28,323 nucleotides of DNA from positions 1-28,323 of IMG/VR virus record IMGVR_UViG_3300042934_000289, one strand, 5' to 3'. Below the pieces are notes generated by a model. That model was not told where the DNA came from. It ran no database searches and was given only the letters and a program-made list of their open reading frames with translations. Positions 1 through 28,323 of this stretch are shown piece by piece (position 1 is the first letter of the stretch; each line of letters begins with the position of its first letter). Origin of the DNA: a virus. The translations under genes and the position numbers were made by a program.

Positions 1-2
1 AC

Positions 3-212
3 ATCCACCATCGCAAGTACGCCAGCCGTGGCGGCAAGAGCGAGATCGTCAACGCGCTGCACCTATGCGGCATGGGGAACGTTCTCGGTGCCGGATGCCA
101 CGGCATCGCGCACAGCACTGAGGGGCATGAGATGGGTTGGTCAATCCACTCGTGGGGTGACCCCGAAACGGAACCGGTGCTGTACCGCGGCGTTATGCGC
201 CGACTCGACTAG
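3..212 (+). CDS. HNH endonuclease, C-terminal part (cut by window edge)
   Basis: Open from the left edge to a TAG at 210-212, so only the last 69 residues are visible. It begins with Ile-His-His-Arg-Lys, then an Ser-Arg-Gly-Gly, an LCG and a GCHG motif. This is the pattern of the small HNH nucleases common in actinophages, in which the HH pair and the Cys/His of GCHG belong to the metal-binding core. The tail (PVLYRGVMRRLD) also fits the family. The start and N-terminal zinc cysteines lie outside the window. Likely role: DNA nicking or homing, inferred from the family only. Confidence 0.7.
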   Translation: MHHRKYASRGGKSEIVNALHLCGMGNVLGAGCHGIAHSTEGHEMGWSIHSWGDPETEPVLYRGVMRRLD

Positions 213-222
213 GAGGCCAATT

Positions 223-261
223 ATGTCGTCAGAGTCATATTCCGCCCGGAGTGCGTCGTGA
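223..261 (+). CDS. 12-codon minigene (possible leader peptide)
   Basis: ATG at 223 follows a perfect AGGAGG Shine-Dalgarno (211-216) with a 6-nt spacer and encodes MSSESYSARSAS. Its TGA overlaps the GTG of the next gene (GTGA, 258-261). The strong ribosome site in front of so short a frame suggests a translated leader that couples ribosomes into the downstream gene. It could also be a decayed gene remnant. No function is assigned. Confidence 0.35.
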   Translation: MSSESYSARSAS

Positions 262-452
262 AGATTTGGGAGCGCGCGTTCATCGAGTCCCACCTGACCG
301 CGCCACACGGCCCAACCCGCATCGCCGCCATACCCCTCGCGTTCTTCAACGGGTTTGAAGTCGACGAAATTGTGGACCTCACCGAGTTCCCGAAGTGGCG
401 GGTCCAGCAGGTGATCCTGCGGGATGCCGTCAACCGAACAACAGACGACTAG
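258..452 (+). CDS. hypothetical protein, possible small HTH-like protein
   Basis: 64 residues from a GTG that overlaps the preceding minigene stop, with a GGAG at 248-251. The C-terminal half (GFEVDEIVDLTEFPKWRVQQ, residues about 32-51) has the helix-turn-helix spacing seen in small phage DNA-binding proteins, but no signature residues settle it. There are no Cys motifs or membrane segments. It lies just upstream of a GIY-YIG gene and is probably cotranscribed with it. I do not recognise the family. Confidence 0.6.
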   Translation: MKIWERAFIESHLTAPHGPTRIAAIPLAFFNGFEVDEIVDLTEFPKWRVQQVILRDAVNRTTDD

Positions 453-460
453 GGGTACCG

Positions 461-805
461 ATGCGCCGACGAAACACCACCCGCCCGACAGACGTCTACC
501 GGGTCTACGACCGCGCGGGGGCCTTGCTGTACGTCGGTATCGCCATGAACGTTTTCGACCGCATGAGGGGCCACCGCCAGGAATCCAAGTGGTGGAACGA
601 AGCGCACGAGGCCCTTGTGGAGCGATACCCGGACCGCCTGGTGGCTAAGACCGAGGAGTCACGAGCGATCCGCGACGAGATCCCGATATACAACATCGCC
701 GCCGATCGACCGCTCTATGCGGATGACTTCGAGTTGCCGGCGCCCATCGAGACGTTGACGTTGTTCTGGGAGAAGGGACAGGTGTGGGTTGATGCCGAAA
801 GGTAG
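461..805 (+). CDS. GIY-YIG nuclease domain protein
   Basis: 114 residues from ATG 461. The N-terminus carries the GIY-YIG pattern: VYRVYD at 12-17 followed by LLYVGIA at 22-28, so Tyr13 and Tyr24-Val-Gly stand for the two halves of the name. The family Arg is likely Arg35 in FDRMRGH. The metal-binding Glu is likely Glu65 or Glu66 in AKTEESRAI, and an Asn at 78 follows. This covers the complete single domain (about 80-100 residues) with no added DNA-binding module, so it could be a freestanding homing or repair-type nuclease. It overlaps the next gene by 14 nt. The residue assignments are inference from the motif layout. Confidence 0.8.
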   Translation: MRRRNTTRPTDVYRVYDRAGALLYVGIAMNVFDRMRGHRQESKWWNEAHEALVERYPDRLVAKTEESRAIRDEIPIYNIAADRPLYADDFELPAPIETLTLFWEKGQVWVDAER

Positions 806-1577
806 CGGCAAGGACGACCGGCTGTTCGCGCCGTTCCCCATCGAGATGGACGAGCACCCCAAGATCATCGGCCTATCGGACGCAGCATTCCGGGCCGTCT
901 TCGAGGCCACCTTCTACTCGCGACGGATGATGTCAGACGGCTTTCTCGACGAACGCGTGGTTCTCCGACGCTGGGGTCAGGCGGTTGCAGACGAGCTCGG
1001 AGCGAACGACCCCGAACGGCCGTCATGGATTCGCGTAGAGCGCGGTTGGCGCATCCACGATTTCGAGAAGCATCACCCGCTCCGCTCGGAGATTGAAGCC
1101 AAGCGGCGGGAGATCTCGGATCGACGCCGCGAGGCGGGTAGCAAAGGTGCGGCAAGCCGATGGCAAACCGATAGCAAACCACAGGCAAGTCATGGCTCAG
1201 AGACAGAGACAGAGACAGAGACAAGACCTAAAAGACCTTCTCCACCGTTGGCGGAGGAGTTCGACAAGTTCTGGGGAGAGTACCCACGGAAAGAGGGCAA
1301 GGGTGACGCGCGTAAAGCGTTCACCGCTGCGAGGAAGAAAACCGACCTCGACACCATCATGGCGGGGCTTCGCAGGTACAAGCTCGCATCACTCCTCACG
1401 GAGAAGCAGTTCGTGAAGATGCCTGGCCCGTGGTTGCGGGCTGAACGGTGGGACGACGAACCCGTAGCCGGCACATCCTCACCGGAGTTGGTGAAGGACG
1501 TGTTCTGCCGGTTCCACGACTACTACCCGATGCCGTGTGCGAAGTGTGCCCGTGAAGAAGGGGAGAACGCGTTTTGA
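792..1577 (+). CDS. replication-initiator / replisome-organizer-like DNA-binding protein
   Basis: 261 residues from ATG 792 (a TTG at 789 is also in frame). The N-terminal ~90 residues (DEHPKIIGLSDAAFRAVFEA... WIRVERGWRIHDFEKH) match the winged-helix domain that opens many phage replication initiators. A Ser/Glu/Thr-rich linker follows (ETETETETR near 139-147), then a C-terminal helical segment starting FDKFWGEYPRKEGKGDARKAF, typical of DnaD/O-type replication proteins. A Cys-His tail (CRFHDYYPMPCAKC) ends it. Likely role: binding the phage origin and recruiting the host helicase. The linker is encoded by four perfect GAGACA repeats (1200-1223). Family assignment is by motif and layout. Confidence 0.65.
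   Translation: MPKGSGKDDRLFAPFPIEMDEHPKIIGLSDAAFRAVFEATFYSRRMMSDGFLDERVVLRRWGQAVADELGANDPERPSWIRVERGWRIHDFEKHHPLRSEIEAKRREISDRRREAGSKGAASRWQTDSKPQASHGSETETETETRPKRPSPPLAEEFDKFWGEYPRKEGKGDARKAFTAARKKTDLDTIMAGLRRYKLASLLTEKQFVKMPGPWLRAERWDDEPVAGTSSPELVKDVFCRFHDYYPMPCAKCAREEGENAF
1200..1223 (+). repeat. 4 x GAGACA microsatellite inside coding sequence
   Basis: Four perfect tandem copies of the hexamer GAGACA encode the alternating Glu-Thr linker of the replication-initiator-like protein. Gain or loss of one unit would change linker length by two residues without shifting the frame. Confidence 0.9.
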
Positions 1578-1813
1578 CTCGTCGTATGTCTGATGCGGTG
1601 TTGACGGCCCGCGGACACCTGCTTGAGAAGTACGACGGCACGTGGGTGCGGTTCGATACCCCGGTGCGGATTGTGGACGCGCGGCCCCGCCGTAACACCC
1701 CGAACTATTTGGGGTGGGCGCGTGTCGACGCAGAACCGGGGCCGTCTGGTCGTGTCCCAGTTCGGTGGATCAACGAAACCAACTTCAACAAGTACTACCG
1801 AAAGGTGCAGTGA
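1574..1813 (+). CDS. hypothetical protein
   Basis: 79 residues if the TTG at 1574 (TTGA overlap with the upstream stop) is used, 75 from ATG 1586. The protein is basic and beta-rich in appearance: WVRFDTPVRIVDARP, then YLGWARVDAEPG, then VPVRWINETNFNKYY. It has no Cys motif or membrane segment. It sits in a translationally coupled string after the replication protein. I do not recognise the family. Confidence 0.65.
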   Translation: MTRRMSDAVLTARGHLLEKYDGTWVRFDTPVRIVDARPRRNTPNYLGWARVDAEPGPSGRVPVRWINETNFNKYYRKVQ

Positions 1814-2031
1814 TGCGTCAGCGACGCGGCAAGCCCCGCCCATTCATCGTCTGGGAAGGTCGACGGGACGGCGAAGCACACGGCTACTCGTACCGTCACA
1901 GGTGGCAAGCGATCGTTGCTGCATGGTGGGCCAGCCTCTACAGCGTCCACGAGGTGTGGATCGAACGAGAGGTGCCACGTACGGTCACCGTGGACATCTT
2001 CGCGTGCGTACCGACCGAGCTGCGGCCGTGA
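1813..2031 (+). CDS. hypothetical basic protein
   Basis: 72 residues, with the start ATG overlapping the upstream TGA (TGATG). It is Trp- and Arg-rich (FIVWEGRRDG, RHRWQAIVAAWWASLYSVHEVWIERE). The pattern of two beta-strand segments and a Trp-rich helix could be a small nucleic-acid-binding fold, but no motif supports a function. It is followed by a GTGA-coupled gene. Confidence 0.6.
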   Translation: MRQRRGKPRPFIVWEGRRDGEAHGYSYRHRWQAIVAAWWASLYSVHEVWIEREVPRTVTVDIFACVPTELRP

Positions 2032-2177
2032 ACACTCCTCGTGTTCGTGTCCCTATGACCATGTCCGGGTACTGCGCCCACCCATCCACCCCCGAACACA
2101 CAGGATGCGAGCGGGTGTCGTGTACCTGCACCGACTGTGACCACAACCCGAACCACACGGACAGGAGTGCGGAATGA
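2028..2177 (+). CDS. Cys-rich miniprotein, probable zinc binder
   Basis: 49 residues from a GTG overlapping the previous stop; ATG 2055 or 2061 are alternative starts. The mature part has five Cys and several His (YCAHPSTPEHTGCERVSC then TCTDCDHNPNH), a density that suggests one structural zinc site. It overlaps the next gene by ATGA. Function unknown. Confidence 0.5.
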   Translation: MNTPRVRVPMTMSGYCAHPSTPEHTGCERVSCTCTDCDHNPNHTDRSAE

Positions 2178-2362
2178 GCACGGGATGCGAGTCCTGCGCC
2201 CGGCTGGACGTCATCGAGGCCGCGGTGCGAGCTATCGAGCCGAACGTCACGAACCTGACGGCGGCTTGGAACACGTGGAACAACCTCGCCAGCAACGAGG
2301 ACTTCCGCCGAGCAATCGTGATGATCGATGCTGAACGCCGCTCGCGCGAACCGGCCGCTTAG
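2174..2362 (+). CDS. hypothetical helical protein
   Basis: 62 residues from ATG 2174. CESCARLDVIEAAVRAIE gives a CxxC followed by an amphipathic helix, and a second helix (NEDFRRAIVMIDAERRSRE) follows. It is the last gene before the hairpin at 2382-2412, so it probably closes the first transcription unit. No family recognised. Confidence 0.55.
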   Translation: MSTGCESCARLDVIEAAVRAIEPNVTNLTAAWNTWNNLASNEDFRRAIVMIDAERRSREPAA

Positions 2363-2381
2363 CACTCAGCCTCAACCTTTC

Positions 2382-2416
2382 ACGGTCCTCTTTCCTTCGG
2401 GTAGGGGGCCGTTTCT
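2382..2416 (+). terminator. Rho-independent-type terminator
   Basis: A 10-bp stem (2382-2391 with 2403-2412, G-U pairs included) with an 11-nt loop is followed by TTCTC. The hairpin separates the 2174-2362 gene from the regulator gene at 2437. The U-tract is short, so readthrough is likely. Confidence 0.6.
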
Positions 2417-2436
2417 CATACCCCCAAGGAACCAAC

Positions 2437-2712
2437 ATGCGAATCCAGGTCGACCTTGACCCGCGTGACGTGTGGCGCATCCAGGAAACAGCGGAACGCC
2501 GAGGCATCACCCCCGGGCAAGTCCTCCGCGACGAACTCCTACGCCAACGCCACGGACGCGACTTCCGAGAAGCCGTCCGCTCCAGGGTCATCGCCGGCAT
2601 GTGCGACGCCGACATTGCCACCGAGCTCGGATGGCCCACCGTCGGCACCATCGCACAGGTACGCCGCTCACACGGCCTCAAAGCAAACCCCAGATACAGG
2701 AGAACCACATGA
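2437..2712 (+). CDS. ribbon-helix-helix plus HTH DNA-binding protein
   Basis: 91 residues after an AAGGAA ribosome site. Residues 1-36 (MRIQVDLDPRDVWRIQETAERRG... LRDELLRQ) have the strand-helix-helix periodicity of a CopG/Arc-type ribbon-helix-helix. Residues about 49-82 (RVIAGMCDADIATELGW then TVGTIAQVRRSHGLK) form a resolvase-like helix-turn-helix. The two modules in one small protein suggest a transcriptional regulator. It overlaps the WhiB gene by ATGA and heads the operon after the 2382 hairpin, so it probably acts with WhiB in early regulation. Both domain calls come from sequence pattern. Confidence 0.65.
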   Translation: MRIQVDLDPRDVWRIQETAERRGITPGQVLRDELLRQRHGRDFREAVRSRVIAGMCDADIATELGWPTVGTIAQVRRSHGLKANPRYRRTT

Positions 2713-3032
2713 GCGGAGACGTCATCGTCCCCTGCCCCCGCTGCGGGGTTGCACGGCAGGTGAAGACCGGTGCGGCCGGGAAACACTGCCAGGACTGCAA
2801 GACGCTGCGGGGTACACCGACCGTGTCCCGGACGTGGATGGACGACGCCGCGTGTGCGACGACGGACCCCGACGCTTTCTTCCCGGAACCGGGAGCGTCC
2901 ACCACTAGCGCTAAGGCGGTGTGTGCGTCGTGCCCTGTGCGGCGGCAGTGTCTTGCGGACGCACCGACGTGGGACCGGTTCTCGATTCGTGGGGGACTGG
3001 CAGCGTACGAACGACGAAAGGCCGTCGCATGA
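2709..3032 (+). CDS. whiB: WhiB-family iron-sulfur regulator with N-terminal zinc ribbon
   Basis: 107 residues. The C-terminal WhiB domain has Cys49, Cys72, Cys75 and Cys81 (C-x22-C-x2-C-x5-C), the ligands of the [4Fe-4S] cluster, followed by a WDRFSIRGGL turn and a basic YERRK tail for DNA contact. The N-terminus is an extra zinc ribbon with Cys9-x2-Cys12 and Cys27-x2-Cys30 (CPRCGVAR... CQDCK). WhiB proteins work with the primary sigma factor; phage copies can override host WhiB control. Start ATG 2709 overlaps the upstream stop; its own TGA overlaps the resolvase ATG. Confidence 0.9.
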   Translation: MSGDVIVPCPRCGVARQVKTGAAGKHCQDCKTLRGTPTVSRTWMDDAACATTDPDAFFPEPGASTTSAKAVCASCPVRRQCLADAPTWDRFSIRGGLAAYERRKAVA

Positions 3033-3409
3033 CCGGTCACTACATGGCGGTGTCGTTCGATTGGCCCCGCCCGCCCCTGTCCATGAATCAACGTATCCAC
3101 CGGATGCAGGAAGCGAAGCTGACCGCGATGGTGCGGAAGGCGGCAGCGGAAGCGTTCGCCACGTTCCCACCCGTCTCGAAGATCGATGTCGTCATGACGT
3201 GGACCGTCAAGGACCGCCGCAAACGAGACGTCGAGAACCCGGTGGCAACACTTAAGCCGCTATGTGATGGCTTGGTTGATGCGGGGATCGTGCCCGACGA
3301 CACCCCTGACCTGATGGTGAAGCACATGCCCGTCATCACTTACGAGAAGGGCGCGGAGCCTGACATCCGGCTCGAGGTACGCGAGATCACCCCGGAAGGA
3401 ACACCATGA
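3029..3409 (+). CDS. rusA: RusA-like Holliday junction resolvase
   Basis: 126 residues from ATG 3029 (ATGA overlap). It has the RusA layout: PRPPLSMNQR near 13-22, then DRRKRDVENPVATLKPLCDG (62-81) and GIVPDDTPD (86-94). Asp67, Asn70, Lys76, Asp80 and Asp90/91 are the acidic and basic positions expected for metal-dependent cleavage of four-way junctions. The length matches the family (about 120 residues). Likely role: resolving recombination and replication intermediates before packaging. It lies between the WhiB regulator and SSB in one operon. Confidence 0.85.
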   Translation: MTGHYMAVSFDWPRPPLSMNQRIHRMQEAKLTAMVRKAAAEAFATFPPVSKIDVVMTWTVKDRRKRDVENPVATLKPLCDGLVDAGIVPDDTPDLMVKHMPVITYEKGAEPDIRLEVREITPEGTP

Positions 3410-3591
3410 CCGAACCGACCGACACCGACCGCCACTCTCTGCATATCGCTGTGGGAGCAGTGCTGGTCAACGCTGCCAACTTTCCCGAGAAGGTGCAGTC
3501 ACGTTTGCTCGGACAGAATATGCGGCCACTGATCGACGCGGTAGTTGGCTCGGTCCTCGACGCAGGCTTCCGCATCCAGGAGCCAACGTGA
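3406..3591 (+). CDS. hypothetical protein
   Basis: 61 residues, ATGA-coupled to the resolvase. A mostly helical sequence (HIAVGAVLVNAANFPEKV, then LIDAVVGSVLDAGFRI) ends in a short loop. No motif is recognised. It overlaps the next gene by GTGA. Confidence 0.6.
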   Translation: MTEPTDTDRHSLHIAVGAVLVNAANFPEKVQSRLLGQNMRPLIDAVVGSVLDAGFRIQEPT

Positions 3592-3737
3592 GCCCGATAC
3601 TTGCGGGGTTCCTCCCACTCATCATCATCGCCGCCCTAACCGGGGTGGCGTTTCTGTTGGCGGTCGTAGGTGCGGCCGTCATGCTTCTCCGCCAAGCGCG
3701 CGGGGAATTCGACCTAGACAACGAGGAAGACGAATGA
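3588..3737 (+). CDS. single-pass membrane miniprotein
   Basis: 49 residues from a GTG overlapping the previous stop. Residues about 3-33 are continuously hydrophobic (ILAGFLPLIIIAALTG, then FLLAVVGAAVMLL). A basic stretch (RQAR) and an acidic tail (DLDNEEDE) follow, so the topology is N-out with a cytoplasmic tail. No holin signature beyond the single span. Function unknown; a host membrane-directed early function is possible. Confidence 0.6.
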   Translation: MSPILAGFLPLIIIAALTGVAFLLAVVGAAVMLLRQARGEFDLDNEEDE

Positions 3738-3970
3738 CCGAGCTGATCCCGTCGCAGGTGCGCGACGCCCTCGCCTTCATGGACGGCATCGAGAAGGCCG
3801 TCGAGGCGTTGCCCGACGAGCCCGAATGGGGCGGAGGGCTCCGGCTCGCCCTGCCCGGCATCATCCCCCTGACGACCGACTACCGCGGCGACAAGAACCC
3901 CGTCGCGTGGCTGGTAGCGAACGACTTCAACGGATACGACCTCACCACCAAGGAGCCCACCAATGGCTGA
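3734..3970 (+). CDS. hypothetical protein upstream of SSB
   Basis: 78 residues from ATG 3734 (ATGA overlap). It contains an amphipathic helix (VRDALAFMDGIEKAVEAL) followed by LRLALPGIIPLTTDY and VAWLVANDFNGYDLT. It overlaps the ssb gene by 8 nt, so the two are translated together and may act in the same process. No family recognised. Confidence 0.6.
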   Translation: MTELIPSQVRDALAFMDGIEKAVEALPDEPEWGGGLRLALPGIIPLTTDYRGDKNPVAWLVANDFNGYDLTTKEPTNG

Positions 3971-4346
3971 CATCAAGTTCACCGCGTTCATCGAAGACAC
4001 CGTGACGAACCAGCAGGGCGACGTGTTCGTGCTGAAGACCGCCGAACCCCACTCGCGGAAGAACGACCAGGAACGGTGGGAAACAGTCTCACGCACGTTC
4101 CGCGACGTGAAGGTGTCACGGGAAGCGGGTATCCAGCTCGCCCAGTTCGCCAAGGATGAGCGGATCGACGTCGTCGGTACGGAGAAGACCGAGACCCGCA
4201 CCGACACGAACGGGAAGAAGCATTACTCGCTGGTTGTGTGGGCGACGTCGATCACCCGTGCAGGTCAGGCGCCGGCCGCTGCTGCGGAACCTGCCGCGTG
4301 GGAAGCGGCCCACGTCGACTCCTACGACCCTTCCCTGCCTTTCTGA
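3963..4346 (+). CDS. ssb: single-stranded DNA-binding protein
   Basis: 127 residues. Strand-rich OB-fold pattern: IKFTAFIEDTV, then GDVFVLKTAEP, RTFRDVKVSREAGIQLAQF, ERIDVVGTEKTETRTD and KKHYSLVVWATSI. An Ala-rich linker leads to the C-terminal tip DSYDPSLPF. This resembles the acidic DDxIPF tip that SSB proteins use to recruit repair and replication partners. Role: coating phage single-stranded DNA during replication and recombination. It lies two genes after the RusA-like resolvase. The start ATG is preceded by AAGGAGCC. Confidence 0.75.
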   Translation: MADIKFTAFIEDTVTNQQGDVFVLKTAEPHSRKNDQERWETVSRTFRDVKVSREAGIQLAQFAKDERIDVVGTEKTETRTDTNGKKHYSLVVWATSITRAGQAPAAAAEPAAWEAAHVDSYDPSLPF

Positions 4347-4510
4347 TGGGCCAGCCGCGTCCTTGGTGGAACCCGTCTAAGGCTCAGCAGGCGGTCATTG
4401 ACTCCGTCCGGAACCCTCCACCCGAACCCCCACCTCACGTGTGTGGCAAGTGCCGAAACCCGTGGACCGGGGGACGACCCGACTGCCCGAACAATCGGAG
4501 GCCCGGATGA
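4346..4510 (+). CDS. Pro-rich zinc-ribbon-like miniprotein
   Basis: 54 residues, with its ATG sharing a base with the SSB stop (TGATG). A proline run (NPPPEPPP) is followed by CGKC and DCPN, giving three Cys (CxxC and one more) plus a His just upstream. It is probably a small metal-binding adaptor. Function unknown. It overlaps the next gene by ATGA. Confidence 0.5.
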   Translation: MGQPRPWWNPSKAQQAVIDSVRNPPPEPPPHVCGKCRNPWTGGRPDCPNNRRPG

Positions 4511-4839
4511 CGAAGCCGAGGGGAACGATCGGCCCCGTGCTACCAACCACGGCGAAGGGGCATTGCGGGTTCGTTACGTCGTGGGCTGTCCGCATGTGTG
4601 GTGCCCCCGCAACCACCCATTACCTGATTGACCCGGAGTCGAACATGTTCGCGTGTGCGCAGCATGCGGACCGGGTTGCTGTCGTGTTTCCCCCGGTTGA
4701 CGGTCACCCTGTGGCGTCGGAGTGTGTGCATCCGGGGTCGGAGTGGCGCATGTCGGGGGTGCGCGCCGGGTTCTGCTATGTGCCCGCGGAAGACGTTGAG
4801 CTCGTGACCGAATCGCACCAGGAAGTAGGCGCCCGATGA
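4507..4839 (+). CDS. hypothetical Cys/His-rich protein
   Basis: 110 residues from ATG 4507. Cys and His residues recur (HCGF, RMCGAP, THYL, FACAQHADR, SECVHPG, FCYVPAEDVE), in an arrangement suggesting one or two zinc sites in a beta-rich domain. It has no membrane segment. It is coupled by ATGA to the next gene. I do not recognise a named family. Confidence 0.6.
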   Translation: MTKPRGTIGPVLPTTAKGHCGFVTSWAVRMCGAPATTHYLIDPESNMFACAQHADRVAVVFPPVDGHPVASECVHPGSEWRMSGVRAGFCYVPAEDVELVTESHQEVGAR

Positions 4840-5462
4840 CCGAACTCACCGAACTCCTCGACGCCGTCGACAGTCTGACGAAGCCGGGGGTCCTGCATCA
4901 CACGATTCAGGATTCCCGGTTCACGTGTGTCGTGTTCGACACACCCCTGTTGGACCGGTTGGAGAACGAGATCCGGTTCTCCCTGTCTCGGGAAGGGTCG
5001 AAGTCGCTCCCGAATCAGCGGGTACCGATCAACTCCGGCGCCCTCCAACTGTTCATGCGGATCAGTTCGCAGATCACGGATTGGGCGCATGACGCGAAAG
5101 CGACCGTGCATAAGGGTGATCCGGGGCGGACGTTGCGGGCATGGTACGTGGCGTGGACGCAGACGGAACGCGAACCGGGGAGCATCGCCGGGCGTGTGCG
5201 TCTCCTCACCGGTTGGGAAGCATCCATCCGTAGGGAGATTGAACCACCCCGACAGAAGGATCTCCCCGACCCGTGTCCTACGTGTGGGGCGTCGGAGTGG
5301 TGGAGGGATGGGGAACGATACCCGCGCCCCCTTGTCGTCGAATCGCCTAGGAACCCTGACAAGTCGTTGATTGACGAGTCCACTGCTCATTGCCGCGCCT
5401 GCGACAAGAGGTGGGGAGCAAGAGAACTCGCCTACGAACTCGAGAACAGGGAGACCCCGTGA
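4836..5462 (+). CDS. conserved actinophage-type protein with C-terminal zinc ribbon
   Basis: 208 residues. The N-terminal part begins LTELLDAVDSLTKPG and continues FDTPLLDRLENEIRFSL, INSGALQLFMRISSQITDW and LRAWYVAWTQTER. These helical segments are typical of a family often seen in actinophage early regions and of unknown role. Residues about 147-196 form a zinc ribbon: CPTCGASEWWR then CRACDKRWG. The Trp-rich first knuckle is unusual. Coupled by GTGA to the next gene. Function unknown; nucleic-acid binding is plausible. Confidence 0.65.
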   Translation: MTELTELLDAVDSLTKPGVLHHTIQDSRFTCVVFDTPLLDRLENEIRFSLSREGSKSLPNQRVPINSGALQLFMRISSQITDWAHDAKATVHKGDPGRTLRAWYVAWTQTEREPGSIAGRVRLLTGWEASIRREIEPPRQKDLPDPCPTCGASEWWRDGERYPRPLVVESPRNPDKSLIDESTAHCRACDKRWGARELAYELENRETP

Positions 5463-5605
5463 CTGAATCCTTCGCGTCGGCCCACATCTCCCACCACCAC
5501 GAGGACGGCGCTGGTTGGCCGTGCCCCGAGACCGTCGACACGGACGGTCGGGTCCGCGGTCGCTGCATCGCACCCGAACTCTTCACTGAACGAAAGGCAA
5601 GTTGA
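5459..5605 (+). CDS. miniprotein with His-rich N-terminus
   Basis: 48 residues from a GTG overlapping the previous stop. HISHHHEDGAGWPCPE followed by RGRCIAP supplies three consecutive His and two Cys, a possible metal site. Its TGA abuts the ATG of the transporter gene, so it may be translated with the deazaguanine cassette. No family recognised. Confidence 0.5.
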   Translation: MTESFASAHISHHHEDGAGWPCPETVDTDGRVRGRCIAPELFTERKAS

Positions 5606-6172
5606 ATGAACACCACAGGCAAGCGGGTCACCGGATGGATTCTGGTGGCCGTTTTCATTTCTACGGTCGTACTCGCGAACGTACTCACCACCCACTTCGG
5701 GTTCGTCCCGGTCGGGTTCGGACTCACAGCCACCGCAGGAACATATGTGGCCGGCGCAACCCTCGCACTCAGAGACGGCATCCAGGACACCCTCGGCAAA
5801 TGGGTAGTCATCGCAGCGATCCTCGCCGGCGCGGCACTGTCCTTCGCAATGTCCGCACCGTTCATCGCACTCGCATCGGTGGTCGCGTTCCTCGTGTCCG
5901 AGCTCGCCGACTACGGCGTATACACGCCGATCCGCAAGCGGGCCAGGTTCGGTGATCGCAAGTGGGCTATCGCGGTTGCCGCGTCCACCGTCGTTGGTGC
6001 GGTGGTTGACACGGTCCTGTTCCTCGGGATTGCGTTCGGCCCCGCCGCGATCCTCCCTGCCCTTCCTGGGCAACTCGTCGGCAAGGCGTGGGCGATGCTC
6101 GCGTTCATTCTCACCGGATGGGTGGTGTCCCGTGCTGTACTTCGGAAACCCGTCCACGGGGCCTATTCGTGA
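5606..6172 (+). CDS. yhhQ: VUT-family queuosine precursor transporter (YhhQ-like)
   Basis: 188 residues, about six membrane spans. Spans include ILVAVFISTVVLANVLTT (12-29), GLTATAGTYVAGATLAL (39-55), VVIAAILAGAALSFAMSAPFI, ALASVVAFLVSEL and AVAASTVVGAVVDTVLFL. The family signature region is LRDGIQDTLGK (55-65) and VSELADYGVYTPIRKR. VUT/YhhQ proteins import preQ0/preQ1. AAAGG 11-15 nt upstream serves ATG 5606. Its 3' end overlaps the DpdA-like gene by 41 nt, tying import to DNA modification. No queC/D/E/F is visible here, so base supply probably depends on the host or medium. Confidence 0.85.
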   Translation: MNTTGKRVTGWILVAVFISTVVLANVLTTHFGFVPVGFGLTATAGTYVAGATLALRDGIQDTLGKWVVIAAILAGAALSFAMSAPFIALASVVAFLVSELADYGVYTPIRKRARFGDRKWAIAVAASTVVGAVVDTVLFLGIAFGPAAILPALPGQLVGKAWAMLAFILTGWVVSRAVLRKPVHGAYS

Positions 6173-6767
6173 AGCGATGACGTCCGGCACCCTCGGGATG
6201 ATCAACACGCCCATGCAGGGCAACGCGATCCCCGAGGGTGCCGGATGGTGCGCTGACAACGGATGCTTCGGCAAAGGGTTCCCCGGCGAAGACGCATGGT
6301 TGGCGTGGTTGGACAGCTTCACACCGGAGCAACGCTCGAGATGTCTGTTCGCTACCGCCCCTGATGTTGTCGCTGACGCCGCGGGAACACTCGACCGCTC
6401 AACCCCGTGGCTTCCGAAGATTCGTGAACTCGGCTACCCGGCCGCGTTCGTCGCACAGGACGGCGCCGAAACGGTCGGTGTCCCGTGGGACGAGTTCGAC
6501 GCACTCTTCCTAGGTGGCACTACCGAATGGAAGCTCGGACCCCACGCCGCCCAGTTAACCCGTGAAGCGAAAGCCCGCGGCAAGTGGGTGCACATGGGCC
6601 GGGTGAACTCCGAACGCCGACTCCGGTACGCCGCAGCTATCGGATGCGACTCCGTAGACGGCACATACCTCGTGTTCGGGCCAGACCAGAACCTACCCAA
6701 ACTCAAACGTTGGCTTGACCGGAACCAGACCGCCCCATCCCTAACCGGGTGGGGCTCACTCACCTAA
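6132..6767 (+). CDS. dpdA: DpdA-like DNA 7-deazaguanine transglycosylase (short phage form)
   Basis: 211 residues from GTG 6132, chosen because homology-like sequence (LYFGNPSTGPIREAM) begins exactly there; ATG 6177 would remove it. Motifs in order: TPMQGN (26-31), WCADNGCFG (39-47), FATAPDVVADA (73-83), YPAAFVAQDG (102-111), FDALFLGGTTEWK (122-134), VHMGRVNSERRLRYAA and CDSVDGTY. These fit the compact TGT-like barrel of phage DpdA, which swaps guanine in DNA for preQ0-type bases. The Asp of APDVV (78) and of AQDG (110) are candidate catalytic residues (inference). It is far shorter than tRNA TGT and shows no zinc-binding CxCxxC. Partner: the overlapping yhhQ. Confidence 0.85.
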   Translation: MLYFGNPSTGPIREAMTSGTLGMINTPMQGNAIPEGAGWCADNGCFGKGFPGEDAWLAWLDSFTPEQRSRCLFATAPDVVADAAGTLDRSTPWLPKIRELGYPAAFVAQDGAETVGVPWDEFDALFLGGTTEWKLGPHAAQLTREAKARGKWVHMGRVNSERRLRYAAAIGCDSVDGTYLVFGPDQNLPKLKRWLDRNQTAPSLTGWGSLT

Positions 6768-6793
6768 AGTACGAACTCGAAGGAGGAGTCGAC

Positions 6794-7072
6794 ATGAATG
6801 AGTCTACCGACGACGAGCGCGAGGCGCTGGTCGAGATTCTCGTGGAGCGGAGCAACGGCGGCTACCTGGCCCCCGTTCATCCTCGACAGGCTGACGCGAT
6901 CCTCGCTGCTGGTTTCCGCCGACAGGGCCCGATCAGCGACGCGATGGTGCTGGCCGCGGTGGATGCGTTCATGCGGTCACAGAGTGAGTCCGAGGATGGG
7001 CCATCGCTCGTGCACAAGAACATCGCCGCCGCTCTCGAAGCCGCCGCCGCCGCCGCCGATAGGAGCGAGTGA
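6794..7072 (+). CDS. hypothetical protein
   Basis: 92 residues after a strong AAGGAGGAG ribosome site. Helical: DDEREALVEILVERSNGGY, then RQADAILAAGFR and DAMVLAAVDAFMRSQ. It ends in an Ala run encoded by GCC repeats (7039-7056). The GF R/xQGPISDAMV pattern recalls small phage proteins describing 'address within a list' helices, but no function follows. It is the first gene after dpdA. Confidence 0.6.
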   Translation: MNESTDDEREALVEILVERSNGGYLAPVHPRQADAILAAGFRRQGPISDAMVLAAVDAFMRSQSESEDGPSLVHKNIAAALEAAAAAADRSE

Positions 7073-7314
7073 TGCGGTACTCGGACGTTCGTCCCGGAGA
7101 TCGGCTGATCTTCGAGCGCCCGGGTGGAATCGTCTACGGTGGCGCAGTCTGGCAGTCGCCTACGACTGGGGACATCATTGCTGGCGACACGTTCCTTCGC
7201 CTGCGTGGCACATGGTTACCCGCGCCCGCCGAAGACGTCAAGCTGACGCTTGACACCACCTACCGCCGTGATGGTGAGAACTGGGCATCCCCCGGCAATG
7301 CCGCCACTAAATAG
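7072..7314 (+). CDS. hypothetical beta-rich protein
   Basis: 80 residues, TGATG-coupled to the previous gene with TAGGAGCG upstream. Beta-rich pattern: YSDVRPGDRLIFERPGGIVY, GDIIAGDTFLRLRGTWLP, AEDVKLTLDTTY. It could be a small SH3-like or OB-like fold. No family recognised. Its 3' end carries two of the CTAA motifs of the array at 7307-7351, and the promoter candidate begins just after it. Confidence 0.6.
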   Translation: MRYSDVRPGDRLIFERPGGIVYGGAVWQSPTTGDIIAGDTFLRLRGTWLPAPAEDVKLTLDTTYRRDGENWASPGNAATK

Positions 7315-7351
7315 CCACTAACGCTTGCCGCGCTAACGATTAGTGTGCTAA
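7307..7351 (+). repeat. CTAA motif array (possible operator)
   Basis: Four direct copies of a CTAA-core motif (starting 7307, 7318, 7333, 7348; contexts CACTAAAT, CACTAACG, CGCTAACG, TGCTAACC) and one inverted copy (TTAG, 7340-7343) lie in 45 bp over the end of a gene and a promoter candidate. This looks like a regulator-binding cluster. Confidence 0.4.
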
Positions 7352-7354
7352 CCT
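7325..7354 (+). promoter_or_regulatory. sigma-A-type promoter candidate
   Basis: TTGCCG (7325-7330), 18-bp spacer, TAACCT (7349-7354). The hexamers overlap the CTAA array. It would start transcription near 7361, immediately before the hairpin at 7362-7389, and feed the genes from 7614 on. Confidence 0.4.
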
Positions 7355-7361
7355 TCTCTCA

Positions 7362-7392
7362 GGTCGATTCGGCGTGCGCTGAATCGGCCTTT
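7362..7392 (+). terminator. strong hairpin followed by TTT (terminator or attenuator)
   Basis: An 11-bp stem (7362-7372 with 7379-7389, two G-U pairs, extendable to 13) with a 6-nt loop, followed by TTTC. It may end the upstream operon. Because it lies right at the start of the transcript predicted from 7325-7354, it may instead act as an attenuator or 5' stabiliser. Confidence 0.5.
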
Positions 7393-7613
7393 CGCATTCC
7401 TCCCGGCAGCGGCGACCCCGTAGATCGGTTGAGGAAGGCCGCGCCCAGGAGCCGGCCACCATACCCAAACACGGTCCCAAAGTCGCGCCGTCGCTAAGCG
7501 CGTGACCGTCACAACCCGAAGCCACGTAACGGTGCGGTCGGGCCTTTCACTTTCCCTGTGTACGCGCCCCGCGCTTTCCGGGGGAGTGTGCACCCAACCC
7601 ATTGGGAGCGACC
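7393..7613 (+). other. 221-nt leader / non-coding stretch
   Basis: No convincing gene lies between 7315 and 7613 on either strand. The stretch after the 7362 hairpin contains short GC-rich complementary segments (for example CCCGA/TCGGG around 7517-7549, followed by CCTTTC) and ends in GGGAG in front of ATG 7614. It could be a long 5' leader or hold a small RNA; nothing further is visible. Confidence 0.4.
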
Positions 7614-7844
7614 ATGGGCCTGAAAACTGCCGCTGTGACCGTTGACCAGAAGAAGCCCGGACCCCGATGTGGGATGGGTGTGATCCTTGCCGGCCTCGAA
7701 ATTGAAGACCTCGAGTACTTCGAGGACATGAAACGTGAAGGACGCACGGGAACGTACATTGCTGACGTGTTCCGTGAGGACGGGTATGACGTGTCTGAGT
7801 TCATGGTGCGTCGCCATAATGCGGGGCGTTGCTCATGTCGCTGA
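7614..7844 (+). CDS. small HTH DNA-binding protein
   Basis: 76 residues from ATG 7614 (GGGAG 6 nt upstream). Residues about 23-76 read GVILAGLEIEDLEYFEDM, then YIADVFREDGYDVSEF and MVRRHNAGRCSCR. This is the layout of a small actinophage helix-turn-helix family that ends in (T/V)RRHRxGxCxC, where the final Cys-x-Cys may bind metal. First gene after the promoter/leader at 7325-7613. Overlaps the exonuclease start by 10 nt. Role as a regulator or packaging-related binder is inference. Confidence 0.65.
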   Translation: MGLKTAAVTVDQKKPGPRCGMGVILAGLEIEDLEYFEDMKREGRTGTYIADVFREDGYDVSEFMVRRHNAGRCSCR

Positions 7845-8665
7845 GAGCGGCGGGTGCCGCGCTGAACCCGGCAGTCCGTAACCGCATCCTCATCCTTGAC
7901 GTGGAACGTGTCTCCGGTGTTTCGGAGCAGCAGTGGTGGGACCGGGGAGACCTGAAGAACCGGTACATCCACCACGAAACGGTGGTCAGGGAACCTCGGA
8001 CGACGATCGTGTGTGCGAAGTGGTACGACTCACCTGACGTTCTCCGGTTCGCCGAGTGGGACAAGGGCGGGCGTGGTCCGTTCCTCCGCGAAGTTCACTC
8101 CCTCATGGGCATGGCCGACATCATCGTCGGTCACAACCTCGACGGAGCTGACGTGCCGTGGTTGAAGGGTGACTTCTACTTCCCGAAGATCGGGCACAAG
8201 CACCGCCCGTCTCTTCCACCGTTGCCCCCGTTCAAGACCGTCGACACCCTCAAGGTGGCCCGCCAGTTTCGGACCGGGGTGCAGTTCAAGTCCCTCGACG
8301 CCCTGTGTCAGATCATTGGCATCCCGGCGAAGACAGACGCGTACGACCGTGAAGCGATGAACCGTGCTGTGGCTGGGTCTGTGGAGGACCGGGAATGTCT
8401 CACTGAGTATTGTGCCGGCGACGTGATCGCCACACAGGGCCTCTACGACGCACTCCGACCCCACATCAAGAACCACCCGGCCTTGTTCGTTGACGGCCAG
8501 TCGCGTTTGGACACTTGCCGGGCGTGTGGGCATGAGACCAAGCCGATTGCGAAGCGGTTCGTTGCGGACGTGTTCAGCTACAGCATGCAACGCTGCGTCT
8601 CCTGTGGCTGGCACGGTCGCCTGTCGATCGAACCGGAACGCATGTCCATGGTCAGGGGCGTCTGA
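7835..8665 (+). CDS. DnaQ-like 3'-5' exonuclease with C-terminal zinc ribbon
   Basis: 276 residues from ATG 7835 (TTG 7829 also in frame). RNase H-fold exonuclease motifs: ExoI ILILDVER (Asp22, Glu24), ExoII DIIVGHNLDGADVPWL (His100-Asn101, Asp103/106), ExoIII EYCAGDVIAT (Tyr192, Asp196). Between them lies VDTLKVAR...FKSLDALCQIIG, typical of the polymerase-B/DnaQ exonuclease group. A zinc ribbon follows: Cys228-x2-Cys231 and Cys254-x2-Cys257. There is no polymerase domain, so it is a freestanding nuclease for replication, repair or host DNA degradation. The TGA shares a base with the next ATG. Confidence 0.85.
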   Translation: MSLRAAGAALNPAVRNRILILDVERVSGVSEQQWWDRGDLKNRYIHHETVVREPRTTIVCAKWYDSPDVLRFAEWDKGGRGPFLREVHSLMGMADIIVGHNLDGADVPWLKGDFYFPKIGHKHRPSLPPLPPFKTVDTLKVARQFRTGVQFKSLDALCQIIGIPAKTDAYDREAMNRAVAGSVEDRECLTEYCAGDVIATQGLYDALRPHIKNHPALFVDGQSRLDTCRACGHETKPIAKRFVADVFSYSMQRCVSCGWHGRLSIEPERMSMVRGV

Positions 8666-8838
8666 TGCTCTCAAACCTTCCCATGGACGAAGTATTTCAG
8701 GACTGCATCTACTGTCGAGCCGGCTACCACGAGCGGTCAGCGCACATGCTGACTCGTGAACAGCTCGACAAGTTCATTGCGGACGCCAAAGCAGGCATCT
8801 TCCCCGACAAGCACGCCAACGGGGACCGCAACTACTAA
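8665..8838 (+). CDS. hypothetical miniprotein
   Basis: 57 residues, TGATG-coupled to the exonuclease. FQDCIYCRAGYHERSAHML has CxxC plus two His (a probable knuckle), followed by a helix (REQLDKFIADAKAGIF). It is the last gene before the structured RNA candidate at 8893-8974. Function unknown. Confidence 0.5.
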   Translation: MLSNLPMDEVFQDCIYCRAGYHERSAHMLTREQLDKFIADAKAGIFPDKHANGDRNY

Positions 8839-8892
8839 CTTCCATCTGCCAAAACCTCCGGCGAACGATTGAACGGGCGAACGAGCCTGATA

Positions 8893-8974
8893 AGTGCACT
8901 GCGGAGACGAGCGGCGGCGGATCGGAAACTTCCCGCAGTCCCACCAGACACTCAACGTCTGGTGGGGCTGCACT
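8893..8974 (+). ncRNA. three-way-junction structured RNA candidate
   Basis: P1: AGTGCA (8893-8898) with TGCACT (8969-8974), perfect. P2: CTGCGG (8899-8904) with CCGCAG (8933-8938), perfect, 28-nt loop. P3: CCCACCAGAC (8940-8949) with GTCTGGTGGG (8957-8966), perfect, 7-nt loop. Junctions are 0-2 nt. A mutually exclusive 15-bp hairpin (8935-8949 with 8957-8971) destroys P1 and P2, so the region is potentially bistable. It lies in a 158-nt gap before a zinc-miniprotein gene. I recognise no known riboswitch class. Confidence 0.5.
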
Positions 8975-8975
8975 A

Positions 8976-8990
8976 ACCGCGTGAGGCGGT
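8976..8990 (+). promoter_or_regulatory. hairpin overlapping the ribosome site of the 8997 gene
   Basis: ACCGC/GCGGT stem with loop GTGAG, 6 nt before ATG 8997. The only Shine-Dalgarno-like stretch (GAGG, 8983-8986) is partly inside it, so it could tune translation together with the upstream three-way junction. Confidence 0.35.
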
Positions 8991-8996
8991 GTCGCC

Positions 8997-9164
8997 ATGG
9001 AGCACCCATGCTGTGACGAATGCGGGATGGCTGTGGCCGCGAAAGACATCGTGTCCCTCCCATCAGGGCGATGCCTGTACTTCTGCCACCACCATGCGGA
9101 GAAGTATCGGCCGAAGCTGGAGGCGATGGGTGCGCTCATCTACCCACTGTTGGACGGTGACTGA
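8997..9164 (+). CDS. small zinc-binding protein (DUF7455-like)
   Basis: 55 residues. CDECGMAVAAKDIVSLPSGR, then LYFCHHHAEKYRPKLEAMGALIY. This is the CxxC ... FCxHH layout of a small actinobacterial/actinophage zinc-binding family. Four ligands are visible (Cys6, Cys9, Cys30, His31-33). Function in the family is unknown. Its translation may be governed by the structured leader immediately upstream. Its TGA shares a base with the next ATG. Confidence 0.7.
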   Translation: MEHPCCDECGMAVAAKDIVSLPSGRCLYFCHHHAEKYRPKLEAMGALIYPLLDGD

Positions 9165-9301
9165 TGTGCCGGTGTGAGTCGGACGTGTGCTGCAACCTTC
9201 GGGCTGAGTACATCGACTCGCGTATCGGCAGGCTGGTGGCAGACCAAGCCGACCCCGTAAGTCGTGAGGCTGACGTTGCGGATGTTGAGGGTGAGGGCTA
9301 A
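9164..9301 (+). CDS. Cys-rich miniprotein
   Basis: 45 residues beginning MCRCESDVCC, four Cys in the first ten residues. A helix (RAEYIDSRIGRLVADQ) and an acidic tail follow. TGATG-coupled to the zinc protein upstream. Probably a metal-stabilised helical peptide; function unknown. Confidence 0.45.
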   Translation: MCRCESDVCCNLRAEYIDSRIGRLVADQADPVSREADVADVEGEG

Positions 9302-9304
9302 CCC

Positions 9305-9463
9305 ATGGGGAAGACGCGCCGCCGCAACTACCTCGGTGAAGACATCCGAGACGGCGACCACGCCAAACGGTGCCCATCGCTGAACTGTGACCGGTGCGTC
9401 AACGGGCGAGCGAAGAAGCAGTGGCGACGCTGGTTCCGAAGGGGAGCGCGATTCGATGACTGA
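9305..9463 (+). CDS. basic miniprotein with CxxxxxCxxC motif
   Basis: 52 residues from ATG 9305. Strongly basic (KTRRRN at the start, KKQWRRWFRRGAR near the end) around CPSLNCDRC. The charge suggests nucleic-acid binding. It overlaps the next gene by 8 nt. No family recognised. Confidence 0.5.
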   Translation: MGKTRRRNYLGEDIRDGDHAKRCPSLNCDRCVNGRAKKQWRRWFRRGARFDD

Positions 9464-9590
9464 GGACACCTGCACAATGACGTTGGTCCTCGACTACGAC
9501 TCGCTCGACTGCTACCTCACCGCAGGTCACGCCGGCCCGCACAAGGGTATCGGTGAGGGTGGTCGGTTCTTCTGGGCATACGACCGATGA
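9456..9590 (+). CDS. miniprotein with GHAGPH motif
   Basis: 44 residues from ATG 9456. CTMTLVLDYDSLDCYLTAGH then AGPHKG gives two Cys and two His. C...C.L..GHAGPH is a recurrent short zinc-type motif in actinobacterial and phage miniproteins. It ends FFWAYDR. ATGA overlap with the next gene. Function unknown. Confidence 0.6.
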   Translation: MTEDTCTMTLVLDYDSLDCYLTAGHAGPHKGIGEGGRFFWAYDR

Positions 9591-9838
9591 GTGACGCAAC
9601 GAAGGCAGCTCTCGACGCTGCACTCAACGCGCACATCGCGGACGTCACCGAAGAGAACGCGCTCGTCACCGCATACGTCATCCATGCCGCGTACATCACC
9701 ATCGGCACGGAAGACCGCCGCACAACCGGGTACATGTCCGAGTTCGCTGACGACCAGCCGTACCACACGGGTCTTGGCTTGGCAGTGCACCTTGCCGAAC
9801 TGTACAAGGCGGGTGCGTTCGAAGAAGACGACGACTAG
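9587..9838 (+). CDS. hypothetical protein
   Basis: 83 residues. Contains VTAYVIHAAYITIGTEDR, RTTGYMSEF, YHTGLGLAVHLAELYKAG and an acidic end (FEEDDD). The alternating strand/helix pattern suggests a compact alpha-beta protein that I cannot name. It closes the miniprotein string before the HNH gene. Confidence 0.6.
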   Translation: MSDATKAALDAALNAHIADVTEENALVTAYVIHAAYITIGTEDRRTTGYMSEFADDQPYHTGLGLAVHLAELYKAGAFEEDDD

Positions 9839-9864
9839 CCGAACCGACCGAGGGGAGGACCGCT

Positions 9865-10416
9865 ATGAAGGTTGTCCACCCCGCGAAGGACTGTGTGACA
9901 TGCGGCTCAGCGTTTGTTCCTGGCCGCGTGTACGCCATCTATTGCTCTCCCACGTGCAAGCTGTCCGGTCAAGTGGCCATCCGACGATCGCGCGCCTGCG
10001 CGGCGAACGGATGTCATCGGGGTTACTCCTCGCGTGGATACTGTGTGCCGCATCTCAAAGACATCGACGCCGGACGACCGCTGCACAAGAGCGTCGTTCA
10101 CCTGGCGCCCGGGACTTGGAGCAAGTGGAAGAAGAACTACCAGGGCTACATGTACCGGGTGAAGACGGAGAACACCGTCCAGACGCGTCAGCTTCAACAC
10201 CGTTGGGTTATGGAGACGCACCTCGGGCGCGAACTCCTGAAGCACGAGAACGTTCACCACATCAACGGTGATCGCGCCGACAACCGGATCGAGAACCTGG
10301 AGCTCTGGTCGGTCAGTCAGCCGAAGGGTCAGAGGGTCGCGGACAAGGTGGCCTGGGCCAAGGAGATCCTGTCGCTGTATGGCGGCATGGTCGGCGTTCC
10401 GGAAGATGACGATTGA
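9865..10416 (+). CDS. HNH homing-type endonuclease with two zinc motifs
   Basis: 183 residues; GGGGAGG lies upstream of ATG 9865. Two N-terminal zinc motifs: Cys10-x2-Cys13/Cys27-x3-Cys31, and Cys45/Cys50/Cys60/His63. The HNH core is VHHINGDRADNRIENLELWS (130-149) with His131-His132, Asn134, Asp136, Asn140 and Asn144, preceded by QLQHRWVMETHLGREL. This is the HNH_3 group, common as freestanding homing endonucleases. It stands directly before the two RNA genes, as mobile nucleases often do in phage RNA clusters. Confidence 0.85.
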   Translation: MKVVHPAKDCVTCGSAFVPGRVYAIYCSPTCKLSGQVAIRRSRACAANGCHRGYSSRGYCVPHLKDIDAGRPLHKSVVHLAPGTWSKWKKNYQGYMYRVKTENTVQTRQLQHRWVMETHLGRELLKHENVHHINGDRADNRIENLELWSVSQPKGQRVADKVAWAKEILSLYGGMVGVPEDDD

Positions 10417-10440
10417 TCTGAGGGGGTTCTCGTCTATCTC
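10413..10440 (+). promoter_or_regulatory. weak promoter candidate before the RNA genes
   Basis: TTGATC (10413-10418), 16-bp spacer, TATCTC (10435-10440), overlapping the end of the HNH gene. Transcription from it would begin shortly before the tmRNA-like RNA at 10470. Two mismatches in -35 and one in -10. Confidence 0.25.
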
Positions 10441-10469
10441 GTCGCGGTGACGACGCAAACCACACCAAC

Positions 10470-10560
10470 GGGGCTGACTTGGAAAGCCCGCTGTTCACTC
10501 TCACGCGGTTTTCACCGAAAGTGAACACGGACACAGACCGTTCGAATCGGTCCAGCTCCA
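10470..10560 (+). ncRNA. tmRNA-like tRNA domain without anticodon arm or tag frame
   Basis: A perfect 7-bp acceptor, GGGGCTG (10470-10476) with CAGCTCC (10553-10559), has the same arms as bacterial tmRNA, a G3-U70 wobble and A73 (10560), the alanine identity set. The T-arm is perfect: GACCG, TTCGAAT, CGGTC (10536-10552). Instead of D and anticodon arms there is an 11-nt D-loop-like segment containing GG (10477-10487). A long P2-like helix follows: 10488-10490 with 10528-10530, and 10492-10499 with 10520-10527, one bulged C, capped by CGGT/ACCG (10506-10517). CCA is not encoded (CGA follows). There is no room for a tag frame or pseudoknots. Alternatively it is a decayed tmRNA. Confidence 0.65.
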
Positions 10561-10658
10561 CGAGTCGATGTAACAGGGCTACCCGGACTCCAAACAGGAG
10601 AAGGCTCTGGCGGTGTGCTTGTAACGGCACTCACGCACGCTCCGAATAAGGCGTGCAT

Positions 10659-10732
10659 ATGGACGTAGCTCAATTGGCTAGAGCGCCGGTCTCCAAAACC
10701 GGAGGTTGCAGGTTCGACCCCTGCCGTCTGTG
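10659..10732 (+). tRNA. tRNA-Trp (anticodon CCA)
   Basis: 74 nt. Acceptor 10659-10665 with 10725-10731 (two G-U pairs). D-arm GCTC/GAGC with loop AATTGGCTA. Anticodon stem CCGGT/ACCGG with loop CTCCAAA, anticodon CCA at 10693-10695. Variable AGGTT. T-arm GCAGG, TTCGACC, CCTGC. Discriminator G10732; CCA is not encoded. It reads UGG codons, and the large structural genes here are Trp-containing. Confidence 0.93.
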
Positions 10733-10793
10733 CAATTCCCTTCGACACCTCCGAGGTACACCATGCGTGTGTGCTTCGCTCTGAGCACGACGA

Positions 10794-10824
10794 ACCCCCG
10801 CGATGCGTCAACATCCGGGGGCAT
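10794..10824 (+). terminator. GC-rich hairpin between tRNA-Trp and HNH gene
   Basis: CCCCCG and CGGGGG arms plus an inner GATG/CATC with one bulged C, loop CGTCAA. No U-tract follows, so it may be an RNA 3' processing or Rho-linked end for the tRNA transcript rather than an intrinsic terminator. Confidence 0.4.
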
Positions 10825-10850
10825 GACCGAACCCACTGGAGGAGTTCGAT

Positions 10851-11342
10851 ATGCACGATCTTACAGCACTTGGATTTACGTCCACCGTCGAATCACGTCT
10901 CGCGGCCAAGCTGGTTGAGGGACCTAACGGCTGCATCGAGTGGACCGGCGCCATCCGCGGGACGTTCGGGCACGGGCACATGACCCGCGGATCTCGAGGT
11001 GCGGGCTACGAGAGCACTCACCGCGTCGCATGGATGCTAGCCAATGGCCCCATCCCCGATGGGCTGCACGTCCTACATCGCTGCGACAACCCGCCCTGCT
11101 GCAATCCGGAGCACCTGTTCCTCGGCACGCCGGCCGACAACATGCGCGACATGGACGAGAAGGGTCGCAGGCGTTCTTCACACGGCGAGACGCACCGCTC
11201 CGCAAAGCTCACTGACGACCAGGTGGCGGAGATTCGCAGGCTGGCGCCCATCGTAGGCAACGACGCCGAGCTGGGCCGCAGGTTTGGTGTATCAAAGCAG
11301 CACGCCCGTTCGTTGCGACTGATGAAGACGCGAGTCGCTTGA
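10851..11342 (+). CDS. HNH endonuclease with C-terminal HTH
   Basis: 163 residues; GGAGGAG lies 8 nt before ATG 10851. N-terminal GCIEWTGA...GHGHMTRGSRG...THRVAWMLANGPIPDG leads into the HNH core HVLHRCDNPPCCNPEHLFLG (73-92) with His73, His76, Cys78, Cys83, Cys84, Asn85 and His88. Residues 118-158 (AKLTDDQVAEIRRLA... LGRRFGVSKQHARSL) form a helix-turn-helix for site recognition. This is the typical architecture of freestanding phage homing endonucleases. It lies just downstream of tRNA-Trp. Confidence 0.88.
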   Translation: MHDLTALGFTSTVESRLAAKLVEGPNGCIEWTGAIRGTFGHGHMTRGSRGAGYESTHRVAWMLANGPIPDGLHVLHRCDNPPCCNPEHLFLGTPADNMRDMDEKGRRRSSHGETHRSAKLTDDQVAEIRRLAPIVGNDAELGRRFGVSKQHARSLRLMKTRVA

Positions 11343-11352
11343 AGGAGTTGGG

Positions 11353-11619
11353 ATGGCTGCGCGTAACGATGTCGTACGCAAGCGCGCACGCAAGGTCATA
11401 GCTGCATCCCGTGCAGCCTGCCACATCTGCGGGCTACCCATCGACTACACACTCAAGTGGCCAGACAAACGATGCTTTGTCATCGACCATGTTGTTCCCC
11501 TAGACCGCGGTGGCGCCGACTCGCTCGAGAACCTGCGTGCGGCACACGCTGACTGCAACTCCACCAAGCGTGCACGACCATACGCACCCATCGTGCGGAG
11601 ATCAGGCGCACTCGACTAG
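11353..11619 (+). CDS. HNH endonuclease adjacent to terminase
   Basis: 88 residues; GAAGGAG upstream of ATG 11353. Cys23-x2-Cys26 then FVIDHVVPLDRGGADSLENL with Asp45-His46, Asn60, and AHADCNSTKRA with His65, Cys68 and Asn69. This is a complete small HNH domain. An HNH nuclease immediately upstream of the terminase genes is a conserved arrangement in HK97-type cos phages, where it is needed together with the terminase for cos cleavage. The GC palindrome at 11659-11670 follows. Confidence 0.88.
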   Translation: MAARNDVVRKRARKVIAASRAACHICGLPIDYTLKWPDKRCFVIDHVVPLDRGGADSLENLRAAHADCNSTKRARPYAPIVRRSGALD

Positions 11620-11658
11620 ACCAAGTCTACCGGCTGACAAACCGGGTGGTCGGGGCCT

Positions 11659-11670
11659 CCCCCTAGGGGG
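11659..11670. other. 12-bp palindrome, candidate cos/packaging region
   Basis: Perfect palindrome CCCCCTAGGGGG in the 130-nt gap between the HNH and small terminase genes, the usual site of cos in such phages. A T6 run (11711-11718) lies downstream. The exact nicking positions cannot be read from the sequence. Confidence 0.3.
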
Positions 11671-11749
11671 CACGGTAGCCCTCCGGGTATACGGATGATC
11701 TCTCCCCACCATTTTTTCCAAACGCCGCGCACGCCCTTGGAGGTGTCCG

Positions 11750-12055
11750 ATGACTGATCGGAAGCCTTCTCTGCGTGCCGTGGGGGTCGATGAGACCCCT
11801 GCTGCGCCGGCTCGCGTCATGTCAATCCTGGAGGCCGCAGAGGTCGGCGATCGGCTGGAGGAATCGAGGGCTATGCGTCGCCGTATCGCGGTTGCGCTCG
11901 ATGACCCGAACACGCCCGCCCGTGACCTTGCGGCTCTGTCTCGTCGGCAGATGGAGCTGGGTAAGGAGATCGAGGCGATGGTGGCCCGGTTGTCTGAGGA
12001 GGCTGGTTCTGGTGCCGAAGTCTCAGACGGACGGTTCGACGCGGCGGCTATCTGA
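11750..12055 (+). CDS. terS: terminase small subunit
   Basis: 101 residues; GGAGG upstream of ATG 11750. It is mostly helical (VMSILEAAEVGDRLEESRAM, RRRIAVALDDPNTPARDLAAL, SRRQMELGKEIEAMVARL), matching the coiled, oligomerising small terminases of actinophages. It overlaps the large terminase by 44 nt in another frame. Role: recognising phage DNA and loading the packaging motor. Assigned mainly from position and helical pattern. Confidence 0.75.
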   Translation: MTDRKPSLRAVGVDETPAAPARVMSILEAAEVGDRLEESRAMRRRIAVALDDPNTPARDLAALSRRQMELGKEIEAMVARLSEEAGSGAEVSDGRFDAAAI

Positions 12056-13496
12056 GGTTGCGCGTCATGTTGTGATCCCGAGTGGGATTGTGACGACGGT
12101 TTGGCCGCGTGTCGAGGCGAAGTGCTCTGAGATGGGTGTGACGTTCGATGAGTGGCAGAAGGGCATCGGTCAGGTAGCTCTGGGGAAGCGGAAGAGCGGC
12201 AAGTACGCCGCCACTGTCGGCGGGGTTGTTCTCAGCATCCCAAGACAGGTGACCAAGACGTTCCTCGTCGGCATGATCATCATCGCCCTGTGCGTGTTGT
12301 TCCCGGGGATGACGGTTCTGTGGACCGCGCACCGCACTCGTACTGCGACGAAGACGTTCAAGTCGTTGCAGGGCATGGTCAAGAAGAAGAAGATCTGGCC
12401 CCATATCAAGACGATTCGTGCCGCGAATGGTGAGCAGGAGATCGTCTTCACGAACGGTTCGATCATTATGTTCGGCGCCCGGGAGCAGGGTTTCGGGCGT
12501 GGGTTCGATGAGGTCGACGTTGAGGTGTTCGACGAGGCGCAGATTCTTGGCGAGAAGGCGCTCGAGGACATGGTTCCGGCGACGAACCAGTCCAGGCATG
12601 AGGCCGGCGCGCTGTTGTTCTTCATGGGCACGCCTCCGCGCCCGACTGACCCGGGCGAGGAGTTCACGAACCGTCGTTTGAAGGCGTTGTCTGGGAAGAC
12701 GAAGGATCTCGTCTATATCGAGATGTCTGCTGACGATGACGCTGATCCTGATGACCGGGAGCAGTGGGCTAAGGCCAACCCGTCTTTTCCGCACCGTACG
12801 CCTGTCGAGGCGATGGAGCGGATGCGGGAGAACCTGACCGACGACGATTCGTTTCGTCGTGAGGCGCTGGGGATCTGGGATGCTGCGGGAACGCCCGAGG
12901 TTATCGACGCGGTGTCGTGGGGGCGGGCCAAAGACCCGGCTTCCATGCCCGTGGAGAAGCTGACCCTGGCAATCGACGTTTCCCCTGACCGTTCCGTCGC
13001 TTCTGTTGCCCTTGCAGGGCTCCGGGCGGACGGCTTGTGGCATGTGGAGCTCGACGACCAGAAAAAGGGCGTCGATTGGGTTGCTCCGTGGGTGAAGTCC
13101 CGCGCGGACCGCAACCGACTTCACGCCGTGGTGGTCGATGAATTGTCCGGTCTGGTCGAGAAGCGGAAGGGCAGGAACTACCTCGTCGGAACCGACGTCG
13201 TGGTAACCCTGGCTGCGTCTGAGGGGCGAGACATGGCGATTGCGTGCGGGAAGTTCTACGACTCGGTGATGGGTGTTGAGCCGAAGCTACGGCACACGGA
13301 CCAGCCCCAGGTGAACGTCGCCCTGTCGGTCGCTCGAAAGCGTCCCCTGCTTCCTGGTTGGGCGTGGAACAGGAAAGACGCAGCGTCCGACATCACGCCC
13401 GTGGTGGCAATGACTCTCGCCCTGTGGGGCGCACAGAAAGACAACGTTGAGCGTCCTACCCGGCGTTCTGGATCTAGGACGGCGGTGGTTCTCTAG
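12012..13496 (+). CDS. terL: terminase large subunit
   Basis: 494 residues from GTG 12012, the only start that keeps the N-terminal region (VARHVVIPSGIVTTVWPRVE) without a long shadow. ATPase: SIPRQVTKTFLVG (P-loop, Lys82-Thr83) and VEVFDEAQIL (Walker B, near 170-179); GTPPRPTDPG follows (motif III area). Nuclease: LAIDVSPDRSVASVAL and VVVDELSGL supply the acidic metal ligands of the RNase H fold. Pro77-Arg-Gln-Val-Thr-Lys-Thr has Thr81 where related terminases usually have Gly. Role: ATP-driven packaging and genome cleavage. Its stop shares one base with the portal GTG. Confidence 0.93.
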   Translation: MPKSQTDGSTRRLSEVARHVVIPSGIVTTVWPRVEAKCSEMGVTFDEWQKGIGQVALGKRKSGKYAATVGGVVLSIPRQVTKTFLVGMIIIALCVLFPGMTVLWTAHRTRTATKTFKSLQGMVKKKKIWPHIKTIRAANGEQEIVFTNGSIIMFGAREQGFGRGFDEVDVEVFDEAQILGEKALEDMVPATNQSRHEAGALLFFMGTPPRPTDPGEEFTNRRLKALSGKTKDLVYIEMSADDDADPDDREQWAKANPSFPHRTPVEAMERMRENLTDDDSFRREALGIWDAAGTPEVIDAVSWGRAKDPASMPVEKLTLAIDVSPDRSVASVALAGLRADGLWHVELDDQKKGVDWVAPWVKSRADRNRLHAVVVDELSGLVEKRKGRNYLVGTDVVVTLAASEGRDMAIACGKFYDSVMGVEPKLRHTDQPQVNVALSVARKRPLLPGWAWNRKDAASDITPVVAMTLALWGAQKDNVERPTRRSGSRTAVVL

Positions 13497-14932
13497 TGGC
13501 CGATAAGATCCATGTTCCCGAGCTTTCGGATGACGAGAACGACCTTCTGAATCACCTTGTGGTGCAGTTGGCTGAGAAGTCGAAGCGGAACCTGTTGCGG
13601 TCGTCTGTGTATGACGGGAAGCGGGCGATAAAGCAGGTTGGGTCGGTGATTCCGCCGCAGTACAAGCGCCTGGGGCTGATTCTGGGGTGGAACGCGAAGG
13701 GTGTTGACGGGCTTGCTCGTCGCTGCAATCTCGAGCGGATGGTGTGGACCGGTGGCGAACTTGACTCCCTTGGGATGCAGGAGCTCACGGACAACAACTT
13801 CCTGCTGTCCGAGATCGCGAACGCCCGTACCGATTCTCTGATCCACGGCGTCTCGTATCTCATCACGACGCGGGGTGACGAGTCTAATGGTGAGCCGAAG
13901 TCGCTCCTCCATGCGAAGGATGCGCTGAACGCGACTGGCGACTGGAACAACCGGAAGCGTAGCCTCGACAACCTCCTGTCTGTGACTGCCCGTAAGGATG
14001 GGAACATCACGGGGTTCGTGCTGTACCTCGATGGGGAGACGATCAACGCGGAGAAGGATTCGTCTGGGTGGTCTGTGGATCGTTCGGAGCACCCGTGGAA
14101 TGTGCCGGCTGACCCGATGGTGTATCGGCCGCGTGCGTCTCGGCGTATGGGGCGGTCACGTATCACCCGGTCGACGATTGGGCTTCAGGATGCGGCTGTT
14201 CGTGCGTTGATTCGCATGGAGGGTCACATGGACATCTACTCAATTCCGCAGCTTGTGCTGTTGGGTGCGAGTGATGCGATCTTCAAGAACGCTGATGGGT
14301 CGCAGAAGGCGTCGTGGCAGGTTGCGCTTGGGCGCGTGTTCGGCATCCCTGATGACGAAGAAGCCAATAATCCTCGGGCGGACATCAAGCAGTTCAAGGC
14401 CGAGACGCCCGAGGCGCATCTGGCGCAGATGAACGCTCTTGCGAAGCTGACGGCTCGTGAGTTCGACCTGTCGGATGCGGATTTCGCGCTCACTGACATG
14501 GCGAACCCCACGGCTGCGGATTCGTATTCGGAGGCTCGCGAGAACTTGCTTGCTGAGGCGGAGGGGGCGACGGACGACTGGTCGATTTCGGTGCGTCGTG
14601 CGGTGACTCGGGCGCTTGCGATTCAGAACGATCTCGACAAGATCCCGGATGAGTGGGCGTCGATCGACACGAAGTGGCGTAACCCGCAGTACGTGTCGCG
14701 GTCGGCTGCCGCCGATGCCGGGCAGAAGCAGCTTGCGGCGGTTCCGTGGCTTGCTGAGACAGAGGTTGGTCTGGAACTGCTTGGGATGGATGAGCAGACG
14801 ATCAAGCGTGCTCTTGCTGAGAGGCAGAAGGCGCAGGGGCGGGCTGTTGTCCAGGCTTTGGTGAACTCGAAGGCGGTCGCTAATGGTGACAGCGCTTCAG
14901 TCGAAGGCGGCGCTCAGGCTAGTAACGACTGA
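13496..14932 (+). CDS. portal protein (SPP1/Gp6-type)
   Basis: 478 residues from GTG 13496 (TAGTG overlap). Typical segments: LVVQLAEKSKRNLLRSSVYDG, RLGLILGWNAKGVDGLARR, NNFLLSEIANARTDSLIHG, PADPMVYRPRASRRMGRSRI, FKAETPEAHLAQMNALAKL and NPTAADSYSEARENLLAEAE. These match Gp6-family portals. It forms the dodecameric ring at the unique capsid vertex through which DNA is packaged and ejected. Length is normal. The last 50 nt overlap the MuF-like gene. Confidence 0.92.
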   Translation: MADKIHVPELSDDENDLLNHLVVQLAEKSKRNLLRSSVYDGKRAIKQVGSVIPPQYKRLGLILGWNAKGVDGLARRCNLERMVWTGGELDSLGMQELTDNNFLLSEIANARTDSLIHGVSYLITTRGDESNGEPKSLLHAKDALNATGDWNNRKRSLDNLLSVTARKDGNITGFVLYLDGETINAEKDSSGWSVDRSEHPWNVPADPMVYRPRASRRMGRSRITRSTIGLQDAAVRALIRMEGHMDIYSIPQLVLLGASDAIFKNADGSQKASWQVALGRVFGIPDDEEANNPRADIKQFKAETPEAHLAQMNALAKLTAREFDLSDADFALTDMANPTAADSYSEARENLLAEAEGATDDWSISVRRAVTRALAIQNDLDKIPDEWASIDTKWRNPQYVSRSAAADAGQKQLAAVPWLAETEVGLELLGMDEQTIKRALAERQKAQGRAVVQALVNSKAVANGDSASVEGGAQASND

Positions 14933-15557
14933 GTCGGTAGATACGGCGGTCGGACTGCTCGTTGCGATCCCTGGGAGTCCTACAGCGCGCCGGGCGGCAC
15001 TTCTGAACAGTGTCCCTGAGGTGATCGGGTACTTCTCTGAGGGGTCGGCTGCTCTCGCGGTCGACTTCTATGAGGAGGAGCGGGTCAGGGCCGGCGTTCG
15101 TGATCGGACATTCGTCACAGAGTTTGTGGTGAACGACCGGACGGTGAAGATTCGCCGCGGTATCGCGTGGGCGTCTGATCCGCTGTTTTCGGACGACGAA
15201 GAGACTGCGTCGAAGCGGCTCGCGGAGATTGTGCAGTTGGAGACGGCGAAGCCGTACCGAGACACGATCCTCACGAATCGGCAGAACGACCCGGAGTCTG
15301 TGGGTTGGCGGCGTCTCGCGTCGGCAAATACCTGCAGGTTCTGCCGGATGTTGGCCGATCGTGGCGCCGTGTATAGGCAGTCGACGGTTCAGTTCGCTGC
15401 TCACCCGAATTGTCATTGCACGGCGCAGCCGGTGTTCAAGGATAACGATCCGGGCACTGAGGTTGGCGAGTTCCAGTACATGGCGAGCCGGCGCAATAAG
15501 ACGCCCGCCACGAGGGCGCGCGTCCGGGACTACCTGGACGCCAACTATCCGGAATGA
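14883..15557 (+). CDS. MuF-like minor capsid / capsid maturation protein
   Basis: 224 residues from ATG 14883. The C-terminal MuF-type region is ANTCRFCRMLADRGAVY then AAHPNCHCTAQPVF (residues about 146-184). The Cys pairs and HPNCHC are the diagnostic metal-binding set of minor head proteins following portals. The N-terminus is helical. No extra toxin domain is appended. It is expected inside the capsid near the portal and may be ejected with DNA. Confidence 0.88.
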   Translation: MVTALQSKAALRLVTTESVDTAVGLLVAIPGSPTARRAALLNSVPEVIGYFSEGSAALAVDFYEEERVRAGVRDRTFVTEFVVNDRTVKIRRGIAWASDPLFSDDEETASKRLAEIVQLETAKPYRDTILTNRQNDPESVGWRRLASANTCRFCRMLADRGAVYRQSTVQFAAHPNCHCTAQPVFKDNDPGTEVGEFQYMASRRNKTPATRARVRDYLDANYPE

Positions 15558-15637
15558 AGGCTTCCACGGGTCTCCTGTGGCCGTACGCGACGGTTTCGCG
15601 GTGAATGTGCGACGGCACGAAAACGGAGAGTACCGAA

Positions 15638-16168
15638 ATGACTGGAAACGACAGCACCCCCATCGGTGTGGGTTCGACGGCAGCGGGCGAATCCGCGCTG
15701 GCGATCGGATCGGGAGCCCAGACGCAGGAACAGGATAAGACCTTCACGCAGGCCGAGGTCGACCGGATCGTGAAGCAGCGCGCCGAAAGGCTCGCCAAGG
15801 AGCAGTACCCCGATTACGAGGAACTCAAGGCGAAGGCTGCGGGCGCGAAGACGCTCGAGGAACGTCTTGGGTCGCTTGAGCAGGAACTCAGTGCCACCAA
15901 GGCTGAGGCGCTTCGCTCGAGCATTGCCGCACGGTTCGGGATCAGCACTGAGAAGGGCAAGGACGATGAACCGTCCGACGCCGATCTGTTCCTCACCGGT
16001 ACTGACGAGTCCACTCTGACGGCTCAGGCGCAGCGCCTTGCGGCACGTCAGGCGGACTCCAAGAAGCAGGGAAACGTCGCCCCGAAAGAGGGCGCGACCA
16101 CAACGACTGGCAAGGACGACACGGAGCTTCGCGAATTCGCGCGGGGCCTGTTCGGTCAGGCCGACTAA
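15638..16168 (+). CDS. capsid scaffolding protein
   Basis: 176 residues from ATG 15638, chosen over ATG 15605 because CGGAGAG lies at proper distance. The N-terminus is disordered and Gly/Ser-rich. FTQAEVDRIVKQRAERLAKEQ opens a long charged helix (to about residue 87: KTLEERLGSLEQELSATKAEA). Then come IAARFGISTEK and a short C-terminal capsid-binding helix (DDTELREFARGLFGQ). This is the standard layout of HK97-fold scaffolds and the position is right. Acts in procapsid assembly and leaves before DNA entry. Confidence 0.88.
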   Translation: MTGNDSTPIGVGSTAAGESALAIGSGAQTQEQDKTFTQAEVDRIVKQRAERLAKEQYPDYEELKAKAAGAKTLEERLGSLEQELSATKAEALRSSIAARFGISTEKGKDDEPSDADLFLTGTDESTLTAQAQRLAARQADSKKQGNVAPKEGATTTTGKDDTELREFARGLFGQAD

Positions 16169-16183
16169 CCGAAAGGCAAGACA

Positions 16184-17080
16184 ATGACATCACTTGCTAC
16201 GGGGTCGCTTTCGATCCCCAAGCAGAAGATCGCGCCGTGGCTTGGTGCGATCCAGAACGGGTCGGCTGTTGCCACCCTTTCCGCTCAGACTCCGATGACG
16301 TTCGGTGAGGGCGAGTCGTGGACGTTCGACATCGGCGAGGCCGAGTATGTCGCTGAGGGTGGCGACAAGGGCGCTTCGACGGTTACGCCGACGAGCAAGA
16401 CGATCAAGCCGTTCAAGTTCCACAAGACTCTCCGTTTCAACGAAGAGGTTCTGTGGGCGGACGAGGACCGTCAGCTTGAGATCGTGGACGAGATCCTGGC
16501 GCTCATTCAGCCGGCTCTCTCCCGCGCACTGGACTTCGGTGTGTTCCACGAGATCAACCCGACCGGTGGTGCTGTTGTCGCCGCCATGAACGGTGGCCTC
16601 ACGGACACCACGAACCTCGTCGAGTACGTTGCGGCGGACAAGCCGTACGTGAGCCTGGACGCGGCCGACGCGCTCGTCCTCGCGGATGGTTTCGTTCCTC
16701 GCGACATCGCTCTGGACCCGACCTACGCGGCGAAGTTCTCGGCTCTGCGTGGTACCAACTCCGAGCAGAAGCTGTACCCGAACTTCCGTCTCGGCATCGA
16801 GACCAGCGAGCTCGACGGCCACCGCGCGTCCGTGTCGAACACGGTCCGCGGTACCGGTGTCCTCGCGGTCGACACCGACGTGCTCGGTTTCGTCGGCGAC
16901 TTCTCGGCCATCCGTTGGGGTGTTCAGAAGTCGATCGGCCTCGAGGTCATCCGTTACGGTGACCCGGACGGCGGCGGTGACCTGAAGCGTAAGAACCAGG
17001 TCGCGTTCCGTGCCGAGGTTGTTTACGGCTGGGGCATCGCGAACCTGAACGCGTTCGCGAAGATCCACGACCTCGTCTGA
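16184..17080 (+). CDS. major capsid protein (HK97 fold)
   Basis: 298 residues; GAAAGG upstream of ATG 16184. Marks of the HK97 fold: SWTFDIGEAEYVAEGGDKG (E-loop region), KPFKFHKTLRFNEEVLW, IVDEILALIQPALSRALDFGVFHE (spine helix), DGFVPRDIALDPTYAAKFSALR (A-domain), YPNFRL and DFSAIRWGVQKSIGLEVIRYGDPDG near the end. No N-terminal delta domain, consistent with the separate scaffold gene. Length is typical for compact actinophage capsids. Confidence 0.93.
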   Translation: MTSLATGSLSIPKQKIAPWLGAIQNGSAVATLSAQTPMTFGEGESWTFDIGEAEYVAEGGDKGASTVTPTSKTIKPFKFHKTLRFNEEVLWADEDRQLEIVDEILALIQPALSRALDFGVFHEINPTGGAVVAAMNGGLTDTTNLVEYVAADKPYVSLDAADALVLADGFVPRDIALDPTYAAKFSALRGTNSEQKLYPNFRLGIETSELDGHRASVSNTVRGTGVLAVDTDVLGFVGDFSAIRWGVQKSIGLEVIRYGDPDGGGDLKRKNQVAFRAEVVYGWGIANLNAFAKIHDLV

Positions 17081-17232
17081 TGGTTCGCCTGCGCAACTCT
17101 GCGTCGGGCGCGATCGTGTCTGTCGCTGACGAGAAGGTTGCGCGGCTGGGTTCTGAGTGGGTGCCGGTGGAGGAGACTTCGCCGGCACCCCGGAAGTCGG
17201 GCCGCGCCCGCAAGGCTCAAGTTTCCGAGTGA
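17080..17232 (+). CDS. small capsid-associated protein (DUF7302-like)
   Basis: 50 residues, with its ATG sharing a base with the capsid stop. VRLRNSASGAIVSVADEKVARLGSEWVP followed by a basic tail (RKSGRARKAQ) is a short beta-hairpin motif that recurs right after the capsid gene in many actinophages. Probably a head decoration or head-tail accessory; role not established. Confidence 0.65.
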   Translation: MVRLRNSASGAIVSVADEKVARLGSEWVPVEETSPAPRKSGRARKAQVSE

Positions 17233-17245
17233 GTAGGGGGCGGTC

Positions 17246-17716
17246 ATGTCTGTAAGCACCGACAACATTGCGGTGGCTCTGGGGGTGGCCGTCCCCGACT
17301 CCGGTTCGCTGGTTGAGCAGCAGTGGGAGATGTGGATCGATGACGCAGAAATGCTCATCGAGGTACGTCGCGTGCAGCTCGAGGTTGAGACGATCGATCA
17401 GGCGAAACTGGACTACGTAGTCCGGGAAGCCGTGGTCGCTCAGGTGAAGCGGCCGGACGACTCAACCCAGGTGACCGTTTCGGTGGATGACGGCTCCACG
17501 TCGAAGTCGTACCGGTCCGGTAAGGGTCGGGTGACGATCCCTGACGAGCTTTGGGCGTTGCTTGGGCTCACGGAACCGTCCGGTGCGTTCGCTATCGACA
17601 TGCTTGGCACGTGTTCGACGCACCTGGCGTGGTGCTCCCTGTCTATGGGTGCGTCGTACTGTTCCTGCGGGGTGGACATCGCAGGGTTCCCGCTCTTCGA
17701 GAGCGGTGAAGAGTGA
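17246..17716 (+). CDS. head-tail adaptor (gp6/Gp19-like)
   Basis: 156 residues; GGGGGCGG upstream of ATG 17246. The first 70 residues form a helical bundle (WEMWIDDAEMLIEVRRVQLEVETIDQ split over two helices, then YVVREAVVAQVKRPDDSTQ) characteristic of adaptor rings that dock on the portal. The C-terminus has a Cys group (Cys123, 130, 139, 141) in LAWCSLSMGASYCSCGVDIA. It overlaps the next gene by GTGA. First connector of the neck. Confidence 0.85.
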   Translation: MSVSTDNIAVALGVAVPDSGSLVEQQWEMWIDDAEMLIEVRRVQLEVETIDQAKLDYVVREAVVAQVKRPDDSTQVTVSVDDGSTSKSYRSGKGRVTIPDELWALLGLTEPSGAFAIDMLGTCSTHLAWCSLSMGASYCSCGVDIAGFPLFESGEE

Positions 17717-18120
17717 ATCTCGGGTACGACATCGCTTCGCAGCTCCCTTACCTGCGGTCGCAGGCTGCGGGGCGGTTCACTGAGACGTTCAAGGTGTACA
17801 CCGTGACGAAGTCGGAGCCGGATGCTGACGGTGTTGTCGTCGAGACTGAGGTGACGGTCTACCCAGCCGTCACGGGTCGGTGGAAATCCGCCACGATGAA
17901 CGTGTCTGAGCGTGAGCAGGGATCTCAGGTTCCCGCGGTACAGGACACGCACATTCACGTCGCGGTGGGTGCCACACCGTTGGTCGGGGTGAACACGTTG
18001 TGGCGTGTGACTGCGTCCACAGCAGACCCGTCACTTGTTGGTCGCGAGGCCCGGACGAAGGGTCTTCCGCAGGCTGGTCAGGTCACCGCACATCGGTATC
18101 CGGTGGAGGAAGCGAACTGA
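17713..18120 (+). CDS. head-tail stopper (DUF6093-like)
   Basis: 135 residues from GTG 17713. YLRSQAAGRFTETFKVYTV, YPAVTGRWKSATMNVSEREQ, QDTHIHVAVGATPLVGVNTLWRV and REARTKGLPQAGQVTAHRYPVEE form the beta-barrel with a plug loop expected of stopper proteins that seal the portal after packaging. Position in the order adaptor-stopper-neck-terminator supports the call. Confidence 0.82.
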   Translation: MNLGYDIASQLPYLRSQAAGRFTETFKVYTVTKSEPDADGVVVETEVTVYPAVTGRWKSATMNVSEREQGSQVPAVQDTHIHVAVGATPLVGVNTLWRVTASTADPSLVGREARTKGLPQAGQVTAHRYPVEEAN

Positions 18121-18121
18121 C

Positions 18122-18538
18122 ATGGCGGATGGTATCGAGTTCGATTTTTCCGAGCTGAACAAGCTTGCCGCCGACCTTGATCTTGCAGCGGAGGGCGTCG
18201 AGGAGCCGTTGAAGGTTGCCCTGAATGTGACGTCGAACCGGATAAAGAAGGCGGCGCAGCGGAAGGTTGGTGCACGTCGCCACTTCCGGCAGGCGGCGCG
18301 GGCGATCACGTTCGACGTGAACTCGCGGAAGCGTTCGCTTGAGTCTGAGATCGGGTACGAGAAGGGTCGCGGCGGTGCCGCGCATCTCGGCAACCTGATC
18401 GAGTTTGGGGCGCCGGGTTCACCGAATGCTCTGACTCCGGGTAACGAGCTCGCGTCTTCTCTGACGGAGAACGAAGAGGACTTCATGCGCGGCGTGGTGC
18501 GTGCGGTCGACGATGCCATGCGGAAGGCGGGCCTCTGA
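18122..18538 (+). CDS. HK97 gp10-like neck / tail-completion protein
   Basis: 138 residues from ATG 18122. FDFSELNKLAADLDLAAEGVEE, LKVALNVTSNRIKKAAQRKVG (helix), RRHFRQAARAITFDV, SLESEIGYEKGRGGAAHLGNLIEFGAPGSP and a final helix. EIGxxxxxGGxAHLxxxxEFGxP is the hallmark of gp10-like neck proteins. Links head stopper to tail terminator. Confidence 0.87.
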   Translation: MADGIEFDFSELNKLAADLDLAAEGVEEPLKVALNVTSNRIKKAAQRKVGARRHFRQAARAITFDVNSRKRSLESEIGYEKGRGGAAHLGNLIEFGAPGSPNALTPGNELASSLTENEEDFMRGVVRAVDDAMRKAGL

Positions 18539-18964
18539 ATGTCGAAGAAGCACTCTGACGCGTTGAAGGCGAAGACGCAGGAACTCGTTGCGTTCGCTAC
18601 GAAGACGTTCATCACGCTCGCTCAGTACCCGAACAGCACGACGAAGCCGGCGCCGCCGTACATGGTGTGGCATCCCGCGCAGGGCCAGAACGAGCAGACG
18701 GGTATGACGGGGCCGAGGTCTCGGAAGAATCCACGGTTCACGGGCCACTTGGTGGGGCGGGACGCGGATGAGGTCCAGGTTCTTCTGGATCTGCTGGAGG
18801 CGAAGCTGTTTCCGGGTGGTATCGGGGTCACTCTGACGGTGGCGGGGGAGCGGTCGAAGCCGCTCTGGTTCTCGTCTCCTTTGCCTATTCAGGTGCAGAC
18901 GGACCCGCAGCCGACGATCGTGTACGCGGTTATTGAGGTGGGTTGGTCGGCCGACCCCGAATGA
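18539..18964 (+). CDS. tail terminator
   Basis: 141 residues starting directly after the previous stop. FATKTFITLAQYPNSTTKPAPPYMVWHP (broken here by design), RKNPRFTGHLVGRDADEV, LLDLLEAKLFPGGIGVTLTV and a closing IVYAVIEVGWSADP fit the gpU-like terminator that ends tail polymerisation and joins the head. Position before the tail genes agrees. Confidence 0.8.
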   Translation: MSKKHSDALKAKTQELVAFATKTFITLAQYPNSTTKPAPPYMVWHPAQGQNEQTGMTGPRSRKNPRFTGHLVGRDADEVQVLLDLLEAKLFPGGIGVTLTVAGERSKPLWFSSPLPIQVQTDPQPTIVYAVIEVGWSADPE

Positions 18965-19023
18965 CCACTAGTTCGCAGGAGCCCTCGCCGTGTGCGGGGG
19001 CTTCTCCACTTAAGGAGGTCCGC

Positions 19024-19383
19024 ATGGGCAACAGAAAGTCAGGCGGTGCGATCTCCGGTCCCGGGGGGCCGAGTGATGACGTGGCTGGCCTATACCGGCT
19101 GAGCCCGGGCGAGGCGGTGTGGTCCGCGGACGATGTGGAAGCGATGGGTGGTCGGGATGCCATCTACGCATTCCGGGACGCACTGAAGCGTTCACCTGAA
19201 CCTCCGACCACACCGGGGCACATCGTGCTCGAGGACGCGCACGGGAACCGGGTGACGGTGACCGAAGCGCATTGGCGTCGCTGGATGGCGGCGCTTTCAC
19301 AGACCTTCCGCCCCGTGGCGGAGACACCGGACACGACCGTGTCCATTGAGCCGCCCACGGGCGACAAGACAGAGGAGAACTGA
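19024..19383 (+). CDS. free-standing copy of the tape-measure C-terminal motif
   Basis: 119 residues; strong AAGGAGG before ATG 19024. Residues 7-57 (GGAISGPGGPSDDVAGLYRL, then GEAVWSADDVEAMGG, AIYAFRDALK) match the tape measure's own C-terminal region encoded at about 23311-23458 in roughly two thirds of positions. The rest (HIVLEDAHGNRVTVTEAHWRRWMAAL, in two parts, then a disordered acidic tail) is distinct. It lies between tail terminator and major tail protein. Role unknown; a partner, competitor or cap for tape-measure ends is inference. Confidence 0.8.
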   Translation: MGNRKSGGAISGPGGPSDDVAGLYRLSPGEAVWSADDVEAMGGRDAIYAFRDALKRSPEPPTTPGHIVLEDAHGNRVTVTEAHWRRWMAALSQTFRPVAETPDTTVSIEPPTGDKTEEN

Positions 19384-19384
19384 C

Positions 19385-19867
19385 ATGGCTCTTGAGGACG
19401 TTCCCCAGTCCGTGAACTGGGACGACAACCTTCGCATCACCTGGACTGCGGAGGCTGACGACCCGAAGTCCGCGGCGGACCTCATTGCGGGCGTCGACCT
19501 GACGTACTCGCTGAAGACGCTCACGCGCACGATCAACGAGGCGCGGATCGAGGACCCGCGCCTGACGCTGAAGCAGATCCTTGAGCGTCCCGGCAAGATC
19601 ACGGAGACCGTCGAGGTGCAGTACGTGTTCGGTGACGACGCGGATGTTGCTGCGGCGACCCTGATCCAGGGCACGAAGGGTCACCTGACGCTTCGATACT
19701 CGCTTCCGAACTCGACGGTTTGGGCCGCGGCTCAGGTCGTCGATGTCATCACCGTTGAGTGCGGCAAGCAGCGTAAGGACTCGCCCGTTGAGAACGGTGT
19801 GCAGACCCTGACGCAGACGCTGTTCGTGATTGACATCACTGAGGACGACGTCGCGATCGCTGCGTAA
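19385..19867 (+). CDS. major tail protein
   Basis: 160 residues from ATG 19385. Beta-rich tail-tube pattern: NWDDNLRITWTAEADDP, AADLIAGVDLTYSLKTLT, EARIEDPRLTLKQILERPGK, TVEVQYVFGDDADVA, KGHLTLRYSLP and a C-terminal VQTLTQTLFVIDITEDDVAI. It lies just before the frameshifting chaperones, the usual place. Polymerises as hexamer rings around the tape measure. Confidence 0.88.
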   Translation: MALEDVPQSVNWDDNLRITWTAEADDPKSAADLIAGVDLTYSLKTLTRTINEARIEDPRLTLKQILERPGKITETVEVQYVFGDDADVAAATLIQGTKGHLTLRYSLPNSTVWAAAQVVDVITVECGKQRKDSPVENGVQTLTQTLFVIDITEDDVAIAA

Positions 19868-19873
19868 CAAGCC

Positions 19874-19918
19874 CCGGGCTGGGTGGTTCCTCCACCGTCC
19901 ATCCAGCCCGGTCTCCTT
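19874..19918 (+). terminator. hairpin after the major tail gene
   Basis: 11-bp stem (19874-19884 with 19901-19911) with an inner GGTGG/CCACC, followed by TCTCCTT. It is a terminator-like hairpin without a good U-tract. It can reduce readthrough so that the tube protein is made in excess over the chaperones and tape measure. Confidence 0.6.
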
Positions 19919-19940
19919 CACGGTGGAATAGGTGGAGAAC

Positions 19941-20357
19941 ATGAGCATTCAGGATCTGATTGAGAAGGCTCGGGCGGAGGCGGCTACACCCGTCACCGAT
20001 TCGGCGAACGTGGTCGTCGGCGGCGAGATGGTCGCGCTGACGTTCACGAAACTGTTGGGCGCGGAATGGTCCGCGATCACTGCTATCAACCCGCCCCGCA
20101 AGGGTGCACAGCTCGACTCGAACCTGGGCTACAACCTCGACGCTGCGGCCGGTGCTTACCCAGTCGACAAGCTGACGGTAGCGGGTGAGCATCCCACCGC
20201 AGCGGAGTGGGTTGAACTGTACGGGCTTCTGGATTCCCCGTGGCGGGAGACCATCGCCCTGAAACTGTGGGGACTGAACCAGCAGGGGCCTGCGGCGAAG
20301 ATTCTTACACTGGGAAAAGCTTCCTCGGGGGCCGGTTCCAGGAAGAAGCGGAACTAG
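19941..20357 (+). CDS. tail assembly chaperone, short form (gpG-like)
   Basis: 138 residues from ATG 19941 (GTGGAG upstream). IQDLIEKARAEAATPV, VALTFTKLLGAEWSAI, YNLDAAAGAYPVDKL, EWVELYGLLDSPWRETIALKL, then a Gly/Lys-rich end after the slip site. It binds the tape measure during tail assembly and is absent from the virion. The frame ends at TAG 20355-20357. A fraction of ribosomes shift at 20312-20318 into the -1 frame. Confidence 0.88.
   Translation: MSIQDLIEKARAEAATPVTDSANVVVGGEMVALTFTKLLGAEWSAITAINPPRKGAQLDSNLGYNLDAAAGAYPVDKLTVAGEHPTAAEWVELYGLLDSPWRETIALKLWGLNQQGPAAKILTLGKASSGAGSRKKRN
20312..20318 (+). promoter_or_regulatory. programmed -1 ribosomal frameshift site GGGAAAA
   Basis: The heptamer is in register with the zero frame as G GGA AAA (GGA 20313-20315, AAA 20316-20318), the canonical X-XXY-YYZ slip. 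The -1 frame is open onward to 20716. Conserved in position among siphovirus tail chaperone genes. Confidence 0.9.
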
Positions 20358-20716
20358 CCCTCGAGATAGGTGTCTCACCGCGCCGGCTGTCTGGTTGGGA
20401 ACCGGCCGAGGTGACGACTTACGAGTACGACGGTGACCGTCTGGTGAGTTCGGTGACGATCCGTGAGGCGGAGTTCTCGCCCCTGGATGTTGCTGCGTTG
20501 CTTGAGGCGCGTCGTCGTGCACGGGTTCGGCGTGGCCCGCACGGGTACACGGTCGCGGAGGCGACTGACCCGGACAACCAGTTCGCGTTTGTGGCTAAGC
20601 CGCGTCAGGACTGGGCTATGCGTGCGATGAATCAGGCGCGTGCGGCGTACGAAGCGGAGAACCCGAAGGCTACCGATCTGGGTTCGCTGGTGTGGGACGT
20701 GCAGAAACGATCGTGA
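20318..20716 (+). CDS. tail assembly chaperone, -1 frame extension (gpT part of gpGT)
   Basis: Read after slippage as about 132 residues fused to the first 126 residues of the short form, total about 258. Sequence: SFLGGRFQEEAELALEIGV, SPRRLSGWEPAEVTTYEYDG, EFSPLDVAALLEARRRARV, FVAKPRQDWAMRAMNQARAAYEAEN, and so on. It has no ribosome site or plausible start of its own. Conserved GW.P motifs fit the family. The extension recruits tube subunits to the chaperone-coated tape measure. Confidence 0.88.
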   Translation, partial: SFLGGRFQEEAELALEIGVSPRRLSGWEPAEVTTYEYDGDRLVSSVTIREAEFSPLDVAALLEARRRARVRRGPHGYTVAEATDPDNQFAFVAKPRQDWAMRAMNQARAAYEAENPKATDLGSLVWDVQKRS

Positions 20717-20864
20717 ACACACCGACGACCAGTAGCACCAATGAGGGCGTGTAGAGCCACAGGGTGCGTAGCAGGTCCAAACCGAGGGTCATGTAGACCG
20801 TCACGCCGGCGAGCAGCACGGCGACCGCTATTAGTGCTGCGCCCGTGACGGTCTTTGCCCTCAT
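20670..20864 (-). CDS. antisense two-span membrane miniprotein
   Basis: 64 residues on the - strand. Span 1 TGAALIAVAVLLAGVTVYM (7-25), span 2 LWLYTPSLVLLVVGVFTIV (35-53), short basic N-terminus (MRAK) and polar tail (SARPTPANPDR). The hydrophobic periodicity is not that of a shadow frame. It fills an otherwise empty gap of about 200 nt between the chaperone and tape measure genes, where siphoviruses rarely carry anything. Its 3' end overlaps the chaperone gene by 47 nt. TACTGT 8 nt before the ATG suggests a nearly leaderless transcript. A holin-like or superinfection-exclusion role is only a guess. Confidence 0.55.
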   Translation of the reverse strand: MRAKTVTGAALIAVAVLLAGVTVYMTLGLDLLRTLWLYTPSLVLLVVGVFTIVSARPTPANPDR

Positions 20865-20872
20865 GCAACCGA

Positions 20873-20878
20873 ACAGTA
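20873..20878 (-). promoter_or_regulatory. -10 element for the antisense gene
   Basis: On the - strand TACTGT (TAnnnT) ends 8 nt upstream of the ATG of the 20864-20670 gene. No clear -35 is seen. Expected start within 1-2 nt of the ATG, a leaderless arrangement common in actinobacteria. Confidence 0.35.
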
Positions 20879-20914
20879 CCGGACTGCCGGTCGAGATACA
20901 TCCCTGGAGGGTGC

Positions 20915-23596
20915 ATGACTAGGCAGGTTAAGGCTGAACTGGCGATTGGGTACCAGCAGTACGTCGATGGGATGAAGAAGGCCGCGAGGGCGACTCGTGA
21001 GACGGCTACTGAGGCGCAGAAGCTTGCGGAGCAGCGGGAAGCGTTCACGCTCCTTGGTCGGACGGCGCTTGCGGCTGGTGCGGTTATCGCGGCCGGGCTG
21101 GGTGTTGCGGTTGCTAAGTTCGGAGAGTTCGACCAGGCCATGTCGAACGTGGCGGCGACTGGCGAGGACGCTCGCGACAACATCGAGGGGCTGCGTGACG
21201 CAGCTCTTGAGGCTGGCGCTACGACAGTGTTCTCCGCGACCGAGTCGGCGAACGCGATTGAGGAACTGGCGAAGGCGGGGCTCAACGCTTCGGAGATCCT
21301 GGGTGGCGCCCTGACGGGGTCTCTGGACCTTGCCGCGGCTGCTGGTATCGGTGTGGCCGAGGCCGCGGAGATCGCCGCCACCACCCTCCAGCAGTTCAAC
21401 CTTGACGGCAGTGACGCCACCCATGTCGCCGACCTTCTGGCTGCGGGTGCGGGCAAGGCGATGGGTGACGTGGGTGACATGTCGCAGGCCCTCGCGCAGG
21501 CAGGCCTCGTTTCCGACCAGTTCGGTGTCTCTGTTGAGGAGACGGTTGGTTCTCTGTCGGCGTTCGCGTCGGCTGGGCTGCTCGGTTCCGATGCTGGCAC
21601 GTCGTTCCGGACGATGCTTCTGCGTCTCGCCAACCCGACTGATGAAGTCCGCGATCTCATGAAGGAGATCGGGTTCGAGGCGTACAACGCGCAGGGCCAG
21701 TTCATTGGACTGGCGGGTCTGGCCGGCGAGCTCGAGACGTCCCTTGAGGGGATGACGGACGAGCAGAAGCAGACCACTCTGGCGATGATCTTCGGGCAGG
21801 ACGCGATCCGTGGTGCGACGGTTCTCTACGAAGAGGGCGCGGAGGGTATCAAGGACTGGACTGAGAAGGTTGACGATGCGGGGTATGCGGCTGAGACTGC
21901 GGCGACCAAGCTCGACAACCTGAAGGGTGACTGGGAGGCGCTGAACGGCGCCGTCGACACTGCCCTGATTTCGATGGGTGAGGCTGCTGACGGCCCCCTG
22001 CGGTTCTTCACGCAGGGTCTCACGACCCTCGTCGACAAGTTCAACGAGATGCCCGCGGCCGGGCAGCAGGCCGTGTTCTGGCTTGGTGCTGTCGGTAGTG
22101 CGGCGGGTATCGCGTATGGCGCGTATCTGCTGCTGATTCCGAAGGTTGCTGAGTTCAACGCGGCGCTCGAGCTGATGAGCCCGCGCACCCAGTCTGTCGC
22201 CAAGGGTCTCAGCACGATTGCGAAGATCGGCGGCGGGGCGATCGCGGGTCTCGCGGTCGGTGTTGTGGCCCTGGACGCGCTCACGCAGGCGTTGAAGGAC
22301 ATCGGACCCGAGGCTGAAGAAGTCGCTAACAAGGTGACGTCCGCGAGAAACGCCGTGGATCTTCTGGCTTCCTCTGCTGGCAAGTTCGGCGGGTCCGGGA
22401 TCGAGCTCGCCACGAAGCAGCTCGAAGAGTTGGGTGCCGTGCTCGAGCGGGGCGGCGCGACGGGTGCCGGCGACATCATCGGGAACTCGACGATCTCGAA
22501 CCTGCAACTGCTGGGTACCGAGCTCGGGAAGATCGCTGATTCTGACCTTCCTGTGGCGCAGCGACAGTTCCGTCTGCTTGCGGATGCGGCGAACCTGACT
22601 GAGAAGCAGCAGTTGCTTCTGTTGGATCAGATGCCCGCGTTCAAGTCGGCTCTGACCGAGCAGGCGACTGCTGCGGGCGTTGCCGCGGATGGTCAGGAGC
22701 TTCTTGACCTTGCTCTTGGTCAGTCTGAGGAGTCAACCAAGGAGAACGAGGACGCGCTGCGTGCGCTTGCGGGTCAGGCGCAGCTTACGGGTGAAGAGGT
22801 TGACGGGCTCGCGGACCAGATCCGCAACTTCGGGGCTGTGACTATCAGTGTCAAAGAGGCTCAGTCGCAGTTGCAGCAGTCTCTTGATGACCTTACGGCG
22901 TCGGTGGCGGAGAACGGTGCGACGCTCGATCTGAACGAGCAGGCGGGTCGGGATAACCAGGATGCGCTTCTTGATCTTGCGGAGGCGTCTAAGGAGCTTG
23001 CGGCGTCTACGTATGAGCTCACGGGTTCTGAGGAAGAGGCCAAGCGGGTTGTCCAGGAGGGCCGTGAGGAACTGATCCGGCAGTTGGAGCAGTTTGGTCT
23101 GACGGGGCAGGCTGCGGAGGACTATGCGGATGAGCTTGGTCTGATTCCGGAGAACATCGAGACGTTCGTCAATGTGCACACGGAGGCGGCGTCAACGAAG
23201 CTGAACGATTGGTTGCGGTCGTTTAATGGCCGTCAGGTCACGTTCAGTGCGGCGGTTACGGGGCAGTCGGCTCCGGTTGGTACGGGGACGGTTCTGCTTC
23301 CGGGTCGCGCTGGCGGTGGTGCGATCTCTGGTCCTGGTGGGCCGACGGACGACGGCGCCGGGGTGTATGCGCTGTCGGATGGTGAGCACGTGATGACTGC
23401 GGCGGATGTGGCAGCGATGGGCGGTCAGCATGCCGTGTACGCGTTCCGTGACTCCCTGCATTCCGGTGGGGATGCCGGCGTGGGACGGGCCGCGCGGCCG
23501 GTCGTCCAGAACATCTATCCGCAGCCGGGCATGAGTGAAGAGCAGATCGGGCGTGCCGCGGCGCGAAGCCTCGAGTTCGAGATGAGGAGCTCATGA
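20915..23596 (+). CDS. tail tape measure protein
   Basis: 893 residues; TGGAGGG upstream of ATG 20915. A basic coiled N-terminus is followed by a hydrophobic segment (LAAGAVIAAGLGVAVA, 52-67) and the core FDQAMSNVAATGEDA... NAIEELAKAGLNASEIL, typical of tape measures. Further hydrophobic segments lie near 386-410 and 430-455, then long helical repeats. The C-terminus (about 795-850) has GGGAISGPGGPTDDGAG and MGGQHAVYAFRDSL, the motif copied in the 19024-19383 protein. At about 1.5 angstroms per residue the tail would be near 130 nm (rule of thumb). Confidence 0.95.
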   Translation: MTRQVKAELAIGYQQYVDGMKKAARATRETATEAQKLAEQREAFTLLGRTALAAGAVIAAGLGVAVAKFGEFDQAMSNVAATGEDARDNIEGLRDAALEAGATTVFSATESANAIEELAKAGLNASEILGGALTGSLDLAAAAGIGVAEAAEIAATTLQQFNLDGSDATHVADLLAAGAGKAMGDVGDMSQALAQAGLVSDQFGVSVEETVGSLSAFASAGLLGSDAGTSFRTMLLRLANPTDEVRDLMKEIGFEAYNAQGQFIGLAGLAGELETSLEGMTDEQKQTTLAMIFGQDAIRGATVLYEEGAEGIKDWTEKVDDAGYAAETAATKLDNLKGDWEALNGAVDTALISMGEAADGPLRFFTQGLTTLVDKFNEMPAAGQQAVFWLGAVGSAAGIAYGAYLLLIPKVAEFNAALELMSPRTQSVAKGLSTIAKIGGGAIAGLAVGVVALDALTQALKDIGPEAEEVANKVTSARNAVDLLASSAGKFGGSGIELATKQLEELGAVLERGGATGAGDIIGNSTISNLQLLGTELGKIADSDLPVAQRQFRLLADAANLTEKQQLLLLDQMPAFKSALTEQATAAGVAADGQELLDLALGQSEESTKENEDALRALAGQAQLTGEEVDGLADQIRNFGAVTISVKEAQSQLQQSLDDLTASVAENGATLDLNEQAGRDNQDALLDLAEASKELAASTYELTGSEEEAKRVVQEGREELIRQLEQFGLTGQAAEDYADELGLIPENIETFVNVHTEAASTKLNDWLRSFNGRQVTFSAAVTGQSAPVGTGTVLLPGRAGGGAISGPGGPTDDGAGVYALSDGEHVMTAADVAAMGGQHAVYAFRDSLHSGGDAGVGRAARPVVQNIYPQPGMSEEQIGRAAARSLEFEMRSS

Positions 23597-24027
23597 GCAT
23601 CACGGCGACAGTCGGTGGGCTGACGTTCCAGGCCGGGGGTAGTGCGGCAACGTACACGATCGCCGATAACGGGCTTGATGGTTGGTTCGTTGGCGGCACG
23701 TCGATGCGTCGCGAGTACGTGGACCGTCCGACCCATGATGGGCAGTTCGCGACACCGGGTTACCTGTCGGGTCGTATCGTGACGCTCTCCGGGAGGGTGT
23801 TGGGGACTGGTGACGAGGAGGCGTTTGAGGACGCGTTGGATGCGTTGGATGCGCTGCTCGAGGACGGTGGTTCGGACACTCTGACGGTGACGACTCCGAA
23901 GGGTGCGAAGACGGCAACGGTGTTCCGGTATGGGGAACCGCAGTTGCGGATTCTCGTGTACGGGTCGGTTGCTGAGTATCAGATCCAGTTGTGGGCGCCT
24001 GACCCGGAGAAGGTGGTTGTTCCGTGA
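23593..24027 (+). CDS. distal tail (Dit-like) minor tail protein
   Basis: 144 residues, ATGA overlap with the tape measure. ATVGGLTFQAGGSAATYTIAD, FVGGTSMRREYVDRPTHDGQ, YLSGRIVTLSGRVLGTGDEEAF, LDALDALLEDGGSDTLTVTT, RYGEPQLRILVYGSV and a closing EYQIQLWAPDPEKV: the beta-sandwich plus one helix of Dit N-terminal domains. It is the hub at the tail end, positioned between tape measure and Tal-like protein. Confidence 0.85.
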   Translation: MSITATVGGLTFQAGGSAATYTIADNGLDGWFVGGTSMRREYVDRPTHDGQFATPGYLSGRIVTLSGRVLGTGDEEAFEDALDALDALLEDGGSDTLTVTTPKGAKTATVFRYGEPQLRILVYGSVAEYQIQLWAPDPEKVVVP

Positions 24028-25124
24028 CTTGGTCTTACTGGTTCTGTGACACGCTCACCGGGGAGAAGCAGCTTGAGGTGGAGCCGGCGAAGGGTTCGTG
24101 GTCGCGCCGGCTGAACGTCACCCAGTCTGGTTCGCATGTGTTCTCGTTGGGTGATCGTGCGTTGTCTCGGGCGACGTGGCGTGCGTTGACGGAGACGTGG
24201 AACCGGGTTCTGGTGCAGTGCTGGGATGACGTGCCCGTGTATGCGGGTGTTGTTACGGGGCGCCCGTATGACCGTGATACGCAGATGTTGACGGTGCAGC
24301 ATACGGATATTCGTTCGTGGTTTTCGTACCGGTATCCGTTTGGTGTGGCGGGTTATTCGGATGAGTCGTTGGTGCCGGGGAATCTGACGATCACGAGTAA
24401 GTCGTTGGTGTCCGCGGTTGGCCTTGTGCTTGACGCTGGACTCAAGGGGCCGATTGGTGCCCCGTACGCCATATACCCGCTGCCTATCGTGTTGCCGTCG
24501 CTGGTGGAGTCTGGGTCGTTCTCTGCGGTGTATGAGAACTACAACTTCCAGCGGGTGGCGGACATTCTTGATGATTTGCAGGGGTTGGATGGTGGGCCGG
24601 ATGTGGAGTTCGTTCCGCAATGGTCGGGCACTGACACGCTCGAGTGGGTGACGCGGGCGGGCACGTTGACTGGCGGCACGTTCGACTTTGACCTGACTGC
24701 TGCGGATTCGCCTGTGTCCTCGTACAAGTCGTCCGAGGACGGGTTGAAGCAGGTCACGGGTGTGTTCGGCATCGGGCAGGGTTACGGGTTGACGATGGCC
24801 GTGGGTGGTACGGCGAACGCGTTGCCGTATGTGATTCCGGCTCGGGACACGACGTATCCGGTGAAGATGGCTGCGACGCCTGGTGCGGCTGGGGATCTTG
24901 CGTTTGCGCGGGTCCAGAAGTACAAGTACGCGACGGTTCAACCGGAGCTCACTGTCCTCGCTACGGAGGTTTCGCCTACGGATCTTGTGCTGGGTTCCAC
25001 TATCACGGTGACTGATTCGGATGACCCGTTCCTGCCTGATGGGCCTACCGATTTCCGCCTGATCGGGTTGTCGGGTGGGGTTGGCGACACTCTGACGCTC
25101 ACTATCGAGGAGGAGTTTGTCTGA
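24024..25124 (+). CDS. tail hub / tail-associated (Tal-like) minor tail protein
   Basis: 366 residues from GTG 24024. WCDTLTGEKQLEVEPA-type start (the phrase here is FCDTLTGEKQLEVEPAKGSW), VFSLGDRALSRATWRAL, RVLVQCWDDVPVYAGVVTGR, LTVQHTDIRSWFSYRYPFGV, FQRVADILDDLQGLDGGPD and a C-terminal RLIGLSGGVGDTLTLTIEEEF. These are the hallmarks of siphovirus hub proteins of actinophages. Directly after Dit as expected. No peptidase domain is visible. Confidence 0.85.
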   Translation: MTWSYWFCDTLTGEKQLEVEPAKGSWSRRLNVTQSGSHVFSLGDRALSRATWRALTETWNRVLVQCWDDVPVYAGVVTGRPYDRDTQMLTVQHTDIRSWFSYRYPFGVAGYSDESLVPGNLTITSKSLVSAVGLVLDAGLKGPIGAPYAIYPLPIVLPSLVESGSFSAVYENYNFQRVADILDDLQGLDGGPDVEFVPQWSGTDTLEWVTRAGTLTGGTFDFDLTAADSPVSSYKSSEDGLKQVTGVFGIGQGYGLTMAVGGTANALPYVIPARDTTYPVKMAATPGAAGDLAFARVQKYKYATVQPELTVLATEVSPTDLVLGSTITVTDSDDPFLPDGPTDFRLIGLSGGVGDTLTLTIEEEFV

Positions 25125-25897
25125 TGGTTGCTATCGACAATCCTGGTAGTGAGATGGCCGACCTGATGCGGCGTGTGCGGTTTTTGGAGACGCAGTCGGG
25201 TGCGGACGGTTCCGGGTTCGGTGGCGGTGGGGACGGTTCTCATGCGGGGTCTGCTGCTGACACGACTCAGGTTGGTGATGATGCGGATGCGTCGGGTGTT
25301 GGTGCGTCCGCGTATGGGTTCCATGCTGAGGCGGCTGGGGTTGATTCGACTGGTGTAGGTAACTTCACGAACGCTGAGGGTGATAACTCGGTGGCGGTGG
25401 GGAAGTCGGCTACGGCGTTGGCGTCTAGTGGCACGGCTGTTGGTCATGGTGCGTATGCCCAGAATGCTTCGGCGACGTCGTTGGGTGCGTTTGCGAACGC
25501 GCTCCATGACGACAGCACCGCGATTGGTACGGGTGCGGATACGACTGCGGCGGATCAGATCATGTTGGGTACGTCGGGGATGACGGTGGTGGTTCCGGGT
25601 ACGTTTTCGAACCCGTCCGCGCGCAGGTTGAAGCGGAACATCGTCCCGGCGCCGTGTCTGCTGTCGATTTTCCCCACCCAGTACGAGTGGGAGTACATCG
25701 CTGACGAGAAGCGTCGGCGTCATGTCGGGCCTATCGCTGACGAACTGCTCGGCACTGACGCGGAACGGTTTCTGACGTTCGACGATGACGGGGCTGTGGC
25801 GGGCATCGACAAGCTCGGCCTGTACGGCGCGCAGATCGCCGTGTTGCTTGCGCGCATTGAAAGTCTGGAAGAGGAACTGAGGGGTCGACATGGCTGA
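25124..25897 (+). CDS. tail fibre with YadA-like repeats and S74 autochaperone
   Basis: 257 residues. After a short coil (MADLMRRVRFLET) a Gly-rich stretch leads to YadA-head-type repeats (about 55-140): GVGASAYGFHAEAAGVDSTG, NSVAVGKSATALASSGTAVG, NASATSLGAFANAL, DSTAIGTGADTT. The C-terminus (about 163-257) is an intramolecular chaperone: PSARRLKRNIVP holds Ser165 and Lys170, the spacing of the self-cleaving Ser-Lys dyad. A trimeric coiled coil ends it ([20 protein letters not shown]). It is expected to trimerise, cleave off the chaperone and form a receptor-binding fibre. Confidence 0.85.
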   Translation: MVAIDNPGSEMADLMRRVRFLETQSGADGSGFGGGGDGSHAGSAADTTQVGDDADASGVGASAYGFHAEAAGVDSTGVGNFTNAEGDNSVAVGKSATALASSGTAVGHGAYAQNASATSLGAFANALHDDSTAIGTGADTTAADQIMLGTSGMTVVVPGTFSNPSARRLKRNIVPAPCLLSIFPTQYEWEYIADEKRRRHVGPIADELLGTDAERFLTFDDDGAVAGIDKLGLYGAQIAVLLARIESLEEELRGRHG

Positions 25898-26243
25898 GCT
25901 GGCTCAACTGCCTGGGGTGCTGGATCTCCGCATCTACCGGGGCGATGACTCGAACTTTCAGGTGACGATCACGGACACGGAGTCTGGTGACCCTCTGGTG
26001 TTGCCGACAACCGGGTGGCGTGCACAGGTGCGTATCGACACTGCCGCTACCAGCGAGATTCTGTTTTCGTTGACCGTGGACGCGTCGGATGCTGCGACGG
26101 GTGTCATCACCTTGTCGATTGTGGGGGACGATACGGCTGAGCTCGAGGGTCCGGTGTTCTGGGATTTGGAGAACACGGATCTGGACCGCACGTTCCTGGC
26201 GGGGAAGATTCGCCTGTCGGGGCAGGTGAGCCGCGATGAGTGA
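25890..26243 (+). CDS. minor tail protein, BppU-like N-domain type
   Basis: 117 residues overlapping the fibre gene by 8 nt. [84 protein letters not shown] (given in parts). This small beta-sandwich is frequent among baseplate and minor tail genes in front of collagen-like fibres. Likely anchors the following fibre protein. Confidence 0.75.
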
Positions 26244-26784
26244 TATCACCGTTGCGGTCACCGCTCAGCCGTCCATCGAGGTGGGTGTTACGCCGTCCGG
26301 CGCTACGGGTCCGCAGGGGCCTGCTGGGGCGACTGGCGCGACTGGCCCTGCTGGGGCGACTGGTCCCGCGGGGCCACAGGGCGAGACTGGTGCGGCTGGC
26401 GCTACCGGTCCTGCTGGCGAAACGGGTGCGACGGGTGCCGCTGGGCCGACCGGAGATACCGGGCCTCAAGGCCCGCAGGGTGACCCTGGCGCTACCGGCG
26501 CCACCGGGGCGACAGGTGCAACAGGAGCTACTGGCGCCACCGGTCCCGGTGTGGCGACTGGGGGCACAACCGGACAGGTTCTCAAGAAGACATCGGGTAC
26601 GGACTTCGCCACGAGTTGGCAGGCTGACCTGTCGATTGACGCGGGTTCTGCGAACAACCCGCACACCACACAGGGCGCTACACGTAACAGTGCGCTTCCG
26701 AAGAACTTCTGGCAGTACACGGGCACCGAGGGTGTGGATGACCCGACGAACGCGATCTTGGGCGACGAATGGATTAGCGCATGA
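26236..26784 (+). CDS. collagen-like tail fibre protein
   Basis: 182 residues. A short N-terminal strand segment ([18 protein letters not shown]) is followed by 28 uninterrupted Gly-X-Y triplets (residues 22-105: [12 protein letters not shown], ending in six GAT in a row). Then [19 protein letters not shown], a fibre-tip motif seen in many phages, and a globular end with [12 protein letters not shown]. The Gly-X-Y region should form a trimeric collagen helix; hydroxyproline is not needed in phage collagens. It connects an anchor with the receptor-binding tip. Confidence 0.9.
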
Positions 26785-27719
26785 CGTATTGGGAAGAGAC
26801 GATCCCCGCTGACGCGAACCCGGGTCCGCTGGTTCACACCGCACTGGCGACGAAACTGCTCGCGCTCGGGTGGACGCTCGAAGACACCGTCGTGATTGGG
26901 GCACGCACCCACAAGGTGTACAAGTCTGCCTCCGCGGGGAACACCTACACCCTCGACTGGTTCCTTGACATCTCATACCCGACGACAGGTATTGCGACAG
27001 GTGTGATGCTCGCCCCCTTCGAGGGGTACACCGCGGGGTCTGACGTGGGGTTGCGTGGTCCATACAGCGCCTCGAGCACCACCCTCGACGGGACGACATA
27101 CTCCCGCTTCGGTGCGACCACGTCGGCGCTGGAGACAAGCTGGGTGAATACCAGCGCCTACACGTCGATGGACACACCCCTATCGACGTCTGCGTTCGTC
27201 ATCAACGCGTCGGTGAACCGTGATCGGGTGATTCTCCTTTCGAGCACGGAGCCGACGCAGGTGTCCTACTGCGGGTTCTTCACGCCCACGAGCGCACACG
27301 CCGCGCACGCTGGGGCCGCACTGTTCCCCCTGATAACGACCCGCCTGAACGGGGCCGCGGATCGCACCGCCTCAGCGACGGCCGGAAGTGTTTCCGCCGC
27401 TCTCACGCGGGTTCCCAAAGCATCAAGCATCAACTGGGGCACACACTGCATTGTCGGCCCGAACACCATGCGTATGAACGGTCGCGTCGGGGGCGCCGCG
27501 TCAGAGGGCGATAACCAGATCACGACCGTCCCGCTCCTCGTGGGTTTCGGTGGCACCTCTTGGAGCAGCAGCACGAACCAGATCGGTGAACTGGACGGCG
27601 TACAGTGCGGCTACGCCGATGCGGCTGTGGCCCGCGGTGACACCGTAACGGTTGGTGGCGATACCTACACTCTGTCCACTGTGACAACCAACGCCGCAGT
27701 CCTGATCGAGCAGGTGTGA
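26781..27719 (+). CDS. minor tail protein, probable receptor-binding
   Basis: 312 residues, ATGA overlap with the collagen-like gene. Begins [20 protein letters not shown]; then [81 protein letters not shown] and a C-terminal [20 protein letters not shown] beta domain. The Thr/Ser-rich, beta-rich pattern after a collagen fibre gene suggests a distal fibre or receptor-binding protein. No enzymatic motif. Confidence 0.75.
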
Positions 27720-27720
27720 C

Positions 27721-27870
27721 GTGGCCGACCGTGGAACAGCCACCCTCATCCCGTCGTCGGCGTTCAACGTGGCGACCGACTACGACCCGATCGTGCGTGG
27801 GTCTGGCGGCGATCCGGTCGACCCGAAGCGGTACTTGCTGACAGGCGCCGGCTGGGTACCCATCCAGTAA
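27721..27870 (+). CDS. small tail-module protein
   Basis: 49 residues from GTG 27721, one base after the preceding TGA. RGTATLIPSSAFNVATDYDPIV followed by GDPVDPKRYLLTGAGWVPIQ: short beta segments. The position suggests a minor accessory of the fibre set. It ends before the inverted repeat at 27873. Function unknown. Confidence 0.6.
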   Translation: MADRGTATLIPSSAFNVATDYDPIVRGSGGDPVDPKRYLLTGAGWVPIQ

Positions 27871-27872
27871 CT

Positions 27873-27927
27873 CTGTATCACTGGTGGATACGTAACCTCT
27901 TGCATAACGTATCCACCAGTGACACAG
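27873..27927. repeat. large inverted repeat (2 x 21 nt), operator or hairpin
   Basis: Arms 27873-27893 and 27907-27927 match in 20 of 21 positions (A27877 opposes C27923) around a 13-nt spacer. No T-run follows on either strand, so it is not a standard terminator. Each arm contains a looser dyad GTATCAC/GTGGATAC, which gives four half-sites in 55 bp. It could be a repressor operator, a recombination-type site or a late mRNA 3' hairpin. Confidence 0.7.
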
Positions 27928-27941
27928 TAAAGGGCATGACA

Positions 27942-28085
27942 ATGAACATCACAACCCACCCCAACCCGGTCGGTGCACTCCACCTCGACGACGACACCGA
28001 ATGCGCCCACGACGGCACATGCGGTCGCAGCGTCTACTGGGTCGGCGGGGCACCCCTCCACGAGTTCCCTACACTGGCCGAGTGA
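27942..28085 (+). CDS. hypothetical miniprotein
   Basis: 47 residues from ATG 27942, chosen over ATG 27936 because AAAGGG has better spacing. HLDDDTECAHDGTCGRSVYW carries two Cys and two His; no other motif. It lies right after the inverted repeat and overlaps the HTH gene by 4 nt, so the pair may be governed by that repeat. Confidence 0.55.
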   Translation: MNITTHPNPVGALHLDDDTECAHDGTCGRSVYWVGGAPLHEFPTLAE

Positions 28086-28276
28086 CCAGGCCCCCCGGGT
28101 ACGTCCTCCCGAAACATCAGAAGGTCATCCACCGTGCACAACAGGCACAGGAGACCGCTGACCGGGCGTTCCGGGACGCGATTCGTGCAGCCCACCATGA
28201 TGGTGCGTCGATCCGTGAGCTCGCGAAGATCGCCGGGGTAGCACCCAACACGATCCGCCGCATACTCGACGCCTAA
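28082..28276 (+). CDS. small helix-turn-helix DNA-binding protein
   Basis: 64 residues from GTG 28082 (GTGA overlap). A long helix (QQAQETADRAFRDAIRAAHHDG) leads into the HTH: ASIRELAKIAGVAPNTIRRIL (residues about 42-62; recognition helix starts near APNTIRR). It resembles small Cro-like or recombinase-HTH phage proteins. Lying just after the 27873-27927 inverted repeat, it could bind there as an autoregulator; this is inference. Confidence 0.8.
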   Translation: MTRPPGYVLPKHQKVIHRAQQAQETADRAFRDAIRAAHHDGASIRELAKIAGVAPNTIRRILDA

Positions 28277-28292
28277 CCCCCGTCCAACCCTC

Positions 28293-28320
28293 AAGCCTCC
28301 GCGATGTCGGGGGCTTTTCT
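28293..28320 (+). terminator. intrinsic terminator
   Basis: AAGCCTCCG/CGGGGGCTT 9-bp stem (28293-28301 with 28308-28316; one T-G pair) with a 6-nt loop, followed by TTCT. Strong + strand terminator closing the HTH operon. Confidence 0.85.
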
Positions 28321-28323
28321 CAT

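Follow-up and report, generated by a model that had tools for sequence, protein, structure and literature searches.

Between two genes for HNH endonucleases in a phage related to Arthrobacter phage Pitbull (as judged from the terminase-to-capsid region) lies a short RNA with the acceptor arms and T-arm of a tmRNA and neither an anticodon arm nor a tag reading frame. Is it a relic of a tmRNA gene, an aberrant tRNA, or a molecule that is maintained for a function of its own and, if so, for which function? The window (the whole stretch of DNA that was analysed, 28.3 kb) is an IMG/VR virus record, and the features in it that bear on the question are as follows.

9865-10416, plus strand: HNH endonuclease, upstream neighbour (PF13392).
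10396-10469, plus strand: leader, 95-97% conserved in the related contigs L004, L006 and L008, holding the end of the upstream ORF (VPEDDD*).
10470-10560, plus strand: mini-tmRNA (tRNA-like domain, or TLD, plus one P2-like hairpin, without a tag frame), supported by its fold, by relatives and by a family covariance model trained on unrelated phages only.
10470-10476, plus strand: acceptor 5' strand GGGGCTG, in which G3 is 10472 (fold; G3-U70 in 36/36 relatives).
10477-10487, plus strand: stemless D-like loop ACTTGGAAAGC (compare GGTTTCGAC in other mini-tmRNAs and in full tmRNAs).
10488-10530, plus strand: P2-like helix CCG/CGG, bulged C10491 and TGTTCACT/AGTGAACA (fold).
Within 10488-10530, plus strand: asymmetric inner loop CTCACG/AA and tip CGGT-TTTC-ACCG of the P2-like region.
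10536-10552, plus strand: T-arm GACCG-TTCGAAT-CGGTC (fold; 10-sequence pairing set).
10553-10560, plus strand: acceptor 3' strand CAGCTCC (U70 is 10557) and A73 (sequence).
10659-10733, plus strand: tRNA-Trp (CCA), called by ARAGORN, 98 nt downstream of the RNA.
10851-11342, plus strand: HNH endonuclease, downstream neighbour (PF13392).

Read from 10470 to 10560, the elements follow one another in the order GGGGCTG, ACTTGGAAAGC, CCG-C-TGTTCACT, CTCACG, CGGT, TTTC, ACCG, AA, AGTGAACA, CGG, ACACA, GACCG, TTCGAAT, CGGTC, CAGCTCC and A. The minimum free energy and centroid folds are the same (-35.4 kcal/mol, z = -2.6) and consist of a 7-bp acceptor, a P2-like helix of 3+8 bp interrupted by a single bulged C, a 4-bp inner hairpin and a 5-bp T-arm; the P2-like middle segment has a z of -3.1 relative to shuffles. 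The D-like loop contains GG, and CCA is not encoded, the next letters being CGA. In its 91 nt the RNA lacks pseudoknots, a resume codon and a tag reading frame, the hairpin loops being too short to hold a tag, and it fails as a tRNA in that both the D stem and the anticodon arm are absent. Only two candidates in the 28.3 kb, this RNA and the tRNA-Trp, satisfied a scan for a 7/7 acceptor and a 5/5 T-arm with a TTCRA loop in 66-110 nt; shuffled sequences gave 0.05 per window, and 0 in 60 when G1G2G3/U70 was also demanded. An earlier note, made from sequence alone, had described a tmRNA-like RNA with alanine identity, no anticodon arm and no tag, had listed G3-U70, A73, a D-like loop with GG, a bulged 11-bp hairpin and a perfect T-arm, and had placed it 98 nt before tRNA-Trp between two HNH genes. 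All of this held: the description by the fold and the relatives, the anatomy by sequence and fold, and the position by ARAGORN and PF13392.

Standard tools do not recognize the RNA. ARAGORN called only the tRNA-Trp in the window, with no tmRNA or tag at 10470-10560, and Rfam at E <= 5 returned no match there, neither to RF00023 nor to RF00005, so that its connection to tmRNA depends on its anatomy and on relatives. Searching named phages and plasmids with the RNA by blastn gave nothing useful, and the relatives were therefore reached through DNA patterns. A family covariance model (R1), trained on other phages only, placed its best match in the window at exactly 10470-10560, with 22.6 bits and an E of 7.5e-4 (next match, 0.87). 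Taken alone this score is weak, because tRNA-Ala genes reach about 42 bits with the same model; the positional relatives L004-L006 score 27.7-35.5 bits. The place of the window RNA in the family therefore rests on the anatomy, the absent anticodon arm and those three relatives. Near the RNA we found neither a promoter nor a terminator consensus, and the leader at 10396-10469 showed no sigma-70 promoter. The 74-nt leader is itself conserved across phages whose upstream genes differ, and they share in it the ORF end noted above and a small hairpin.

Pattern scans of IMG/VR identified the close relatives L004, L005, L006 and L008. The sequence of L006 is 91% identical to the window over the 1.36 kb directly upstream of the RNA (96% in the leader), and L005 has a terminase homologous to that of the window phage. 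The RNA itself has changed where it is paired: the T-arm stem GACCG/CGGTC of the window has the counterpart CGCGG/CCGCG in the close relatives, and both pair. For P2 the window has CCG.TGTTCACT/AGTGAACA.CGG where L006 has CCGG..TGCATGGC/GCCATGCG.CCGG. Indeed, the P2-like hairpins of L004, L005 and L006 are all unlike that of the window in sequence and all preserve pairing. The differences between window and relatives thus lie in paired regions and are compensated, which is the opposite of decay. The neighbouring tRNA gene is less constant than the mini-tmRNA, which is retained in L008, where tRNA-Trp is missing at this site, and in L006, where tRNA-Asn follows in place of tRNA-Trp.

In all, we found 36 distinct RNAs of this family. 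Most measure 75-95 nt, and they come from IMG/VR phages, from no fewer than eight named Streptomyces phages, from one 595-kb phage and from two bacterial assemblies. Looser patterns added further members with a 7/7 acceptor and a 5/5 T-arm: L007, L012 (in which the same RNA is present in four copies), L014, L016, L032, L036 (a Chloroflexota assembly in which the mini-tmRNA adjoins a phage capsid gene) and L059 (the second bacterial assembly). Blast with L012 uncovered unannotated members in Streptomyces phages BRock, Tomas, Naboo and Alone3 and in the 595-kb phage LR756511; GiJojo, LuckySocke, Riptide and pSt2308 were found after these. In seven annotated Streptomyces phages the mini-tmRNA comes after tRNA-Val. 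With a pattern of hairpin tip and T-loop only, which put no constraint on the acceptor, D-loop or P2, 31 viral contigs with RNAs of 77-79 nt were retrieved. In these, the majority class, P2 leads into an AAAG/AA inner loop and a short CCn/nGG hairpin.

Not every match was accepted. Chance pattern matches (L010, L013, L025 and L026 are examples) were removed when the acceptor or T-arm was unpaired, and L019 was rejected as an ordinary tRNA-like match with a U3-A70 acceptor. Among model matches checked in 301 Chloroflexota genomes, two were tRNA-Ala and two lay inside full tmRNAs; we therefore claim no chromosomal prevalence. Some side observations may be recorded here. An exonuclease gene of family phrog_284 lies just upstream of the mini-tmRNA in two very different phages (L012 12093-13268 and L005 6846-8012). 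GiJojo gene 44 (L121 602-844), annotated as a hypothetical protein, overlaps with the mini-tmRNA; the annotation is probably wrong. The member at L032 2607-2725 is 119 nt long with a longer P2 insert, possibly an intermediate between the mini and full forms.

Is the structure under selection? Ten sequences gave 120/120 acceptor and T-arm cells paired, with two-sided change in 5/12 pairs. An alignment of 13 sequences made without a structure model showed two-sided change in 15/23 pairs, and a 31-row set showed it in 17/23 with 96% of cells paired; none of 500 shuffles reached either value, the latter set having been aligned by the model and hence being biased towards structure. Taken together, the middle hairpins exceed their shuffled versions in stability (Fisher p about 1e-9, ignoring the kinship of partly related sequences). 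These compensatory changes show that the structure is maintained by selection. Superimposed on this variation is a fixed set of identity elements: G1-C72, G2-C71, G3-U70 and A73 are invariant in 36/36 distinct RNAs, in contrast to pairs 4-69, 5-68 and 6-67, each of which occurs as three to four pair types, with compensation. The pattern set in which the acceptor had been left free likewise gave 31/31 with a complete acceptor, G1-C72, G2-C71, G3-U70 and A73. From the invariance of G3-U70 amid varying neighbours we infer that charging probably matters, though we have no charging data.

That the relatives are homologous to tmRNA is seen with RF00023, which scores 73.4 bits on L021 (E 1e-26), 64.5 on BRock, 61 on pSt2308, 57 on GiJojo, 54 on L032, 48.7 on L016, 48.1 on L059, 40.6 on L036 and 37.6 on L005 (E 1e-15), as compared with up to about 32 bits for tRNA genes. 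The alignments run over model positions 1-374 in about 80-120 nt, the mRNA-like domain being entirely absent, and the D-loops carry the tmRNA-type motif GGTTTCGAC. The identification of the mini-tmRNAs as TLD-only tmRNAs is thus on firm ground. The earlier note had held that the RNA is not a decayed tmRNA, had proposed as checks the Rfam tmRNA model, a model built from relatives and compensatory change in P2, and had named a full-length tmRNA nearby as grounds for refutation. The claim stands: every helix, including P2 in L004, L005 and L006, is kept by compensatory change; the family model places its best match in the window exactly, with a score below those of tRNA-Ala; the Rfam model matches relatives and not the window RNA; and no full tmRNA was found elsewhere in the 28.3-kb record.

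Complete tmRNAs do accompany the mini form in other phages. Tomas and Riptide encode both, with tags DNSNVAFALAA and ANSKFAFALAA, respectively (the genome announcement for Riptide counted one tmRNA; PMC12509530), and LR756511 has a complete tmRNA (ANPEFAMAA), a 75-nt mini-tmRNA and a further form of 134-137 nt. This last, at 2250-2386 (L129 151-284), is tmRNA-like, and ARAGORN found no tag in it. A mini-tmRNA without a complete tmRNA was seen in BRock, GiJojo, LuckySocke, Alone3 and pSt2308. SmpB was absent from every mini-bearing phage record searched, and host SmpB would therefore have to serve; both mini-bearing bacterial assemblies encode a full tmRNA and SmpB themselves. The presence of a full tmRNA beside the mini form in three phages complicates a purely inhibitory role.

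A molecule of this kind has been reported once before, the "TLD only" tmRNA of mycobacteriophage DS6A (tmID 11587; PMC4131195, PMC11915505), a report that the earlier note lacked, as it did the phages with both complete and mini forms. Like the window RNA, DS6A's is phage-encoded, tagless and barely more than the tRNA-like domain, a likeness for which we have no sequence alignment to DS6A. DS6A is a single reported case, whereas the mini-tmRNAs are represented by 36 distinct sequences from unrelated phages; their P2 hairpin covaries, and most have the conserved inner loop and tip described above. Bacterial one-piece tmRNA (RF00023) shares with them the G3-U70/A73 acceptor, the stemless GGTTTCGAC-type D-loop, P2 and the T-arm; the mini-tmRNAs lack its pseudoknots, resume codon and tag frame and are about 80 nt as against 270-400. 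The tagless mitochondrial tmRNAs (RF02544) and the ~65-bp plastid forms of Mallomonadaceae have the same tag-less tRNA-like domain. These organelle forms are products of reductive evolution, the mitochondrial genes being usually permuted or two-piece, whereas the phage RNAs are contiguous and coexist with a full tmRNA of the host and sometimes of the phage. Finally, tRNA-Ala shares G3-U70, A73 and the T-arm and cross-matches the family model, but the window RNA has no D stem, anticodon arm or variable loop and was called neither by ARAGORN nor by RF00005. Thus, isolated cases were known before (DS6A and the tagless organelle tmRNAs); the novelty lies in a family that recurs, is constrained in structure and never varies in its alanine identity, and in three phages that have a complete tmRNA as well as the mini form. 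We found no description of such a family in the open literature searched, which excluded most subscription journals.

What might the RNA do? In tmRNA the G-U third acceptor pair is recognized by alanyl-tRNA synthetase (AlaRS) and the tRNA-like domain is bound by SmpB (PMC3985003; PMC8363625), and a truncated tmRNA has been crystallised on the ribosome with SmpB and EF-Tu (stated in PMC8363625). The reading that we prefer, with moderate confidence in the absence of expression, charging or SmpB data, is that of a charged competitor. The window RNA would be processed by RNase P, receive CCA from the host and be charged by AlaRS through G3-U70. Host SmpB and EF-Tu would bind the charged RNA, and full-length tmRNA would meet in it a competitor both for SmpB and for the ribosomes that broken mRNA has stalled. 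Were the mini-tmRNA to win, the nascent chain would gain one alanine and, the RNA having no resume codon, no degradation tag would be added; the net effect in infection would be less tagging by host trans-translation. Our results establish the anatomy, the homology of the relatives to tmRNA, the structural constraint, the invariant alanine identity, the absence of a tag and, in the records searched, the absence of a phage SmpB. Expression, charging, SmpB binding, entry into the ribosome and the outcome after peptidyl transfer are inferred. In favour of the charged competitor is that, according to published summaries, a DS6A-like TLD-only molecule inhibits the tmRNA of E. coli (PMC4131195; PMC11915505). 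An objection to it is that Tomas, Riptide and LR756511 encode a complete tmRNA, which an inhibitor would hit too.

The strongest rival, which remains possible, is tagless rescue: the mini-tmRNA would take over the stalled chain, which would then be released, or the ribosome recycled, with no tag added. Mitochondrial tmRNA without a tag frame has been proposed to act in this way, and the benefit would be freed ribosomes and untagged phage proteins rather than inhibition. In its favour are the invariant alanine identity, the mitochondrial and some plastid tmRNAs that lack a tag frame, of which the mitochondrial ones are thought to be helpful (PMC11915505), and the phages with both forms, which fit a division of labour. 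Against it stands the reported inhibition of E. coli tmRNA by the DS6A-like molecule (PMC4131195; PMC11915505), and the mini-tmRNA supplies no stop codon, so that a separate release step would be needed. Neither a dead end nor productive untagged rescue is decided upon by our results; a simple "off switch" is the less comfortable view given the full tmRNAs of the phages.

Less likely is a passive sponge, in which the RNA, charged or not, merely titrates SmpB (or AlaRS or EF-Tu) outside the ribosome. Its support is that inhibition by the DS6A-like molecule was reported with or without chargeability, perhaps through titration of SmpB (PMC4131195). Such charging-independent inhibition leaves the invariance of G3-U70 unexplained: G3-U70 and A73 are kept in 36/36 RNAs while their neighbours vary, which titration of SmpB alone would not require, and on this ground we favour a charged competitor at stalled ribosomes over the sponge. 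The suggestion of the earlier note that the RNA jams or titrates trans-translation accords with the DS6A-like reports, function being inferred by analogy. A bolder reading, also improbable, is that of a widespread codon-less alanine donor: the charged RNA with SmpB would enter stalled ribosomes and add one alanine per round, message-free, and chains would be spared from tagging or would acquire untemplated alanine tails, alongside the phage's complete tmRNA.

More doubtful still is a role outside rescue, be it as a donor for non-ribosomal aminoacyl transfer or as a decoy that draws off an enzyme directed against tRNA or tmRNA. Such a role would suit an RNA that has alanine identity but no anticodon, and so would the location of mini-tmRNAs in tRNA arrays, but there was no common aminoacyl-transferase neighbour among the genes tested, and the tmRNA-type D-loop GGTTTCGAC, a region of SmpB contact in tmRNA, is retained. 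A relic, whether a decayed tmRNA or the ssrA-derived attP of a temperate phage, is all but ruled out: it is suggested by Squirty, Validus and Milly, phages of cluster K in which the ssrA 3' end alone lies next to an integrase gene, and by the L007 mini-tmRNA, which ends in a mycobacterial ssrA 3' end, but compensatory change preserves all helices, the attP-only phages lack the 5' half that is complete in the window RNA, the only Arthrobacter tmRNA examined has a different 3' end, and the window ORFs searched include no integrase.

Like these three cluster K phages, PegLeg, SirSheldon and GMA2 serve as a contrast to the mini-tmRNAs; they carry 400-nt tmRNAs. In L007 (11949-12028) the 3' end of the mini-tmRNA matches mycobacterial ssrA 3' ends over 30-32 nt at 97-100% by blast, and an integrase gene is 0.4 kb away, from which it is conceivable that the attP there is a complete mini-tmRNA that survives integration. 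Mycobacterium also has TLD-like elements of ~89 nt that end in ssrA 3' sequence (L044, L045, L050, L051, L057, L066 and L076); several read GGGACTGA...CAGCTCCA with an A4-C69 mismatch, L057 has two copies 2.5 kb apart, and the copy in L076 lies about 0.7 kb after ssrA. These could be att copies of islands or degenerate tRNA-like elements.

Bacteria rescue their ribosomes mainly by trans-translation, a pathway that is also an antibiotic target. The recurrence of an RNA that has shed the tag and keeps exactly the parts that alanine charging and SmpB binding need argues that phages have repeatedly been selected to modify this pathway, and its presence in many unrelated phages suggests interference with, or bypass of, host ribosome-rescue tagging. 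The mini-tmRNAs mark a class of RNA gene overlooked by gene finders and are natural minimal tmRNAs for structural work, and what was a curiosity of DS6A becomes a family that is testable in laboratory Streptomyces phages.
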